This document shows, one piece after another, positions 1 to 58,849 of a stretch of 58,849 nt of DNA (positions are counted from its first letter, which is position 1; the number at the start of each line of letters is the position of its first letter). Source of the DNA: Verrucomicrobiales bacterium. GTDB taxonomy: Bacteria > Verrucomicrobiota > Verrucomicrobiia > Limisphaerales > UBA1100. Location: positions 1 through 58,849 of the forward strand of contig SYLI01000060.1 of assembly GCA_005809105.1 (NCBI GenBank), given 5' to 3'. Below the pieces are notes generated by a model. It had not been told where the DNA came from, made no database searches, and worked only from the letters and a program-made list of their open reading frames with translations. Position numbers and translations under genes: made by a program.

Positions 1-210
1 AGGGGCTGCGGCACCTGCAATGGGGGGTGAACCCACCGGCGAAGCCGTATTGCCCTCCGCAGGAGGGGCTGCGGCACCTGCGGTGCGGCCACCCCTTGCA
101 GGGGGTGTGCGCACAGCAATCATTCGCCCTATTGCCCGCCGCAGGCGCTGCGCCCATCGCTCAATGCAATTGCTCCACGCAGTGGTTGCTGGGCGCAGCC
201 CCCAAGCCTA
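1..210. repeat. Intergenic mosaic repeat, copy 1 (cut by left window edge)
   Basis: Non-coding stretch before the first gene. GGGGCTGCGGCACCTGC occurs at 2-18 and again at 65-81, exactly 63 bp apart. A module of the form GAAGCC..TATTGCC...GCAGG is at 41-62, and a second TATTGCC..CGCAGG lies near 130-146. The palindrome-like GCACCTGCGGTGC is at 75-87, with CCCCTTGCAGGGGG just after it. The same words recur at 9907-10013 and 55869-56545, so this is a dispersed family and not chance GC-rich sequence. A coding frame runs through it into the first gene, but the signal peptide places the gene start at 222. Confidence 0.75.
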
Positions 211-221
211 GACTGGGAGTC

Positions 222-632
222 ATGAGAATGCTGCTGCTCTTCACATTGTGCCCGGCGCTGCTCGGGGCGGATGAACCCAAGAAGACGCCTCCGGTTCCTG
301 AACGCGTCATTGCGGGTCGCGAAGTGCGGGCCAATGGCGAGGTGGTGGCGATGCTGGAAAAGCGCAACGACGAACGCTGGTATGTGGTGCTGGAGAAGAA
401 GCCCTTCACCGGCATGGTGGTGGACAACATCTTTGGGCGCATCCAACAGACGGGCTATCGCAATGGCGCGCTGCACGGCCCGTACCAGACATGGCACCGC
501 AATGGCGTGGTCAGTTCCAAGGGCGAGCATGCCGAGGGAAAGCGGGTGCGCCATCAGGAATGGGACGCGCAAGGCGGTCAGGTCGAGTTGCGCGAATGGG
601 AGTTTGATGGCTCACCCAAGAAGCGCCGTTGA
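222..632 (+). CDS. Small exported MORN-repeat (YwqK-like) protein
   Basis: 136-aa protein starting MRMLLLFTLCPALLGADEPK, a short signal peptide likely cleaved after the LLGA stretch. The start at 222 was chosen because the upstream in-frame codons lie in repeat DNA and would bury the signal sequence. The C-terminal half has MORN-like units of the YwqK type (GYRNGALHGPYQTWHRNG, then a GKRVRHQEWDAQG unit), which fold as short beta-hairpins. Families with this motif are often labelled antitoxin, but nothing here supports a toxin-antitoxin role. The next gene encodes a longer relative, so the two form a paralogous pair. Function unknown; probably periplasmic or envelope-associated. Confidence 0.75.
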   Translation: MRMLLLFTLCPALLGADEPKKTPPVPERVIAGREVRANGEVVAMLEKRNDERWYVVLEKKPFTGMVVDNIFGRIQQTGYRNGALHGPYQTWHRNGVVSSKGEHAEGKRVRHQEWDAQGGQVELREWEFDGSPKKRR

Positions 633-763
633 CCTTCATGGAGGAGCCACGCCTTGCCTTCGCGCGGGTTTTCGGCCTAGGATGCTGCATGGAGGGGAGG
701 GGGGATGCCAGGGACGCCAATTCCCACGAAACACACGCGGGCATTTGCGCGTCTCTTGCGCCA

Positions 764-1711
764 ATGAACCCGTGGTGGCGATCTGTGGCGCAGCCATGGT
801 GCCTCTTGTTGGCACTGGGGATGGTGATGCACTTTGGCGCGTGTTCCGTTTTTAAGAAATCACCCACGCGCAAGTCCGCCAAGTCGAAGTCCAAGGCGCC
901 GACGCAGGGCGCGGTGGACTTAAGCGAAGTCGAGGCGCGGGGTGATGGGCGCTGGTACGTGCAAGGCGTGCTTTTTTCGGGCGTGGTGCAGAGCAAACAT
1001 GCCCAAGGCCAGAAGGCCGCAGAGATCTCCGTGATGGACGGCGTGCGCCACGGAAGCAATCTGCAATGGCACGAGAACGGCCAGAAGGCCATCGAGCTCT
1101 CCTTTCAATTTGGCAGACCCGAAGGTGGCGGCCGCCAATACTTCCCCGATGGTGCGCTGCAAAAGGAGGTCAGCTATCGCAACGGCACGCTCGTTAAAAT
1201 GAAGGAGTATCTGGCCGACGGCAAACAACGCCTGCTGCCGGACTGGAACGCCGATGGTTCGCCCAAGGCTGCCGGCGAGGTTCCCCCGGCGGTGGCCTCG
1301 GGCAACACCGGGGAAACTCCCAAGCCAGCGACGCAGGGAACGGCGACTGTCGGTGCGCCTGCGGTGTCCGTGGTGGAGGTGTCGTTTGACAAGGTCGAGT
1401 TTCGCACGGCCGAAGGCAAGCCCGCACCCGCCTTCGCACCGGATGCGAGGCTGTGGGTGAAGGGCCAGTCGCATCCGCACACCGGCCGCGTGGTGGGCTA
1501 TTTTGCCGACGGCCGTCGCCGCGAGGAGATGAACGTGCGGGAGGGATTGCCGCACGGGCTGTGGGTGGAATGGTATCCCGACGGCAAGCCGCAGTTCGAA
1601 TTTGAGTATGAGGCGGGCGTGATGAAACGCTATCAGGCATGGGGCCCGGATGGCAAATCCACGGGATCAGGCTCAGCCTTCGGCAAGGCTCCGGTGGCAC
1701 CCCGCAACTAG
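764..1711 (+). CDS. Exported MORN-repeat protein, probable lipoprotein
   Basis: 315-aa protein. The start at 764 gives MNPWWRSVAQPWCLLLALGM, a hydrophobic leader ending at a Cys (HFGAC), so export, perhaps as a lipoprotein, is likely. A Lys/Ser-rich linker follows. Two MORN/YwqK blocks are separated by a Pro/Ala/Thr-rich spacer. The first has GVRHGSNLQWHENGQKAIEL and GRQYFPDGALQKEVSYRNG; the second has GYFADGRRREEMNV and GLPHGLWVEWYPDGKPQFEF. Each block is preceded by a short segment (GRWYVQGVLFSGVV, RLWVKGQSHPHTGRVV) that also occurs once in the upstream paralog (ERWYV...FTGMVV). This suggests internal duplication. Function unknown. Confidence 0.8.
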   Translation: MNPWWRSVAQPWCLLLALGMVMHFGACSVFKKSPTRKSAKSKSKAPTQGAVDLSEVEARGDGRWYVQGVLFSGVVQSKHAQGQKAAEISVMDGVRHGSNLQWHENGQKAIELSFQFGRPEGGGRQYFPDGALQKEVSYRNGTLVKMKEYLADGKQRLLPDWNADGSPKAAGEVPPAVASGNTGETPKPATQGTATVGAPAVSVVEVSFDKVEFRTAEGKPAPAFAPDARLWVKGQSHPHTGRVVGYFADGRRREEMNVREGLPHGLWVEWYPDGKPQFEFEYEAGVMKRYQAWGPDGKSTGSGSAFGKAPVAPRN

Positions 1712-1743
1712 CGCGGCCCTCTCAACCTTCCACTTCTTTCTTC

Positions 1744-4700
1744 CTACTTGGCTTTGGGGGCGACGATGCCCTCGGGCGTCACGGAGATTTCATCAGCGTT
1801 GGAGGGCACGGCGTGGGTGGTCGTCTTTCCTCCGGGCCAGCGCACTTCCAGCTGGGTGGGCGGGCGCGGCGTGGCCAGCACCTGCACGGCCGCATCCTGC
1901 GACCAGTATCCGGAACCGGCCGTGACGATGCGCGCCGGGCCGCTGCTCTCGCCAAACTTGAGGCGCACCACCGCGCCAACGCCCGTGGGGTTGCCTTCGC
2001 CTGCGCTCAGCCGCACGCGCAGTCCGGGTTGGCCGCCCGTGTTGCGGAAGAGCAGGGTGTTGGCACCATTCTGTCCCACGGCCAGATCCACCCGGCCGTC
2101 GCGGTCATAGTCGCAAGTGGCCGACCCGCGCACGTCGCCCCACACTCGAATGCCACTGGCCACGCGAGGTGCTGGGGAAGCGGCGTCATCGCCCCACGCG
2201 TGGACGCCCGCCAGATGGCCCGGCAACACCTCAAACCCGCCCTTGCCATCGCCGCGCAGCAGCAGGCTTTGCCCGCCGTCACTGCGCGGCGTTTCGACCT
2301 GCGAGGCAAAGAAGTTCTGCCCCACAAACACGTCCTCGCGCCCGTCGCCGTCAAAGTCGGCCACGTTGAGTCCCATCACGGGAGCGAGCTGTGCGAGCTG
2401 CGGCAGGGGCAGCGCCTGAAACGAACCACCTCGGTTCAGGAAGACTGCGTGGGTGAGCGTGGCGGCCTCCAGCTTAGTGCCCTTGAGAAGGCATTCGCCG
2501 TAGAGCGACTCGATATCGCCCGATCCCCACACGTCATAGCTGGGATTGCGCTCGCCCAGAAAGGGCATGGCGCGGGAGCTGCACGAGCGCCCACGTTCGG
2601 GAACCAGCTTGTGGGTGATGTGATCCATGTGCGCCTCGAGAATGTCCAGCACGCCATTGTTGTCGAAGTCCGAGTAGATGAGCTGCAGCGGGTGTTGGGG
2701 CGAGAGGGACTGCTGATACTTGCTGTTGTGGCCCCAGTTGCCCGCGACGATGTCGAGGCGGCCGTCGCCGTCGAGATCACCCAGCGCCACGCTGTTCCAC
2801 CAGCCGGTGAGATGGGCCAGTCCCAGAGCCTTGGTGGCGTCGCTGAACTTGCCGGCATCGTTGCGAAAGACGCGCACGGGCGCCCACTCGCAGGCCAGCA
2901 CCAGATCGGCGTCGCCATCCTGATCGAGATCGCCAAACACGGCGCCGCTGACCAGCCCCAGCTTGGCGAAGGCCTCCTTGTTGCGAGCGTCCAGCGTGAA
3001 GGTGCCGTTGTGGCTGAGGTAGAGGTGGGAGTCGGCAGGTTCGGGGTAGCGGGCGGGGATGGTGCGCCCGCCCACGAAGAGATCCAGATCGCCATCGCCA
3101 TCCACGTCGGCCAGCGCCATGGGGCCGCTCATCGACAGGTTGCCCGGCAGCGTCTGATCCTGGCTCAGTTGCGATTGGGCGCCCGACTTGTACAGGACGA
3201 CGCTGGGAATGCTGACGGGATTTGCGGTGGTCTCAAAGTTGGAGTTGCCGACGAGCAGGCCCATCTTGCCGCTTTGGGGCTGCCAACCCAGCACTGTGGT
3301 TTGGTCGTCGGATGTCTGCGGACCCTGAACCTGCTTGAAGGGGCCTTCTCCCGGATTGAGCAGAACAGAGAGGCGGCCGCCGGTGCCGGAGGCAACCACC
3401 AAATCCTCGCGGCCATCCAGATCCATATCCACCCACGCCAAACCCGGCCCAAGCTGGCTCAGGCGATTGGGCAGAAGAACCTGGCGATCCAAATCCTCGT
3501 AGGGCGTTTCGCCGTGGACATGATCGCCCAGCATGGCCGTCACGTCGGTAAAGAGCACACGGTCGGCCTTGCGAAGCGCGGGGCGGTGCGGCTGGGTGTC
3601 GCGCTCCTCGATGGTGTAGGCGTGGTTGGGGCGAACATCCTCAACGACGGTTTTGCGGCCATCGCGCCAGAGCACCTCCAACCGCAACGGGCCCGCACCA
3701 CCGCCTGCGGCAAAGACGGCCTTCACTTCGCTGCCCGACGCGTAGCCGCCGCCGCAGTGAAGCTCCGTGCTCTGCTCCACCGGGCCGCCCATGAGCCGCA
3801 CCTTGGCGCCGATGCCCTCGGAGTTGCCCCCACGGCCGTGCAGCCTCACGGCGACACGCGCGGCGGCGGTGTTGTTGCGGTACACCTCCAGAGGCGCGTC
3901 AAAATTGTTGATGATGAGATCCATGTCGCCATCGCCATCGAAGTCGGCCAGCGCCATGCCGCCGGAGATGGTCTCGATGCCAAATCCCCACTTCTCGCTC
4001 ACATCTTCAAATTCCAGATTGCCCTTGTTGCGGTAGGCGACATTGGCCGTGGCCAGCCGGGGGTAGAGCGAGCGGCTGCTGAGCAGCGTGTCGAGGGAGT
4101 TTCGACTGCCGTCCCGTTTGCTCTTCTGGTTCATGTCCGAGTCCATGAAGTCGCGGTTCATGCCGGTGGAGACGAGCAGATCCTCAAAGCCGTCCAGATC
4201 CACATCGAGGAAGAGGGCGCCCCACGACCACTCGCTGGCGCGCACGCCGGCCAGCTGCGCAATCTCCGCGTAGGTGCCATCACCCCGGTTGAGGAAGAGC
4301 GTGTTCTGCATGATCTGCATGCGGGTTTCGATGTCGCCGATGTTGATGGGGGTGGGCTGCATGACACCCATCTGCGTTTTGCGCCGTTTATGGGAGCGGC
4401 TGAGCATGTCCACCACGATGAAGTCCATCAGGCCGTCGCGGTTGATGTCGGCAAAGTCCACCCCCATGGAGAACTGCGCGGTCCGGCGCAGTGCCAGCGG
4501 GTGGTTCAGGCGAAAGTGGCCATGGCCGTCATTGATCCAGAACCGGTCCTCCGTCCAGAAATCGCTGCACACGTAAAGGTCGGGATCGCCGTCGCCATCG
4601 GCGTCGCGAAAGACCGCCTCGTGGCTATAATCCTTGGGCATCGGCATCGGCCGTCCTTCCGAATCGGAGAAGCGCATATCGGCGTCAGACACCGGCCGGA

Positions 4701-5499
4701 ACCGGCCCTGCCCCTCGTTGAGATAGAGCACGCTGGCCATGCCGTGCGTGCGCGCTTCCAGCCGCATCTTGCCGCCGCTGGTGGTGGGCAGCACGGTGAA
4801 GTATTTGTGGAAGCGCGCCGACGCCGGGCGCAGCGCCGTCAGCTCGCGCATGCCTTCCTCGCGCAGCTGGGCCATGCCTTGGGGGGTCAGCTCTTCTTCC
4901 ACAAACACGCGGCGAAAGCCGGAGGTGAACATGTCCAAATCGCCATCGCCGTCCACGTCGGCCAGCGTGGCAGTGGTGTTGCCTCCTCCGGGGAAATTCT
5001 GCCAAGCCACATTGGGGTTCTCGGTGAAGCGCCCTTTGCCATCATTGAGAAACATCCAGCTCCGGCCGTCCCGCAGCGACACGGTGATGAGATCCAAGTC
5101 CCTGTCGCCGTCCACATCGGCAAACACCGCGCCGCTCAGGCGCCAGCCTTTTAAGGCCACGCCGGCGGCCTCGGTGATGTCCTCAAACTGCCAGTTGCCC
5201 TTGTTGCGGTAGAGCGCATTGGCCGATTCCATGCCGCACACAAAAAGGTCAGGCAAACCGTCGCCATCCACATCCCCCGCCGCCAAGCCAGAGTTGCCGG
5301 TGTCCTTCTCCGGGCCCTTCGGCTTGGTGTACTTCGCCTTTGGAGTGAGGCCCACCTGCGCCGCCTGCAACAACTGGAAACCAGTGGCATTGCCTTGCTG
5401 CACCGGCAACATGGCCACACTCACGGCTGGGGCGCCTCCGAGGGGCATCGACGCGGCGAAGCTGACAAGGCAGGCGAGCGCAATGAGGTTGGGCTTCAT
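1744..5499 (-). CDS. Exported FG-GAP/VCBS repeat protein with two ASPIC/UnbV domains
   Basis: 1251-aa protein with signal peptide MKPNLIALACLVSFAASMPL. At least fourteen calcium-loop repeats of the FG-GAP/VCBS type are visible (DVDGDGLPDLF, DVDGDRDLDLI, DVDGDGDLDMF, DADGDGDPDLY, DINRDGLMDFI, DFDGDGDMDLI, then later DLDQDGDADLV, DLDGDGRLDIV, DFDGDGREDVF, YDRDGRVDLAV). They suggest two beta-propellers. An UnbV-like segment lies in the middle (GGNSEGIGAKVRL...GGGYASGSE) and a second one at the C-terminus (NPTGVGAVVRL...GSGYWSQDAAV). The domain order is therefore propeller-UnbV-propeller-UnbV, a tandem CRTAC1-like layout. Such proteins are abundant in PVC bacteria and act outside the cytoplasm; the ligand is not known. 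It converges on the MORN gene, 32 bp away. Confidence 0.92.
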   Translation of the reverse strand: MKPNLIALACLVSFAASMPLGGAPAVSVAMLPVQQGNATGFQLLQAAQVGLTPKAKYTKPKGPEKDTGNSGLAAGDVDGDGLPDLFVCGMESANALYRNKGNWQFEDITEAAGVALKGWRLSGAVFADVDGDRDLDLITVSLRDGRSWMFLNDGKGRFTENPNVAWQNFPGGGNTTATLADVDGDGDLDMFTSGFRRVFVEEELTPQGMAQLREEGMRELTALRPASARFHKYFTVLPTTSGGKMRLEARTHGMASVLYLNEGQGRFRPVSDADMRFSDSEGRPMPMPKDYSHEAVFRDADGDGDPDLYVCSDFWTEDRFWINDGHGHFRLNHPLALRRTAQFSMGVDFADINRDGLMDFIVVDMLSRSHKRRKTQMGVMQPTPINIGDIETRMQIMQNTLFLNRGDGTYAEIAQLAGVRASEWSWGALFLDVDLDGFEDLLVSTGMNRDFMDSDMNQKSKRDGSRNSLDTLLSSRSLYPRLATANVAYRNKGNLEFEDVSEKWGFGIETISGGMALADFDGDGDMDLIINNFDAPLEVYRNNTAAARVAVRLHGRGGNSEGIGAKVRLMGGPVEQSTELHCGGGYASGSEVKAVFAAGGGAGPLRLEVLWRDGRKTVVEDVRPNHAYTIEERDTQPHRPALRKADRVLFTDVTAMLGDHVHGETPYEDLDRQVLLPNRLSQLGPGLAWVDMDLDGREDLVVASGTGGRLSVLLNPGEGPFKQVQGPQTSDDQTTVLGWQPQSGKMGLLVGNSNFETTANPVSIPSVVLYKSGAQSQLSQDQTLPGNLSMSGPMALADVDGDGDLDLFVGGRTIPARYPEPADSHLYLSHNGTFTLDARNKEAFAKLGLVSGAVFGDLDQDGDADLVLACEWAPVRVFRNDAGKFSDATKALGLAHLTGWWNSVALGDLDGDGRLDIVAGNWGHNSKYQQSLSPQHPLQLIYSDFDNNGVLDILEAHMDHITHKLVPERGRSCSSRAMPFLGERNPSYDVWGSGDIESLYGECLLKGTKLEAATLTHAVFLNRGGSFQALPLPQLAQLAPVMGLNVADFDGDGREDVFVGQNFFASQVETPRSDGGQSLLLRGDGKGGFEVLPGHLAGVHAWGDDAASPAPRVASGIRVWGDVRGSATCDYDRDGRVDLAVGQNGANTLLFRNTGGQPGLRVRLSAGEGNPTGVGAVVRLKFGESSGPARIVTAGSGYWSQDAAVQVLATPRPPTQLEVRWPGGKTTTHAVPSNADEISVTPEGIVAPKAK

Positions 5500-5544
5500 G
5501 GGGAGGAATCTACACGCGGCTCGCGCGGCTGTAAATTAGGAAGT

Positions 5545-5628
5545 TGGTGCGCGAGGTGGGACTTGAACCCACACCCCTTTCAGGACCAGATCCTAAGTCT
5601 GGCGCGTCTGCCATTCCGCCACACGCGC
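5545..5628 (-). tRNA. tRNA-Leu(UAG), CCA encoded
   Basis: Read on the minus strand, the 84-nt sequence folds as a class II tRNA. The acceptor is GCGCGTG pairing with CTCGCGC, with one T-T mismatch at position 6:67. It has the Leu-type D arm (GCGGAATGGCAGACGC), the anticodon stem-loop CCAGA-CTTAGGA-TCTGG with anticodon TAG, a short variable arm, the T arm GTGGG-TTCAAGT-CCCAC, discriminator A and a genomically encoded CCA (TGG at 5545-5547 on the plus strand). It reads CUA/CUG codons. No integrase or direct repeat of the 3' end is visible nearby, so there is no sign that it served as an attachment site. Confidence 0.96.
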
Positions 5629-5714
5629 GCGGGTGCGATTCATAACAGCCGCGCGCATCCATCGCCAGCCATTTAGATTCTTGACGGCCCGGCCGCTTCT
5701 GTCAGAGGAACATC

Positions 5715-6713
5715 ATGCACCGCCTCCTCCTTCGCTTCATTCCCATCCTCCCTGCGCTGATTTTCACACTCACCGGTGCCGAACCCGCAGCGGAGTGGAC
5801 GGCGCGCATTGATAGCGGTGTGAGCGGGCACATCCATCCATCGCTGGCCATCACCCCGCGCGGCACGCTGGTGGCTGCGTATTGCCGCAGCGAATACAAG
5901 CCGCACCTTCTCTCGCGCTCCACCGATGGAGGCAAGACCTGGTCCAAGCCCGTGGTGTTTGCGCCCTCGGCGGCGCAGCAGGTCTATCCCGGATCGCTCA
6001 CCACGCTTGCCGATGGCCGTCTTGTACATGCGTGGAACGTGTGGTTCAGTCCGGGCGAGAAACTCAAGTCGCGACACGTGGCCATTTCCTTCAGCGAGGA
6101 TGAGGGGGCAAGCTGGTCGCCGGCCAAGGCGCTTGCGAAGAACCCGGATCCGAAGATCGAGAGCGTCATCCGCCATCCCTTCGTGGAGCTCTCGCCGCAG
6201 TCATGGCTCATGCCCCTCATGGATCGCACGGTGCTGTACAACCCGGAGTCGGGCGCGGAGCGCGCCTCGGGCGACGGGCCAAGTCACGAGCTGGTTCCCA
6301 TCGTCCGCACGGCCAAGGGCACGCTCGTGAGCGGCAAGGGCCTGCGCTCCACCGACGGCGGCAAATCGTGGCAAAAGGTTGCGCCCTTCCCGGATGTCTC
6401 CTCGCAGGGCTGGCGCCATGAGATGACGGCACTGCGCAACGGATGGCTTGTGGCCTCGCAAATCGTGGGACCGGGCGTGGGCGGCGAGAAAATCCAGTTC
6501 ATCGTCTCCCGCGACGATGGCCAAAGCTGGGACATGGAGCACCCGGTGCAGTTCCACAATCCCGGCCGCGCCATTGGCGGCAGGGCCTGTCCGCGCACGG
6601 TGCAGCTGGACGACAAGACGCTGGGCACGGTGTTTTACGACACCGACGCCAGCCAGGCGGGCGGCAGCGGCGTATTCTTTCGCACCACGCCGGTGAGCCG
6701 ACTGGCGCGCTAG
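5715..6713 (+). CDS. Exported sialidase-fold (BNR/Asp-box) protein
   Basis: 332-aa protein with signal peptide MHRLLLRFIPILPALIFTLT. Four Asp-boxes of the form S-x-D-x-G-x-[TS]-W are spaced along it (STDGGKTW, SEDEGASW, STDGGKSW, SRDDGQSW), which defines a six-bladed sialidase-like propeller. Arginines that could form the carboxylate-binding triad are present but cannot be assigned by eye, so true sialidase activity is not shown; many PVC members are exo-glycosidases or lyases of other sugars. A good ribosome site, AGAGGA at 5704-5709, supports the start. It lies 66 bp upstream of the lactonase gene and may be the first gene of a sugar-degrading operon. Confidence 0.85.
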   Translation: MHRLLLRFIPILPALIFTLTGAEPAAEWTARIDSGVSGHIHPSLAITPRGTLVAAYCRSEYKPHLLSRSTDGGKTWSKPVVFAPSAAQQVYPGSLTTLADGRLVHAWNVWFSPGEKLKSRHVAISFSEDEGASWSPAKALAKNPDPKIESVIRHPFVELSPQSWLMPLMDRTVLYNPESGAERASGDGPSHELVPIVRTAKGTLVSGKGLRSTDGGKSWQKVAPFPDVSSQGWRHEMTALRNGWLVASQIVGPGVGGEKIQFIVSRDDGQSWDMEHPVQFHNPGRAIGGRACPRTVQLDDKTLGTVFYDTDASQAGGSGVFFRTTPVSRLAR

Positions 6714-6779
6714 AGTCGCAGGCTCGCCAGTTTGGGGCTGTGCAAAGGGCCAGAGCGTGCGGTAGGATTTTTCCCACAC

Positions 6780-7823
6780 ATGAAGATTCCCCCATCCCTT
6801 CTATTGGTGGCGGCCGTGTCGCTGGGCGCGGCGTGTGCCAGCCCGATCGTTCCTGCGGGAGCCCGTCTGGAGTTGTTGCACACGCGGCAGGTGAAACTCA
6901 ACAGCGGCCTCACCGAAGGCCCCGCGGTGGCGCCTGACGGCAGCATTTATTTCACCGACCTGCCCTTTGGGACCGACCACGGCATGATCCTTCGCTACGA
7001 TCCCAAGTCGGGAAAGACAAGCGTGTTCACTGACGACTCGGGCAAGTCCAACGGCTTGTTCTTCGACCGGCAGGGTCGGCTCTACTCGTGCGACGGCGCC
7101 GATGGGGGCACGCGCAGTGTGCGACGGTGGGATGTGAAGACCGGGCAAAGCGTGACGGTGGCCGACCGGTTTCAAGGCAAGCGTTTTAACGCGCCCAACG
7201 ATCTGTGCATTGACTTGAAGGGCCGCATCTATTTCACCGACCCCAAGTACATCGGCTCCGAACCGCGCGAGCTTGCGCATGAGGCGGTGTACCGCATCGA
7301 GCAGAACGGCACGGTCATCGAAATCACCCACGAGGTGGAGAAGCCCAACGGCGTGCAGCTCAGTCCCGATCAGCGGACGATGTATGTGGTCGACCACAAC
7401 AGCGGCGGCGTGCGGCTCGATCCGAGCCAGCCCGAACCCGTGCGCGGCGCGATGAAGGTGTACGCGTTCTCATTGGATGCGGCGGGCCTCGTCGTGGGCA
7501 AGCGAAAGACCCTGCTGGATTTTGGCAAAGAGAACAGTTGCGACGGGTTGTGCCTGGACACCGAGGGCAACGTGTACCTCGCCGCACGCAGCTTGAAGCG
7601 CCCGGGCATTCTGGTCATGAGTCCCCAGGGCAAGGAAATCGCGTTCATCCCCACCGGGCCGGCGAACCAGACGGGCGGCATCGAAGACTGGAAGGGCATC
7701 CCCAGCAATGTTGAGTTTGGCGTCGGCGAGGACGCGCACTCGCTCTACATCACCATCGACAAGGGACTCTACCGCATCGGCGTCAACGCCCGCGGATTCC
7801 ACCCGCAACGGGTGGCGCCGTGA
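6780..7823 (+). CDS. Exported SMP-30/gluconolactonase family protein
   Basis: 347-aa propeller protein with signal peptide MKIPPSLLLVAAVSLGAACA. Metal-site signatures of the SMP-30 family are present in order: GLTEGPAVAPDG (Glu ligand), NAPNDLCIDLKGRIYFTDP (Asn and nearby Asp), EKPNGVQLSPDQ, and NSCDGLCLDTEGNVYLA (Asp ligand). These proteins hydrolyse sugar lactones such as gluconolactone. Its GTGA junction with the downstream NHL gene (7820-7823) indicates translational coupling. A lactonase next to a dehydrogenase (8821-9927) fits oxidation of a sugar to its lactone followed by ring opening, but the substrate cannot be read from the sequence. Confidence 0.87.
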   Translation: MKIPPSLLLVAAVSLGAACASPIVPAGARLELLHTRQVKLNSGLTEGPAVAPDGSIYFTDLPFGTDHGMILRYDPKSGKTSVFTDDSGKSNGLFFDRQGRLYSCDGADGGTRSVRRWDVKTGQSVTVADRFQGKRFNAPNDLCIDLKGRIYFTDPKYIGSEPRELAHEAVYRIEQNGTVIEITHEVEKPNGVQLSPDQRTMYVVDHNSGGVRLDPSQPEPVRGAMKVYAFSLDAAGLVVGKRKTLLDFGKENSCDGLCLDTEGNVYLAARSLKRPGILVMSPQGKEIAFIPTGPANQTGGIEDWKGIPSNVEFGVGEDAHSLYITIDKGLYRIGVNARGFHPQRVAP

Positions 7824-8824
7824 CGCAGCGCCCCGCCTCTCCCCCGGCGCCGCGCGCCGCGTGGGCCGCCGACGAACACTGGGCCCAGGTGCCCCCGGGC
7901 TGGGGCTGGACGGAGGTTGCCGGTGTCGCCACCGATTCGCGCGACCGCGTGTTGGTGTTTAACCGCGGCCCGCATCCACTCATGATCTTCAATCGCGATG
8001 GCAGCTTCGCGGACTCTTGGGGCGAGGGGCTGTTCATGCGGGCGCACGGCATCACCATCGCGGCGGATGACAGCGTGTGGTGCGTGGACGACCTCGGGCA
8101 CACGGTGCGGAAGTTTTCGCCCAAGGGCGAACTGCTCCTGACGCTGGGCACGCCCGGCCGCCCATCGGACACCGGCGCCACGAGCATCGACTTTCGCACC
8201 ATCCAGCACCCAGGCCCGCCGTTTCATTTTCCCACCAATGTTGCGTTGGCTCCCAACGGCGACGTGTTCATTGCGGACGGCTACGGCAACGCGCGCATCC
8301 ACCGCTTCGCCGCCGACGGGCGCCTGCTGCATTCGTGGGGCGAACCCGGCGCGGGCGCGGGGCAGTTTCGTGTGCCGCACGGCATTGCGCTGTGCCCGCA
8401 GGGAAGAGTGTGTGTGGCCGACCGCGAGAACGGGCGCCTCCAGTTCTTTTCGCAAGATGGCGCGTTCTTGGAAGAATGGAGCGACCACGCGCGTCCGTGT
8501 CAGGTGCACTTTGATGGCGATGGACAAATCTGGGTCGCCGAGCTGGGCTATCGCGCAGGCATGTGGCCGGGGACGCAGGCGCCCTCTCCCGACGCCACGG
8601 GCGGTCGCGTGAGCCTCTTTAGTGCGTCAGGCACGTTGCTTCACCGTTGGGGCGGTGGCGACCATCCCACCGCGCCCGGCGACTTCTTCGCGCCGCATGA
8701 TCTCTGCAGCGATTCCCACGGCGACATGTACGTGGCCGAGGTGGTGATGTCGGCGGGCGGCAACCGCGGACTGGTTCCGCCCCATTGTCACAGTCTGCAG
8801 AAGTTCACCAAGGTTCCCCGATGA
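7820..8824 (+). CDS. NHL-repeat beta-propeller protein
   Basis: 334-aa protein starting with GTG at 7820, overlapping the lactonase stop by 4 bp. No signal peptide is visible. NHL-type blades recur as a hydrophobic strand followed by G-x-[IV]-x-V-[AT]-D (GDVFIADGYGNARIHRF, GRVCVADRENGRLQFF, GQIWVAELGYRAGMW, GDMYVAEVVMSAGG). About six blades fill the whole length, as in the peptidyl-alpha-hydroxyglycine lyase fold. Such propellers may be enzymes or scaffolds; no catalytic set is certain here. It overlaps the dehydrogenase start by an ATGA junction, so lactonase, propeller and dehydrogenase should be made in fixed proportion. Confidence 0.85.
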   Translation: MTQRPASPPAPRAAWAADEHWAQVPPGWGWTEVAGVATDSRDRVLVFNRGPHPLMIFNRDGSFADSWGEGLFMRAHGITIAADDSVWCVDDLGHTVRKFSPKGELLLTLGTPGRPSDTGATSIDFRTIQHPGPPFHFPTNVALAPNGDVFIADGYGNARIHRFAADGRLLHSWGEPGAGAGQFRVPHGIALCPQGRVCVADRENGRLQFFSQDGAFLEEWSDHARPCQVHFDGDGQIWVAELGYRAGMWPGTQAPSPDATGGRVSLFSASGTLLHRWGGGDHPTAPGDFFAPHDLCSDSHGDMYVAEVVMSAGGNRGLVPPHCHSLQKFTKVPR

Positions 8825-9927
8825 AGGCCTGGCGATTTTACGGATTTAACGACATGCGGCTGGACGAGGTGCCCGCGCCCGAGCTGCGCGCGCGCCACGT
8901 GCTGGTGAAGCCCCTTTGCGTGCAGCCCAGCGTCACCGAGGCGCAACTGGCCTGCGGCATCCCCACGCTGGCGTACGAGCGCATCAAGCGGCGGCTGGAA
9001 ACCTCCGCACCCCTGCAGCTCTTCGGACACGAATTCTGCGCGCGCATCCTCGCCGTGGGCGAAGGGGTGAACGGGTTTGCGCCCGGCGACCGCGTGGCCG
9101 CGCGCGCCAAGCTGCCGTGCGAAGCGTGCCCCCTCTGCCTCGCAGGCCGCAGCCATCTCTGCCGTGAAGGCCCCGTCATCGGCTTCGATCTGCCCGGATG
9201 CTTTGCCGAGACGGCCATCCTGCCTGCGCTTGCCCTCGTGAAGGTGGATGACGCCATCTCCGACAGCCACGCAGCCTGCCTGCAGTCGCTCTCCGACAGC
9301 GTGGCCGCCGTCGAGACTGCGCAAATCCGCGTGGGCGACACCGTTGCCATCTTCGGGCAGGGCAGCATGGGGCTTGAATGCCTTCAGGTGGCGCGCCTTT
9401 GCGGCGCTGGGCGCGTGATCACGGTGGATGTCCGCGAGGAATCCTGCCGCGTCTCCCGCGAGCTGGGTGCTGACCACGCGCTCAACGCGCGCACCTGCGA
9501 CGTGGTGGAAACCCTGCGCCAGATCACCGGCGGCCACGGCGCCGATGTCGTGTTCGAATGCGCCGGTGGCAGCCCCAGGCAGGGGTTGGCCGGCTCGGCT
9601 ACGCTCCTGCAGGCCATCGACTCGGCGCGTTCCGGCGGCACCATGGTCGGCGTCTCCTGGTTTGGCGGGCCGATGGAGCTGAATCTGGACACCCTGCGCG
9701 AGCGCAGCCTGCGCTATGTGTTCCCCGACATCAGCACCCAGACGCACCTGGAACACACCGTGCGCCTCGTCGCCTCGGGCCGCGTTCGGCTCGGGCCCAC
9801 CATCACGCACCGGCTGCAGGGGATTGAATCGGTGCCGCGCGCCTTTGAGATCACCGCCAACAAGTCGAAGTTCGCCGCCCTCAATCCCGCGCAGGTGATG
9901 TTCTCCCCCTTGCAGGGGGGGCAATAA
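8821..9927 (+). CDS. Medium-chain Zn-type alcohol/polyol dehydrogenase, atypical catalytic loop
   Basis: 368-aa MDR-family dehydrogenase. The start at 8821 (MKAWRFYGFNDMRL) overlaps the NHL stop. The structural-zinc lobe is intact (CEACPLCLAGRSHLC), as are the GHE motif (FGHEFCARI), the GDRV turn and a Rossmann segment (VAIFGQGSMGLECLQVARL) with an acidic residue after the second strand (TVDVRE), favouring NAD. Where most zinc ADHs have C-G-x-C-G-[ST]-D, this protein has LCVQPSVTEAQLACG, so the usual catalytic Cys ligand is not obvious. The last residues (MFSPLQGGQ) and the stop lie inside a dispersed repeat at 9907-10013. Likely substrate: a polyol or sugar alcohol, by inference from the coupled lactonase. 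Confidence 0.87.
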   Translation: MKAWRFYGFNDMRLDEVPAPELRARHVLVKPLCVQPSVTEAQLACGIPTLAYERIKRRLETSAPLQLFGHEFCARILAVGEGVNGFAPGDRVAARAKLPCEACPLCLAGRSHLCREGPVIGFDLPGCFAETAILPALALVKVDDAISDSHAACLQSLSDSVAAVETAQIRVGDTVAIFGQGSMGLECLQVARLCGAGRVITVDVREESCRVSRELGADHALNARTCDVVETLRQITGGHGADVVFECAGGSPRQGLAGSATLLQAIDSARSGGTMVGVSWFGGPMELNLDTLRERSLRYVFPDISTQTHLEHTVRLVASGRVRLGPTITHRLQGIESVPRAFEITANKSKFAALNPAQVMFSPLQGGQ

Positions 9928-10013
9928 GGGGTCTGTCCGGGTTGGGCACCTGCGGTGGGCGATAGGCGCGAAGCCCCTTATTGCTGCGGCGCAGGCCCGG
10001 GCGCAGCCCCCCC
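9907..10013. repeat. Mosaic repeat, copy 2, with perfect 11-bp inverted ends
   Basis: Lies between two convergent genes and covers the end of the first. GCAATAAGGGG (9921-9931) is the exact reverse complement of CCCCTTATTGC (9974-9984), and the two enclose 42 nt containing GGGCACCTGCGGTGGGCGATAGG (9944-9966). The pairing is extended on both sides by G-runs (about 9915-9921) and C-runs (about 10007-10013). It could fold as a long hairpin acting as a two-way terminator. The inner word matches 55923-55946 closely, and GAAGCC...TTATTGC matches 41-52 and 56323-56339. Confidence 0.8.
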
Positions 10014-10014
10014 C

Positions 10015-11421
10015 TCAGGCGAGGATTTGCTTTACCACGCGGCCGGACACGTCGGTGAGACGGAAGTCGCGGCCTGCATGAGGGAAGGTGAGCTTCTCGT
10101 GGTCAAGGCCCATGAGGTGGAGCATCGTGGCGTGCAGGTCGTGGATGTGCACGATGTCCTGCGTGGCGTGCCAGCCAAATTCATCGGTGGCGCCAAAGGC
10201 CATGCCGCCCCTGATGCCACCGCCCGCCATCCACATGCTGAAGCCAAAGGGATGATGCTCGCGTCCGTTCTTTCCCTCGGCGGTGGGGGTGCGGCCAAAT
10301 TCGCCGCCCCAAAGCACCAGCGTGTCCTCCAGAAGACCGCGCGACTTGAGGTCGGTCAAGAGCGCGGCAATGGGCTGATCCACGGCGCGGCAGCGCTTGG
10401 GCAGCGCGTCGTGGATGCCGTTGTGGTGATCCCACGCGTTGTTGGCCGGCGCGTCAAAGAGATGGACAAAGCGCACGCCGCGCTCGACCAGCCGCCGGGC
10501 CAGCAGGCATTGGCGGCCGAAGAGCTCGGTCGCGGGCTGGTCGGTGCCGTAGAGCCGGTGCGTGGCGGCCGTTTCGCGCGCGAGGTCAAAGGCCTCCGGC
10601 GCCTCGCGCTGCATCCGAAAGGCCAGCTCGAAGGAGGCGATGCGCGCATCAAGCTGGCTGTCGGGCGCGCGGGTGCGCTGGTGCAGTTCATTGAGACTGC
10701 GCAGCGCGTCAAGCTTGGCGCGTTGGCGAACCGTGTCGGTTGCGCCATCGCCCAGATTGGCAATGGGGTTTTTGAGATCGCGCACCAGCGTGCCCTGATA
10801 GGCGCTGGGCAGGAAGCTCGATGCCCACAACTGCGCGCCCTGAAACACCGCCGCGGGCGACACCACGACAAACGCCGGCAGGTTTTGGTTTTCCGTGCCC
10901 AGTCCGTAGGTGAGCCACGAGCCCAGACTGGGCCGCGAGAACGCCTGTTCGCCGGTACAGAGCTGCAGCGCCGCGCCGGAGTGGTTGATGTTATCCGCGA
11001 GCATGGAGCGGATGACGCAGAGGTCGTCCATGTGCGAGCTCAGGTACGGCAGCAGTTCGCTCACCTCGACGCCGGAGCGGCCCTTGCGCGCGAAGGCCCA
11101 GGGCGACGCCATCAGATTGCCAGTCTTGGTGCGCTCGAGCTTGGGTTTGTCGAAGGGCAGCGGCTTGCCGTTGTCCACCTTGAGGCGCGGCTTGGGGTCG
11201 AAGAGATCGACGTGCGAAGGCCCGCCGGGCATGTAAAGGAAGATGACGCGCTTGGCCTTGGGCGCGTGGTGCGGGGATTGAAGCGCAAAAGGATGCGTTG
11301 TGCGTCGGACAGTCTCTGAGGCGAGCAACTCGGAGAGTGCGAGCAGCCCGAACCCGCAGCCGCTGCGGGAAAGCATCTGTCGGCGTGAGAGCGCCGCAGC
11401 CCTGCCCAGGTCATTCTCCAT
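10015..11421 (-). CDS. DUF1501 protein, Tat-exported
   Basis: 468-aa protein. The ATG at 11421 gives MENDLGRAAALSRRQMLSRS, with a twin-arginine motif (LSRRQML) and a hydrophobic stretch after it. The DUF1501 hallmark MPGGPSHVDLFDPKP follows near residue 85, then conserved segments such as GSWLTYGLGTENQNLPAFVV, DHHNGI and LVLWGGEFGRTP. The fold resembles alkaline phosphatase/sulfatase. DUF1501 genes nearly always pair with DUF1549/DUF1553 genes in Planctomycetes and Verrucomicrobia; the reaction is unproven. The start overlaps the upstream DUF1553 stop by 11 bp, indicating coupling. It is the last gene of a long minus-strand run and ends 2 bp from the repeat. Confidence 0.9.
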   Translation of the reverse strand: MENDLGRAAALSRRQMLSRSGCGFGLLALSELLASETVRRTTHPFALQSPHHAPKAKRVIFLYMPGGPSHVDLFDPKPRLKVDNGKPLPFDKPKLERTKTGNLMASPWAFARKGRSGVEVSELLPYLSSHMDDLCVIRSMLADNINHSGAALQLCTGEQAFSRPSLGSWLTYGLGTENQNLPAFVVVSPAAVFQGAQLWASSFLPSAYQGTLVRDLKNPIANLGDGATDTVRQRAKLDALRSLNELHQRTRAPDSQLDARIASFELAFRMQREAPEAFDLARETAATHRLYGTDQPATELFGRQCLLARRLVERGVRFVHLFDAPANNAWDHHNGIHDALPKRCRAVDQPIAALLTDLKSRGLLEDTLVLWGGEFGRTPTAEGKNGREHHPFGFSMWMAGGGIRGGMAFGATDEFGWHATQDIVHIHDLHATMLHLMGLDHEKLTFPHAGRDFRLTDVSGRVVKQILA

Positions 11422-13447
11422 AGATGAGTTCGTTGCTGCACAGCAGCACATGCGCCAGGTCGGCCCATGCGGCGGGGCCTTGGGCGCCCCGCACCAGCCG
11501 CGTGGCGATGGCCAGTTCGTCCGCGCCGGGTGCGCGGTGGAAGAGCAGCCGATAGGCGAGACGCACGCGCGCGCTTTCAGAATCCGGCGCCGTGTCGGGC
11601 ACCTCGCGCATCAGGCGCGCGGCAAGGTGCCCTGATTGATCGCGCATGAAACTGCTGTTGAGCAGAAAGAGCGCCTGCGGCGCCACCGTGCTGACGGGGC
11701 GCGCCTCGGCGCAGGCGTCGGGATTGGCGGCGTCAAAGAGAGTGGAAAAACTGCCCCGATCCCAGCGCGCGGTTTGCAGGTACAAGGAGCGCCGCGTGCC
11801 GGACAACTCCGAGTCGGCCGGGCCTCCGAACTGGGTGTCGAGCCGGCCGGAGACCTGCAGCATCGTGTCGCGAATAGCCTCGGCGTCCAGCCGGCGCGCG
11901 GGGAAACGCGCGAGCCAACGGTTGTCGGGATCTTTGGCCTGCGCATCGGGCGCGTTGGCTGATTGCCGGTAGGAGGCCGAGAGCACGATGCGCCGGTGCA
12001 GCGCCTTCACTGACCAACCTTCCTCGACGAACCGCGCCGCAAGCCAGTCGAGCAGCGCCGGGTGCGAGGGTGCCCTGGAGTTGATCCCGAAATTGTTGGG
12101 TGTGGCCACCAGCCCGGCGCCGAAGTGTCCCTGCCAGACGCGGTTCACGGCAACGCGCGCGGTGAGGGGATGGGTGGGCGAGGCAATCCACTCGGCCAGT
12201 TCGCGCCGGCCGCTGCCACTGCGGATGGGAGCCTGATTGGTGCCCTTAAAGAACACGGGCAAAGCGCGCGGCACGACGCGCCCCAGCCGCGTGTAGCTTC
12301 CGCGCAGGTGGATGGGAACGTCCTGAATGCCGGGGAAAAGCCCGCCGGGCACGCCACCCTCGCTCACCGCCAGCGCAAGAGGCGGCTCGGGCGGCAGGTC
12401 TTTTTGCAACTGGTCGCGCCGCGCCGCAAGCTTGGCGCGCGCGGGATCATCGGGCGCAGGCTTGGGCTGGGCCTTGTCCAGCGCGGCGAGCTGGGTGTTC
12501 GCCTCGGCAAGCTGGGTGACAAGGCCGATGCGCTGCTCCACGATGGCGTCGGGCACGAGCGAGCGGCGTTGCAGCGTGATTTCGCCGCCCTTGGTGCCCA
12601 GTTCCTTGAGCATGCGCGTGCTGTAAAACATACCGGCCAGCGCGTAGTAGTCGGCCTGCGAGATGGGGTCGTACTTGTGGTCGTGGCAGCGGGCGCAGCC
12701 CAGCGTCAACGCGAGGAAAACCTTGCCCACGGTGTCCACCTGGTCGTCCACCATGTCGCTCACCATCTTCTCCTTGTCCGCGTCGCCGCGATCCCACACA
12801 CCATTGATGAGAAACGTGGTGGCGACCAGCCCGCCGGCGTAGGGCGCCTTGCCGTCGGGTGCATCCAGCAGGTCTCCGGCAATCTGGTGGGTGATGAATT
12901 GGTGGTAGGGCATGTCGCGATTGAGCGACTCAACCACCCAGTCGCGGTAGCGCCACGCCTCGACGGGTTCGCACACGGGATTGCGCGCCTTGGCATCCGC
13001 GTCGTGATAGTCGGCGTAGCGCACAGCATCAAGCCAGTGTCGCGCCCACCGCTGGCCGTACTGTGGCGAGGCCAACAGCCTGTCGGCAACGCGCTCAAAC
13101 GCATCGGCCGTCGCATCGGCAAGGAACGCGTCCATCGCCTCAAGAGTGGGCGGTAAGCCCGTGAGGTCGTAACTCACGCGGCGCAGCCACTGGCGGCGGG
13201 TGGCTTCGGGTGCTGGCGCCATGCCGTGGCTCTCCAACTCCGCAGCAATGAAATGGTCAATTTCGTTGCGAGCCCACGCGGTGTTTTTGATCGCGGGGAT
13301 TGCCTGCGGCTGCACCGCTTGGAAAGCCCACCAGCTCTCCGGCTTCACGGCGACTGTCGCCGGATGGGGAAGCGTGCTGCAGGCTTGGGCCAGCGCGGCC
13401 AGTGCGGCCAGCCCACGGGCCAAATTGTTGCGCGAGCCCTGTCGCAT
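11411..13447 (-). CDS. DUF1549/DUF1553 planctomycete-cytochrome-type protein
   Basis: 678-aa protein; the ATG at 13447 gives MRQGSRNNLARGLAALAALA with a Cys shortly after, a probable export signal. The DUF1549 (PSCyt2) part has RVSYDLTGLPPTLEAMDAF, YGQRWARHWLDAVRYADYHD and the c-haem-like CARCHDHKYDPI. After a variable Ala/Lys/Pro-rich helical region come the DUF1553 hallmarks: RRELAEWIASPTHPLTARVA, VNRVWQGHFGAGLV, NNFGINSRAPSHPALLDWL and SASYRQS. The N-terminal cytochrome domain found in many relatives (PSCyt1) is absent. It is coupled to the DUF1501 gene downstream and starts 22 bp after the WD40 gene. Presumed periplasmic; activity unknown. Confidence 0.9.
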   Translation of the reverse strand: MRQGSRNNLARGLAALAALAQACSTLPHPATVAVKPESWWAFQAVQPQAIPAIKNTAWARNEIDHFIAAELESHGMAPAPEATRRQWLRRVSYDLTGLPPTLEAMDAFLADATADAFERVADRLLASPQYGQRWARHWLDAVRYADYHDADAKARNPVCEPVEAWRYRDWVVESLNRDMPYHQFITHQIAGDLLDAPDGKAPYAGGLVATTFLINGVWDRGDADKEKMVSDMVDDQVDTVGKVFLALTLGCARCHDHKYDPISQADYYALAGMFYSTRMLKELGTKGGEITLQRRSLVPDAIVEQRIGLVTQLAEANTQLAALDKAQPKPAPDDPARAKLAARRDQLQKDLPPEPPLALAVSEGGVPGGLFPGIQDVPIHLRGSYTRLGRVVPRALPVFFKGTNQAPIRSGSGRRELAEWIASPTHPLTARVAVNRVWQGHFGAGLVATPNNFGINSRAPSHPALLDWLAARFVEEGWSVKALHRRIVLSASYRQSANAPDAQAKDPDNRWLARFPARRLDAEAIRDTMLQVSGRLDTQFGGPADSELSGTRRSLYLQTARWDRGSFSTLFDAANPDACAEARPVSTVAPQALFLLNSSFMRDQSGHLAARLMREVPDTAPDSESARVRLAYRLLFHRAPGADELAIATRLVRGAQGPAAWADLAHVLLCSNELIYGE

Positions 13448-13469
13448 GATGGCAATATTCAATCCGGCT

Positions 13470-14657
13470 TTAGCCGCTGAGGCGCCAGAGGTGCACCCAG
13501 CCTGCCATGTCGGCGGCGGCAAGATGCCCGCCGTCGGGAGAAAACGCGATGGCGCAAATCCAATCCTTAAACTGGCCTCCGCGCGGTTTGCCCAGTTCCT
13601 TCACGAGCTGGCCCGTCTGGAAGTTCCACAGGCGCACGAGCGTGTCGCGCCCCGCCGTCGCCAGATGAATCTTGTCGGGGTGAAAGCAAAGATCGGTGAT
13701 GCCGTACTGATGGCCCGGGGTCAGCTCGCGAATGGTTTTTCCTGCGGCTGGATCCAGCAGGGTCACCTTGCCGTTGTTGCCATCGGCCTCGCCTCCGCGG
13801 CCCACCGCCAGCACCTTGCCGTCGGCCGAGTACGCCGCGGCGGCAATCTGCACGCCCTTAAACTGGGGAGCGAGATCGTGCTGCGCCGTGCCGGCGGTTG
13901 CGTCCCAAAGTTTCGCGCCGGTGTGCCGGCCTGAGTCGAACACCAGCGGGTAACGCTCGGAGGCAAATGCCTGTTTTTGGTCCGGGGCGAGAGCAACGGC
14001 CTGCGCCCAGCCCTTCACCTGCCAGCGCCGGGATTCCACGCCGGTGGTGCGATTGTAGAGGGTCACGTTCCCCGCGTCGTCGCCGGTGATGAGTGCGGAT
14101 TGGTCGTGGCTCAAGCCCATGCTGGTCACCCATTCGCGGCCTTCGATGGACTTGGCGGAAGGCTGCGTGAGCACCTGCGCCTCATTCGGGGCCGGCACCT
14201 TGCGACCGGAATTGCGGTTGCGCGAAATCTCATCAATGGCGCGCGCGTTGAGCACGACGCGGGTGTTCGCACCAGTGGGCGCCTGTAGATCCCAGTAGCG
14301 CAAGGTGTGATCGTAGCTGGCGGAAATGAGCCAGCGATCGGCCGCGCACACGAGCCTGGCAATGACATTGGTGTGACCAACCAGTTGTCTTGCGGGGGCG
14401 ATTGCGGCGTGCAGTGGGCGCATGCCCATGTCGGCAGCAGGAGGGGCTTTGCCTTCCGGCGCGGGCGCTGGTTCGGGTTTCTCGGGCAGGGCCCAGAGCA
14501 GGATGTCGCCTCGGTTATTGCCAGCGGCAACATGGCGCGGCCCCACGAAGCTCACGGCGGTAATCCAATCGGCATCCCACGGCAGCGACCAGAGCAGCAC
14601 CGCCTTCTCAAATTTAGGAGAGAGCCCTTTGGGCGTCGCTTCCGGGTCGGCATTCAT
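13470..14657 (-). CDS. WD40-repeat protein
   Basis: 395-aa protein of WD40 blades, for example VSFVGPRHVAAGNNRGDILLW, LVCAADRWLISASYDHTLRYW, LCFHPDKIHLATAGRDTLVRLW and IAFSPDGGHLAAADMAGWVHLW. No signal peptide is evident at the ATG (MNADPEATPKGLSPKFEKAV), which is odd because its neighbours are exported. In many planctomycetes the WD40 propeller is fused to the cytochrome domain that precedes DUF1549; here it is a free-standing gene between the two modules. The start overlaps the DUF1501 stop by 4 bp (14654-14657). Likely a scaffold for the partner proteins, by inference only. Confidence 0.88.
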   Translation of the reverse strand: MNADPEATPKGLSPKFEKAVLLWSLPWDADWITAVSFVGPRHVAAGNNRGDILLWALPEKPEPAPAPEGKAPPAADMGMRPLHAAIAPARQLVGHTNVIARLVCAADRWLISASYDHTLRYWDLQAPTGANTRVVLNARAIDEISRNRNSGRKVPAPNEAQVLTQPSAKSIEGREWVTSMGLSHDQSALITGDDAGNVTLYNRTTGVESRRWQVKGWAQAVALAPDQKQAFASERYPLVFDSGRHTGAKLWDATAGTAQHDLAPQFKGVQIAAAAYSADGKVLAVGRGGEADGNNGKVTLLDPAAGKTIRELTPGHQYGITDLCFHPDKIHLATAGRDTLVRLWNFQTGQLVKELGKPRGGQFKDWICAIAFSPDGGHLAAADMAGWVHLWRLSG

Positions 14658-15940
14658 GCCAGCAACTCCTTGATGGGCTTGGAACCCTCAGGCGTGGCCC
14701 AGATGGGCCGCGTGCCGACATAGTGCTTGGCGCGAGGGTCAACCCCCAGCGCGGTGTAGATGGTGGCAAAGAGGTCGCCCTCGCTGACGGGCTTCTCCGC
14801 CACGTCGCGACCGTCGGCGTCAGTGGCGCCGTACACCACACCGCCGCGGATGCCCCCACCCGCCAGCACGATGGTCCAGCCGCGGATGAAATGGTCGCGG
14901 CCGGCGCGGTTGTTGATCTGCGGCGTGCGCCCCACCTCACCCATCCAGACCACGAGCGTGTCCGAGAGCTGGCCGGTGCGCTCAAGATCGGTGAGCAGGC
15001 CCGACCACGCCGGGTCGAGCACCTGCAGATTGGCCTTGTGGCAGACAAAATTGTCGGCGTGGCTGTCGTAGTTGTCCTGGCCCACCTCGACGAAAGGCAC
15101 GCCCGCCTCCACCAGCTTGCGGGCAAGGAAGCAGCCGCGCCCAAAATCGGTTGCGCCGTAGAGCGCCTCGTGCGCGGGCCAATCCTTGCTGGTGTCAAAG
15201 AGCGACTTGGCGCGCAGCAGCCGCCATGCACGCTCCTTGGCCACGCGGTGACTTTCGAAGGGCTCGGCGCCGCGCTCCTTGCGATGCTCCGCTTCCATGA
15301 ACCGCCACAGGTCGCTGCGGCGCGATTCGTTTGCCGCCGGCAAGTAGGGGCTGGTGAAGGAGGGCAGCGCGCCCGTGCGGCCCAGATCGAAGGGCGCGTG
15401 CCGTGGGCCGAGGTAGCCAGCGCCGGCGTTGCCGGTGGGCCCCATGCGCACGAAGCTCGGCAGGTCGGCGTCCGCTTTCCCCAAATACTTGGCGACCATC
15501 GCGCCCAGTTCCGGGTGCGGCATGCGCTCGGACTGTTTGTAGCACGTGTGCATGTGGTAGATGCCGTCGGGATGATCGGGCGACTGGGTGCGCATGCTGC
15601 GGATGATGCCCAGCTTGTCCACCTGCTGCGCCATCTTGGGCAGGTACTCGCACATGCGGTAGCCGGGCAGCTTGGTCTTGATCTCGCGGAAGGGCCCGCC
15701 GGTGGGCCGTCCCGGTTTCATGTCAAAGGTGTCCAACTGGCTGGCGCCGCCGTTCATCCAAAGCAGGATGCAGCGCTTGCCGCGCTTGGCCGCCTCGGCG
15801 GCGACGGCCTGAGTGTTGAAGATGCCGCCCCAGTTCGCGACCGTCGCGCCGGCGGTGGTGGCGAGCGCGCCCTTGAGCAACGCGCGGCGGGAGAGGTGCT
15901 CGTGCGGGCGGCAGTGGCCGGGGGAGTGGGTGGGGTTCAT
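14654..15940 (-). CDS. DUF1501 protein, Tat-exported (second copy)
   Basis: 428-aa protein; the ATG at 15940 was chosen over a TTG two codons upstream. The N-terminus carries a Tat motif (HLSRRALLKGALATTAGATV). DUF1501 landmarks follow: ILLWMNGGASQLDTFDMKPG, IIRSMRTQSPDHPDG, FVRMGPTGNAGAGYLGPRHA, FVEVGQDNYDSHADN, LVVWMGEVGRTP and RDHFIRGWTIVLAGGGIRGG. It resembles the copy at 10015-11421 in layout but is clearly diverged. It forms a module with the DUF1549/1553 gene at 16177-17781, separated from it by the small membrane-protein gene. Presumed periplasmic metal-dependent enzyme of the phosphatase/sulfatase fold, substrate unknown. Confidence 0.9.
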   Translation of the reverse strand: MNPTHSPGHCRPHEHLSRRALLKGALATTAGATVANWGGIFNTQAVAAEAAKRGKRCILLWMNGGASQLDTFDMKPGRPTGGPFREIKTKLPGYRMCEYLPKMAQQVDKLGIIRSMRTQSPDHPDGIYHMHTCYKQSERMPHPELGAMVAKYLGKADADLPSFVRMGPTGNAGAGYLGPRHAPFDLGRTGALPSFTSPYLPAANESRRSDLWRFMEAEHRKERGAEPFESHRVAKERAWRLLRAKSLFDTSKDWPAHEALYGATDFGRGCFLARKLVEAGVPFVEVGQDNYDSHADNFVCHKANLQVLDPAWSGLLTDLERTGQLSDTLVVWMGEVGRTPQINNRAGRDHFIRGWTIVLAGGGIRGGVVYGATDADGRDVAEKPVSEGDLFATIYTALGVDPRAKHYVGTRPIWATPEGSKPIKELLA

Positions 15941-15954
15941 GGGCAAGTCGAGGG

Positions 15955-16155
15955 CTATTTGGATGCCTTTTCTTCCGGCTGCTTTTCTGTTTCGGCCACG
16001 CGTTTCTCCAGCCGCTCCACCCGGCTTTCCAAGTCGCTAAGCTTGCTCTTCCCGAACAGCAACTTGAGCCATTTATCCGCACCCGTCAGGCTGGTCAGGA
16101 CGATCCACGCGACACCTAGGCAGACGGCCCAGAGAATGAGTTGAGTTGGCTCCAT
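15955..16155 (-). CDS. Small membrane-anchored coiled-coil protein
   Basis: 66-aa protein. Residues 4-24 form one transmembrane helix (TQLILWAVCLGVAWIVLTSL). After a short basic stretch (KWLKLLFGKSK), residues 40-58 form a heptad-like helix (LSDLESRVERLEKRVAETEK) with Leu/Val at a/d positions. The charged C-terminus is EEKASK. This TM plus short coiled-coil plan resembles PspB-like adaptors, though there is no clear homology. It sits between the DUF1549/1553 and DUF1501 genes with gaps of 21 and 14 bp, so it is probably co-transcribed and may anchor or pair components. Confidence 0.75.
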   Translation of the reverse strand: MEPTQLILWAVCLGVAWIVLTSLTGADKWLKLLFGKSKLSDLESRVERLEKRVAETEKQPEEKASK

Positions 16156-16176
16156 AGGATGGATGGTTGGCGAGGC

Positions 16177-17781
16177 TCAGTGATTAAAGCGGAATTCGCC
16201 TAGATTCACCAGCACCCACAGCGCCTCTTCCACCAAGGGCTCCGGCTTCGTATCGCTCTGCAAATAGGCCACGAACTTCGCGCGTTCGGCGGCGCTCGGC
16301 AGCCGCGTCAGCACCGTGAGGAACATCCGATCCACGCGCGCTTCCCACGGTTCGGTCGAGAGCAGGAGAGAGTCCGCAAAGTTGCCTTTCTTACGGCGGA
16401 GGAAGTTGCGGACGTTGTCGCTGTTGTTGAGGAAGAGGTGCTCGCCCAGCCCGCCCTGAAAATCGCCCTGCCCGTTGTTGGGATCGCCGAAGTAGCGCAG
16501 GAAATATTCGTTACGCACGTTGTCGGTGTCGGCGGGCGTGCCTCCGGCTGTGCGCAGGGCCGCCTGCAGTTCCTCAGCGGTGAGCGGGCGGATGCGCGCG
16601 CGCTCAAAGTGCTTGGGCGGCGTGACGGCTGCGGGGCCGCCGCCATCCATCTGGTAGGCCCGGGTGTTCACAATCTCACCGATGATCCAGTTGAGGTCGA
16701 ACTTGTGCGCGATGAATTCCCGTGTCAGCGCGTCCAGCAACTCCGGGTGCGTGGGCGGTGTGTCCGCGCCAAAGTCGTCCACCGGATGCACGATCCCCCG
16801 TCCCATGAACCGCGCCCAGAGTCGGTTCACGGCGGCGCGGGCGAAGTACGGATTGGCTGGCGTCGTGGCCCACTCCGCCAGCTTTTCCTTGCGCGAGAAA
16901 TCCGGCTTGGGCAACGACTTGGTGCCGGTCTTGACCTCTGGTTCCTTGAACCCTGCGGGCAGCGCGGGCTCATCCAAGGCAGCGCCGCCCAAAAACCTGG
17001 GCTTCACCGGGTCACCCTTTCTGCCGGGCTGGGCCTCTTTCATGTTGCCGGCAAAGAGCACTTCACCGCTGCGTTTCTCGCCCACACGGAAGCGGCGCAC
17101 CTGTTGGTTGCCGCTGCCCGTCGTTCCCTGATCGAGCGAGACCAGCCGCACAAAAAATCCCGCCATGCCGAAAAAGTCCTGCTGGGTCAGTTTCGAGTAG
17201 GGATGGTCGTGGCAACGGGCGCACTGAAGTTGGGTGCCCAGAAAGATCCGACTGAACACCTCGGTGAGATCCTCGGGCCGATTCTGAAACTGCACATAGA
17301 AAAGCTCCGAGCCGTCCTCCTCCGCCAGCAGCAGCGCCCGCACCCATTGGTCGAAGGGTTCATTACGCGCCAGCTTGCCGGTGAGCCATTGGCGGAAGGC
17401 ACTGCGGTTGCGTGTGGCGTCAGAGTTTGGGGGATTGCGTCCAAAGAGCGCCAAGTCCCACGCTTGCGCCTGTTGCGCGGGGTAGCGCTCGTCGGCCATC
17501 AGTGACGCAATGAGTCGCGCGCGCTTGTCGAGTGCCTTGTCGTCGAGGAACCCTCGCGCCTCGTCGTAAGTCGGGATGGTGCCGACGAGATCTAAAAAGG
17601 CGCGGCGAAGGAAGGTCGCGTCGGATGCGCGGCCCGCCGTCGCCACGCCCGACTTCTTCCAGTGGCTGGCTAGGTGCCCGTCAATGACCTCGCGCAGCGG
17701 TGGCTCGGCGGCTCCCGCTGAGACGAGCAATGCCAAGCCCCATCCCGCGGCGGCGCAAAGAAGATGAGCGGCAGTGTTCAT
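16177..17781 (-). CDS. DUF1549/DUF1553 planctomycete-cytochrome-type protein (second copy)
   Basis: 534-aa protein; the ATG at 17781 gives MNTAAHLLCAAAGWGLALLV, a signal peptide ending near AGAAEP. DUF1549 features: FLRRAFLDLVGTIPTYDEAR, AQAWDLALFGRNPP and the c-haem-like motif CARCHDHPYSKLTQQDFFGM. DUF1553 features: EKLAEWATTPANPYFARAAV, NRLWARFMGRGIVHPVDDFG, THPELLDALTREF, and a C-terminal FLNNSDNVRNFL and LTRLPSAAERAKFVAYL. It is shorter than the copy at 11411-13447 and lacks its long central insert. Co-directional with the CBM9/PQQ fusion upstream (52-bp gap). Function unproven; an exported partner of the DUF1501 protein. Confidence 0.9.
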   Translation of the reverse strand: MNTAAHLLCAAAGWGLALLVSAGAAEPPLREVIDGHLASHWKKSGVATAGRASDATFLRRAFLDLVGTIPTYDEARGFLDDKALDKRARLIASLMADERYPAQQAQAWDLALFGRNPPNSDATRNRSAFRQWLTGKLARNEPFDQWVRALLLAEEDGSELFYVQFQNRPEDLTEVFSRIFLGTQLQCARCHDHPYSKLTQQDFFGMAGFFVRLVSLDQGTTGSGNQQVRRFRVGEKRSGEVLFAGNMKEAQPGRKGDPVKPRFLGGAALDEPALPAGFKEPEVKTGTKSLPKPDFSRKEKLAEWATTPANPYFARAAVNRLWARFMGRGIVHPVDDFGADTPPTHPELLDALTREFIAHKFDLNWIIGEIVNTRAYQMDGGGPAAVTPPKHFERARIRPLTAEELQAALRTAGGTPADTDNVRNEYFLRYFGDPNNGQGDFQGGLGEHLFLNNSDNVRNFLRRKKGNFADSLLLSTEPWEARVDRMFLTVLTRLPSAAERAKFVAYLQSDTKPEPLVEEALWVLVNLGEFRFNH

Positions 17782-17833
17782 ACGAACGTTCCCATCCCAT
17801 GGGCATCCTACACGGCACCCGGCGCCCTTCCAG

Positions 17834-20800
17834 TCACTTCTTCTGCTGACTAATCCATTGGACGAGCAGCTCCACCCACTGGGGATCCAGCGTGCCGGCA
17901 CCCACCGGCGGCATCTTGCCCTGGCCGCCGCTCATGATGCGGGTGAGCATGACCGAATGTCCCGGGCTGCCGGGTGCGACGAGGCGCGCCTGCGCCCCTA
18001 GTCCAAAATCCTGATGGTACGGTTTGACGTCCAGCGTCTGCGTCTTGTCCAGCGGCGTGCCGAAGGAGAGGTTCATCTGAGCGTTGCCGCCGCCGGCCTC
18101 CACGTGGCAATGGCTGCAGTTGGCGTGCCAGTACGAGCGCACGCGCCAAGCCGGGTCCTGCGACTTGTCATAGGGATCGACAAGGCGGTTGAGGTTGTGG
18201 AAGGGCCGGGCCGTGGCATTGGCGTCGGCGGGCGGCGCGCTCACCGGGGTCGTGTACTTGGCCGGGTCCACGCCCTTGAGCGCGCCCAGTCGTGTCAGCG
18301 CCTCAAACTGGTGCGCGGTGAAAGTGCCGTAGTTGTGTGTGCGGTTGAGCTGCAGCTCGGTGATGCCCAAAAGGAAGTTGGCCGCGCGGCTGTGGCACAT
18401 CATGCACTCGGCACGGCTGGGGACGCGCCATTTCATCGTCGCGCCGCCGGCCAGTCGCAGATCCACATCGGCGCCATCGTTATCCACGAGTTCAGCATCG
18501 CGCTGGTCGTCGTTCCACCGGTAGCTGTAGCCCACCCATTCCTTCTGCTGGCGCGTGAGCACGCGCGTCTCGACGCGGCGCGTGCCCATGGAGAGGGTCT
18601 GCATCACCACTGACTGATCTGGCAGTTCCCATCCGCGCCCACCGCCACTGAAGGGGAACGACACGTTGCCATCGCCCGGCAGGCCGATGTACTGCACCTT
18701 GGTGGCGCCGTCGGCCCAGTGCGGCGCGTTGACCGAATAGGGCAGCAACGCCGGATGGGGCTGGTGCCGCTCGGTGGCGGCGAAGAGGCCCGTCTGGCTT
18801 AAGCGCCGTGGAAACTTGCTGGCCTGGCCGGCTTGCGGATTGGGTTTAAGCAGGTGCAAGCCGCTGTGGTCGTCGAGCACCAGCAGGCCGCCGCGCGTGT
18901 CCGTGCCAAAGCCGGTGATGCCGAAGGACGTGTCCACCAGCTCGCGCTGCCAGAGGATTTTCTGCCCGTCGTGGCGCACGCCCCAGACCTTGCCGGTGGA
19001 ATAGTCGCCGTACACATACGCGCCCTCCAGCGCCTTGTGCTCGGCGCCGTAGTAGACAATCCCGCCGGTGAGCGAACGCGCCTCGCGGTGGGAATGCTCC
19101 ACTGTGGGCTTGGTGAGTTTGCCCGGCCCGAGCTTGCGGGTGAGGTAGAAGGGGTGGCTGCCCTCATACACGCTCCAGCCATAGTTGGCGCCGCGCTCCA
19201 CGCGCTTGGCCGACTCCCACAGGTCCTGGCCGTTCTCGCCCACCCACACCGCGCCGTCGCGGGCGTCCACGGTGATGCGCCAGGGATTGCGAAAGCCATG
19301 CGCCCACGTCTCGGGCCGCGCGCCGGGCGTGTCCAGAAAGGGGTTGTCCTTGGGCACGGAGTACGCCATGCCCGCCGCCGGATGGTCCACGTCGATGCGC
19401 AGCACCTTGGCCAAGAGCTTGGTGATGTCCTGCCCGGTGATGTCGGTGTCCGAGTCGCTGGTGCCATCGCCGCTGGTGATGTAGAGCATGCCGTCCAGCC
19501 CAAAGGCCACGTCGGCGCCGTTATGGCCGTTGGAATCCCAGCCGATGATTTCCTGCTTGGACGCCGCGTCGATGCGGAAGGGCGCCTTGGTGTCCATCTT
19601 GTAGCGCACCACGGCGCACCGCTTGCGCGCGATGTCGCTGGGGCCCTGCAGGCAGGTGTAGAGGAAGCCATTCTCGCGGAACTTGGGGTGGAACGCGAAG
19701 CCATAGGAGAGCTCCTTGGTCAGCTCCAATGCGACCTGCTTGCCGTTGGGGTTGGGCCCGTCCTCGAACGCCCAGAACCGGCAGGCACTACTCGAATTGC
19801 GATCCAGAAAGAGCATGTGGCCGGTGCCCGGGATGCGCTGGATGGCCAGCGGCATCTTGAGGTCCAGCTTGGGATACGCCGGCGTCGTGACGAAAGGCAG
19901 GGGCGGCTCGGGCGTGCCTGCGATGCGCGAGTCATTCCACGGCTGGCGCTGGAGGTTGCGGAACTGGCCCTCTGGAAGGCCCACGAATTTCAGCGGCAGA
20001 AACTGCTCGTGCTGGTGGAAGTCGTAGCGCGTGTAGGGCGCGATGGAACTGGATTCGGGGTTCTCAAACTCCACAGAGTAATCGTAGCGACAGAGGGCGA
20101 AGTGCCACTGCGCTCCCTTCGCTGGGCGACCGCCGGTGGGAGCAAAATCGCTCCATGGAATGCGTCCTTCCACCGACCAGCCCTCGTCCTTGTCGCGCCA
20201 CTGGTTGAGCGTGCCGCGCCGTACCACCTGGCTCTCGATGTGGAAGGGCTGATCGCGCCGCAGCCGGTTCACCAGCCAGCCGCCGCGCTTGGGAAGATAC
20301 AGGTCAAACTGCGTGTTGGCCGCGTTGACATGAAACTCGTAGTAGCCGCCCTGCGTGGGCGAGGGTTTTAGGAAAATCTCAAAACAGTCGTTGTTCCACG
20401 TGTCGCCGTCCTTCTCGGTGACATCGGCAAAGAGGTCGCTGTCCACCATGTCGGCGTGGAAATAGAGATGGTCGTTGTCCCACAGCAGCCGCGCGCGTGT
20501 GGCGGTCTTCGCGGGGCGGTCGCCCGCGCCCAGCCAGCCCATGTGGAAATTGGTGAACACCTGCGCGTAGTCCCACGCCGGCTCACTCGCGTTGCCATCG
20601 ATGGTGATCTTGCCCTCAGCCCATCGGCACTCCGCGTCGGCAGGGGATGGCGAACCCGCCTTGGTGGCCGGCGCGCTAGTCGCGGCGGCACCGACCGCCG
20701 CGGACGTTTCGCAGGCCGGCTGCAATGCCAGCGCGAGGAACAACGCGCCGGCTCCCAACACGCACGCCGCGGAGCGCGCAATGCGTTGGGGGTGCGAGGA

Positions 20801-20839
20801 ACGGTCGGAGGGCTTGGGTGCGGGGGTCATTTCAAGCAT
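17834..20839 (-). CDS. CBM9-like / PQQ-type sorbosone dehydrogenase / dihaem cytochrome fusion
   Basis: 1001-aa exported protein; a second ATG at 20830 is equally possible. The leader ends in ALALQPACET, so it may be a lipoprotein. Residues about 70-290 are CBM9-like (GKITIDGNASEPAWDYAQVF, LLWDNDHLYFHADMVDSDL, FEIFLKPSP). Residues about 330-700 form a glucose/sorbosone-dehydrogenase propeller (GFAFHPKFRENGFLYTCLQG, GHNGADVAFGLDGMLYITSG, HGFRNPWRITVDARDGAVWV). The C-terminus has two c-haem sites, CMMCH near 812-816 and CSHCH near 908-912, plus a late Met (KMPPVG) as a possible axial ligand. Predicted role: periplasmic sugar oxidation with internal electron transfer. The C-terminal part recalls SO2930-type dihaem proteins. 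Confidence 0.88.
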   Translation of the reverse strand: MLEMTPAPKPSDRSSHPQRIARSAACVLGAGALFLALALQPACETSAAVGAAATSAPATKAGSPSPADAECRWAEGKITIDGNASEPAWDYAQVFTNFHMGWLGAGDRPAKTATRARLLWDNDHLYFHADMVDSDLFADVTEKDGDTWNNDCFEIFLKPSPTQGGYYEFHVNAANTQFDLYLPKRGGWLVNRLRRDQPFHIESQVVRRGTLNQWRDKDEGWSVEGRIPWSDFAPTGGRPAKGAQWHFALCRYDYSVEFENPESSSIAPYTRYDFHQHEQFLPLKFVGLPEGQFRNLQRQPWNDSRIAGTPEPPLPFVTTPAYPKLDLKMPLAIQRIPGTGHMLFLDRNSSSACRFWAFEDGPNPNGKQVALELTKELSYGFAFHPKFRENGFLYTCLQGPSDIARKRCAVVRYKMDTKAPFRIDAASKQEIIGWDSNGHNGADVAFGLDGMLYITSGDGTSDSDTDITGQDITKLLAKVLRIDVDHPAAGMAYSVPKDNPFLDTPGARPETWAHGFRNPWRITVDARDGAVWVGENGQDLWESAKRVERGANYGWSVYEGSHPFYLTRKLGPGKLTKPTVEHSHREARSLTGGIVYYGAEHKALEGAYVYGDYSTGKVWGVRHDGQKILWQRELVDTSFGITGFGTDTRGGLLVLDDHSGLHLLKPNPQAGQASKFPRRLSQTGLFAATERHQPHPALLPYSVNAPHWADGATKVQYIGLPGDGNVSFPFSGGGRGWELPDQSVVMQTLSMGTRRVETRVLTRQQKEWVGYSYRWNDDQRDAELVDNDGADVDLRLAGGATMKWRVPSRAECMMCHSRAANFLLGITELQLNRTHNYGTFTAHQFEALTRLGALKGVDPAKYTTPVSAPPADANATARPFHNLNRLVDPYDKSQDPAWRVRSYWHANCSHCHVEAGGGNAQMNLSFGTPLDKTQTLDVKPYHQDFGLGAQARLVAPGSPGHSVMLTRIMSGGQGKMPPVGAGTLDPQWVELLVQWISQQKK

Positions 20840-20848
20840 GGAGTGATC

Positions 20849-22045
20849 CTAATAATCGGTCACGGAGCCGTCGGGCTGCGTGGGTTTGGGCCACTTGAAC
20901 TTGCGGCGAGGATCGGCGTTGACGACTGCGAATTGCCGCTCATCAACCTCCACGCCCAGCCCGGGCCCCTCGGGCAGCAGCGCGTTGCCGTTCTTGTCGG
21001 TCTGCCAACTGCGCCGCGCCACGCCCGCGGGCATGATGTGCCCGTCCAGATAGGCCTCGTGAATCAAGAGCAGCGGGATGGAGAAGGCCGCGTGGATGCT
21101 GGCCGAGAGGCCCAGCTCCGAGCAGGTGTTGTGCGGTGCCAGAGGCACGTGGTACGCCTCGGCCAGCGTGGCAATTTTCTTCATCTGGCTGATGCCGCCG
21201 GTGTGGCCTGCGTCGGGTTGCAGGATGTCAATGCAGCGCTCCTGCAGGTAGGGCACCATGCCCCAGATGGTGCGGTCGCGCTCGCCTGTGGCCAGCGGGA
21301 TGCGGATGTGCTGCTTGAGGCGCTTAAACACCTCGATGTTGCCCGGCACGGCCGGCTCCTCGATGAAGAGAAGTTCCTGCGGCTCCAGCGCGGCGGCAAG
21401 CTGGATGAGCATTGCCGGCGGCACCGCACAGTGGGCGTCAAACATCACCGTGCCATCGGGCCCCACGCGCTCGCGCGTCTGACGCACATAGCGCACCAAA
21501 GACTCGATGTCCTTGGGGTTGCCCGACTGCGGGTGCGGTCCGCCGGTGCCGGCCTTTTGCGCCTTGGGCGTGGGGTAGAGCCGCACCGAGTCGCGCGTGG
21601 GTCCTCCGAGGAGCCGATAGACAGGCACGCCCCAGAGCTTGCCGGTGACATCCCACAACGCCATGTCGATGGCGGAGAGGACGTGCGTGACGAACGAGCC
21701 GCCGCGCATGTCGCGGTGCGACCGGTAAACCTTCTGCCAAAGGTGCTCGATGCGCGTCGGGTTCTCGCCGTCCAACAGCTCGAACAACGAATGCGCCAGC
21801 GCCACTGCGATGTCCGGCTCAAGCCCCGTCACCTCGCCCCAGCCCGACACCTGCCGGTTGGTGTCCACCCGCAGATAGGCTTTGGTGCCCACTCGAAATC
21901 CGCGCAGCGCGGTAATCTTGATGCCGGTGCCGCGGTCTTCCACCGCCTTGGCGGGGCTTTCAACACCTCGCAGCAAAGCCTCTCCGGCTGCCAGCACACC
22001 GGCGCTTGCCAGCAAATTGCGGCGTGAAAACGAACGAGATTTCAT
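20849..22045 (-). CDS. Tat-exported mandelate racemase/RspA-type enolase-superfamily enzyme
   Basis: 398-aa protein; the ATG at 22045 gives a Tat leader (MKSRSFSRRNLLASAGVLAA). The N-terminal capping domain is followed by the barrel with metal ligands in the expected order: D203 in FDAHCAV, E229 in LFIEEPAVPG and E255 in ATGERDRT. Later catalytic candidates are H281 (DAGHTGGISQ) and H305 (APHNTCSELG). The DxH motif (D203, H205) points to the mannonate/gluconate dehydratase (RspA/ManD) side of the superfamily and away from mandelate racemase itself. Such enzymes dehydrate sugar acids. Export through Tat is unusual for the superfamily in general. First gene of the minus-strand run, 9 bp from the PQQ fusion. 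Confidence 0.88.
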   Translation of the reverse strand: MKSRSFSRRNLLASAGVLAAGEALLRGVESPAKAVEDRGTGIKITALRGFRVGTKAYLRVDTNRQVSGWGEVTGLEPDIAVALAHSLFELLDGENPTRIEHLWQKVYRSHRDMRGGSFVTHVLSAIDMALWDVTGKLWGVPVYRLLGGPTRDSVRLYPTPKAQKAGTGGPHPQSGNPKDIESLVRYVRQTRERVGPDGTVMFDAHCAVPPAMLIQLAAALEPQELLFIEEPAVPGNIEVFKRLKQHIRIPLATGERDRTIWGMVPYLQERCIDILQPDAGHTGGISQMKKIATLAEAYHVPLAPHNTCSELGLSASIHAAFSIPLLLIHEAYLDGHIMPAGVARRSWQTDKNGNALLPEGPGLGVEVDERQFAVVNADPRRKFKWPKPTQPDGSVTDY

Positions 22046-22253
22046 GATGGCTGGGTTCAGGCTGGGAGTTGGACAACTCGACTTGCGCCGGCATTCACCC
22101 CGGAGGGCCACCTGAGTGGCAACGCGATGCGCCAGCGGCGAGAGTGCCCGGAGTTGGCGCCCGCACGGGCTCAATCCCGCGCACCAATCCTGCTTGGAAG
22201 GCCGAGGTTTTGCGTTGTCAACGTGCCCTTTCCCCGTGACAAGGGCGGGGGCG

Positions 22254-23366
22254 ATGCGCTTTCTCATGCTCAACTGGCGCGACCCGTGCAATCCCCTGGC
22301 CGGTGGTGCGGAGCGTGTGTCGCTCGCCTATCTGGCGGCGTTGGCGCGGCGCGGGCACGAGGTGTGGTGGTTTGCCAACACGTTTGCCGACTGTGAACGC
22401 GCGCCGGGGACAATCGAGGGAGTGAACCTCATTCGTGCCGGGAGCAAATGGGGTTCGTGGCGGGCGGCGCGCCGATGGCATCGCACACAGCCGCCCTTCG
22501 ATTTGGTCATCGACCAGCATCACGGCTTGCCGTGGTGGGCGCCGTGGTGGCGCCGCGGTCGTTGCGTGGCCTACATCCATGAAGTACTCGGGCCCATCTG
22601 GGACGCGTTCTATCCGTGGCCGGTGAGCGCCTTGGGCCGCCTTGCAGAGCACGTCACCCACAGGCTCTATCGGCGTGTGCCCTTCTTCACGGCATCGGCC
22701 TTCACACGCGATATCCTTCGGCGGCGCGGCGTGCGCGACGTGTCCATTATTCCCTACGGCGTAGACACCGTGGCGCTGGCTCACTTGGAACCCAAGCCCA
22801 TCTCCCAGCCGCTGCGACTGGCCGTGGTCTCCCGGCTGGCGCCCAACAAGCGCGTAGATCATGCGCTGCTCGCGCTGGCGCTGCTGCGGCGCGGCGGGGT
22901 GGATGCCCGTCTCACGGTGGTTGGCAGCGGTCATGAGGATGCGTCGTTGCGCCGATGCGCGATCCAGTGCGACGTTGCGCAGGCCGTGGAATTTTGCGGT
23001 GCATTGCCCGAGGCGCAGAAGGACGCGGTGCTGCGCCAAGCGCATCTGCTGCTGCACACGTCGCTGCGCGAGGGTTGGGGTTTAAATGTCATCGAGGCCA
23101 ATGCGATGGGCACTCCGGCCGCCGTCTATCCCGTGGCGGGTCTCGTGGAATCAACCCTCCATGAGCAAACGGGTCTGGTGGCGGAGGCCGAAACTCCAGA
23201 GGCACTCGCTGCCGCCATCTTGTCCGCGCTCCAGCGGCCGGCCGACTACGAGCGCTGGCGCATCGCGGCACGCGACCGTGCCCAAACCTTCCATTGGGAC
23301 AACGTGCTGCCGCAAGCCTGCGACTGGCTGGAGGCACAGGCCCGCGCGCCAAGGCAAAGCGCATGA
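22254..23366 (+). CDS. Glycosyltransferase family 4
   Basis: 370-aa GT-B glycosyltransferase; the ATG at 22254 gives MRFLMLNWRDPCNPLAGGAE, the usual Gly-rich acceptor loop at the N-terminus (LAGGAERVSLAYLAALARRG). The C-terminal donor domain shows VSRLAPNKRVDHALLALALL and the E-x7-E signature (LREGWGLNVIEANAMGTP). A retaining transferase that adds a sugar to a growing surface glycan; donor and acceptor unknown. The leader contains an inverted repeat (GCCCTT 22225-22230, AAGGGC 22241-22246) just ahead of the start. It opens the polysaccharide locus and overlaps the following methyltransferase by 4 bp. Confidence 0.9.
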   Translation: MRFLMLNWRDPCNPLAGGAERVSLAYLAALARRGHEVWWFANTFADCERAPGTIEGVNLIRAGSKWGSWRAARRWHRTQPPFDLVIDQHHGLPWWAPWWRRGRCVAYIHEVLGPIWDAFYPWPVSALGRLAEHVTHRLYRRVPFFTASAFTRDILRRRGVRDVSIIPYGVDTVALAHLEPKPISQPLRLAVVSRLAPNKRVDHALLALALLRRGGVDARLTVVGSGHEDASLRRCAIQCDVAQAVEFCGALPEAQKDAVLRQAHLLLHTSLREGWGLNVIEANAMGTPAAVYPVAGLVESTLHEQTGLVAEAETPEALAAAILSALQRPADYERWRIAARDRAQTFHWDNVLPQACDWLEAQARAPRQSA

Positions 23367-24103
23367 GCCGCCATCTCTATGACGGATTGGCGGGGCGCGT
23401 GCGGCACTTCACACGCCGCTTCGGTGCCGCCGAGTTGCTGCTGGTGCCGGCCCGCGCGGTGCTCTCGCCCTTCATCATTCCGTGCCTCGCGCCGCGCACA
23501 TTTTGTGTCAATGGCGTCCACCACGCGTGCTTTTATCACCGCTACAACGCCACGTGGTGCAATGAGCGTTGCGTGGAGGTGCCGCTGGCGCGCGCCTTCC
23601 TCGCGGCGGTCGCGCCGTCGGCCGTGCTAGAGATTGGCCACGTCCTGAGTCATTACGCGGCCCTGTCTCACACCGTGGTGGACAAGCACGAACACGCGCC
23701 CGGCGTGATCAATGGGGATGTGCGCGACTACCGGCCCGGCCGCACCTTCGATCGCATTGTGTCCATCTCCACCTTCGAACACATCGGGTTTGACGATGAA
23801 GCCGGTGCCTCCGACGACGGTGGCGACCATGCGATTGCCCAAGCCATCGCCGCAACCCGCGCGCTGCTGGCACCCGGCGGCGTGTTTTGGATGAGCGCCC
23901 CCTTGGGATACAACCCGGCGCTGGACGCGCTCATTGAGCGGGGCGAGCTGGGCGCGCAGCGCATCTTGTTTCTACGACGCACCGGCTCGCGAGAGTGGGA
24001 GCAGGTGTCGTGGGAGGACGTGCGCGGCGCACGGTACATGCGCCCATGGCCCTTTGCCAACGCGCTGTGTGTGGCGGAATTTGACTCGCCCCTACGGCCA
24101 TGA
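23363..24103 (+). CDS. Class I methyltransferase-like protein of the glycan locus
   Basis: 246-aa protein with an ATGA start overlap. A weak SAM motif is seen (AVLEIGHVLSHYAALSHTVV, followed by DKHEHAPGVINGDVRD), with later motifs RIVSISTFEHIGFDDE and LAPGGVFWMSAPLGYNPALD. The glycine-rich loop is degenerate (EIGHVLSHY in place of E-x-G-x-G-x-G), but the His and Asp-containing following strands fit methyltransferases found in polysaccharide clusters. Coupling to glycosyltransferases on both sides (4-bp overlaps) suggests it modifies a sugar of the same glycan. Reduced activity or a changed cofactor use cannot be excluded. Confidence 0.75.
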   Translation: MSRHLYDGLAGRVRHFTRRFGAAELLLVPARAVLSPFIIPCLAPRTFCVNGVHHACFYHRYNATWCNERCVEVPLARAFLAAVAPSAVLEIGHVLSHYAALSHTVVDKHEHAPGVINGDVRDYRPGRTFDRIVSISTFEHIGFDDEAGASDDGGDHAIAQAIAATRALLAPGGVFWMSAPLGYNPALDALIERGELGAQRILFLRRTGSREWEQVSWEDVRGARYMRPWPFANALCVAEFDSPLRP

Positions 24104-25302
24104 AACTCCTGCTGGTTTCGCTCTTTTACGAGTACCGGTTTGGCGGTGCGGAAATGGTGGCGCGCACCCTGCGTGAAATCTGGGAGCAGCAACTGGACTG
24201 GCGCGTGGACGTGCTTTGCTACGAAGGCGGCGGGCACCCCGAGGCCGGCGGCGGCGTGCGGCGCATCCCACGCGCACGTTTGTGGCGGGGCCGCGCCGAG
24301 GCCTTCAAGCGCGCCTGTCTTTTCTTGAGCCACGGCGCGTGGGACGCCTCGCTGGAAGAGCGCGCTCTTCCATTGTGGCCTTCGCCGCAGGACTACGACT
24401 TGGTGTGTTGTGCGGACGTCAATGCGCTGCCACTGAGCCTGCGACTGGCGCGGCGCTGGCAGCGGCCCTTGGTCGGCTACCTTCAGGAAGGGCTGCCGCG
24501 CCGGCTCGCCCCCGGGCAGGCCAATGGGCTCGTGCGCCTGATATTAAATGGGCTGCTCGCCCGGCGCGAGCGGGCGTGGCAGCACGCGCTGCGCGAATGC
24601 CGCGCCGTGGCGTGTGTTTCTGATTTCATCCGTGAACGCGGGCAACAATTTGCCGGCGGCGGCGCGCGATGGCTCACCGCCTTCCCGCCCGCAGAGCCCT
24701 ACGTGCTCAACCCTTCACCGGGCGAATCGCCGGTTGCACCGCCGCAGGGAAGCGTCCTTTTCATTGGCCGGTTGTCCATGGAAAAGGGGCTGCACCTTGT
24801 GCTGCAAGCCTGGCGGCGTATGCCTCCACAGGCCACGCTGACGCTGGCAGGATTGGGTGGACCGCTGCAGCGCGCGGCACAAGCCGCCGCGCGCGCCGAC
24901 CGACGCATCACGCTGCTGGCGCCCCTGCCGCACGCGCAGGTGCCCGCGTTGATGGCGCGCCACCAAGTGGTGTGCTGCCCGTCGCTGGTGGAGGAGAGCT
25001 TTGGGCGTACTGCGCTGGAGGCCCGTGCCGCAAGGCGGTCGGTGGTCGTCACCGATCGCGGCGCGCTGCCGGAAGTGATGGCGGGCTATCCACTCACATG
25101 GATGCTGCGCGCCGGCGCCCCGCCAGAAATGTTGGCGGAGGAACTTGGCGCGTCGCTCGGGCGCGCCTTGGCGGGCCACCGCGAATTGACCGGAGCCGAA
25201 GTCGCGCAGGAGCAACGCGCCCTCGAACGATTCGGTGCGGCATCGGTGGCGCGGCAATGGGCTGAGCTGGCGGCGACGCTCCCTCGCGCCAGCATCAGTT
25301 GA
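24100..25302 (+). CDS. Glycosyltransferase family 4
   Basis: 400-aa GT-B enzyme with an ATGA overlap to the previous gene. The N-terminal domain begins MKLLLVSLFYEYRFGGAEMV. The C-terminal donor domain has VLFIGRLSMEKGLHLVLQAW and the E-x7-E motif (SLVEESFGRTALEARAARRS), then VVTDRGALPEVM. A retaining glycosyltransferase likely adding one sugar of the surface glycan. Its stop overlaps by 8 bp the stop of the opposite-strand methyltransferase gene, so the two transcripts converge with no spacer or terminator visible. Confidence 0.9.
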   Translation: MKLLLVSLFYEYRFGGAEMVARTLREIWEQQLDWRVDVLCYEGGGHPEAGGGVRRIPRARLWRGRAEAFKRACLFLSHGAWDASLEERALPLWPSPQDYDLVCCADVNALPLSLRLARRWQRPLVGYLQEGLPRRLAPGQANGLVRLILNGLLARRERAWQHALRECRAVACVSDFIRERGQQFAGGGARWLTAFPPAEPYVLNPSPGESPVAPPQGSVLFIGRLSMEKGLHLVLQAWRRMPPQATLTLAGLGGPLQRAAQAAARADRRITLLAPLPHAQVPALMARHQVVCCPSLVEESFGRTALEARAARRSVVVTDRGALPEVMAGYPLTWMLRAGAPPEMLAEELGASLGRALAGHRELTGAEVAQEQRALERFGAASVARQWAELAATLPRASIS

Positions 25303-26416
25303 TTTTCTCCAGCCAGAATGAGGCGCCGGTGCGGTCGGGGTGCTCGCGCAGGATGGGGCAGCGGGTGCACACGCGGTCGCGGTGCGTGCTCGCCAAGTGG
25401 TGCATCATCCACGTGATGCGAAAATCGCGGTTGTGACAGAGAAATGCTTCGAGCAGGTACTGCTCATTCCACAGCAGGACATCGCGCCTGATCCACTCCT
25501 CCGGGTAATCGCGCGGGGTAAAAATGTCGTGGAAGTGGACGTGAACGCCGCGCGAGAGCGACGGAAGCAGGCGCAGGCATTCGTGCAGCACGTCGCCCTG
25601 CGGGCGGATGACATGCGAAGAGTCGATGAAGAGGACGTCGCCTGCCGCCAGCCCGGCGAAGAGGCGCGGGTCGGCCTCTTCCACGCGCTGGCGCAACACC
25701 TCCACACCGAGCCGCTCCAGCCAAGGATTCTCGTAGGGCTCAACGCACACATGCCGGCATGGGCTGCCTTCGGCGCGATTGCGATCGAGCGCGCGGCGGG
25801 CCAGCAGCGTGGAGTGTCCACTGCCAATTTCAATGAGCTGGCGCGGCTTGTGGTGGCGCAGGAAGTTGTAGAGCATCTCGGCGTCACCGGGGCCGTAGGC
25901 GGGATTATCGAAGCGAAACGCGAGGTCGCCGCTGCAATCCCGGGCCAATTCCACTAGCTCGGTGTTAAAATCAAACCGGTCGAGCAGCGCGAGTTGTTCC
26001 TCATCCGACCACGACACTCCGGGTAGCGGCCGGGCCGCATCCAGCGGCAAGCGCAGGCGGGAGGGATTGACCAGCGGCTCGTAATAATGGTCGCGCACGG
26101 GAAACACTCCTGTGGCGCGAAAGAGGCGCCGTGAAAGGGCGAAGTGGCGCACGCCAGCGGCACGGATCAATCCCATCCAGACTCCAGCCAGTAGGGTGAA
26201 TGGCGCCAGGAGCACGTCAGCCACCGGGAGCAACGCCTGCGCCAGCCGGCGCGGCAGGCTGCCCGGCGCGAACCATCTGGCAAGCTGTCGGTGCACTTCC
26301 ACGGCAAGTCGCAAGGGGAGTCTGCACGGCCGCAGGCGGGGGAGGCAAGCGCTGAGGGCAAAGCCCGGTTTGCATTGAAAAGGTGCCTGCGCCTCACTAA
26401 TGTGTGCCGGCGCCAT
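25295..26416 (-). CDS. Class I SAM-dependent methyltransferase, opposite strand to its locus
   Basis: 373 aa if the ATG at 26416 is used; this start overlaps the divergent rfbF start by 2 bp, so an internal start is possible. The N-terminal part holds a basic hydrophobic region (LLPVADVLLAPFTLLAGVWM) that may sit on the membrane. The catalytic core has the SAM motif LIEIGSGHSTLLARRAL, an acidic end of the next strand (CVEPYENPWL), DVLFIDSSHVIRPQGDV and HVHFHDIFTPRDYPEEW. A late Cys pair (VCTRCPIL) is unusual. It resembles Methyltransf_24-type enzymes of glycan clusters. It is the only minus-strand gene inside the polysaccharide locus. Confidence 0.8.
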   Translation of the reverse strand: MAPAHISEAQAPFQCKPGFALSACLPRLRPCRLPLRLAVEVHRQLARWFAPGSLPRRLAQALLPVADVLLAPFTLLAGVWMGLIRAAGVRHFALSRRLFRATGVFPVRDHYYEPLVNPSRLRLPLDAARPLPGVSWSDEEQLALLDRFDFNTELVELARDCSGDLAFRFDNPAYGPGDAEMLYNFLRHHKPRQLIEIGSGHSTLLARRALDRNRAEGSPCRHVCVEPYENPWLERLGVEVLRQRVEEADPRLFAGLAAGDVLFIDSSHVIRPQGDVLHECLRLLPSLSRGVHVHFHDIFTPRDYPEEWIRRDVLLWNEQYLLEAFLCHNRDFRITWMMHHLASTHRDRVCTRCPILREHPDRTGASFWLEKIN

Positions 26417-27188
26417 GAAAGTTGTGATCCTTTGCGGCGGGATGGGCACGCGATTGCGCGAGGAGACGGAGTTCCGGCCCAAGCCGATGGTGCCGATTGG
26501 CGGCCGACCGATCCTCTGGCACATCATGAAGCACTACGCCCACCACGGGCATCGGGAGTTTGTGCTCTGCCTCGGCTACAAGGGTGAGATCATCAAGGAA
26601 TACTTCCGCAACTACCACTGGAACACGAGCGATGTGACGCTCAAGCTCGGTCGCGCGCCGAAGATCACCTATCACAACCACCATGAGGAGGAGGACTGGA
26701 CGGTGACGCTGCTGGACACGGGCGCGCAGACGCAGACCGGTGGGCGCCTGCGCCGGGCGCTCCAGTTCGTGGGCGACGCGCATTTTCTGCTCACCTACGG
26801 CGACGGCCTCACCGACAGCGACGTGAATGCGTCCATCCGGTTCCACCGGAAACACGGCGGCATCGCAACCTTGACGGCGGTGCGGCCCAGCGGTCGCTTC
26901 GGCGAGTTGTCGCTTGAAGGCACGTGCATCACGCGCTTCCAAGAAAAGCCGGATCGCGAATCCACGTTCATCAACGGCGGCTTCTACGTAATGAGCCGGA
27001 AGATTGCGCCCTATCTGGAGGGCGACGGCTGTGTTCTGGAGCGCGAACCGCTGGAACGGCTGGCGCGCGAGGGCGGGCTGCACGCCTACCGTCATGACGG
27101 GTTCTGGCAGTGCATGGACACCTACCGCGAGCAGCAGATCCTCTCGGCGATGTGGGACGCCAACGAGGCGCCGTGGAAAAGTTGGTGA
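26415..27188 (+). CDS. rfbF: Glucose-1-phosphate cytidylyltransferase
   Basis: 257-aa enzyme that makes CDP-glucose from CTP and glucose 1-phosphate. The nucleotide loop MKVVILCGGMGTRLREETE is at the N-terminus, followed by FRPKPMVPIGGRPILWHIMK, both classic for RfbF. Further family features are GDAHFLLTYGDGLTDSDVNA, RFQEKPDRESTFINGGFYVM and FWQCMDTYREQQIL. The length matches the family (about 257 aa). It overlaps rfbG by a GTGA junction. This is the entry step to CDP-activated 6-deoxy or dideoxy sugars. Confidence 0.96.
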   Translation: MKVVILCGGMGTRLREETEFRPKPMVPIGGRPILWHIMKHYAHHGHREFVLCLGYKGEIIKEYFRNYHWNTSDVTLKLGRAPKITYHNHHEEEDWTVTLLDTGAQTQTGGRLRRALQFVGDAHFLLTYGDGLTDSDVNASIRFHRKHGGIATLTAVRPSGRFGELSLEGTCITRFQEKPDRESTFINGGFYVMSRKIAPYLEGDGCVLEREPLERLAREGGLHAYRHDGFWQCMDTYREQQILSAMWDANEAPWKSW

Positions 27189-28291
27189 GCGCGCCGTTCC
27201 AAAACTGGTACGCCGGCCGGCGCGTGCTGGTCACGGGCCACACGGGTTTTAAGGGCGCGTGGCTTTCACTCTGGCTCAAGGAGCTGGGCGCGACCGTCTT
27301 TGGCGCGGGCCTGCTGCCTCCCACGCAACCCAGCCTTTACGAGTTGCTCGCCGAGGAGGTGTTTGAGCGCGACACGCTCTGCGATGTCCGCGACGCGGCC
27401 GCGGTGCGCAAAGTACTCGACGCCGTCCGGCCCGATGCGATCTTCCACTTGGCCGCGCAGCCGCTGGTGCGCCGCTCGTACGCCGAGCCGCTGGAAACGT
27501 TCCACGTCAACGCGCTGGGCACGGCGCACGTGCTCGACGCCGTCCGGACGCTCGGGCTGCCGAGCACGGTGCTCGTGGTCACCAGCGACAAGTGCTACGA
27601 AAATCCTGGCACCGGGCGCGCGCACACCGAGGGCGATCCGCTCGGCGGACACGATGTGTACTCCGCCAGCAAGGCCTGCACGGAACTGGTGGCGCAGGCT
27701 TGGCGCCGTTCCTTCCATCAAACCGACCCGCGTCTGGGTGCGGTGGCAACGGCGCGCGCGGGCAACGTCTTGGGCGGCGGAGACTACGCCGCCGACCGCA
27801 TCGTGCCCGATCTCGTCCGCGCCCGCATCGAGGGCCGTCCCCTTCAGGTTCGCAATCCCCATGCCGTGCGTCCGTGGCAACACGTGCTCGAATGTTGCAG
27901 TGGCTACTTGTGGCTCGTGTCGCGCCTCGCGCAGGAGGGAAAGGACTCGGAGCTGGCGGGAGCGTTCAACTTCGGCCCCGGCGAATCCTCGCGGAAAACC
28001 GTGGGCGAACTGGTCGCGGCCTTCCTTGGCCACTGGCCGGGGGAGTCGGCTGCCGCCAGCGATCCTCACGCGCCGCATGAGGCACAGCAGTTGTGGCTCT
28101 CCACCGACAAGGCGCGGCGATTACTGGACTGGAAGCCCACGTGGGATTTTCCCGAATCGGTGGCACGCACCGCCCAGTGGTATCGCCAGCGCCATGAATC
28201 GGGCCATGAGGCGATGCTGGAGTTTTCCACGGCGCAGATCGCCGAGCACGTCCTCGCCGCGCGGAGTGCGCATGCCGTGTGGGCTGGCTGA
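27185..28291 (+). CDS. rfbG: CDP-glucose 4,6-dehydratase
   Basis: 368-aa short-chain dehydrogenase/reductase. GTG at 27185 overlaps the rfbF stop; another in-frame GTG is at 27173. The NAD loop is GRRVLVTGHTGFKGAWLSLW, a wording typical of RfbG. IFHLAAQPLVRRSYAEPLET, VVTSDKCYENPG and the YxxxK motif in DVYSASKACTELVAQAWRRS are present. ARAGNVLGGGDYAADRIVPD and VRPWQHVLECCSGYLWLVSR are also family hallmarks. It converts CDP-glucose to CDP-4-keto-6-deoxyglucose, the branch point for the methyltransferase, epimerase and aminotransferase encoded next. Confidence 0.95.
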   Translation: MSAPFQNWYAGRRVLVTGHTGFKGAWLSLWLKELGATVFGAGLLPPTQPSLYELLAEEVFERDTLCDVRDAAAVRKVLDAVRPDAIFHLAAQPLVRRSYAEPLETFHVNALGTAHVLDAVRTLGLPSTVLVVTSDKCYENPGTGRAHTEGDPLGGHDVYSASKACTELVAQAWRRSFHQTDPRLGAVATARAGNVLGGGDYAADRIVPDLVRARIEGRPLQVRNPHAVRPWQHVLECCSGYLWLVSRLAQEGKDSELAGAFNFGPGESSRKTVGELVAAFLGHWPGESAAASDPHAPHEAQQLWLSTDKARRLLDWKPTWDFPESVARTAQWYRQRHESGHEAMLEFSTAQIAEHVLAARSAHAVWAG

Positions 28292-28292
28292 C

Positions 28293-29519
28293 ATGGCATT
28301 GGAATTCCATTGCCGGTCCTGCGGCGGCCTTGCGGGCGCGCTGGTGTTGGACTTGGGCGTGCAGCCGCTCGCCAACAACTACCTCAATCCCGGCGACCTC
28401 TTCCAGACGGAGCCGAAGTTTCCACTGCGGCTGGCCGTGTGCCACGGCTGCGGGTTGCTGCAAATCCTAGACCTCGTTCCGCCGACGCAGCTGTTTTGCC
28501 AGTATGCCTACTTTTCCTCCTGCTCGGACACGTGGGTGCGCCATGCAGAAAGCTGTGCCAGTCGCTATCTTGGGGAATTTGGCCTTGGCCCGCGCAGCCG
28601 GGTTGTGGAGGTGGCCAGCAATGACGGATATCTGCTGCGCCATTTCGTGGCTGCGGGCGTACCCTGTCTGGGGATTGAACCGGCGGCAAACATCGCACGC
28701 GTCGCAGAAGCTGCGGGCGTGCCCACGCGCGTAGCGTTCTTCGGTGCGACTCTGGCGCGCGAGCTGGCCGTGGAGGGCGGGCTGGCGGATCTCATTCTGG
28801 GCAACAACGTCTTCGCCCATTGTCCCGACCCGAACGACTTCGTCGCCGGCCTGCAAGCGCTGTTGGCGCCGGAGGGGCGTGTGGTTCTCGAATTTCCCCA
28901 CGCGCTTGAAATGCTCTCCCAAGGCGAGTTTGACACCATCTATCATGAACACGTCTTCTACTTCACGCTGACGGCCGTGGAGCCGCTCTTTCGCCGGCAC
29001 GGGCTGCGCATCACGCGCGTGGAGCGCACCCCTTTGCACGGCGGCTCGCTACGTGTGTTTGCTCGCCACATCACGCATGAGGCCGATGCAACGGTGGAGG
29101 CGTTGATGGCGGAGGAAGCACGTGTGGGCGTGGTGAGCGCGCCGCGTTTGGCGGACTTTGCCGCCCGCGCGGCGTCCACGCGCGATCAGCTCCGCAGCCG
29201 GCTTGCTGCGATTCGAGCCGCTGGCTACCACATCGCTGCCTACGGTGCTGCAGCCAAGGGCAGCACGTTGCTCAATTATTGCGGACTGGGCCGCGAGACC
29301 CTGGACTTTGTGGCCGATCGCAGCCCGCACAAACACGGCCGCCTCATGCCCGGTTCGCACGTGCCGATTGTGCCGGCGGTGGAACTGGCGCGGCGCCGGC
29401 CCGACTACACACTGCTGCTCGCGTGGAATTTCGCTCCGGAAATCCTAGAGCAGCAAAAGGACTACCGCGCGGCGGGGGGCCGGTTTATCATTCCCGTGCC
29501 GGAGGTCGCGATTGTCTGA
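28293..29519 (+). CDS. NDP-hexose C-methyltransferase (TylCIII-like)
   Basis: 408-aa enzyme with the three-part plan of sugar C-methyltransferases. A zinc-binding N-terminus (CRSCGG ... CHGCGLLQ) comes first. The SAM core has VVEVASNDGYLLRHFVAAGV and LILGNNVFAHCPDPNDFVAG. The region EFDTIYHEHVFYFTL follows, and the C-terminal domain has IAAYGAAAKGSTLLNYCGLG and FVADRSPHKHGRLMPGSHVP. Related enzymes methylate C3 of 4-keto-6-deoxy sugars. Next to rfbFG the expected substrate is CDP-4-keto-6-deoxyglucose or its epimer, an inference. It starts 1 bp after the rfbG stop. Confidence 0.92.
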   Translation: MALEFHCRSCGGLAGALVLDLGVQPLANNYLNPGDLFQTEPKFPLRLAVCHGCGLLQILDLVPPTQLFCQYAYFSSCSDTWVRHAESCASRYLGEFGLGPRSRVVEVASNDGYLLRHFVAAGVPCLGIEPAANIARVAEAAGVPTRVAFFGATLARELAVEGGLADLILGNNVFAHCPDPNDFVAGLQALLAPEGRVVLEFPHALEMLSQGEFDTIYHEHVFYFTLTAVEPLFRRHGLRITRVERTPLHGGSLRVFARHITHEADATVEALMAEEARVGVVSAPRLADFAARAASTRDQLRSRLAAIRAAGYHIAAYGAAAKGSTLLNYCGLGRETLDFVADRSPHKHGRLMPGSHVPIVPAVELARRRPDYTLLLAWNFAPEILEQQKDYRAAGGRFIIPVPEVAIV

Positions 29520-29522
29520 CTG

Positions 29523-30062
29523 ATGAACTTCATTCCCACGGCACTGGCGGGCGTCTGGCTCATCGAGCCGCAACGGCAGGAGGATGAGCGCGGATGGTTT
29601 TCGCGCGCCTACTGCGAAGCCGCATTCGCCGCGCGCAGTCTGGCCACCCATTGGCCGCAGTGCAGCAGCTCGTTTAACGCGCGCCGGGGCACTTTGCGCG
29701 GGATGCACTGGCAGGCTGAGCCTCACGCCGAAGCCAAGCTGGTGCGATGCGTGCGTGGTGCGGTGTATGACGTGGCGCTGGATCTGCGGGCGGGTTCCCC
29801 CACGTTCTGCCGTTGGCACGCAGTTGAGCTTTCGGCGGACAATGGCTGCGCCCTCTATCTTCCCGAAGGCTGCGCACACGGGTTTCAGACCCTCTTGGAC
29901 GACACGGAATTGTTCTACCAAATCTCCACGGAGCACCACGCGCCGAGCGCGCGCGGTGCGCGTTGGAATGATCCGGCCTTTGGCATCGGCTGGCCGCTGT
30001 CCCATCCGGTGCTCTCGCCAGCGGACGAGAACCGCGTTGATTTCAGTTTCCTCCCCTCGTAG
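29523..30062 (+). CDS. RmlC-type 4-keto-6-deoxysugar 3- or 3,5-epimerase
   Basis: 179-aa cupin of the dTDP-4-dehydrorhamnose 3,5-epimerase family (the length fits). The catalytic His is in RGTLRGMHWQ, the Asp-containing strand is YDVALDLRAGSPTF, and the YLPEGCAHGFQTLLDDTELF stretch contains the conserved turn. The tyrosine near the active site is in LFYQIST. The other dTDP-rhamnose genes (rmlA, B, D) are not in the window, so here it more likely acts on the CDP-keto sugar made by RfbG. Epimerisation would set the stereochemistry before or after C-methylation. The start lies 3 bp after the methyltransferase stop. Confidence 0.9.
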   Translation: MNFIPTALAGVWLIEPQRQEDERGWFSRAYCEAAFAARSLATHWPQCSSSFNARRGTLRGMHWQAEPHAEAKLVRCVRGAVYDVALDLRAGSPTFCRWHAVELSADNGCALYLPEGCAHGFQTLLDDTELFYQISTEHHAPSARGARWNDPAFGIGWPLSHPVLSPADENRVDFSFLPS

Positions 30063-30072
30063 CCTCAAGCGC

Positions 30073-30927
30073 GTGAGTGCACCGTGCGCGAACCTGCTGA
30101 CCGACGCGCAGGCGGCGCAGTTTGGGCGCGATGGCGTGCTGGTGGTGCCGGGGTTCTACGACGTGGCGCGCGAGGTGGAGCCCATCCAGCGCGACATCCA
30201 CAAGATCATCGGCATCCTCATCGGCCGGCATGCACCGCACCTGCGGCAGGCGCCCTTCAAGCCGGACCAATTCGACTCAGGATTTCAGGATCTCATCGCG
30301 CAGGATCGGAGGCTGGGGGGCGTGGTGTACGACGCGGTGAAACAGATCCCCGCATTCGTGCGACTGACTGTCAGCGAGAAACACGACCGACTGATGCGGC
30401 AGCTTCGCGGCTCGGATTTGCCAGGAGTGGCCGCAGGTGGATCGGGCATTCGCATTGACCATCCGCACGAAGAGCGATTCCGAGCCAACTGGCATCAGGA
30501 TTATCCCAGCCAGTTCCGAAGCCTGGACGGCCTCGTCTTCTGGTCGCCTCTGCTGCCGCTGACGGAGGAAATGGGGCCGCTCCAGATTGCACTGGGATCG
30601 CACCGCGAGGGCCTCGCGCCGGTGCTCACACGCGATCCGGACCATCCAGAAAAGTCCGGCGCGTACGCGCTGCGACTCAAGGACGAAGCCGGGCGAATCG
30701 CGCGCTACCAGCAAATCTCGCCGCTGCTCGCGCCGGGCGATCTGGCCATCCTGGATTTCCTAAACCTGCACGCGTCGGGCCATAATCGTGCGCAGCGCTC
30801 GCGCTGGTCCATGCAGATCCGCTACTTCAACTTCCGCGAACCCACCGGCCAGCGCATCGAGTGGGCCGGCTCCTTCGCCGCGGGGCGCAGCTTGCGCGAA
30901 ATCCACCCAGAGCTGGTCGCCGATTGA
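30073..30927 (+). CDS. Phytanoyl-CoA dioxygenase (PhyH) family protein
   Basis: 284-aa Fe(II)/2-oxoglutarate-type oxygenase. The start is GTG at 30073. The iron facial triad is readable: H141 and D143 in RANWHQDYPSQF and H233 in FLNLHASGHNRAQRSRW, with R244 as the likely 2-oxoglutarate ligand. The middle motif MGPLQIALGSHREG is typical of PhyH proteins. In glycan loci such oxygenases may hydroxylate a sugar or a lipid-linked part; the substrate here is not known. Its stop shares one base with the following start (TGATG). Confidence 0.87.
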   Translation: MSAPCANLLTDAQAAQFGRDGVLVVPGFYDVAREVEPIQRDIHKIIGILIGRHAPHLRQAPFKPDQFDSGFQDLIAQDRRLGGVVYDAVKQIPAFVRLTVSEKHDRLMRQLRGSDLPGVAAGGSGIRIDHPHEERFRANWHQDYPSQFRSLDGLVFWSPLLPLTEEMGPLQIALGSHREGLAPVLTRDPDHPEKSGAYALRLKDEAGRIARYQQISPLLAPGDLAILDFLNLHASGHNRAQRSRWSMQIRYFNFREPTGQRIEWAGSFAAGRSLREIHPELVAD

Positions 30928-32075
30928 TGCAGCCGGGCGCTTGCAACCTCTGCGAGGGACCCTTGGGCGCGCCGGTGTATCGGTCGCCACAGCCCTTCGG
31001 TGTCACTTCGCTGTGCGAAGTGATCGAGGGTTTCACCGAGGTCTTTCTCTGCGCCCAATGTGGTCATGTGCAGACGGCACCGATGGCCCGCCTGGACGCC
31101 TACTACGAGCACGCCTACAAAATCCTGACGGCCAGCGAAGACGAGGATCAGCTCTACTCCCTGGAGCAGGGCCGGCGGGTGTTCCGCACCGAACATCAGG
31201 TGAACACGCTGCTGGGACAAGTGGACCTGCCGCGGGGCGCGCGTGTGCTGGACTTTGGCTGCGCCAAGGCGTCCACGCTGCGCGCTCTCTGCCAGCGACG
31301 GGAGGACGTGGAGCCTCATGTGTTCGATGTGAGCGACCGATACCGGCCGTTCTGGGATCGGTTCGTGCCTCCTGAAAATCAGCGCACTCACGATGCGGGC
31401 GGCGACTGGCGCGGCCAGTTTGATCTTGTGATGTCGTTGTTCGCTCTGGAGCACGTGGCGTCCCCCCGCGACGTGCTGGCGCAGGCGGTGTCACTGCTAC
31501 GTCCCGGAGGGGTGTTTTACGGCATCGTGCCCTGCCTGTTCTCCAATCGGGCCGATCTCATCGTGGCCGATCACGTCAACCATTTCACCGGCGCAACCCT
31601 GCAGTGGCTATGCGCCCTTGCAGGACTCAAGATGCAGTCCATTGCAGATCATCTCCACGCCGGGGCATGGATGGTGATCGCGAGAAGAGAGAAGACCTCG
31701 CCGGTCGAACCACAAGCGGATGCGGCCGACGCCACGCGGGTGCGCGAGATTGCCGAGTACTGGCGGGGGTTTAGTGCGCGCGTGAGAGCCTTCGAGGCCG
31801 CGCAGGACGGTGCGCCCGTGGCAATCTACGGCAGTGGTTTTTACGGCACGTACATCGCCACATCGTTGTGCCGCCCGCAGGCGGTCGAGTGCTTCCTTGA
31901 TCAGAATCCGCACCGCCACTCGCAAACCCTGATGGGGAAACCCATCCTGCCACCCGAACAGGTGCCGGCGAGGGTGCGCGCTCTCTACGTGGGGTTGAAC
32001 CCCGCATCCGCCCGCTCGGCGATCCAACAGGTGGAGGCGCTGGCGGCCTCGTCCTGTACGGTCTGGTACCCATGA
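30927..32075 (+). CDS. Zinc-ribbon class I methyltransferase
   Basis: 382-aa protein. An N-terminal zinc-binding pair of motifs (CNLCEG ... CAQCGHVQTA) precedes a SAM core (RGARVLDFGCAKASTLRAL, then FDLVMSLFALEHVASPRDVL and LLRPGGVFYGIVPCLF). The C-terminal domain has a Rossmann-like loop (GAPVAIYGSGFYGTYIATSL) and DQNPHRHSQTLMGKPI. The overall plan parallels the C-methyltransferase at 28293-29519, but the family motifs differ (no SNDGY). It is likely a second sugar methyltransferase of the same glycan. Coupled to PhyH (TGATG) and to the GNAT gene (ATGA). Confidence 0.82.
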   Translation: MQPGACNLCEGPLGAPVYRSPQPFGVTSLCEVIEGFTEVFLCAQCGHVQTAPMARLDAYYEHAYKILTASEDEDQLYSLEQGRRVFRTEHQVNTLLGQVDLPRGARVLDFGCAKASTLRALCQRREDVEPHVFDVSDRYRPFWDRFVPPENQRTHDAGGDWRGQFDLVMSLFALEHVASPRDVLAQAVSLLRPGGVFYGIVPCLFSNRADLIVADHVNHFTGATLQWLCALAGLKMQSIADHLHAGAWMVIARREKTSPVEPQADAADATRVREIAEYWRGFSARVRAFEAAQDGAPVAIYGSGFYGTYIATSLCRPQAVECFLDQNPHRHSQTLMGKPILPPEQVPARVRALYVGLNPASARSAIQQVEALAASSCTVWYP

Positions 32076-32605
32076 AAGGCCCCGCAATTCCCATCAGTCT
32101 GCGCCATCCACTGCGCGGCGACGTGGCAGCGCTGGCGGCATTGCGCAATGATTCACGGCTGCAGCGCCAGCTCATGATGCCCGTGCGAACCCTTTCGCTC
32201 CCCGAGATTCGCGCATGGATCCGGCGACGCACGCGCGATTCGGTGGGAATGTTTTTCGTCGTGGCGGCGAGGCGGGATGGAGCGCTGCTGGGATTTGTGC
32301 AACTGACGCAGGTGGACCGCGTCAACCAAACGGCCGACTTGGGCATCGCGCTAGCGGCGGCGGCGCGAGGTCGGGGGGTCGCGGCGGCGGCGCTTGAACA
32401 GCTTGAGGGGAAGGCGTGCCGCGTGAAGCTGCGCAAAATCACCCTGCGTGTGCTGGCGGCCAATCGGCGCGCGATCAGGTTTTACACCAAGGTTGGGTTC
32501 CGAAAGGTGGGCGTCTGGCGCCGGCATCACCTGCAGGGCGGTGCCTTTCGTGACGTCCTGTTGATGGAGAAATTCCTGGCCGTTCGGCGTCCGGCACGAC
32601 CATGA
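32072..32605 (+). CDS. GNAT-family acetyltransferase
   Basis: 177-aa protein with the RimJ/RimL-like GNAT fold. Motif A (LGIALAAAARGRGVAAAALEQL) carries the Gln/Arg-x-x-Gly-x-Gly/Ala type acetyl-CoA loop, here R-G-R-G-V-A. The C-terminal part has RVLAANRRAIRFYTKVGFRK, typical of this group. It lies between a methyltransferase and a WbqC-family gene with 4-bp overlaps on both sides. In such loci these enzymes N-acetylate an amino sugar, which would fit the aminotransferase encoded at 34054-35184; this is inference. Confidence 0.87.
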   Translation: MKGPAIPISLRHPLRGDVAALAALRNDSRLQRQLMMPVRTLSLPEIRAWIRRRTRDSVGMFFVVAARRDGALLGFVQLTQVDRVNQTADLGIALAAAARGRGVAAAALEQLEGKACRVKLRKITLRVLAANRRAIRFYTKVGFRKVGVWRRHHLQGGAFRDVLLMEKFLAVRRPARP

Positions 32606-33318
32606 GAACGGTCGTCATCTCGCAGCCCAGTTATTTCCCGTGGGTGGGCATGCTCGAACAAATGCGGCTGGCGGACGTGTTTGTCATTTATGATGACGTG
32701 GCGTTTTCCAAGGGGAGCTTCGCCAACCGTGTTCAGGTGAAGACCGGGCAGGGCGTGAAATGGCTTACCGTGCCGCTCGAAGGAATGCGATTGGGGCAGC
32801 GCATCAAGGAGGTGCACGCCGCGAACGGGCTAGGTTGGCGCAGAAAACATTTGGCCACTCTGGCGCAGGCCTACGCGAAGGCGCCGCACGCAGGGGAAAT
32901 GCTCGGGCTGGCGGAGGACGTGTTGGGTGGCGGCGCTTCCCGGCTCTGCGAACTTTCCGTCGCCAGTATGAAAGCGTTGTCCAATTATTTCGAGATGGAA
33001 GGCCCCGGTGAGTTTCACTTCGCCTCCTCCCTGGGCATCGGCGGGCATAACTCGCCGCGGGTTCTGGACATCGTGAAGCACTTTGGCGGCGCGCGCTACG
33101 TCACTGGCCACGGCGCCCGCGACTATCTGGACCACGCAGCGTTTGATGCCGCCGGAGTGCGTGTGGAATATCTGGACTACCGCAAGACGCCCTATCCCCA
33201 ACAGCACGGCCCGTTCACGCCCCACGTCTCGGCGCTGGATCTGGTGGCCAACTGCGGGAGGGCAGGCCGGGAAGTGATTGCCTCACCGGCGGTTTATTGG
33301 AAGGATTTCCTCAAGTGA
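32602..33318 (+). CDS. WbqC-family protein
   Basis: 238-aa protein with WbqC hallmarks from the N-terminus: MRTVVISQPSYFPWVGMLEQ, DVFVIYDDVAFSKGSFANRV, VKWLTVPLEGM, and near the C-terminus YPQQHGPFTPHVSALDLVAN. WbqC proteins occur in O-antigen loci with aminotransferases; their exact reaction is not settled to my knowledge, with transfer of an acyl or amino-acid group to a sugar amine being one idea. Starts by ATGA overlap with the GNAT gene and overlaps the CmcI-like gene by GTGA. Confidence 0.88.
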   Translation: MRTVVISQPSYFPWVGMLEQMRLADVFVIYDDVAFSKGSFANRVQVKTGQGVKWLTVPLEGMRLGQRIKEVHAANGLGWRRKHLATLAQAYAKAPHAGEMLGLAEDVLGGGASRLCELSVASMKALSNYFEMEGPGEFHFASSLGIGGHNSPRVLDIVKHFGGARYVTGHGARDYLDHAAFDAAGVRVEYLDYRKTPYPQQHGPFTPHVSALDLVANCGRAGREVIASPAVYWKDFLK

Positions 33319-34052
33319 ACGAGGTGGACGGGTTCTTCGCGGAGGTGGCGGCGAACGTCGAGGGGTTGAAGGCCGACCGCGACGTGCAGGCGCTCTCGCG
33401 CATTTGGGTGCGCGAGATTGCGCGCCACAAGTATGCCTACAACTTCACATGGCTGGGCCGGCCCGCCATCCAGTTTCCACAGGACCTGATGGCGCTGCAG
33501 GAAATCCTCTGGCGCATCAGGCCCGGCGCGGTCGTCGAGACCGGCGTGGCGCACGGCGGCTCACTGATTTTCCACGCGTCGATGCTTGAGCTCATCGGCG
33601 GCGAAGGCATCGTGGTCGGGGTGGATATCGACATTCGCGCGCACAACCGGGTCGAGATCGAAAAGCATCCGCTTGCCCGCCGCGTGCGGCTGGTGCAGGG
33701 CTCGTCGGTGGAGGCCGCCACGCTCGATCGCGTGCGCGAGGAAGTGGGCGGCCGCCATCCGGTGGTCGTGATCCTCGATTCGCACCACACGCACGAGCAC
33801 GTGCTGCGCGAGCTGGAACTCTACTCGCCGCTGGTGACGCGCGGCAGCTACTTGGTCGTGCTGGATACGCTCATTGAGGATCTTCCCGCAGCGCTGTCGA
33901 GCGGACGGCCGTGGGGCCCGGGCAACAATCCAAAGACGGCCGTGCGCGAATTCCTCTCGCGCCACCCGCGCTTTGTCGTTGATGAGGACATCGAAGCCAA
34001 GCTGCTCATCACCGCTGCCCCCGGCGGCTGGCTTAAATGCGTGGGGGACTAA
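33315..34052 (+). CDS. CmcI/rhamnosyl-O-methyltransferase family protein
   Basis: 245-aa protein started by GTG at 33315 (4-bp overlap). Family signatures: FTWLGRPAIQFPQDLMALQE, VVETGVAHGGSLIFHASMLE as the SAM loop, GVDIDIRAHNRVEIEKHPL, and LDSHHTHEHVLRELELYSPL followed by GSYLVVLDT. Metal-binding His and Asp residues lie in the LDSHHTHEH segment. Proteins annotated as cephalosporin hydroxylase in glycan clusters are in fact mostly O-methyltransferases of this family, so a sugar O-methyltransferase is the best guess. The next gene starts after a 1-bp gap. Confidence 0.87.
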   Translation: MNEVDGFFAEVAANVEGLKADRDVQALSRIWVREIARHKYAYNFTWLGRPAIQFPQDLMALQEILWRIRPGAVVETGVAHGGSLIFHASMLELIGGEGIVVGVDIDIRAHNRVEIEKHPLARRVRLVQGSSVEAATLDRVREEVGGRHPVVVILDSHHTHEHVLRELELYSPLVTRGSYLVVLDTLIEDLPAALSSGRPWGPGNNPKTAVREFLSRHPRFVVDEDIEAKLLITAAPGGWLKCVGD

Positions 34053-34053
34053 A

Positions 34054-35184
34054 GTGGAACGCATTCCCGTTGCCGGCCCGTGGATCACCGAGCGCGAAGT
34101 GCGCTACGCCGCCGACGCTGCGACCCACGGCTGGTACGCGCGCGCCGGCGAATACCCGGCGCGGTTTGAGCGCGCGTTTGCCCAATACGTGGGGCGCCGC
34201 CACGCCGTGGCCCTGCCTTCTTGCACCTCGGCCATTCATCTGGCGCTGAGCGCGCTGCGCGTCGGTCCGGGGGATGAAGTGATCGTGCCGGACTGCACGT
34301 GGATCGCGACGGCCGCGCCCATTCAGTATGTGGGCGCGACGCCGGTGTTCGCCGACGTTGAACCAGAGACGTGGTGCCTTTCTGACCGCACCGTGGCTGC
34401 GTGCCTCTCCGCGCGCACGCGGGCCATCATCGCCGTGGACCTCTACGGCGGCATGCCCGACTATCCCGCCCTGCTGGCGCTCGCCGCCGACCGCGGAGTG
34501 CCTGTGCTGGAGGACGCGGCGGAGGCGGTGGGATCCGAATGCGGCGGCCAGCGTGCCGGCAGCTTTGGCGCGGCCAGCCTCTTCAGCTTTCATGGCTCCA
34601 AGACGCTCACGACCGGCGAGGGCGGCATGCTGGTTACGGATGATCCGGCGCTGCACGCCCGCGTCCTGACGCTGCGCGATCATGGGCGCCCGCCGGGCGA
34701 CAAGCTCTTCGTCAACACCGAGGTTGCCTACAAGTACAAGATGAGCGCCGTCCAGGCCGCACTGGGCCTGGCGCAGCTGGAACGCATTGAGGAGCTCGTG
34801 GCGCGCAAGCGCGAGATCTTTGGCTGGTACTCCACGGAACTCGGCGCTCTGCCGGGAATCACCCTCAACGCCGAGCCTCCCCAAACGCGAAACAGCTACT
34901 GGATGGTCACGGCCGTGTTCGCCCCCGACACCGGGTTGACGTGCAGGGAGGTGATGGCGGCGCTGGACGCGCAGGGCATCGACTCGCGCCCCTTCTTTCA
35001 CCCGTTAAGCTCCCTGCCGGCGTACGCTTCAGAACCTCAGGCCGCCTTGGCGCGCGCGCGCAACAAGGCGGCGTATGACTTGAGCCCGCGCGCCATCAAT
35101 CTGCCCAGCGCCCTGTGCCTCAGGCGCGAACAGGTGGGGCGCGTCTGCGGGGTGTTAAAATCGCTGCTGGCCTGCGCCGGCTAA
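34054..35184 (+). CDS. DegT/DnrJ/EryC1/StrS aminotransferase
   Basis: 376-aa PLP enzyme, GTG start at 34054. The N-terminal VERIPVAGPWITEREVRYAA and the loop VALPSCTSAIHLALSALRVG are typical. The PLP-binding Asp is in VPVLEDAAEAVG, and the Schiff-base lysine is K183 in SFHGSKTLTTGEGGMLV. Because this Lys is present, the enzyme should transaminate a 4-keto (or 3-keto) sugar; it is not an RfbH-type 3-dehydratase, which has His there. With rfbFG upstream it may form a CDP-amino sugar, or it may serve a separate nucleotide sugar. N-acylation by the GNAT or WbqC protein would be the next step. Confidence 0.92.
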   Translation: MERIPVAGPWITEREVRYAADAATHGWYARAGEYPARFERAFAQYVGRRHAVALPSCTSAIHLALSALRVGPGDEVIVPDCTWIATAAPIQYVGATPVFADVEPETWCLSDRTVAACLSARTRAIIAVDLYGGMPDYPALLALAADRGVPVLEDAAEAVGSECGGQRAGSFGAASLFSFHGSKTLTTGEGGMLVTDDPALHARVLTLRDHGRPPGDKLFVNTEVAYKYKMSAVQAALGLAQLERIEELVARKREIFGWYSTELGALPGITLNAEPPQTRNSYWMVTAVFAPDTGLTCREVMAALDAQGIDSRPFFHPLSSLPAYASEPQAALARARNKAAYDLSPRAINLPSALCLRREQVGRVCGVLKSLLACAG

Positions 35185-35193
35185 GGCGCCCCC

Positions 35194-36156
35194 ATGGCCA
35201 CGCTGCTCACCGTCATCCCGGTCTACAATGGCGGCAGGTTCCTGGGAGCCACGCTGGAGTCGGTGGCCCGGCAAACGCGCCGGCCCGACCGGGTGATCGT
35301 GCAGGACAATGCCTCCACCGACGACACGCGTGCCGTGTTCGAACCCTTCGCTCGACTGGGGTTCGAGTGGCACTCCAATCCCGCGCACATCACCTCGACT
35401 GCGAACTTCAATCACGCGCTGCGCTTCGCCGCCGAGTCGGACGTGCTGCACCTGCTCACGGCCGACGATCTGATCCACGCGGAGTTCTACGCCCGGCTCA
35501 TGGCACCCCTCGAAGTCACCACGGGCCGGGCGCTGGCTTATAGCGGATATGAGGTGATCGACGAGCACGGCGCGCCCGCCCCCCGCGCGGACGTGGCCAG
35601 CCCCGTGCCATGCGTTCCTGGCGGCGGCGTGCGCGTCATCGGTCGCGAGGCGTTCATCGCCTCGCAGGCGGACCTGCGCACGGTCTGCCTGCCCGCGGCG
35701 CTCATGCGCACCGAACGCCGGATGCTGCCCGTGCGTTTCCGAGACGACTACATCCAGTGTGCCGACGCGGTGTTTTACGCCGAGCTTGCCGGGCAATGCG
35801 CCGCGATCTTTGAGGTGCGGGCCGCGCTCTGCCAGTATCGGCGCCATGCCGGCGCGGCGACCAGCCGCAACCAGCGCGATCCGGGCGCGGTGATCGCCGA
35901 CGAGTGGCGGGCGATGAACGCCGCCGCCGCGCTGCTGCCCTTGGGCCCGCTGCGCCGCTCTCTGGCGCTGGTGCGCCGGCGCTGCCTTCTGGCGGCACGC
36001 AGCCAGGTGAAACTTCAACAGGCTGCCGCTGATGCGCTGCGGCAGCGGCAGATCAAGGAAGCCACGCGCGCGCTCGTGGGGCGCATCGCGTGGCGCATGG
36101 GCGGATGGGCCGTCATGATCCGCGATGCCCTGCGGGGTCGCACTCCCTCTTTGTGA
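35194..36156 (+). CDS. Glycosyltransferase family 2
   Basis: 320-aa GT-A enzyme. The nucleotide-binding start is MATLLTVIPVYNGGRFLGAT, with VIVQDNASTDDT and the DxD-type metal motif in LLTADDLIHAEFYARL. The C-terminal region (residues about 220-320) is helical and basic. No membrane helix is evident, so it is a cytoplasmic, membrane-associated inverting glycosyltransferase. It follows the aminotransferase by 9 bp and probably transfers the sugar built by the preceding enzymes. Last enzyme gene of the tight run; a 73-bp gap follows. Confidence 0.9.
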   Translation: MATLLTVIPVYNGGRFLGATLESVARQTRRPDRVIVQDNASTDDTRAVFEPFARLGFEWHSNPAHITSTANFNHALRFAAESDVLHLLTADDLIHAEFYARLMAPLEVTTGRALAYSGYEVIDEHGAPAPRADVASPVPCVPGGGVRVIGREAFIASQADLRTVCLPAALMRTERRMLPVRFRDDYIQCADAVFYAELAGQCAAIFEVRAALCQYRRHAGAATSRNQRDPGAVIADEWRAMNAAAALLPLGPLRRSLALVRRRCLLAARSQVKLQQAAADALRQRQIKEATRALVGRIAWRMGGWAVMIRDALRGRTPSL

Positions 36157-36229
36157 GTTGAACAAGAGGTGCTCCTTCGGCTAAACCTACCGGCATCAAC
36201 CAAACCCACCACACAGGGCCCCCGCGTCT

Positions 36230-39200
36230 ATGACCGCACCATCCCCCTTGGATTCTCCGGCGCACAAGCCCGGCAGCCCGGCCGACGCGACGGGCGAGCC
36301 GGCCATCCCGCGGGCGGGCTGGAAGGCGGCGCTGGTGGCGATGGGTGTCTTTGGCGCGTTGCTCTGCCTGATCTTCAAGGAGGGCTTCACGCCCGATCAG
36401 GTGCTCTTCTCCAACGACACGCCGCTGGGATTGGTGAAGCATTTCTATGACGACAGCTCGGGCGGGGAAGGCGTGTGGTGGGATCTCAACTGGCTGGGCT
36501 CGGCACATCCCGGAGGCGCGCCCAACTTCACGCGACTGGTGTTTGAGGCGGCGCGCATGGCCGGGCCCGACGCCGCGGAAATCCGCGCCAACGTGTACGC
36601 GCCGCTGTGCCTTTGGGTGCTGGCGATGAGCGCGTGGCTCTTCCTCCGACAATTTGGCTGCAGCGCGCCGGTGTGCCTCTTGGGCGGACTGGCGGCGATG
36701 CTCAACGGAACCTTTTTTAGCTACGCCTGCTGGGGACTGCCGATGCGGGCATTGGGCGCGGCGGCAACCTTTCTGGCTCTGGCAGCGTTGCTCAGCGGCC
36801 GCGGCTGGCGGCTGTGGACTTTCGCCGTCCTGGCCGGTCTGGCGGTGGGCCAGGGCGTGATGGAGGCGTACGATGTCGGGGCCATCTTCAGTCTGTACGC
36901 GGCGGCGTTGGGATTCTTCTGTGTGGCCAACGCGGGGGGATGGACGCGCGGCGCCGTGGCACGCGGGACGGGTGCCGTGGCGGTGATGGCACTCTCAGCG
37001 GGGCTGATGGCGTGGCAATCGCTGGACAGCCTGCGCGGGACTCAGACGCAGGGGCTGGCGGCACCGGGCATTCCCGCTGAAGCGCGTTGGGAGGCGGCGA
37101 CGCAGTGGAGCGTGCCCAAGTCTGAATCGCTGGGGATCGTGGTGGCGGGGCTTTTTGGCTACCGGATGGACTCGCCCGAGGGGGGCAATTATTGGGGCGG
37201 CATCGGGCGGTCTGCCGGATGGGACACCGACCGGCAGGGCATGCCCTTCCACGCCGGGTACGGTTTTTATGCCGGCACGCTGGTGTGTCTCTTGGCGCTG
37301 TTGGCGCTCGTGCAGTCGGCGCGAGCCGACGGGCCTTTCTCCCTGCGCGAACGGCGCTTTGTCTGGTTCTGCGGCGTGCTCGCGGGGTTGTCGCTGCTGC
37401 TGGCTTGGGGCCGGCACGCGGTGTTTTATGAGTGGATCCATCCGCTGCCCTTCTTCAGGGACATCCGAAACCCCGACAAGTTCATGCAGCCTCTGGCGAT
37501 GCTGCTGGTGATATTGGGCGGGCTGGGCCTGCACAGTCTGGGGCGGTGCTATCTCGAAAAAACCGGCGCGGTGGCCGGCGGATGGTTTGGCGAACTCTCC
37601 GCGACCGTGCACCGGCGCGGCGGCTTCGAGCGCCGGTGGATCCTGGGCCTGGTGGCGCTCATGCTGGCGGTGGCCGCCGGCTGGCTCGCCTACACGGCGA
37701 CCGAGGAGTCGATGGTGAAAAAGCTGCAGCCGGTGGCCGCGTACTTTCCGATGTACGAGGGCGCAAGCGACACGCCCGGTGCGCGCACCGAATTGGTGCA
37801 GGCCACCGCTGAGTCGGTGGTGCGTCACAGTTTCCGCCGCGTCGGCTGGGCCGTGCTGTTCCTCTTTTTGTCGATGGCCGTGGTGCTGGCGGCGATGACC
37901 ACGCGGCATTCGCGAGCCACGGTCTGGGCGGTTTGGGTGGTGGCGGGCGTGCTGCTGGCGGTGGATCTGGGGAACGGCAACAAGCCCTACCAGAAGTACT
38001 TTTCGCGCAGCCGCGACGTGCATTTCTCGGCGGCGTTGGATGACATCGAGTCGGTGCGGGGCGTGTACGCCACGGCCGTAGGCGGGCAGAGAGCCCTGCG
38101 GTTGATCAAGGAATCGCCCGGGCGCGAGCGCGTGGCGCTGCTGCAGAACGAGCGCGCGCTGATGGACATGCCCAGCAACCGCGTGGGGGTGATCTCGCTG
38201 GACACGCATCTGGTGCGCGATTCCATGCGCTGGCTGCCGGTGGGTGCGGACGCGCTGACCAACGCCTCAAGCCGGCAGGTGGTCCAACGGTTCTGGTCGC
38301 AGCTCCCCCGAGGCGCCACCCCGGAGGTTCTGCTGCAGATGCACGTCAATTTTTACAAGCTGGTGCAACAATCCGGCGCCACCGACCCGCAGCTCAACGC
38401 CTTTTTCCAGCAGTCGCTGCAGTCGCTGGACCGCCCCGTGATGCTGACGGAGGCCAGCCAGCGCCTGACCGGCCTCTACAGCGCGGAATGGGCCCAGCAC
38501 GCCTTTCACTACCACGGCGTCCCCTCGCTGGATGTGGTGATGGACCCGCGCCCCAAGCAGGCCGACCAAAAATTCCGCGAGGCGATGGGCGAAGGGAAGG
38601 AGCTGGACGCGGGGGGCTTGGACGACTGGATGCGCCTGCGCGTGCGCAAGTGGGAGCTCACCTCCACGCGCTTTATCATGTGCGTGAGCGGCAACCCCAT
38701 GGTGACCGAGGAGACGCGGCGGCGCTATGGCGCGCTGGGCTACACCAATGCGCTCAGCCGCATGCTCGACCCCCACCTGCGCCGTTTCAACACGGTCGCT
38801 ACCTTCGGCCCCTCCTCCGAAGGCGCGCCGGAAATGCTGCGCGAGATTTTTTCGCTGGTGGAATTTGAGGGCGCGCTGCCGCGCATCAAGCTCTATGCCG
38901 ACTGGCGTCAGGGCGTGGCCGACGAGGATGCGCTGCGCCTGCTTGCCAGTCCCGCGTTCGACCCCCACCGCGAGGTGCTGGTCGCCGAGTCGGGCCTGCC
39001 TGAGCCAGAGGATCCTTTGCAGACGGAGTCGCTGCCCCCGGCAAAGTTCACCAGCTACGCGCCGCGCCGCGTGAGCGTGGAGACGCCCGCGACGACCGTG
39101 GCCACCCTGCTGCTGTTCAACGACCGCCATGATCCCCACTGGAATGTGAAGGTGGACGGCAAGCCCGCGGCGCTCTTGCGCGCCAACTACCTCATGCGCG

Positions 39201-39355
39201 GCGTGGCGCTGCCGGCCAGCCCGAAGGGGCACCAGGTGGAGTTTATCTACAACCCTCCTTCCCATTCGCTGCGCACGAGCATGGCGGCGGGAGTCATCGG
39301 GCTTTTGATTGGCGGCGCGGGGATGATCTGCGGCCGCCGCCGGCGCGAGCCCTAG
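36230..39355 (+). CDS. Large YfhO-like multi-pass membrane protein
   Basis: 1041-aa protein. A cytoplasmic Pro-rich N-terminus is followed by a membrane segment (WKAALVAMGVFGALLCLIF), a long loop (DTPLGLVKHFYDDSSGG) and then many hydrophobic helices to about residue 580. A large soluble part of about 420 residues follows, and a last helix near the C-terminus (AAGVIGLLIGGAGMI) ends in basic residues. The plan of a GT-C-like membrane domain with loop and extracytoplasmic C-terminus matches YfhO-type proteins, some of which are linked to transfer of sugars onto surface polymers. Catalytic residues could not be placed. Location next to the glycan locus supports such a role. Confidence 0.75.
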   Translation: MTAPSPLDSPAHKPGSPADATGEPAIPRAGWKAALVAMGVFGALLCLIFKEGFTPDQVLFSNDTPLGLVKHFYDDSSGGEGVWWDLNWLGSAHPGGAPNFTRLVFEAARMAGPDAAEIRANVYAPLCLWVLAMSAWLFLRQFGCSAPVCLLGGLAAMLNGTFFSYACWGLPMRALGAAATFLALAALLSGRGWRLWTFAVLAGLAVGQGVMEAYDVGAIFSLYAAALGFFCVANAGGWTRGAVARGTGAVAVMALSAGLMAWQSLDSLRGTQTQGLAAPGIPAEARWEAATQWSVPKSESLGIVVAGLFGYRMDSPEGGNYWGGIGRSAGWDTDRQGMPFHAGYGFYAGTLVCLLALLALVQSARADGPFSLRERRFVWFCGVLAGLSLLLAWGRHAVFYEWIHPLPFFRDIRNPDKFMQPLAMLLVILGGLGLHSLGRCYLEKTGAVAGGWFGELSATVHRRGGFERRWILGLVALMLAVAAGWLAYTATEESMVKKLQPVAAYFPMYEGASDTPGARTELVQATAESVVRHSFRRVGWAVLFLFLSMAVVLAAMTTRHSRATVWAVWVVAGVLLAVDLGNGNKPYQKYFSRSRDVHFSAALDDIESVRGVYATAVGGQRALRLIKESPGRERVALLQNERALMDMPSNRVGVISLDTHLVRDSMRWLPVGADALTNASSRQVVQRFWSQLPRGATPEVLLQMHVNFYKLVQQSGATDPQLNAFFQQSLQSLDRPVMLTEASQRLTGLYSAEWAQHAFHYHGVPSLDVVMDPRPKQADQKFREAMGEGKELDAGGLDDWMRLRVRKWELTSTRFIMCVSGNPMVTEETRRRYGALGYTNALSRMLDPHLRRFNTVATFGPSSEGAPEMLREIFSLVEFEGALPRIKLYADWRQGVADEDALRLLASPAFDPHREVLVAESGLPEPEDPLQTESLPPAKFTSYAPRRVSVETPATTVATLLLFNDRHDPHWNVKVDGKPAALLRANYLMRGVALPASPKGHQVEFIYNPPSHSLRTSMAAGVIGLLIGGAGMICGRRRREP

Positions 39356-39361
39356 CTGGCA

Positions 39362-40123
39362 TCAAAGCCCACTGGGATCGTCCACGAAGCACCAGGGCAC
39401 GCGGAATTTCCGGGAGAGGTGCGCGGCCAGCGCCTTCACGCCAAACGTCTCGGTGGCATAGTGCCCCCCGTAAAACACGTTCACTCCCAGCTCCGCCGCC
39501 AGCGCATGGGTGTGGTGCGGGCCTTCGCCGGTGATGAAGGTGTCCACGCCCTCTGCGGCGGCCAGGCGCAGGCCGCTGCCCGCGCCGCCAGTCACCACGC
39601 CGATGCGGCGGCACACCGCCGGGCCGCCGGCCAGCACCACGGGCGTGGCGCCAGTGGCTTTCGCCAGACGCGCGGCGAGCCGTTCCCGGGAAATGGCCGT
39701 GCGGGTTTGCACGCCGATGGCCCGGCCTTTTTCCCGGTAGAAGGGACGCAGCGCGCGCAATCCCAGCGCGGCGGCCAACAGCACGTTGTTGCCCAGCCGT
39801 GGGTGCGCATCCAGTGGCAGGTGCGCGCTGTACACGGCCAGGTTGTGGTGGACCAGCGCCCCGATGAGTTCGCGCTGGACACCTGTCCACGGCACCCGCG
39901 AAGACCAAAAGAGGCCGTGGTGGACAACCAAGAGGTCGGCCTTCTGCGCTGCGGCAAGGCGCACCGTGGCCAGACTGGCATCCACGGCGGCCGCCAGCCG
40001 CGTGACGCGGCCGTCGTTTTCCACCTGGAGACCGTTGTGGGCGCCGTCAAAGTCGGTGAAGAAGGGCACGCGCAGGAGCCGGTCGCAGTGCCGGGTGATT
40101 TGAAGAAGCGAGAGTGCTGGCAT
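39362..40123 (-). CDS. Nif3-like dinuclear metal centre protein (GTP cyclohydrolase I type 2 homolog)
   Basis: 253-aa protein; the ATG at 40123 is set by the family N-terminus MPALSLLQITRHCDRLL. Conserved features are FFTDFDGAHNGLQVENDGRV, VDASLATVRLAAAQKADLLV and VHHGLFW (metal-binding His pair), YSAHLPLDAHPRLGNN, and the C-terminal metal region TGEGPHHTHALAAELGVNVF and GGHYATETFGVKAL. Hexameric hydrolase-like proteins with two metal ions; the physiological substrate is uncertain. It is convergent with the YfhO-like gene (6-bp gap) and divergent from speA. A long open frame continues upstream antisense to speA but is not coding. Confidence 0.92.
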   Translation of the reverse strand: MPALSLLQITRHCDRLLRVPFFTDFDGAHNGLQVENDGRVTRLAAAVDASLATVRLAAAQKADLLVVHHGLFWSSRVPWTGVQRELIGALVHHNLAVYSAHLPLDAHPRLGNNVLLAAALGLRALRPFYREKGRAIGVQTRTAISRERLAARLAKATGATPVVLAGGPAVCRRIGVVTGGAGSGLRLAAAEGVDTFITGEGPHHTHALAAELGVNVFYGGHYATETFGVKALAAHLSRKFRVPWCFVDDPSGL

Positions 40124-40198
40124 GGGCGAGAGAGCAGTACCGTCGGGTGCGGGGGGTGGCAAGCGCGATGCGCGGTCAAAAAAACTTGCGGGCGCGAG

Positions 40199-40227
40199 TT
40201 GCAATCCTTGGCCGCACTTTTTATTGT
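40199..40227 (+). promoter_or_regulatory. Predicted sigma-70 type promoter of speA
   Basis: TTGCAA at 40199-40204, a 17-bp spacer, and TATTGT at 40222-40227; a start of transcription near 40234 would leave a leader of about 16 nt before the ATG at 40250. Four to five of six bases match the -35 consensus and four of six the -10. It lies in the AT-richer patch of a 126-bp divergent intergenic region. Confidence 0.4.
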
Positions 40228-40249
40228 CCGCCCATCCGACCCTGAACTC

Positions 40250-42184
40250 ATGACGCAACCTTCGAGCAACGGCCCGATGACGGCCGAAACGGCGCGCAGC
40301 CTTTACAACATCGACCGCTGGGGCGGCGGTTATTTCGACGTGAATGAGGCGGGTGCGGTGGTGGCGCGGCCGCTGCAGGGCGCGGGCGGCACGGTGCCCC
40401 TGCCCGAGGTGATTGAAGAGGCCCGGGCGCGCGGGCTGCAGTTTCCGCTGCTCATCCGGTTTCAGGACATCCTGCGCCATCGCGTGGGCGAGCTGGGCCA
40501 CGCCTTCCGCTCGGCGATTGCGGAGTTTCACTATCAGGGACAGTACCGCGGCGTGTTTCCCATCAAGGTGAACCAGTTGCGCGAGGTGGTGGAGGAGATT
40601 CTGGATGCGGGGCGCGCGCAGGGGTTTGGTCTGGAGGTGGGCAGCAAGCCCGAGCTCTTCGCCGGCCTTGCCATGCACAGCGATCCGGACGCGCTCATCG
40701 TCTGCAACGGCTACAAGGACGCGAGCTTCATCCGCATGGCGCTCACGGGGGTGAAGCTGGGCAAGAAGGTGATCATGGTGGTGGAGAAGCTGGAGGAGAT
40801 TTCGCACATCATCCGGGTGTCGCGGCAGATGGGGGTTGAGCCAGTCATCGGCATCCGTGTGCGGCTGCTGAGCAAGAGCGCGGGCAAGTGGGCCGAGAGC
40901 GGCGGCGAGAACGCGAAGTTTGGATTGTCCACCGCAGAGATTCTGGCCGCGACGCGCCTGCTCTCCGCCGAGAAGCTCGGACACTGCCTCAAGCTGCTGC
41001 ACTTTCACATCGGCTCGCAGGTGCCGGACATCCTGACGGTGAAAAAGGCCGTGCAGGAGGCGACGCGCTTTTACGCCAAGCTGCGCAAGATGGGGTTTGG
41101 GCTGGAGTACATCGACGTGGGCGGCGGGCTCGGCGTGGACTACGATGGCAGTCGCTCGGCCTACGACAGCTCCACCAACTACACGCTGCAAGAGTACGCC
41201 AACGACGTGGTGTATTACATCGCGGACGTGTGCAACAGCGAGGGCGTGTCGCACCCCACGATCATCAGCGAGAGCGGCCGCGCCATTGTGGCCCACCACA
41301 GCGTGCTGGTGGTGGAGGCGCTGGGCACCATTGCCAAGCATCGGGAGAACGAGCCCGTGGAATCTGGCGAGAACGACCACGCCCTGGTGCGGGAGCTTTT
41401 GGACATCCGCCGCAATCTGCAAAAACTCAACAAGCTCGAGGCGTTCCACGACGCGCTGGAACGCAAGGAGGACGCGCACCAGATGTTCACGCTGGGCGTG
41501 CTGGGACTGCCCGACAAGGCCAAGATCGAAACCCTCTACTGGGAGATCAGCCATGAAGTGGTGCAGCATTTCAAGGGGCAGTCGTATGTGCCTGAGGAAA
41601 TCCGCAAGCTCAAGGACAGCTTGGGCGACCAGTATGTCTGCAACTTTTCGGTGTTCCAATCGCTGCTGGACCACTGGGCGTTGGGGCAGCTTTTTCCCAT
41701 CATGCCGCTCACGCGCCTCAACGAGCGGCCCACACGCGAGGGCACGCTCGTGGACATCACCTGCGATTCGGACGGGCAGATCAACAAGTTCGTGGACCTG
41801 CACGACGTGCGCGACACGCTCCCCTTGCATCCCTTGCGCAGCCACGGCGAGGGCACCGAGCCTTACTACCTTGGGTTCTTCCTCGTGGGCGCCTATCAGG
41901 ACATCATGGGCGACCTGCACAATCTCTTTGGCCGCGTCAACGAGGTGCACGTCTTTCTGGATCCCGACGAGCCCTCCGGCCATTACATCGAGGAGGTCAT
42001 CGCCGGCAACACCGTCATCCAGTCGCTGGGCGCGGTGCAATACGACGCCAACGAGCTCAAGCGCCAGATGAAGGCGCAGTTTGATGCGGCCATCCGGGGC
42101 GACCGGCTCAAGCCCTCGGAGGCGATGCGGCTCCTGGACGACTACGAACGCGGACTGGGCGAGTACACGTACCTGACGTTGTGA
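40250..42184 (+). CDS. speA: Biosynthetic arginine decarboxylase
   Basis: 644-aa PLP enzyme that converts arginine to agmatine, the first step of polyamine synthesis. Domain order fits SpeA: a short N-terminus (SLYNIDRWGGGYFDVNEAG), an alanine-racemase-like barrel with PLP lysine K107 in YRGVFPIKVNQLREVVEEIL, LHFHIGSQVPDI, EYIDVGGGLGVDYDGS, and the C-terminal beta domain with CNFSVFQSLLDHWALGQLFP, VDITCDSDGQINKF and LGFFLVGAYQDIMGDLHNLF. Length agrees with the family (about 630-660 aa). GTGA overlap with the following membrane-protein gene suggests coupling. No speB (agmatinase) is seen in the window. Confidence 0.96.
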   Translation: MTQPSSNGPMTAETARSLYNIDRWGGGYFDVNEAGAVVARPLQGAGGTVPLPEVIEEARARGLQFPLLIRFQDILRHRVGELGHAFRSAIAEFHYQGQYRGVFPIKVNQLREVVEEILDAGRAQGFGLEVGSKPELFAGLAMHSDPDALIVCNGYKDASFIRMALTGVKLGKKVIMVVEKLEEISHIIRVSRQMGVEPVIGIRVRLLSKSAGKWAESGGENAKFGLSTAEILAATRLLSAEKLGHCLKLLHFHIGSQVPDILTVKKAVQEATRFYAKLRKMGFGLEYIDVGGGLGVDYDGSRSAYDSSTNYTLQEYANDVVYYIADVCNSEGVSHPTIISESGRAIVAHHSVLVVEALGTIAKHRENEPVESGENDHALVRELLDIRRNLQKLNKLEAFHDALERKEDAHQMFTLGVLGLPDKAKIETLYWEISHEVVQHFKGQSYVPEEIRKLKDSLGDQYVCNFSVFQSLLDHWALGQLFPIMPLTRLNERPTREGTLVDITCDSDGQINKFVDLHDVRDTLPLHPLRSHGEGTEPYYLGFFLVGAYQDIMGDLHNLFGRVNEVHVFLDPDEPSGHYIEEVIAGNTVIQSLGAVQYDANELKRQMKAQFDAAIRGDRLKPSEAMRLLDDYERGLGEYTYLTL

Positions 42185-42966
42185 GCGCAAGCCCGCCCGC
42201 CCCCCAGATGGCGCCCGCGCCCCTCCAGCTGCGCCCGCTGTGGCTGGGGCTGACCCAGATGCTCTGGGCGCTGCCGCTGGGCCTTTTGGTCTGCGCGCCC
42301 GGCGTGGTGATGGATTGGTTTCACCTGCTCATCATCGTGGTGGTGCAGGGCAAGCTGCCCCGGTTCATGTGGATGGTGGACCTGTTGCCCACCGTGGCCG
42401 TCTGGGCGATCTTCGCCCGCGCCTATCATCACCTCGAGTGTTACGAAAAGACCGGCCGCGCGCCGCTGGAGGGCACCCTGTTCTACGGCCGGATACTCCT
42501 CATCTTTTGTGCGGGCACGGCGCCCTTCCTAATGTGGCACTTCTGGGTGGAACACGAGGCGGTCTTCCGAGTGGGCGCGCTGCTCTTCGCTGTGTCCTCG
42601 TTTCTTTTCATCATGCATCTGAACACGCTGCTGCGGCTGATCGCCGAGGAACTTCCTGATCCCGTGCTGCAGGGCGACACTCGGCTCTTCGCCAGGATCA
42701 ACACCGCGCTCATGGCCGTGGTGCTGAACATCCTCTCGGCCTATCTGGTGTGCGTGGCGCTGGAGTCGCGCGACCCCATCTTCCGCCGTGTCATGGAAAA
42801 CATCTCGCTGCAGGGACAGTGGCTCTTGGTGCTGCTGGTGCTGCCTGCGGTCTCCAGCACGGGCATCATGATCTGGAAAACGCGGCGCACGGTGCTGCTC
42901 CTGCTTTTCCCCGAGCCACCCGCACCGACGCCTCCTCCAGAGTCGGCGCCTCCCCTGGCACCGTGA
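42181..42966 (+). CDS. Uncharacterised six-helix membrane protein
   Basis: 261-aa protein, GTG start overlapping the speA stop. About six transmembrane helices can be drawn, including MLWALPLGLLVCAPGVVMDW, LLIIVVVQGK, LLPTVAVWAIFARAY, ILLIFCAGTAPFLMWHFWVE, GALLFAVSSFLFIMHLNTLL, MAVVLNILSAYLVCVALE and WLLVLLVLPAVSSTGIMIW. The C-terminal tail is Pro-rich and cytoplasmic. No family was recognised. The coupling to speA raises the possibility of a link to polyamines or stress, but nothing in the sequence tests that. Confidence 0.75.
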   Translation: MSASPPAPQMAPAPLQLRPLWLGLTQMLWALPLGLLVCAPGVVMDWFHLLIIVVVQGKLPRFMWMVDLLPTVAVWAIFARAYHHLECYEKTGRAPLEGTLFYGRILLIFCAGTAPFLMWHFWVEHEAVFRVGALLFAVSSFLFIMHLNTLLRLIAEELPDPVLQGDTRLFARINTALMAVVLNILSAYLVCVALESRDPIFRRVMENISLQGQWLLVLLVLPAVSSTGIMIWKTRRTVLLLLFPEPPAPTPPPESAPPLAP

Positions 42967-42976
42967 GAGGCCAAGG

Positions 42977-44161
42977 TCAGACCAGCCGGTACCAGTTGTC
43001 GCGCTGACGCGGCTCGTAACCCAGATCGCCGATGAGCCGCTGCATGTCGGCCACGCCCATGCGGAAGGTGGTGCCGGCCGCACTCACGACGTTCTCCTCA
43101 ATCATGATGCTGCCCAGGTCATTGGCGCCGTACTCAAGCGCCACCTGCCCGATGTCCGGCCCCTGGGTCACCCACGAGCTCTGGATGCTGGGCACGTTGT
43201 CCAGATAGATTCGCGAAAGTGCCTGCATGCGCAGGTATTCGTGCGCGCCGACCGTGGGAGCCTTGAGCACCGCGTGTTCGGGCTGGAAGGTCCACGCGAT
43301 GAACGCCGTGAAGGCGCCCCCGCGACAGGCTCCCGTTTCCAGCGCGCGGGCGTAGGCTTGCGCGCGCCCCGCGGGCCCATCACCTCCCAGCCCCAGCCGG
43401 GAGAGCGACACATCCTGCTGCGCGCGCACCACCTCCAGATGCTCCACGCGCTCCTCAATCGTCTCCACGTGCCCAAACATCATCGTGGCGGTGCTGGCCA
43501 AGCCCATGCGATGGGCGGTGTCCATCACGCCCATCCAGTCGGCCGTGTTGGCCTTGAGTGGCGCGATGCGCTGGCGCACGCGGTCCACGAGAATCTCGCC
43601 GCCGCCTCCGGGAAGGCTGCCCAGCCCAGCGGCCATGAAGTCGCGCAGCACGTCCTCGACGGGCTCGTTGAAGAACCCGGAGAACGCCACCAATTCACTG
43701 GGGCTAAACCCGTGGATGTTCACCTGCGGCCAGCGCGTGCGGATGTGGCCGAGCAAGTCCAGATACCATTGCTTGGTCAGCTTGGGGTGATGCCCGCCCT
43801 GCATGAGAATCTGCGTGCCGCCCAGCGCGACCGTCTCGGCAATCTTCTGGTCCATCTGCTCCAGGGTGATCACGTAGCTGTCGGCGTCGCGTTCGGTGCG
43901 ATAGAACGCGCAGAACTTGCAGTACACGTTGCAGACATTCGTGTAGTTCACGTTGCGATCGACGATGTAGGTGACGATGTCGTTGCCGCGCCCGCCATGC
44001 GAGGGTTCGCGCAGCAGCTTTCGGCGCCGGTCGGCCAGCGCGCCCAGCGCCGGAAGTGGCAACCGGTAGAGTCGCAGCGCCTCCTCGCGGTCAATGCGTC
44101 CGCCCTCCCAGACCTTTTGGGAGAGCGCGTCTTGTGAGGGCGTGCGGATCACGGAGCCCAT
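42977..44161 (-). CDS. mqnC: Cyclic dehypoxanthinyl futalosine synthase (radical SAM)
   Basis: 394-aa radical SAM enzyme of the futalosine menaquinone route. The 4Fe-4S site C77-x3-C81-x2-C84 lies in NVCNVYCKFCAFYRTE, after DIVTYIVDRNVNYT, a wording characteristic of MqnC. Further matches are ILMQGGHHPKLTKQWYLDLL, NIHGFSPSELVAFS and the C-terminal SSWVTQGPDIGQVALEYGAN and GSIMIEENVVSAAG. MqnE and CofH relatives lack this C-terminal wording. ATG at 44161 chosen; frames upstream lack the family pattern. No other mqn gene is nearby, so the pathway is scattered in this genome. Confidence 0.92.
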   Translation of the reverse strand: MGSVIRTPSQDALSQKVWEGGRIDREEALRLYRLPLPALGALADRRRKLLREPSHGGRGNDIVTYIVDRNVNYTNVCNVYCKFCAFYRTERDADSYVITLEQMDQKIAETVALGGTQILMQGGHHPKLTKQWYLDLLGHIRTRWPQVNIHGFSPSELVAFSGFFNEPVEDVLRDFMAAGLGSLPGGGGEILVDRVRQRIAPLKANTADWMGVMDTAHRMGLASTATMMFGHVETIEERVEHLEVVRAQQDVSLSRLGLGGDGPAGRAQAYARALETGACRGGAFTAFIAWTFQPEHAVLKAPTVGAHEYLRMQALSRIYLDNVPSIQSSWVTQGPDIGQVALEYGANDLGSIMIEENVVSAAGTTFRMGVADMQRLIGDLGYEPRQRDNWYRLV

Positions 44162-44251
44162 CCTATCCGTTGGGGCGCGGCGCGCGGCAAAAAAAAAGTT
44201 TCCCTGATCCCCTCGCGCGGTTACTCTCTGCATTCCGAGACGGGAGACGAC

Positions 44252-45280
44252 ATGACGATGACTGACCTTTTGCTCCGCGGGAGTGCGTGGGCCTGCGCGC
44301 TGGGCCTGCTCTTTGGCGTGGGCGCGCGCGCGCAGGACAAGGACAGCCTCAAGCCTTTCCTCATCGTCTTTGGCGAGCCGCTCAAGCCCGTTTGGAATCA
44401 GCCGCGGACGGCCGTGGCCCAGGCGCAGATCGAGCTGGGGCGCCTGCTCTATTTTGAAAAGCGGCTCAGCCGCGACGACTCCATCTCGTGCAACTCCTGC
44501 CATGACACCAAGCGCTTTGGCGTGGACGGCAAGGCCTTCTCCGTCGGCTTTGACAAGCACCTGACGGGGCGCAATTCGCCGACCAGCTTCAATGCCTTCA
44601 TGCACATCGCACAGTTTTGGGATGGGCGCGCGCCCACCGTGGAGGAGCAGGCCAAGGGCCCCATTCTGGCGGGCGGCGAGATGGCGATGCCCTCGGGCGA
44701 CGGGGTGGTTGCCAAGCTAGGGAAAATCAAGGGCTATCCGGAGAAGTTCAAGGAGGCGTTTCCCGACAGCGATCCGGCGCTCACTTACGATCATGTGGGC
44801 AAGGCCATCGGCGCGTACGAACGGCTCTTCGTGACACCGGGCCGCTTTGACAAGCTGCTGGGCGGCGATGCCAAGGCGCTCAACGAGCAGGAAATCCGCG
44901 GGCTCAAGCTCTTCACCACGACCGGCTGCACCACCTGCCACAACGGCCCGCTCGTGGGCGGCAACGTCTATCAGAAGGTGGGGCTGGTGAAGCCCTGGCC
45001 CAATCAGAAGGACCAGGGGCGTTTTGGTATTACGAAGGTCGAGGCCGACCGGATGTTCTTCAAGGTGCCCTCGCTGCGCAACATTGAGAAGACCGCGCCG
45101 TACTTTCACGACGCCACCGGTACGACGCTGGAGATGTCCATCGCCACGATGGCGCGTCACCAGCTCAACAAGGAACTTCCCCAGGAGGAAATCGCGGCGC
45201 TGGCGGCGTTCCTCAAGAGCCTGACGGGCGAGCTGCCCGACAGCGTCACCGACGCGCCCAAGTCGTTTCCCGGAAAGTAA
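44252..45280 (+). CDS. Dihaem cytochrome c peroxidase
   Basis: 342-aa periplasmic protein with signal peptide (LLLRGSAWACALGLLFGVGA, cleavage near ARAQ). Two c-haem sites: C80-N-S-C83-H84 and C226-T-T-C229-H230, with the CcpA/MauG-like framing RLSRDDSISCNSCHD, FWDGRAPTVEEQAKGPILAG and FKVPSLRNIEKTAPYFHDAT. M144 and M146 in GGEMAMPSGD include a possible distal ligand. It reduces hydrogen peroxide using electrons from a c-type donor. Ribosome site GGGAG at 44242-44246 supports the ATG at 44252. It faces the BamB-like gene, with a 21-bp gap between the two stops. Confidence 0.92.
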   Translation: MTMTDLLLRGSAWACALGLLFGVGARAQDKDSLKPFLIVFGEPLKPVWNQPRTAVAQAQIELGRLLYFEKRLSRDDSISCNSCHDTKRFGVDGKAFSVGFDKHLTGRNSPTSFNAFMHIAQFWDGRAPTVEEQAKGPILAGGEMAMPSGDGVVAKLGKIKGYPEKFKEAFPDSDPALTYDHVGKAIGAYERLFVTPGRFDKLLGGDAKALNEQEIRGLKLFTTTGCTTCHNGPLVGGNVYQKVGLVKPWPNQKDQGRFGITKVEADRMFFKVPSLRNIEKTAPYFHDATGTTLEMSIATMARHQLNKELPQEEIAALAAFLKSLTGELPDSVTDAPKSFPGK

Positions 45281-45301
45281 CCTTCTCCACCGCCGGCCCG
45301 C

Positions 45302-46594
45302 TCAGGGCTTGGGCGGATTTTCAAAACAGTACAGTGCTGCGTCCGAGCGCAGGAAGAGCTGGCGCCCCACGACGGCGGGCGTGGCGTTGCACTGGCTTGC
45401 GTCGGATGCAAGCCGGTTGTGCGCCACGAGCTTGAACTGCGGTGCGGCCGCGAAGACAAACATCCCGTTGCGGCGGCTCACCGCGTACACGTTCCCGCCG
45501 GCCAGCACGGCGGACGCATAGAAGGGCTTGCCGCCTCGGCCGGTGGCGCTCGCGCCCTCGAGCCGCTCGCGAAAGACCGGTTCACCGGTGCGGGCATCCA
45601 GACACAGCGCGTAGCCGTTGTCGGTGGCGCAGTAGAGGCGGCCTTCGTGCAGCACGGGGGTGGGCACATAGGTGCTGGTGGTGCCGGTCCATTGCACGTG
45701 GGTTGCGCTCACATCGCCCTTGCCGCCGAGCTTGACGGCGATCGCGCGTGTGCCGGGAAACCCGCCGAACGTGAACGCCACGCCGGCACCCGGCACGACA
45801 CTGGGGGACACATTGCCCGGCAGCCCTGTCTGGGCGTGCCAGCGCAGCTTGCCTGTGTCTGGATTAATCGCCCACAATTCATCGGGCATGGACACGAGTA
45901 GCTCCGCGCGCCCCTCATGCGTGAGGAGTGTCGGCGTGCCGAACACGTATCCCAAGGCGTCGCCTGCGGCCTTCCACTTTTGTTGTCCGGTTTTCTTGTC
46001 CAGCGCGTACAGCGCATGGCTCTCTTCGGAGGCGCAGAAAATCACGGTGTCCTTGTACACGACCGGGCTGGCGGCCGAGCCCCAGTTCTTCGCGTTGGAT
46101 TCGTCGCCCAGTGGGACATTCCACAACGGCTTGCCGTCCATGTCGAACGCGTGCGCGCCGCCCCTGCCAAAGTACACGTACACGCGCTCGCCATCGCTGG
46201 CAGGAGTGTGGCTGGCATAGCCGTGATCTTGAATGAATCCACCGTAGGTGTCGGGACGGGCCTCGCCAGCCACGGCCTTGCTCCAAAGCACCTCGCCTTT
46301 GGTGCGGTGGATGCAGACTAGATGCCGCTCCAGCTTCCCGCCGCCGGTGCCCGGCCCGGTCCAGCAGGTGACAAACACCTTGTCGCCGACGACGATGGGG
46401 CTGGACGTGCCCGGCCCGGGCAACGCGCGTTTCCACTTTAGATTGTCAGTATCACTCCACGTGACGGGCGGCTCGGCGTCCGCCGCAATCCCCGCGCCAT
46501 TAGGGCCGCGAAATTGCAGCCAGTCCGCGCGGACATCCATCCAGAGGCCGGCGGCGAGCGCGGCTAGACAGGTTCGTAACAGGATTGGGTTCAT
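45302..46594 (-). CDS. Exported PQQ-like (BamB-type) beta-propeller protein
   Basis: 430-aa protein with signal peptide MNPILLRTCLAALAAGLWMD. PQQ-enzyme-type blades run through it (DWLQFRGPNGAGIAADAEPP, GTSSPIVVGDKVFVTCWTGP, VYVYFGRGGAHAFDMDGKPL, PVVYKDTVIFCASEESHALY, LDKKTGQQKW, PDTGKLRWHA). These fit an eight-bladed propeller common in PVC genomes. The Trp-docking motifs look normal, but no quinone-site residues could be assigned, so it is likely a binding protein, not an enzyme. Divergent from the dehydrogenase gene (116-bp gap). Confidence 0.9.
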   Translation of the reverse strand: MNPILLRTCLAALAAGLWMDVRADWLQFRGPNGAGIAADAEPPVTWSDTDNLKWKRALPGPGTSSPIVVGDKVFVTCWTGPGTGGGKLERHLVCIHRTKGEVLWSKAVAGEARPDTYGGFIQDHGYASHTPASDGERVYVYFGRGGAHAFDMDGKPLWNVPLGDESNAKNWGSAASPVVYKDTVIFCASEESHALYALDKKTGQQKWKAAGDALGYVFGTPTLLTHEGRAELLVSMPDELWAINPDTGKLRWHAQTGLPGNVSPSVVPGAGVAFTFGGFPGTRAIAVKLGGKGDVSATHVQWTGTTSTYVPTPVLHEGRLYCATDNGYALCLDARTGEPVFRERLEGASATGRGGKPFYASAVLAGGNVYAVSRRNGMFVFAAAPQFKLVAHNRLASDASQCNATPAVVGRQLFLRSDAALYCFENPPKP

Positions 46595-46710
46595 GGTGTG
46601 CAGGCAGACCAGACGCGAGCACGGCGGGGGCCGTTACACTTGGGGGCGATTCAAAGGGGGGTTTCGTGTTGACGGAAGGGGCGCACGCCTTCTTGTTATG
46701 GGGCGCCACC

Positions 46711-48618
46711 ATGAATCGTTGCCATCCACTTCTCGTGCTGACTGGGCTCATGGCCCTTTGTCCCGCGGCCTGGCCCGCGGCCGCCGCGCCCAAGGTCATC
46801 TACAATTCGCAGAATGCCACGCAGAAGCTGCTCACGCCTCAAGAGGCATTGAAGGGTGTGTCGCTGCCGCCGGGTTTTAGCATCCAACTCTGCGCAGCGG
46901 AGCCGGACGTGCAGCAGCCCATCGGCATGGGGCAGGATGCACGCGGCCGCCTGTGGGTGGCGGAGTGCTACACGTACGCCGAGCGTCCGCAGAATTTCGA
47001 CACGACGCTCAAGGATCGCATCGTGGTGCTGGAGGATGCAGATGGCGACGGCTCTTTCGAGCGGCGAAAGGTGTTCTGGGAAGAGGCCCATCACCTCACC
47101 AGTGTGCTTCCCGGCTTTGGCGGCGTGTGGGCGCTCTGTGCCCCGGATCTGCTCTTCCTTCCCGACCGCGATGGGGATGACCGGCCCGATGGCCCGCCGG
47201 AGGTGGTGTTAAACGGTTTTGACAACGACAAGGTGCGTCACAACATCGTCAACGGACTCAAGTGGGGCCCCGACGGCTGGCTCTATGGCCGGCATGGCAT
47301 CACCACGACATCCCTTGTCGGCAAGCCCGGTGCGGCCAAGGAAGCGCGCACGCCCATCAACTGCGGCATCTGGCGCTATCACCCGGTTCGCAAAATCTTT
47401 GAGGTGGTGGCGCGCGGCACCACCAATCCTTGGGGTCACGACTGGGACGAGCACGGCCAGCTCTTTTTCATCAACACCGTCATCGGCCACCTTTGGCATG
47501 TCGTGCCCGGGGCGCGCTACAAACGGATGTTCGGCGAACACCTCGAGCCCAACCTCTACGAGCTCATGGACCAGACGGCGGATCACTTCCACTGGGACAC
47601 AGGCCACAAGTGGAATGAGGCGCGCAATCAGGAGGGCACCACCGATACCGCCGGCGGCGGCCACGCGCACTGTGGCATGATGATTTATCTGGGCGACAAC
47701 TGGCCGGCGGCTTATCGCGGCGGCGTCTTCACCATCAACCTTCTTGGCAGGCGTCTCAACCAGGACACGCTCTCCCGTCGCGGCGCGGGGTATGTCGCGA
47801 AGCACGCGCCCGATTTCGCGCGGGTCAAAGACGCCTGGTTCCGCGGCATCGAGCTGGACTACGGCCCCGATGGCGGCGTGTACGTGCTCGACTGGTCCGA
47901 CATCGGGGAGTGCCATGAGAATGACGGCGTCCATCGGACGAGTGGGCGCATCTACAAAATCCGCCACGGACGCACCATGAAGGCTCCCGTGGCCAATCTC
48001 GCCGCGCTGTCCTTGCCCCAGTTGGTGGCGCTGCATACGCATCCCAACGAATGGCAGGTGCGCCAGTCGCGCCTGCTGCTTCAGGAACGCGCGGCGGCCG
48101 GCGTGGAAATGACGGCAGCGCGCGCCCAGCTTCGGAAGCACTTCGACGCCGGAGATTCTGTGCCGCGCCAACTGCGCGCGTTGTGGGCCTTGCATGCGGT
48201 GGGCGGTGCCGACGAGCTCTGGCTGCGTCGCCTGCTTTCACATTCCAGCGAGCACGTGCGGGTTTGGGCGGTGAAGCTCCTGCAGGACGGGGCTGCCCCA
48301 TCGGCCGAAACGCTGGCCGCGTTTGTCCGCCGCGCAGAAACCGAGCCCTCGGGTCTGGTGCTGCTTTTCCTCACCTCCACGCTGCAGCAGCTCTCCCCCG
48401 CGCAGCGCTGGCCGCTGGCCACGGCCATCGCGCAGCGCAAGGAATTTGCCGACGATGCGATGCTGCCGCTCCTGCTGTGGTACGGACTGGAGCCGGCCGT
48501 GGCGCAGGATCGCGCGCGGGCGCTTAAATTTGTGGCGGCCTGCCAGATTCCCAAAGTGCGGCAATTTGTGACCCGCAGGCTGGCCGCCGAACCCGCCGCC
48601 AGCGGCGGCGGAAAGTAG
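46711..48618 (+). CDS. PVC-type membrane-bound dehydrogenase without C-terminal cytochrome
   Basis: 635-aa exported protein; ATG at 46711 gives MNRCHPLLVLTGLMALCPAA. The N-terminal propeller has the TIGR02604-like pattern (GFSIQLCAAEPDVQQPIGMG, DARGRLWVAECYTYAERPQN, ADGDGSFERRKVF, NGLKWGPDGWLYGRHG, GTTNPWGHDWDEHGQLFFIN, ELDYGPDGGVYVLDWSDIGE). The C-terminal part is helical with HEAT-like repeats (LRALWALHAVGGADELWLRR). Unlike most relatives it has no CxxCH motif at the end; the protein simply stops after the HEAT region. It converges on the haem-bearing paralog 3 bp away. Confidence 0.87.
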   Translation: MNRCHPLLVLTGLMALCPAAWPAAAAPKVIYNSQNATQKLLTPQEALKGVSLPPGFSIQLCAAEPDVQQPIGMGQDARGRLWVAECYTYAERPQNFDTTLKDRIVVLEDADGDGSFERRKVFWEEAHHLTSVLPGFGGVWALCAPDLLFLPDRDGDDRPDGPPEVVLNGFDNDKVRHNIVNGLKWGPDGWLYGRHGITTTSLVGKPGAAKEARTPINCGIWRYHPVRKIFEVVARGTTNPWGHDWDEHGQLFFINTVIGHLWHVVPGARYKRMFGEHLEPNLYELMDQTADHFHWDTGHKWNEARNQEGTTDTAGGGHAHCGMMIYLGDNWPAAYRGGVFTINLLGRRLNQDTLSRRGAGYVAKHAPDFARVKDAWFRGIELDYGPDGGVYVLDWSDIGECHENDGVHRTSGRIYKIRHGRTMKAPVANLAALSLPQLVALHTHPNEWQVRQSRLLLQERAAAGVEMTAARAQLRKHFDAGDSVPRQLRALWALHAVGGADELWLRRLLSHSSEHVRVWAVKLLQDGAAPSAETLAAFVRRAETEPSGLVLLFLTSTLQQLSPAQRWPLATAIAQRKEFADDAMLPLLLWYGLEPAVAQDRARALKFVAACQIPKVRQFVTRRLAAEPAASGGGK

Positions 48619-48621
48619 GGG

Positions 48622-51600
48622 CTACCGCGCCATCAGGAACGCCAGCAGGTCATTTAATTGCTGCGGCGAAGTGGCCGTGCCAAAGTTGTCGGGCATGAGC
48701 GAGCGTGTTGTCGGCGTTTGGGACACGATGTCGGCTTGTGCAATCGTCACCTCCTTGCCAGTGCCGTCGGCAAAGATGAGCGTCTGTCCCGCTTCCCGCC
48801 GCGGCAAGAGGCTCAAGAGTTGCCCGTCCTTGAGCTTCACGTTTTTGTAGCGGAAGGCGACGTCCACATTCCGGTGGGGATCGAGGATGTCCTCAAGCAC
48901 ACGCTCGGCGCCGCGCGCGGCCAAGCCGTCCAACTGGGGCCCCACGAGCTGGCCCACGCCGCCCTTCTGGTGACATGCCGCGCAGGCCAGTTGAAAGAGC
49001 TCGCGACCGCGATCCACCGAGCCCGGGCGCGCGCGCCACGAGTCCAGCCTCTGGGCGATGAGTTTCTGGATCGCCTCATCGGCGGGCGGCAGCCCCTGCG
49101 TGAGTGCCGCCGCGCGCCCTTTAAGCCCTTCGGGGAGGCGATCCTTCACGGCCGTGTCCTGCAGCAGCACAGCCGGGGCTTTGCCCGATTGCACGGCCGC
49201 CAGCAAGAGCGCTGCACCGGCTGGATCGCCCGAGAGCGCACGGGCAAAGGGCGGCTGCATTCTTGCCGAGGCACCGGCCAGCGCGTCGGCCAGCGCCGCG
49301 CGAAGTTCCGGAAGGCGTGCCGCCTGTTGTGCCGCGCGTTCCCGTAGCACCGCCGGTTCATCTGCGTTGCGCAGCAGATCGCCGAGTAAGCGCTGCTGCC
49401 CGGAGACCAATCCCAACGCCGCGAGGGCGTCCATCGCGGCCGCACGCGCCGCTGCGTCGGCCTCGCGTCGCGACATGAGGCTGGCGAGAGGCTTCTCCAT
49501 CTGAGCCAAGCGCAGGTCGCGCGCAAGCTCGGCGCCGGCAACCTGCCGCTGCGCAAGTTGCGTGGGGCTGGTCAAAACAAGCTGGGGCGGCAACGGGTTA
49601 AATCTCCCGAATGCCAGCCAGGCAAATCCGGAGCCGGTGTCGCCGTCAACGGCCTCGAAGTAGGCGCTCTTGCCGGCGTGCGCGGCGAGGTTCCAAGTCA
49701 CTTTCTGTGCGACGTCGCTGCGAGGTGGCACCGCTTCCGCAAGCGTCTCGCCGGTCGTCGCATGGCGCAGCCGCACCGCATTCTTTTTCTGGGCTGCCTG
49801 GCCGGGAACCCCGTCGTGGCCACAGAGGTAAAAGGTGAGCTGTTTTGGAAGCTCGAAGGGCGCCGAACGCAGCGAACCGGTGAGCGTTTCGCCGAGTGGA
49901 AAGCTGGACATCAACTGGGCCTTCTGGCCATCCGCACAGGCGCGTTCCTGAAAGGCCCACGGGCTGCGTGCGTCCGTCGCTCCCGACAGCGGCTTGTTCT
50001 CCCACGCGGCGTCTCCCGTCCCGGTCGCCAGCAGACGCCCTGCCAGCGCAGCGCCCCATGCGGATGCCTCGGGGGGCAGTACCGCGCCTCGTTGTGCGGC
50101 GCCTTCCTGCATGGCCTTGAGGAGCGCGGCCTGCTGGTCGAGGTCGGTGGCGAATCGGGCGCGGGCCAGCGCAGTCACCTCCGCCAGTTTGTCTTGCGGC
50201 GCGTGTCGCGCGATGTGGCGCACATGGGCCGCGACGGATTCCGCAGGGGCCTGCGCGATGCGGCTTAAGAGGAACGCGGCCGCGCCGGGGGATGGAACGG
50301 TGGCAGCGACATCGGCGATGACACGGGCATCAGCGGGACGAAGCGGTGCATTGCCGTATCGGTCGAAGGCGCCGGGCGCGCGGAATTGTTCGCGCAGCGC
50401 GTGGCGCAGCACATAGACGAGATGCGCATCGGCCGCGGGCGCGGCGGGCAGCGCGAGAAGCAGCGGCTCCACGTGCCCGGCGGCTGGATGCAACGCGAGC
50501 GCTTCGGCGGCGGCACGCTGCACGAAGGGATCCTTGTCCGCCAGCGCCTTTAGAACTGCATCCGTGGAGGCGGGTTTCCACGCGGCGGATTCGCCGAGGA
50601 TGCGCAGGGCATGGACGCGCACCACGCGGTCGCGGTCATCCGCAGCCTTGTGCAGCGTTTCTGCATCGAGCGCGCCGCGCCGGTGCAGCACCCACAGGGC
50701 GCCGGTCATGAGTCCGGGGCGGGCGTCGCCCTGCCTGAAATGCCACTGGCCGCTCGCGGCGCCCTTCAAGATGTCGAGCGTGCGCTTGTCGGCGCGCAGT
50801 TCGAGTTCGCCCATCGCCAGCGACTGGCGGGTGGGGTTGCCGGACATCAACTCTCCCACGAGATCACCAGGCTTTGCGGCAGTGAGGTTGAAAGGCACGG
50901 GCTTGGCGAGCTGGTCCTTGAGGTGCACCACGCGCCAGAGGCGGCCGCGTTCGCGGTCGCGTGCGGGATGGGTGAGCGGCACCTCGTAGTGGCCGATGAT
51001 GCGGTTGTAAAAATCGGCGATGTAGAGGGCGCCATCGGGGCCCCATTGCAAGTCCACGGGGCGGAACCAAGGATCGGTGCTGGATAGAAAATCAGGCAGC
51101 TCCTTTCCTTTCGGCGACGAGCCGGTGAAGGTGATCTGGTCGCGGTTGATGCGGCTCGTCATCACATTGCCCACAAGCATCTGGTCGCGGTATTCCGCCG
51201 GCCACGCAGGATCGCTTAAGTACACGATGCCGCAGAGGGCGGTGGAGCCGTGGCTGTGCTGAATGACCGTGGGCGCGAAGCCCAGTCCGTCGTGCGGCTT
51301 GCCGAAGCTCGGGTAGTAGCCGCCGCGCAGAAGCTGGTAGATGGGCGAGCTGTGGCAGTCGGCGGTGTAAAAATTCCCCAGCGGATCGACGCACATGCCG
51401 AAGGGATTGACCTGTCCCCAGGTGAACTGCTCCACGCGCGATCCGTCGGCTCGGAACCGGTAGGTGTTGCCCGAGTTGAGCGTGATGCCGGAGCCATCGC
51501 GCGCCTTGAACGTGGACGTGTTGTTAAAGCCGTGCGTCGCGTAAATCCACCCGTCGGCTCCGCGGCGGAAACTGGCCTGGTTGCCGTGCGTGTCGCGCTC

Positions 51601-52119
51601 CCAGCCCAGCGGCCCAAACAACACCTCGCGTTTGTCGGCCCTGCCGTCGCCGTCGGTGTCCTCCATCCGCCAGATGTTGGGGATGCTCCAGAGGATGCAG
51701 CCCCATCGCGGAGGCTGGCCGGGCTTGTCATAAATCGGAAAGGGATGAAGGCCGATGGGGATGTTGAGGCCGTCGGCGAAAATCTCCATCTTGCGCGCGC
51801 GGCCGTCGGGGCCAAAGTCGGAGAAGATGCGCACGCTGTCGCGGGCTGGCTCGCCCGGCTTGGCGGGGAAGGGATACTCACGGGACTCGGTGATCCACAG
51901 CCGCCCCGCCGAGTCAAAGGCCATGTTCATGGGCTTGCGCAAATCCGGCTCGGCGGCGACGAGCTGGATTTCAAAACCCGATGGCAGCTTGAATGTCTTT
52001 TGCTGCCCGGCGGCGGGAAGCGGTTCGGTGGCGCGCACGCCCGCGGCGAAGGGATCCTCCGCCGCCCACGAGTGGAGGGTGCTGGCGACAAGCCAAATCA
52101 GGATGAGAAGCCGGTGCAT
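48622..52119 (-). CDS. PVC-type haem-binding CxxCH dehydrogenase
   Basis: 1165-aa protein with signal peptide MHRLLILIWLVASTLHSWAA. The N-terminal propeller (GFEIQLVAAEPDLRKPMNMA, DSAGRLWITESREYPFPAKP, ADGLNIPIGLHPFPIYDKPG, VNPFGMCVDPLGNFYTADCH, LQWGPDGALYIADFYNRIIG) is followed by a HEAT-like region (about 550-800) and a jelly-roll-like or CBM-like segment (about 830-960). A C-terminal cytochrome c domain ends the protein: RELFQLACAACHQKGGVGQL, LVGPQLDGLAARGAERVLED and LMPDNFGTATSPQQLNDLLA. All parts of the classic PVC layout are present. Presumed periplasmic sugar or aldose oxidation; substrate unknown. Convergent with the shorter, haem-less paralog. Confidence 0.9.
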   Translation of the reverse strand: MHRLLILIWLVASTLHSWAAEDPFAAGVRATEPLPAAGQQKTFKLPSGFEIQLVAAEPDLRKPMNMAFDSAGRLWITESREYPFPAKPGEPARDSVRIFSDFGPDGRARKMEIFADGLNIPIGLHPFPIYDKPGQPPRWGCILWSIPNIWRMEDTDGDGRADKREVLFGPLGWERDTHGNQASFRRGADGWIYATHGFNNTSTFKARDGSGITLNSGNTYRFRADGSRVEQFTWGQVNPFGMCVDPLGNFYTADCHSSPIYQLLRGGYYPSFGKPHDGLGFAPTVIQHSHGSTALCGIVYLSDPAWPAEYRDQMLVGNVMTSRINRDQITFTGSSPKGKELPDFLSSTDPWFRPVDLQWGPDGALYIADFYNRIIGHYEVPLTHPARDRERGRLWRVVHLKDQLAKPVPFNLTAAKPGDLVGELMSGNPTRQSLAMGELELRADKRTLDILKGAASGQWHFRQGDARPGLMTGALWVLHRRGALDAETLHKAADDRDRVVRVHALRILGESAAWKPASTDAVLKALADKDPFVQRAAAEALALHPAAGHVEPLLLALPAAPAADAHLVYVLRHALREQFRAPGAFDRYGNAPLRPADARVIADVAATVPSPGAAAFLLSRIAQAPAESVAAHVRHIARHAPQDKLAEVTALARARFATDLDQQAALLKAMQEGAAQRGAVLPPEASAWGAALAGRLLATGTGDAAWENKPLSGATDARSPWAFQERACADGQKAQLMSSFPLGETLTGSLRSAPFELPKQLTFYLCGHDGVPGQAAQKKNAVRLRHATTGETLAEAVPPRSDVAQKVTWNLAAHAGKSAYFEAVDGDTGSGFAWLAFGRFNPLPPQLVLTSPTQLAQRQVAGAELARDLRLAQMEKPLASLMSRREADAAARAAAMDALAALGLVSGQQRLLGDLLRNADEPAVLRERAAQQAARLPELRAALADALAGASARMQPPFARALSGDPAGAALLLAAVQSGKAPAVLLQDTAVKDRLPEGLKGRAAALTQGLPPADEAIQKLIAQRLDSWRARPGSVDRGRELFQLACAACHQKGGVGQLVGPQLDGLAARGAERVLEDILDPHRNVDVAFRYKNVKLKDGQLLSLLPRREAGQTLIFADGTGKEVTIAQADIVSQTPTTRSLMPDNFGTATSPQQLNDLLAFLMAR

Positions 52120-52215
52120 ACGCCCCCTAGCGTGCCGTGCTATCCCGGGGCTGCCAAGCGGGGACTGCGGGCTTTTGGGTTGTGCGGGGCAGCTCATGCC
52201 GGCATCGTGAGCCCG

Positions 52216-52596
52216 ATGCACCACCGCGACCTCAACCATGTGGCGCTGCACGTGGCCGACGTGGAAGCCAGCTGCCGGTTTTACGAGCGGGTGCTGTGCC
52301 TGCGGCCCATGCCGCGCCCGGCGTTCACGTTTCCCGGCGCGTGGTTCAGGCTGGGCAGCACGCAGGAGTTGCACCTCATCGGAGGCCGCGCGCACGACGT
52401 CCACTCGGGCAATCGCGGCAATCACTACGCGCTGCTGATTGATGACATGGACGCCTGGGAGGCGCACCTGCGCGGGGTGGGCGTGGAGTTTCTGCCACGA
52501 CGCCTGCGGCCCGACGGCGCGCTGCAGATTTACGTCAAGGATCCCGACGGCCACACCATCGAGCTCTGCACCGCGCCGGTGCCTCCGGCGCCGTGA
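52216..52596 (+). CDS. VOC-family (glyoxalase/dioxygenase fold) protein
   Basis: 126-aa single-domain protein; ATG at 52216, with an alternative GTG at 52207. Opening motif HRDLNHVALHVADVEASCRF with the first metal His, then TQELHLIGGRAHDVHSG, NHYALLIDDMDAWEAHLRG, and the final YVKDPDGHTIELC carrying the metal Glu. The metal set His-His-Glu is complete, so an enzyme (lyase, isomerase or dioxygenase) is likely. The stop is directly followed by the stop of the opposite SMP-30 gene (52594-52596 and 52597-52599). Confidence 0.87.
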   Translation: MHHRDLNHVALHVADVEASCRFYERVLCLRPMPRPAFTFPGAWFRLGSTQELHLIGGRAHDVHSGNRGNHYALLIDDMDAWEAHLRGVGVEFLPRRLRPDGALQIYVKDPDGHTIELCTAPVPPAP

Positions 52597-53505
52597 TCAA
52601 GGCCGCTGCCAGCGCTGCCAGGCCAGACCGGGCTTCTCCACACGAAAGCGCACCAACCGGCGGTGCTGCACCTCGGTGACGTACACCGTGCGCCCGTCGG
52701 GGCCGCCGAAGCAGAGATTGCTCGGGCTGGTGCCGAGCACGTCGATCTCCCGCAGCACCTCGCCCTTGGGCGAGAGCACGGCGACGGTTCCCTTGCCATA
52801 GCGGGTGATGTAGAGATTGCCATCCACGTCACAACGCATGCCATCAAAGCCGTGGTCGGGGAATTGCTTGAGCAGCCGCTTGTTGCCCAGCGCGCCGCCG
52901 GCCCCAATGTCAAACACCCACACGTTGCGCTGCACGCTTTCGTTGACGTAGAGCGCGCGCCCATCGGGGCTGACCTCGATGCCATTGGCCGTCCCCATGC
53001 CCTCGGCCACGCGCGTCACCTTGCCTGCCGCGCTCACGTGCCAGATCTGGCCGGCGTTCTTATTCCAGTCCGGGTCGCTGGCATAGAGTGATCCATCGGG
53101 CGCGATGGCCAGATCATTGGGCTGATTCATCTGAGGCTCATGCGCGAAGACCTCGATCGCCTTCGTCTTGGGATCCACGCGCAGCACGTTGTGCCCCACG
53201 TAGTCGGCGACATACATGCGCCCCTCCCGGTCGAACACGATGCCGTTCCCAGTGCTCTTTCCGGGCAGGGTGACAAACACCTCCGACTTCCCCTGCGGCG
53301 TCGTGCGCCCGATGGTCTGCTGTCGGCCAAAGTTGACGGCGTAGATGTTGCCCGACTTGTCGCAGGCGGGGCCTTCGATGCCCGCGGTGAACTCGTTGGT
53401 TTGAGTGTGCGCGGTTGGCTTGTACAGGGCTTCGGCAGTGGGACAGCAGCAACCTACAGAGATGAGGCCAAAGGCTGCCGCCAGGCAGTGGAGTGACTTG
53501 AGCAT
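52597..53505 (-). CDS. Exported SMP-30/gluconolactonase family protein (second)
   Basis: 302-aa protein; ATG at 53505 gives MLKSLHCLAAAFGLISVGCC, a leader ending in Cys residues, so export, perhaps as a lipoprotein. Metal-site words: GIEGPACDKSGNIYAVNFG, NQPNDLAIAPDGSLYASDPD, GTANGIEVSPDGRALYVNES and GFDGMRCDVDGNLYITRYG. It is clearly diverged from the copy at 6780-7823. It sits 57 bp downstream of pgl, which codes for an unrelated cytoplasmic lactonase, and might be expressed with the zwf-pgl pair. Sugar lactone hydrolysis is the expected activity. Confidence 0.88.
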   Translation of the reverse strand: MLKSLHCLAAAFGLISVGCCCPTAEALYKPTAHTQTNEFTAGIEGPACDKSGNIYAVNFGRQQTIGRTTPQGKSEVFVTLPGKSTGNGIVFDREGRMYVADYVGHNVLRVDPKTKAIEVFAHEPQMNQPNDLAIAPDGSLYASDPDWNKNAGQIWHVSAAGKVTRVAEGMGTANGIEVSPDGRALYVNESVQRNVWVFDIGAGGALGNKRLLKQFPDHGFDGMRCDVDGNLYITRYGKGTVAVLSPKGEVLREIDVLGTSPSNLCFGGPDGRTVYVTEVQHRRLVRFRVEKPGLAWQRWQRP

Positions 53506-53562
53506 AGACGCATCATCGGCAGGCGCGCCGCTCGCTGGCAACTGCAAAGCGCGCGGAGAGCG

Positions 53563-54291
53563 TCAGGCAGCGGGCTGGAAGTCCGTGAAGAGTTTCGTCT
53601 CCGTCGCCGCGCGCAGCTCAAGCAAATGCGCCAGCGGAGTGCGCGCCGTGCCATCCAGCGAGCCTCGCAGGGCCGCCTCTTTGCCTTGGCCGGAAACCAG
53701 CACCCACACGCGCCTCGCGACCGCAAGCGTGGGAAAGCCAAGCGTGACGCGCCGGGGTGGAGGCTTTGAGGCTGTGACGGCGCGATAGACGGACGACGAG
53801 ACGAGTGCTTCGGCGTCCTCCGGAAAGAGCGACGCAATATGCCCGTCCTCGCCCATCCCCAGAAAAACCAAATCCAGTACCGGCATCGCGGGTGCCCGTG
53901 TTCGCGTGATGTCGCGCAGCGCGGCCTCGGCTTGGGCCACCATTCGATCGGCGTCCCACTCCGTGCGCACCCGGTGAATCTGAGCGGCGGGGATTTCCAG
54001 TGGATTCAAGAGGCCTTCATCGGCCAGCCTGAAATTGCTCTCGGGATCGTCAGGCGGCACGATGCGTTCATCCCCCCAAAAAAAATGGACGTCATCGAGG
54101 GGCACCGGAGCCGCGCGCTGCGCATGGACGAATGCTTGATAGAGCGCCTTGGGGATGCGCCCGCCCGAGAGCGCGATGGCAAAGGGCTGATGGGCGGGGT
54201 GCGTGGAGAGTGCCGCTTGCCAACTGGCGGCCGCGGCCTGCGCCAACGCGGCGGCGCCGGGCGCGGTGTGCAGGGTGACGGGGGCGTTCAA
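53563..54291 (-). CDS. pgl: 6-phosphogluconolactonase
   Basis: 242-aa enzyme of the SOL/DevB family (second step of the pentose phosphate pathway). TTG at 54291 is proposed because it overlaps the zwf stop by 4 bp and fits the family N-terminus; upstream codons lie within zwf. Hallmarks: FAIALSGGRIPKALYQAFVH, VHFFWGDERIVPPDDPESNF, DLVFLGMGEDGHIASLFP, and VTLGFPTLAVARRVWVLVSG. Length agrees with the family (about 230-260 aa). It probably depends on translation of zwf. Confidence 0.92.
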   Translation of the reverse strand: MNAPVTLHTAPGAAALAQAAAASWQAALSTHPAHQPFAIALSGGRIPKALYQAFVHAQRAAPVPLDDVHFFWGDERIVPPDDPESNFRLADEGLLNPLEIPAAQIHRVRTEWDADRMVAQAEAALRDITRTRAPAMPVLDLVFLGMGEDGHIASLFPEDAEALVSSSVYRAVTASKPPPRRVTLGFPTLAVARRVWVLVSGQGKEAALRGSLDGTARTPLAHLLELRAATETKLFTDFQPAA

Positions 54292-55862
54292 GGAAGCGGC
54301 TGGGGATTGTGCCACTCGTGGCCCAGGGGTGCCAGCAGGTCGTCGGCAGCCACCGGCCCCCAAGTGCCGGCGGCGTAGAATTCGCGGTTGGAGAGCGCGG
54401 CACCGCCCCAGCCGGCGCGGATGGAATCGACAATCCGCCACGCGGCCTCCACCTCATCGCGCCGGATGAAGAGCGTGGCGTCGCCGGCCATGGCCTCCAG
54501 CAGCAGGCGTTCATAGGCTTCGGGCGTGTAGGCGCCAAATTCGGAGTCGTAATCAAAGTGCATGCGCACGGGCCGCAGCTTTGGGCTGTTGCCGGGCACC
54601 TTGCCGTTGAAGTGCAGCGAGATGCCCTCGTCGGGCTGGAGGCGAAGCGTGAGCGCGTTGGATTGCAGTGCGCTCTCCGGTGTCGCCTGCGCGGCAAAGA
54701 GGACGTTGGGCGTGGGGCGGAATTGCACGCGCACCTCGCTGGCGCGCACGGGCAGGTTTTTGCCGGTGCGAAGGTAGAAGGGCACGCCGCTCCAGCGCCA
54801 GTTGTCGATGAAGAGCTTGAGAGCGACGAAGGTCTCGACGTGGGAATCGGACGACACCTTCTCCTCCTGCCGGTAGCCCTTCCTGGGTTCTCCGCCGTGG
54901 CTGCCGGCGAAGTACTGGCCGCGGACGGCCTGCCGCCGCACCGATTCAGCCGTGAGCGGTGTGATGGATTGCAAGAGTTTCACCTTTTCGCTGCGGATGG
55001 ACTCGGCGTGCAGGGACACCGGCGGCTCCATGGCGATGAGGGAGAGAACCTGGAGCAGGTGATTCTGCACCATGTCGCGCAGCGCGCCGGCCTCCTCATA
55101 GTAGCCACCGCGCCCGCCCACGCCGATCTCCTCGCTCACGGTGATCTGCACGTGCTCCACGCTCTCGCGGTTCCAAAGTCTTTCAAAGATGGAGTTGGAG
55201 AAACGGAACATCATGATGTTCTGCACCGTTTCCTTTCCCAGATAATGATCGATGCGAAACACCTGCCGCTCGCGGATGTGCTGGGTGAGCTGGTTGTTGA
55301 GCGCGTGCGCCGAGGCTTCGTCGTGGCCGAAGGGCTTTTCCACCACCACACGCTGCCACAGGGCGTCGCCATCCTCCTTGCGCTGCAACAGGCCCACCGC
55401 GTGCAACCGGTCGGCCACGGCGCCAAAGTGGCTGGGCGATGTCGCCATGTAAAACACGAGGTTGTGCTGGAGAGCCGCGTCGTCCGGGGCGTTGATACGC
55501 GCCGCCAGTGACTGATAAGCTGCCCCGTCCGCCAGGTCGCCGCAGTGGTAGTAGAGGTTTTCGGCAAAGGATGCCCAGCGCGCGTCGTCCACCGGCTGGG
55601 TTCGGGAGAATCTGGCAAGGGCTTCGCGAAGCTCGGCGCGCCAACCCGCGTCCGACTTCTCCCGGCGGGCAAAACCAAACACGCGAAAGCGCGCCGGCAT
55701 CTGGCCTTCCAGAAAGAGCTGGTGCAACGCGGGGATGAGCTTGCGAGAGGTGAGGTCGCCGCTGGCACCAAAGATGACCAACGTGCAGGATTGGACTGCC
55801 TTGTGACTCGAGCCCAAACTGGGCGCTGAAACCGCGCCGCTGAGGGTAGGTGCTAGACTCAT
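54288..55862 (-). CDS. zwf: Glucose-6-phosphate 1-dehydrogenase
   Basis: 524-aa enzyme, first step of the oxidative pentose phosphate pathway. The NADP loop is in LVIFGASGDLTSRKLIPALH (residues 28-46), VVEKPFGHD lies near 173-181, and the substrate-binding motif RIDHYLGKE is at 203-211 with its lysine. EEIGVGGRGGYYEEAGALRD, VPFYLRTGKNLP and YERLLLEAMAGDATLFIRRD are also family signatures. ATG at 55862; an upstream extension would run into repeat DNA. Coupled to pgl by a TTGA overlap. The region upstream is the repeat array, so its promoter must lie among those repeats. Confidence 0.96.
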   Translation of the reverse strand: MSLAPTLSGAVSAPSLGSSHKAVQSCTLVIFGASGDLTSRKLIPALHQLFLEGQMPARFRVFGFARREKSDAGWRAELREALARFSRTQPVDDARWASFAENLYYHCGDLADGAAYQSLAARINAPDDAALQHNLVFYMATSPSHFGAVADRLHAVGLLQRKEDGDALWQRVVVEKPFGHDEASAHALNNQLTQHIRERQVFRIDHYLGKETVQNIMMFRFSNSIFERLWNRESVEHVQITVSEEIGVGGRGGYYEEAGALRDMVQNHLLQVLSLIAMEPPVSLHAESIRSEKVKLLQSITPLTAESVRRQAVRGQYFAGSHGGEPRKGYRQEEKVSSDSHVETFVALKLFIDNWRWSGVPFYLRTGKNLPVRASEVRVQFRPTPNVLFAAQATPESALQSNALTLRLQPDEGISLHFNGKVPGNSPKLRPVRMHFDYDSEFGAYTPEAYERLLLEAMAGDATLFIRRDEVEAAWRIVDSIRAGWGGAALSNREFYAAGTWGPVAADDLLAPLGHEWHNPQPLP

Positions 55863-55868
55863 GTGTAC

Positions 55869-56035
55869 GCGCAGGTTGCGCCAACCCCCTGCGGGGGGCA
55901 ATGAATGATTGCCGTGCGCGCCGGGCACCTGCGGTGCGGCGATAGGGGTGCTGCGCGCCAGCAATAATTATCTGTACCCAGGAAAAAGGGTGCTGCGGAG
56001 GGCAATATTGCTGGTGCAATCCCCCGCAGGGGTCT
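55869..56035. repeat. Mosaic repeat, copy 3, left part
   Basis: Non-coding DNA upstream of zwf. Contains CCCCCTGCGGGGGG, a hairpin GGCAAT-GAATG-ATTGCC (55897-55913), GGGCACCTGCGGTGCGGCGATAGG (55923-55946, near match to 9944-9966), CAGCAATAATTATC, a 10-bp palindrome GCAATATTGC (56002-56011) and CCCCGCAGGGG. GCAAT and its complement ATTGC recur as building words. No ribosome site or signal-like protein was found in any frame. Confidence 0.75.
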
Positions 56036-56302
56036 GATCGCGGACGATCCAAGCATGATCACGCGTCAACATGGTCTGATCACGGACGGAACAGCCATTA
56101 TCGCCTCCGTCGCAGCCGGGATCACGGACGGAACAGCCATTATTGCCTCCGGCGCAGCCGGGATCACGGACGATCCAAGCATGATCACGCGTCAACATGG
56201 TCTGATCACGGACGGAACAGCCATTATCGCCTCCGGCGCAGCCGGGATCACGGACGGAACAGCCATTATCGCCTCCGGCGCAGCCGGGATCACGGACGAT
56301 CA
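56036..56302. repeat. Modular GATC tandem array with a 21-bp period
   Basis: The array reads A-B-C-C-A-B-C-C-A(partial). A is 21 bp (56036-56056, 56162-56182), starting GATCRCGGACGATCC. B is 21 bp (56057-56077, 56183-56203), GATCACGCGTCAACATGG plus TCT. C is 42 bp (56078-56119, 56120-56161, 56204-56245, 56246-56287), starting GATCACGGACGGAACAGCC. The higher-order unit A-B-C-C is 126 bp. Every module begins with GATC, and module lengths are all multiples of 21. Copies differ by only a few bases. The C module contains ATTATYGCCTCCGGCGCAGC, matching the family word seen at 47-62 and 130-146. Unlike CRISPR there are no unique spacers. Confidence 0.9.
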
Positions 56303-56545
56303 AGGGGTTTGCGCCCTCCGGTGAAGCCCCCCTTATTGCCGGGGGTGCAACCCCCACGCGTTGGTGTGGATTTTCACGCACATCCGTGTCGAGGTAACGG
56401 ATAGTTGCACCCCATGAAGTAGGGCTTTGCCCCGTATTGCCGTGCGCAGCCGGGGACAATTTGCTTGGCACCACACCTGCTTGAGTGTTTAATGGCATGG
56501 TCATGGTGATGGGGCATAAACCGGCGGCCCCTGCGGGGGGCCATG
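56303..56545. repeat. Mosaic repeat, copy 3, right part, reaching into the pseudopilin gene
   Basis: After the array come CTCCGGTGAAGCC then CCCCTTATTGCCGGGGG (56315-56345), then a less repetitive stretch, then CCCCGTATTGCCGTGCGCAGCC (56430-56451). A further piece, GGCCCCTGCGGGGGGCC followed by ATGCCGTCCGCAGG, lies at about 56524-56559, inside the start of the pseudopilin frame. So the repeat seems to supply the N-terminal leader of that protein. Promoter elements for the gene were not recognised. Confidence 0.65.
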
Positions 56546-57285
56546 ATGCCGTCCGCAGGACCGGGTTCACGCTCATCGAGCTTCTGGTGGTGGTGGCCAT
56601 TATTGGCATCCTTGCGTCCATCTTGCTTCCCAGTCTGGGCAGGACTCGCCTCAAGGCGCAAACCGTCAAGTGCGCCAGCAACCTCAAGCAGCTGAGCCAT
56701 TGCATGGGCCAGTACATGGCGGAGAACAAACGCCACCCGATGTACAACGACGGCCCATGGGACAAGACGTTTTGGTATCACAAGATGCTGCCTTACATGG
56801 CCAACGTCACCGACTGCATGCAATGTCCCACGTGCAAGCCCTCGTCGGGTGGTTGGCGCGGACATTACAAACGCAACTGGATTGCCTGGAACAGTGTCTC
56901 CACCGTCAATGGCGGCGGGCAAATCCAGGGAAGCTACGGCTTCAACGGCTGGAACCACCCCGAAGGCGGAGCCTTTGAATGGCGAATCCAGGATCCGAGC
57001 GATGGCACGCCTTCGTTGCATCCGCTCTTTGCCGACAGCAACTGGGTGGATTCGTGGCCGCAGGAGTCCGATCCGGCACCCGCCACGCTTGAAGGCTACG
57101 AGACCAATACCAGCATGGCCCGGCATGTGGTTGCTCGGCACGGCACTTACGGGCCGCTGGCCACCATCAACGTCGTCTTCAATGATGGCCATGCCGATCA
57201 GGTTCTTCTCACCAAGCTGTGGAGTCTGCACTGGCATAAGAACTGGCAAACCCCTGCAACGCCGCCGGCTCTACCCCTGCAGTAG
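56497..57285 (+). CDS. Type IV pseudopilin-like protein (H-X9-DG group)
   Basis: 262 aa from the ATG at 56497; ATGs at 56503 and 56509 and a GTG at 56485 are alternatives. The class III leader is cut at RRTG-FTLIELLVVVAIIGIL, with the Glu at +5 and a 20-residue hydrophobic helix, as in type II secretion or type IV pilin subunits. Then RLKAQTVKCASNLKQLSHCM, the usual PVC wording. A Cys pair (CMQCPTCKP) follows, and the C-terminus has the DG motif NVVFNDGHADQVLL. These proteins are greatly expanded in Verrucomicrobiota. The leader before RRTG is unusually long and repeat-encoded. A small lipoprotein gene follows 29 bp downstream. Confidence 0.9.
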   Translation: MVMVMGHKPAAPAGGHDAVRRTGFTLIELLVVVAIIGILASILLPSLGRTRLKAQTVKCASNLKQLSHCMGQYMAENKRHPMYNDGPWDKTFWYHKMLPYMANVTDCMQCPTCKPSSGGWRGHYKRNWIAWNSVSTVNGGGQIQGSYGFNGWNHPEGGAFEWRIQDPSDGTPSLHPLFADSNWVDSWPQESDPAPATLEGYETNTSMARHVVARHGTYGPLATINVVFNDGHADQVLLTKLWSLHWHKNWQTPATPPALPLQ

Positions 57286-57314
57286 TCCATTTCCAAACTG
57301 ATAACCCTTTCGCA

Positions 57315-57479
57315 ATGAGTTCACTTCTGAGGCATGGCGTGGTGCTCATTGGGGTGTTTCTTTGTGTCTTCCTCCACACGGGCTGCGAAAAGTTCAGCCC
57401 CAAAGGCGACCCTGAACCCCCACAGGGAGCCATGCCGACCAACGAGAATCCCACGGAGGACTTCAAGCCGCGCCCTTGA
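57315..57479 (+). CDS. 54-aa lipoprotein-like protein
   Basis: Short open frame from ATG 57315 to TGA 57477-57479. The N-terminus MSSLLRHGVVLIGVFLCVFL is a signal sequence ending at HTGCEK, so lipid attachment at the Cys is probable. The mature part is only about 30 residues, rich in Pro, Glu and Asn (PKGDPEPPQGAMPTNENPTE). No family is recognised. It follows the pseudopilin gene in the same direction and could be co-transcribed. Codon choice and the leader support a real gene; the lack of a clear ribosome site is a weakness. Confidence 0.65.
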   Translation: MSSLLRHGVVLIGVFLCVFLHTGCEKFSPKGDPEPPQGAMPTNENPTEDFKPRP

Positions 57480-57489
57480 GCACAGGCAA

Positions 57490-57517
57490 CAAAAAGTGCA
57501 GGCACATGGCCTGCACT
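57490..57517 (-). terminator. Rho-independent terminator for the gene at 57539-57991
   Basis: On the plus strand AGTGCAGGC (57495-57503), loop ACATG, GCCTGCACT (57509-57517): a perfect 9-bp stem. Read on the minus strand the stem is followed by TTTTTG, a U-tract right after the hairpin. It serves the minus-strand gene 22 bp away and may also slow transcripts from the plus-strand lipoprotein gene, which ends at 57479. Confidence 0.85.
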
Positions 57518-57538
57518 GCGGTTCTTAAATGATCAGGA

Positions 57539-57991
57539 TTAGCCCCGAGGTATCGCCTGCCTTGGTGGCTGGACGTTATTGGGCTGAACCTTTTTCGGCT
57601 CGGTTTTCTTGGGCTGGATGTTGATGGTGGCCGCCTCGTCCTTTCCATCCGATCCTTTCTTTGCCCGACCTCCCACCTGTTGTCCTGGCTGAATGTCCTC
57701 GAGCTTGATGGCCTTGCCATCGTTCTGCAGCTTGGTGGTGTCGGTGACCAGGAACACCCGGTCGGGTTTCCCTTTCGCGCCCGGAAGCGTGATGGTTTTC
57801 TTCGCGACATCCACCGCCTTCACCACGCCGTTGAATGGAAAATACCCGGAAGTTTCCTTCGTGGCTTTCTTCGGGGGTTGCTCGCCTGGTTTTTTATCGT
57901 CCGCTTGAGTGGTGACCACGAGCGACGCGGCCAAGGCACTCGCAAGCGCGATGGAGCGAATCGTGCGAATGGCTATGGGAATAGTTTTCAT
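57539..57991 (-). CDS. Small exported protein with a DUF5666-like beta domain
   Basis: 150-aa protein. Signal peptide MKTIPIAIRTIRSIALASAL, cleaved near TTQADD. Then a Lys/Pro-rich linker, then a compact beta segment (GYFPFNGVVKAVDVAKKTIT, RVFLVTDTTKLQNDGKAIKL, EDIQPGQQVGGRAKKG) with the pattern of small OB-like domains in which a regulatory value is bound, and finally a low-complexity Lys/Pro/Gln tail (KKTEPKKVQPNNVQPP). A ribosome site AAAGGA precedes the ATG at 57991 (read on the minus strand). Role unknown; likely periplasmic. Ends at a clear terminator. Confidence 0.8.
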   Translation of the reverse strand: MKTIPIAIRTIRSIALASALAASLVVTTQADDKKPGEQPPKKATKETSGYFPFNGVVKAVDVAKKTITLPGAKGKPDRVFLVTDTTKLQNDGKAIKLEDIQPGQQVGGRAKKGSDGKDEAATINIQPKKTEPKKVQPNNVQPPRQAIPRG

Positions 57992-58133
57992 GTGTTCCTT
58001 TGGCTGGGTTATGGCGAAAGTAGCACAGGTGCCGATTGACGCAAGCGGAATTTAAGTGAGTTTTAAGAGGGAGTGGCCCATGCCATTGCTTGAAATAGGT
58101 GTGACCCAGCGTCTCATCCCACCGTCTAACCCG

Positions 58134-58162
58134 TTGACATTGGTCGTACGCGACCCCATAGT
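58134..58162 (+). promoter_or_regulatory. Predicted promoter, possible leaderless start, with inverted repeat
   Basis: TTGACA at 58134-58139, a 17-bp spacer, and CATAGT at 58157-58162. Transcription would start about 58168-58170, at or next to the ATG at 58170, and no ribosome-binding sequence is seen before it, so the mRNA may be leaderless. The spacer carries GGTCG-TACG-CGACC, a 5-bp inverted repeat between the -35 and -10 boxes that could be an operator. A full -35 match with a four-of-six -10. Confidence 0.4.
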
Positions 58163-58169
58163 TGTGACG

Positions 58170-58849
58170 ATGCGCATAAGATTTCCCCAGGTTTGGAGGT
58201 TGCTGCTTCCACTCATCGCATTGGTGGCGATGGACTTGAGCACTCCCGCGCTTCGTGCGCAGTTGGGGCTGGGCAGTCTCATGGGCGGCATGGGAATCGC
58301 AAGTGGGCTGCAGGGCATGGGAGGCGGCGGCATGCTTGGCAATGCCATGGGCCGAGTGAATGGCATGATGAATAATCTTGGTAGCATGGGTGGGATGATG
58401 GGCGGTGGAATGGGTGGAATGAACGGCATGGGTGGAATGAACGGCATGGGTGGAATGGGCGGCGGCATGGGAGGAATGGGCGGCGGCATGGGAGGAATGG
58501 GCGGCGGCATGGGAGGAATGGGAGGAATGGGAGGCATGAACGGGATGGGAGGCATGAACGGGATGGGAGGCATGAACGGGATGGGTGGTATGGGAGGAAT
58601 GGGAGGAATGGGAATGGGAGGCATGAACGGCATGGGAGGAATGGGCGGCATGGGAGGCATGGGTGGAATGAATGGGATGGGTGGTATGGGCGGCATGGGA
58701 ATGGGCGGCATGGGCGGCATGGGAATGGGCGGCATGGGCGGCATGGGAATGGGAGGAATGGGCGGCATGGGAATGGGAGGAATGGGCGGCATGGGAATGG
58801 GCGGCATGGGAATGGGCGGCATGGGAATGGGCGGCATGGGAATGGGCGG
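58170..58849 (+). CDS. Exported Gly/Met-repeat protein (partial, cut at right window edge)
   Basis: Open from ATG 58170 to the end of the window (226 codons so far). Signal peptide MRIRFPQVWRLLLPLIALVA, cleaved near RAQ, then a short region LGLGSLMGGMGIASGLQGM. From about codon 60 to the edge almost only Gly and Met, with a few Asn: GGMGGMNGM and GMGGMG units of 3 to 12 residues. Similar GGM tails occur on GroEL, but here the repeat is the mature chain. It may be a flexible, hydrophobic, possibly metal-binding (Met-rich) envelope or extracellular protein. The opposite strand also reads open (Pro/Ile/Met), but only this strand has a signal peptide and promoter. Confidence 0.8.
   Translation, partial: MRIRFPQVWRLLLPLIALVAMDLSTPALRAQLGLGSLMGGMGIASGLQGMGGGGMLGNAMGRVNGMMNNLGSMGGMMGGGMGGMNGMGGMNGMGGMGGGMGGMGGGMGGMGGGMGGMGGMGGMNGMGGMNGMGGMNGMGGMGGMGGMGMGGMNGMGGMGGMGGMGGMNGMGGMGGMGMGGMGGMGMGGMGGMGMGGMGGMGMGGMGGMGMGGMGMGGMGMGGMGMG
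58380..58849. repeat. GGMGGM-coding microsatellite-like repeats
   Basis: Nested repeat of 9-, 12- and 15-bp units built from GGCATGGGA, GGAATGGGC and GGCATGAAC, all in the same reading phase. Repeat lengths are multiples of 3, so changes in copy number keep the frame. The last 80 bp is a very regular run of GGCATGGGAATGG. Such tracts are prone to slippage and assembly error, so the exact length here is uncertain. Confidence 0.9.

Follow-up and report, generated by a model that had tools for sequence, protein, structure and literature searches.

The 111-bp gap at positions 9904-10014, where an alcohol-dehydrogenase-type gene and a DUF1501 gene converge, is a mosaic of short modules belonging to a REP-like family of tagged hairpins. 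The window is the whole stretch of DNA analysed here, 58,849 nucleotides of a contig from a Verrucomicrobiales bacterium. The explanation preferred here, and judged probable, is that the species has seen the expansion of a REP/BIME-like mosaic, that one cluster of this mosaic replaced the tail of the dehydrogenase and that tag and loop are read on folded single-stranded DNA.

Modules of the intergenic gap

Read on one strand, a module consists of the tag TAT[TC]GC, 5 to 6 nt and a hairpin with the loop GCA and a stem of 4 to 6 bp; on the opposite strand it appears as a hairpin followed by GGCRATA. The features of the gap, together with two further clusters of the same modules in the window, are listed below.

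37-201, no strand assigned: further cluster with modules of this kind, at the left end of the contig
9904-9927, plus strand: last seven dehydrogenase codons (SPLQGGQ) and stop TAA, from module A; NPAQVMM and two more residues form the end in three orthologs
9905-9926, minus strand: module A; hairpin CCCCCTTGCAGGGGG at 9905-9919 with loop GCA on the minus strand, tag TATTGC at 9921-9926 on the minus strand
9921-9931, plus strand: left arm of the inverted repeat, the tag of module A plus AGGGG
9946-9964, minus strand: module B; hairpin CACCTGCGGTG at 9947-9957, tag TATCGC at 9959-9964 on the minus strand; 29.9 bits
9962-9979, plus strand: middle hairpin, imperfect; ATAGGCGCGAAGCCCCTT here, ATAGGGGCGAAGCCCCTT elsewhere at four places in L012 and L013
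9974-9984, plus strand: right arm of the inverted repeat, CCCCT plus the tag TATTGC of module C
9979-9998, plus strand: module C; tag TATTGC, then TGCGGC-GCA-GGCCC; stem unpaired, one of 8 unpaired among 70 sites
9999-10009, plus strand: hairpin D; GGGC-GCA-GCCC, no tag
55880-56360, no strand assigned: further cluster of the same modules, including the 42-nt array at 56036-56329

The covariance model R1, described below, scores module A as a match at C44:9906-9926 (-) with 22.1 bits. A module order similar to that of the gap, namely, hairpin-tag, CACCTGCGGTG-hairpin-tag, GCGAAGCC and tag-hairpin, is found on contigs C14, C40 and C63.

The 42-nt array in the right-hand cluster carries an intact tag with a hairpin of the type found in the gap (CCGGCGCAGCCGG, giving TAT[TC]GCCTCCGGCGCAGCCGG) in three of its seven units and a mismatched form in one. 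Pieces of another unit type of this array, GATCACGGACGATCCAAGCATGATCACGCGTCAACATGGTCT, recur in L014, L017 and L020. The word CTGTACC[CT]AGGAAAAAGGG, with no obvious hairpin of its own, recurs inside clusters (window 55972-55990, L019, and L020). L010 holds AGTCTACATGCCACCCCTTGCAGGGGGGCAATAGG three times in tandem at 440-640, one module each, with a further AAGTGTTGGCGCG common to the first two. Gly-Met-rich repeats of the ATGGGAGG type occupy 58224-58849 of the window and are cut off by the right contig end.

The inverted repeat

The original prediction described a repeat with 11-bp perfect inverted ends enclosing 42 nt between convergent genes, and both its coordinates and its setting are confirmed. 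The left arm, GCAATAAGGGG, lies at 9921-9931 and the right arm, CCCCTTATTGC, at 9974-9984, with 42 nt (9932-9973) between them. The dehydrogenase gene (8821-9927, plus strand) and the DUF1501 gene (10015-11451, minus strand) flank the repeat with their 3' ends converging, and the dehydrogenase stop codon TAA (9925-9927) falls within the left arm. By itself, the 11-bp inverted repeat is at chance level for the window and is not significant: two perfect inverted repeats with arms of 11 bp or more and a gap of up to 60 occur in the window, compared to a mean of 2.08 in 50 dinucleotide shuffles, and at least two occur in 33 of these 50 shuffles. What lies beyond chance is the module family to which parts of the inverted repeat belong.

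The AGGGG and CCCCT of the two arms are themselves the arms of a further small hairpin, which is found elsewhere as AGGGGCGAAGCCCCT next to the tag, at four places in L012 and L013. Perfect arms are missing from the three composites whose module order is similar, the spacings there are different, and the two exact arms lie less than 100 nt apart at this place only, in the window and the examined stretches of the genome. The arms are therefore not the ends of a unit, and the expectation that the inverted repeat would be kept in other copies fails. A proposed link between the 42-nt center and the module of the array at 56036-56329 also falls away. Center and array share a local score of 10, compared to a shuffle mean of 8.7, and 76 of 300 shuffles equal it; as there is no significant similarity, the equal length of 42 nt is taken as a coincidence. 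Overall, the original interpretation is partly supported.

A family with fixed tag and loop and a free stem

The genome from which the window comes (G000) is a draft of 2.99 Mb in 106 contigs with 95.93% completeness. The presence of DUF1501, PSD1 and PSCyt2 family genes points to the Planctomycetes-Verrucomicrobia group. The 111-bp gap sequence has 60 matches in it at an E value of up to 10, itself included, most of which are partial; the best other match covers query positions 3 to 90 of 111 at 79%. Twenty stretches of the genome were chosen around similarity matches to the gap and were read together with the window. In this set, TAT[TC]GC followed by 5 to 6 nt and GCA occurs at 70 sites, 62 of which have a perfect 4-bp stem, with ten different stem sequences among them. 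The other 63 loop triplets yield two paired sites altogether after the tag. No G-T wobble pair occurs at the 70 sites, none of the nine tag...TGC sites in the window and the 20 stretches has a paired stem, and no loop inversions are seen there. Among 84 module instances, preselected for stems of at least 4 bp, the loop is GCA in 83, and the stem measures 4 bp in 45, 5 bp in 32 and 6 bp in 7.

Because the 20 stretches had been picked by similarity, the test was rerun genome-wide without a stem requirement. The tag-loop pattern has 117 matches, compared to 28 for the reversed control. The first 100 of these 117 matches comprise 54 with at least four stem pairs, 2 with three, 10 with two, 8 with one and 26 with none, a split to be expected if chance matches are added to a genuine family.

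In the window, 17 GCA hairpins lie in the approximately 3.8 kb outside called genes and 22 in the 55 kb inside them. The commonest hexamers 5' of 198 GCA hairpins are ATTGCC, TATTGC and TATCGC. Strict double-hairpin units with inward-facing tags number 16 in the examined stretches, a count that leaves out the reported site with its imperfect right hairpin. The two hairpins of such units often differ in stem, and units often stand tag to tag around a third hairpin.

Near restriction to one genome

Among the genomes searched, the family appears nearly confined to G000. The pattern SCTGCGSNNNGCRATA has 49 matches in this genome, compared to 1 in the reversed control; in 57 other genomes, it has 0 to 7 matches, about as many as the reversed controls, with 2 in the same-genus genome G001. 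Model R1 at an E value of up to 1 gives 98 matches in G000, 6 in G001 and 0 to 5 in 38 other genomes; it was built from modules of G000, which in part predetermines its count there, and at most 150 candidates were scored per genome (150 of 7106 at first look). The two best R1 matches in G001 lie in one cluster (L074 1470-1575) and have the variant tag TATGGC instead of TATTGC. This cluster is situated between the ends of apparent NtrC-like and flagellin genes and adjoins a hairpin with a T run that looks like an ordinary terminator. These matches show a family that is not entirely foreign to the genus but underwent its expansion in G000.

TATGGC was rejected as a discriminating tag, with 23 matches compared to 18 reversed in G000 and 6 compared to 10 reversed in G001. 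Single pattern matches in 2 viral contigs and 12 genome contigs were also considered as signs of a wider spread; these 14 outside loci have only 0 to 4 GCA hairpins of at least 5 bp each and are therefore taken as chance matches.

Replacement of gene ends

The dehydrogenase has the C terminus NPAQVMF-SPLQGGQ. Three orthologs with 80, 80 and 77% identity end in NPAQVMMCH, NPAQVMMRL and NPAQVMMKG, so that all three stop earlier and none has a SPLQGGQ-like tail. This comparison of C termini, which the original prediction had called for, upholds its claim that the repeat supplies the last codons and the stop of the dehydrogenase. The DUF1501 protein on the other side of the gap carries no extension, as its match in G022 reaches the last residue, residue 478.

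Tails of the same kind in two further proteins lend support to the notion of a repeat that landed at the gene end. The IleRS of G000 (PF08264, PF06827) ends in CTRCTQAL-PLQGAPAVRQ, a tail made up of two hairpins and the CAA-TAG of the tag. In all 16 matching relatives, this enzyme ends at most 6 residues past the A[VI] after the last CxRC, which is 4 to 9 residues before the end in G000. The Gfo/Idh-type oxidoreductase (L021) ends in GREYRPGW-APAVGNTAAPGQ, compared to REYR[KPN]GWE[PL][KV]V, eight residues earlier, in 14 of 14 orthologs; the loci compared were the 16 gathered for IleRS, in 14 of which the gene is present. The two genes are convergent neighbors in several relatives and lie close to contig ends in G000, on C11 and C78 (IleRS, L015 1-723; Gfo/Idh, L021 157-999), so a single insertion region may account for both changed tails. 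In the examined stretches of the genome, six genes end on the CAA-TAA or CAA-TAG of the tag. No precise empty site was found, the sequence past the dehydrogenase being variable among the relatives compared.

Relationship to known palindromic repeats

The family is a REP-like variant. It resembles REPs and BIMEs, as characterized by Di Nocera et al. 2013 (PMC3733652), in that its units are short, dispersed, predominantly extragenic, multicopy palindromes with an unpaired tag at one end. They are clustered, with several palindromes of opposite orientation at a short distance from one another as in BIMEs, and they form opposite-orientation pairs, some with structured spacers. Like the termini of GTAG REPs, which often do so, they supply stop codons, and like some REP families, which are species specific, they are nearly restricted to one of the genomes searched; Opitutus terrae, of the Verrucomicrobia, is described as rich in REPs (PMC3733652).

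Unlike GTAG and CGTC REPs, the family has the tag TAT[TC]GC and a nearly constant GCA loop on varying stems. Neither GTAG nor CGTC is found among the 25 commonest hexamers 5' of the 198 GCA hairpins, and the stems of 4 to 6 bp compare to 6 to 13 bp, mostly 6 to 9 bp, in GTAG REPs and 8 to 9 bp in CGTC REPs (PMC3733652). The RAYT (Y1 transposase) genes of GTAG REPs are often flanked by REPs and may be lost, and CGTC REPs are not associated with transposase genes (PMC3733652). The draft G000 contains no PF01797 match. As tag, stem length and transposase all depart from those of these classes, the family is not filed as a GTAG or CGTC REP and is called REP-like.

In TnpA-REP recognition, the tag and a loop or bulge are read, with a 3-nt loop in the Stenotrophomonas system (PMC8266576). 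The fixed tag and loop of the present family resemble these substrates, as recognition of single-stranded hairpins would keep both. In contrast to TnpA-REP/RAYT systems, no such transposase was found in G000: the Y1 transposase family PF01797 has no match there at an E value of ≤1, with positive control genomes, and none at ≤0.01 in G001 or in G002 from the same family. PF01797 exceeds the cutoff in 4 of 20 genomes of the family, G001 and G002 not among them. A Y1 transposase as the mover, found in none of these three genomes, was set aside; the mover may have been lost or may be encoded in the missing few percent of the draft.

A TAT[TC]GC tag is described in no title or abstract among the matches listed for open-license literature on small dispersed palindromes, Verrucomicrobia palindromic repeats, triloop repeats and REP/RAYT with Planctomycetes, a search by topic. 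REPINs are paired inverted REPs that form one unit; the two hairpins of a pair in the present family differ from these in often having different stems. The small dispersed repeats of cyanobacteria, reportedly treated by Elhai et al. in 2008, are likewise repeated elements of very small size and presumed mobility, and the family is likened to them by description.

Alternative explanations

The gap might act as a two-way transcription terminator or an RNA-level 3' element between the convergent genes, which is improbable. Its position between converging 3' ends is consistent with such a role, as are the pairing of the inverted repeat in the predicted fold of the minus-strand RNA and the RNA roles proposed for REPs (PMC3733652), but the plus-strand fold makes no use of the inverted repeat, and the 70 tag...GCA sites contain no G-U pairs. 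No intrinsic terminator, a GC-rich stem followed by a T run, is found in 9700-10200, and the RNA fold of 9895-10014 shows no extra stability over shuffles on either strand (z scores of -0.88 and -0.03). The only Rfam match in 9700-10300 is below threshold and outside the feature (13.3 bits; gathering threshold, 50). Rough gene calls place 11 of 21 clusters between divergent genes, 6 between unidirectional genes and 4 between convergent genes, a preference for divergent gaps that also sets the clusters apart from published REPs (PMC3733652). A weakly scored gene underlies four of the 11 divergent calls (L017, L024, L025, and L028), and the tally omits clusters with doubtful flanking genes or fewer than two called ones (L020, L021, L022, L026, the left end of the window, and the hairpin group L012:4538-4573). 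Given the missing site, the missing fold signal and the 11 divergent clusters, the two-way terminator of the original prediction is not supported. A 64-nt mobile unit (MITE) bounded by 11-bp terminal inverted repeats, the other role suggested there, is highly improbable. The perfect arms would suit it, and the 79% match over query positions 3 to 90 indicates that the composite as a whole has relatives, but each arm joins AGGGG to the tag of a different module, a repeat of this kind is expected by chance, and the composites at C14, C40 and C63 do without the perfect arms, a point against any unit defined by them. MITEs measure 70 to 300 bp with terminal inverted repeats of 15 to 30 bp, compared to 64 nt in all with 11-bp arms here.

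The main rival for the perfect stems is template switching during replication, in which short hairpins copied back on themselves would change the sequence of the stems and keep their perfect pairing, and slippage would enlarge the clusters with no need for a transposase. It has in its favor that the stems are perfectly paired in ten sequences free of G-T wobble, that G000, G001 and G002 yielded no Y1 transposase and that hairpin stems are reportedly both formed and repaired by template switching (PMC8794818). Alone, it leaves unexplained both the fixed 6-nt tag at a fixed distance and the dispersal to many contigs. The lack of paired stems at all nine tag...TGC sites and of loop inversions also speaks against it, yet a switch inside a hairpin can leave the loop orientation unchanged. 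Overall, template switching is rather unlikely. Speaking against the preferred REP/BIME-like explanation are the missing Y1 transposase, the lack of a precise empty site, the draft state of G000, the preference for divergent gaps and the choice of the 20 stretches by similarity; a few stem words may also have been multiplied by ordinary duplication.

Proposed spread and significance

According to the preferred explanation, a REP/BIME-like cluster would have reached the 3' end of the dehydrogenase gene, by insertion rather than by another rearrangement, replacing its last codons and lending the CAA-TAA of its tag as the new end. The units probably spread as single-stranded hairpins. A putative enzyme, acting in trans or since lost, would identify the folded single strand of DNA from its tag and loop in the manner of TnpA-REP on some REPs; recognition of this type would be expected to hold tag and loop constant and to let the stem vary as long as it pairs. 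A more far-reaching proposal, possible but doubtful, is that the family represents a third kind of tagged minipalindrome beside GTAG and CGTC REPs. Such a kind would be defined by a TATYGC tag, a GCA DNA triloop and interchangeable stems, a burst in one species, a single-strand DNA enzyme other than Y1 and a CAA-TAR within the tag that gives host genes a clean end.

The fixed parts of the module, tag and loop, can be separated from the free stem within a single genome, an indication of what is recognized by the machinery of spread. As no Y1 transposase turned up in G000, G001 or G002, the family sharpens a question already posed for CGTC REPs, that of a tagged palindrome spread without a known transposase. 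Repeats of this kind also rewrite the ends of genes, including that of IleRS, an essential enzyme.

Follow-up and report, generated by a model that had tools for sequence, protein, structure and literature searches.

A Gly/Met-rich exported protein interrupted at a contig end, and its relatives in one family of Verrucomicrobiota

The open reading frame (ORF) that runs off the end of the DNA analysed here represents the 5' half of a gene encoding a larger exported, multi-part protein, provided that the join between two contigs set out below holds. The window, meaning the whole stretch analysed, is the entire contig C44 (SYLI01000060.1, 58,849 nt), one of 106 contigs in a genome of 3.0 Mb. Given the join to contig C87, the predicted chain shows a signal peptide, a head, a first Gly/Met arm, a core of ~120 residues, a second Gly/Met arm and an Arg-rich tail, in that order. 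An earlier note on this DNA had described an exported protein that is almost pure Gly and Met, with no other chemistry. The exported low-complexity Gly/Met chain is supported. However, near-purity holds for the arms only, and the protein looked so pure because the contig breaks inside arm 1; the claim of no other chemistry does not hold for the protein as a whole, to which C87 adds the non-repetitive core, the second arm and the basic tail. What had seemed a "pure Gly-Met" oddity turns out to belong to a defined family of proteins, apparently not described before, whose architecture can be tested.

The gene at the contig end and its continuation

The ORF begins with ATG and has no stop up to position 58849, which is the end of the contig because the window covers all of C44 (Table 1). 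The sequence TTGACA-17-CATAGT was found once, against 0.4 occurrences expected, and TTGACA and CAYAGT align as well in G001, a genome of the same genus. An mRNA from this putative promoter would be leaderless or nearly so. In G001 the start codon aligned to the ATG is GTG, and the upstream genes are the same as those of the window, encoding G6PD, a prepilin-like protein and a small exported protein. The last of these is divergently oriented (57539-57991, - strand), has no Pfam match and adjoins the head in G001 too. Between the G6PD and prepilin-like genes lies a tandem DNA array (56036-56301) with a 42-bp unit and a 126-bp higher-order repeat, 97% identical.

Table 1. Features of the interrupted gene and of its continuation outside the window
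Feature	Position	Strand	Remarks
Promoter-like site TTGACA-17-CATAGT	58134..58162	+	Consensus match only; directly 5' of the start codon
Sec signal peptide, 30 aa	58170..58259	+	From sequence; putative cleavage between ALRA and Q
Conserved head, 45 residues, to residue 75	58260..58394	+	QLGLGSLMGGMGIASGLQGMGGGGMLGNAMGRVNG...; identity to relatives and alignment
Gly/Met(/Asn) arm 1, 151 residues	58395..58849	+	Open at the contig end; continues on C87
Continuation	C87 = L007:1-836		Outside the window; core about L007:33-398, then arm 2 and basic tail

The signal peptide, MRIRFPQVWRLLLPLIALVAMDLSTPALRA, would be cleaved before Q, and in the alignment the pattern L-x-A followed by Q at the cleavage site is seen again in most relatives. 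It is followed by the head motif QFxLGGLxxxMxxxxGLQxMG. The protein family as defined here consists of head, Gly-rich arms, core and basic tail. The head is 73% identical to that of G001 and about 40-54% identical to those of other genomes of the family. Arm 1 encodes Gly, Met and Asn exclusively; at least 160 repeat residues had been claimed for it, and we regard the 151 codons counted as close enough.

The first 25 nt of contig C87 are identical to the end of C44, with orientation and frame both correct. The frame continues for 277 codons on C87, to a stop at 836; it does not break shortly past the window, the outcome that the earlier note had named as fatal to its reading. The last ~70 nt of arm 1 consist of a 15-nt unit (MGMGG), and because the overlapping 25-mer is present four times, at intervals of 15 nt, where C44 ends, the copy number of this unit is not fixed by the assembly. 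The putative join is well supported, since relatives hold head and core in one ORF, the helicase gene is conserved downstream, and C104, the one other contig of the genome with a Gly/Met-rich ORF at its end, has no overlap with C87 and was rejected as its partner. In two genomes, G011 and G002, a single unbroken ORF extends from the signal peptide through head, arm and core to the second arm. G003 is organised alike as far as the basic tail, and its head is very divergent. In G013 one ORF includes head and core, with changes of frame in the arms. On C87 as in G013, the gene directly downstream is convergent and encodes a DEAD helicase of 831 aa.

The core, MFIPRILNPYYGVNF..., comprises about 120 non-repetitive residues between arms 1 and 2. 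It is kept in four other genomes and has no Pfam family, no NCBIfam family and no credible sequence match in the PDB. Structure prediction from five sequences gave two helices at a pLDDT of 44, too poor for a fold search. The tail on C87 is Arg-rich, and the tails of three genomes are basic (K+R 12/63, 15/75 and 11/45), as would suit attachment to an anionic surface or polymer. The C-terminal anchor that the earlier note had proposed to look for was not seen: the tail holds no evident sorting signal of the LPXTG, PEP-CTERM or GlyGly-CTERM type by eye, and it has no NCBIfam hit. There is no Cys in the window ORF or in the continuation on C87.

Coding of the arms and distribution of the family

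An open frame through the repeat is in itself little proof of coding, because five of the six frames in the repeat DNA are free of stops. Codon use shows, however, that the arms are under protein-level constraint and are maintained as Gly/Met protein. Together the two arms comprise 234 codons (142 Gly, 80 Met, 12 Asn, no other residue), and Gly is encoded by each of its four codons (GGC 58, GGA 50, GGT 25, GGG 9). Simulated unconstrained mutation from GGC reached a maximum of 35 non-GGC Gly codons, against 84 observed, and in every run gave at least 10 residues other than Gly, Met or Asn; the argument is qualitative, because tandem duplication makes the arm sites non-independent. Because of this codon use, and because the head is kept in 13 other genomes of the family, we take the ORF to be coding and the signal peptide, short head and Gly/Met chain first noticed in the window to be real.

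Of 20 genomes of the family, 15 gave a match to the head or the core; those matches that carry a name are MAGs of Verrucomicrobiota. Outside the family, the core has a single half-match within the order, in G151; the other sampled genomes of the class and phylum have no core match, and plasmids gave no match. The genomes compared show a lineage-specific protein family, belonging to one Verrucomicrobiota family. We found no Gly/Met low-complexity proteins of Verrucomicrobia in the literature, and the protein family is apparently undescribed. Genome assemblies break at the repeats of the gene, so that the complete protein is seldom seen: among the 15 carriers, 13 have a contig end within the gene, and fragmented genomes thus hide a class of bacterial proteins. 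Only in G003, which is without GGM repeats, and in the 30-contig assembly of G013, with its frame flips, is the gene continuous.

G013 is the only contiguous relative of the GGM type. Its repeat (L041:5547-7399) flips between GM, WAA and HGR reading frames and back, and here sequencing indels and real changes are indistinguishable. The half-match in G151 (L044:610-750, - strand) lies in a Gly/Met-rich exported protein from another family of the order. There the core's second half, RRSMSSNELQYVAQVAAAEIAKKRG, is recognised clearly, at 29 bits against 7.6 for the best shuffle. A possible first-half motif stands after the second half rather than before it; 3 of 500 shuffles score higher, which is not significant, and as the first half is not above chance we do not claim a swapped order. 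In the window's own genome, contig C14 (L008:2227-3408, - strand) encodes an exported protein that starts with GGM/FGN sequence, continues into a long middle part rich in Asn, Gln and Gly, and has no hit in Pfam or NCBIfam. Contig C104 (L009:3-1136, - strand) encodes an exported protein whose N-terminal part is free of repeats and whose tail, rich in Gly, Met and Pro, is cut off by the end of the contig; this is a second gene broken by Gly/Met repeats.

Possible roles of the arms

Our best reading, which we put a little short of an even chance, is that of a self-associating scaffold protein of the envelope or matrix with abductin-like arms. Among the options raised earlier, a sticky matrix fibre or flexible layer would by analogy be the best fit. 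After Sec export the arms would remain extended, either disordered or polyproline-II-like, and would adhere to one another via hydrophobic side chains (Met here, Phe/Trp in the G003 ortholog); by the same analogy they should be flexible and self-sticky. The core and basic tail could organise the chain or attach it, either to a partner or to an anionic surface, and the result would be a flexible, self-associating layer of the envelope or extracellular matrix. Its mode of action would resemble that of abductin or other Gly/hydrophobic elastomers rather than that of a metal store. No partner, secretion or cross-linking gene was seen in conserved linkage. A more specific version is possible but doubtful: an elastomer or adhesive matrix protein of bacteria, similar to abductin, in which an undescribed helical core would organise the self-assembled arms into a flexible layer. 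Such a lineage-specific secreted family would then have been overlooked because assemblies break in the gene.

Copper or silver binding, as proposed earlier, is one alternative. In this reading the chain would bind or buffer Cu(I)/Ag(I), with its MGGM and MGM spacings as periplasmic Met ligand sites, and the Met residues of arm 1 do lie mostly three apart (MxxM, 38 of 52 Met-Met steps) or two apart (MxM, 9 of 52). MxxM/MxM spacings are familiar in Met-rich copper proteins, among them CopM, CusF, CopI and the Mets motifs of Ctr1. Here, in contrast, the arm is without His ligands, there is no His/Cys cluster, and no gene for metal or copper homeostasis lies among the immediate neighbours (G6PD, prepilin-like protein, helicase, ClC channel). 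Moreover, the ortholog in G003, which has the same core and the ClC-channel synteny (ClC gene upstream), has only 9 Met in 514 residues. Its arms are 41% Gly and rich in Asn, Phe and Trp in place of Met, so Met-based metal binding is not conserved, and the Met clusters expected of a copper protein are missing from at least this ortholog. Since the G003 arms keep Gly with Phe/Trp without Met, the conserved arm grammar is, as read from these sequences, Gly plus a hydrophobic sticker rather than Met; the G003 arms could also be an independent replacement with a different role. A study of model compounds also makes the case that Met-rich domains bind Cu(I) weakly and would hardly serve as fixation sites (PMC11840665). 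The Met-poor ortholog and the lack of a metal gene beside the gene weaken the metal reading, which we consider improbable.

Variation in the arms fits another explanation, that they are mere flexible linkers lengthened by repeat slippage while core and tail do all the work. Arm composition and length do vary, the tandem units measure 9-24 nt, G013 has its frame flips, and the conserved parts are the head and core. However, the 142 Gly codons diverge silently only, which points to selection on residues, and Met, costly and oxidisable for a linker, makes up about one third of the residues and yet is kept in most of the family; we hold the linker explanation to be unlikely. It is also improbable, slightly more so than metal binding, that the arms form a periplasmic client-binding brush, acting like GroEL tails or a holdase, or a sink for Met oxidation. 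The GGM-repeat tails of GroEL and mHsp60 do bind clients and adopt polyproline-II (PPII) conformation (PMC12571646). In contrast, neither Pfam nor NCBIfam finds a chaperonin equatorial or apical domain here, the arms are several times the length of the ~24-residue GroEL tail, and no linked reductase or protease was seen.

Comparison with known systems

The likeness to GroEL tails drawn in the earlier note holds well for the peptides themselves: those with GGM repeats from GroEL and mHsp60 are hydrophobic and populate PPII helices, and the authors of that work liken them to abductin (PMC12571646). Those are short tails of a cytosolic or organellar chaperonin, whereas here the repeats form long arms of an exported protein. 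Met-rich matrix proteins of mollusc shells, such as NU-5, are likewise secreted; in oyster shell, Met-rich proteins are proposed to form insoluble scaffolds, and one was shown to aggregate (PMC7591529). They differ in being eukaryotic and biomineral-associated, some with acidic regions, and no sequence relation to them is shown. Abductin, the elastomer of the bivalve hinge ligament, resembles the present protein in its export, its Gly/Met-rich repeats (consensus GGFGGMGGGX) and its very low Pro content (PMC13052691). The arms correspond to its Gly/Met-rich repeat domain by composition alone; the N-terminal Ala-rich domain of abductin, with two Cys and Tyr for cross-linking, is absent here, and there is no phylogenetic link. 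In place of that arrangement, the Verrucomicrobiota protein has two arms around a conserved core, followed by the basic tail. Should its arms self-assemble, the protein would be for bacteria what the Met-rich elastic proteins are for animals.
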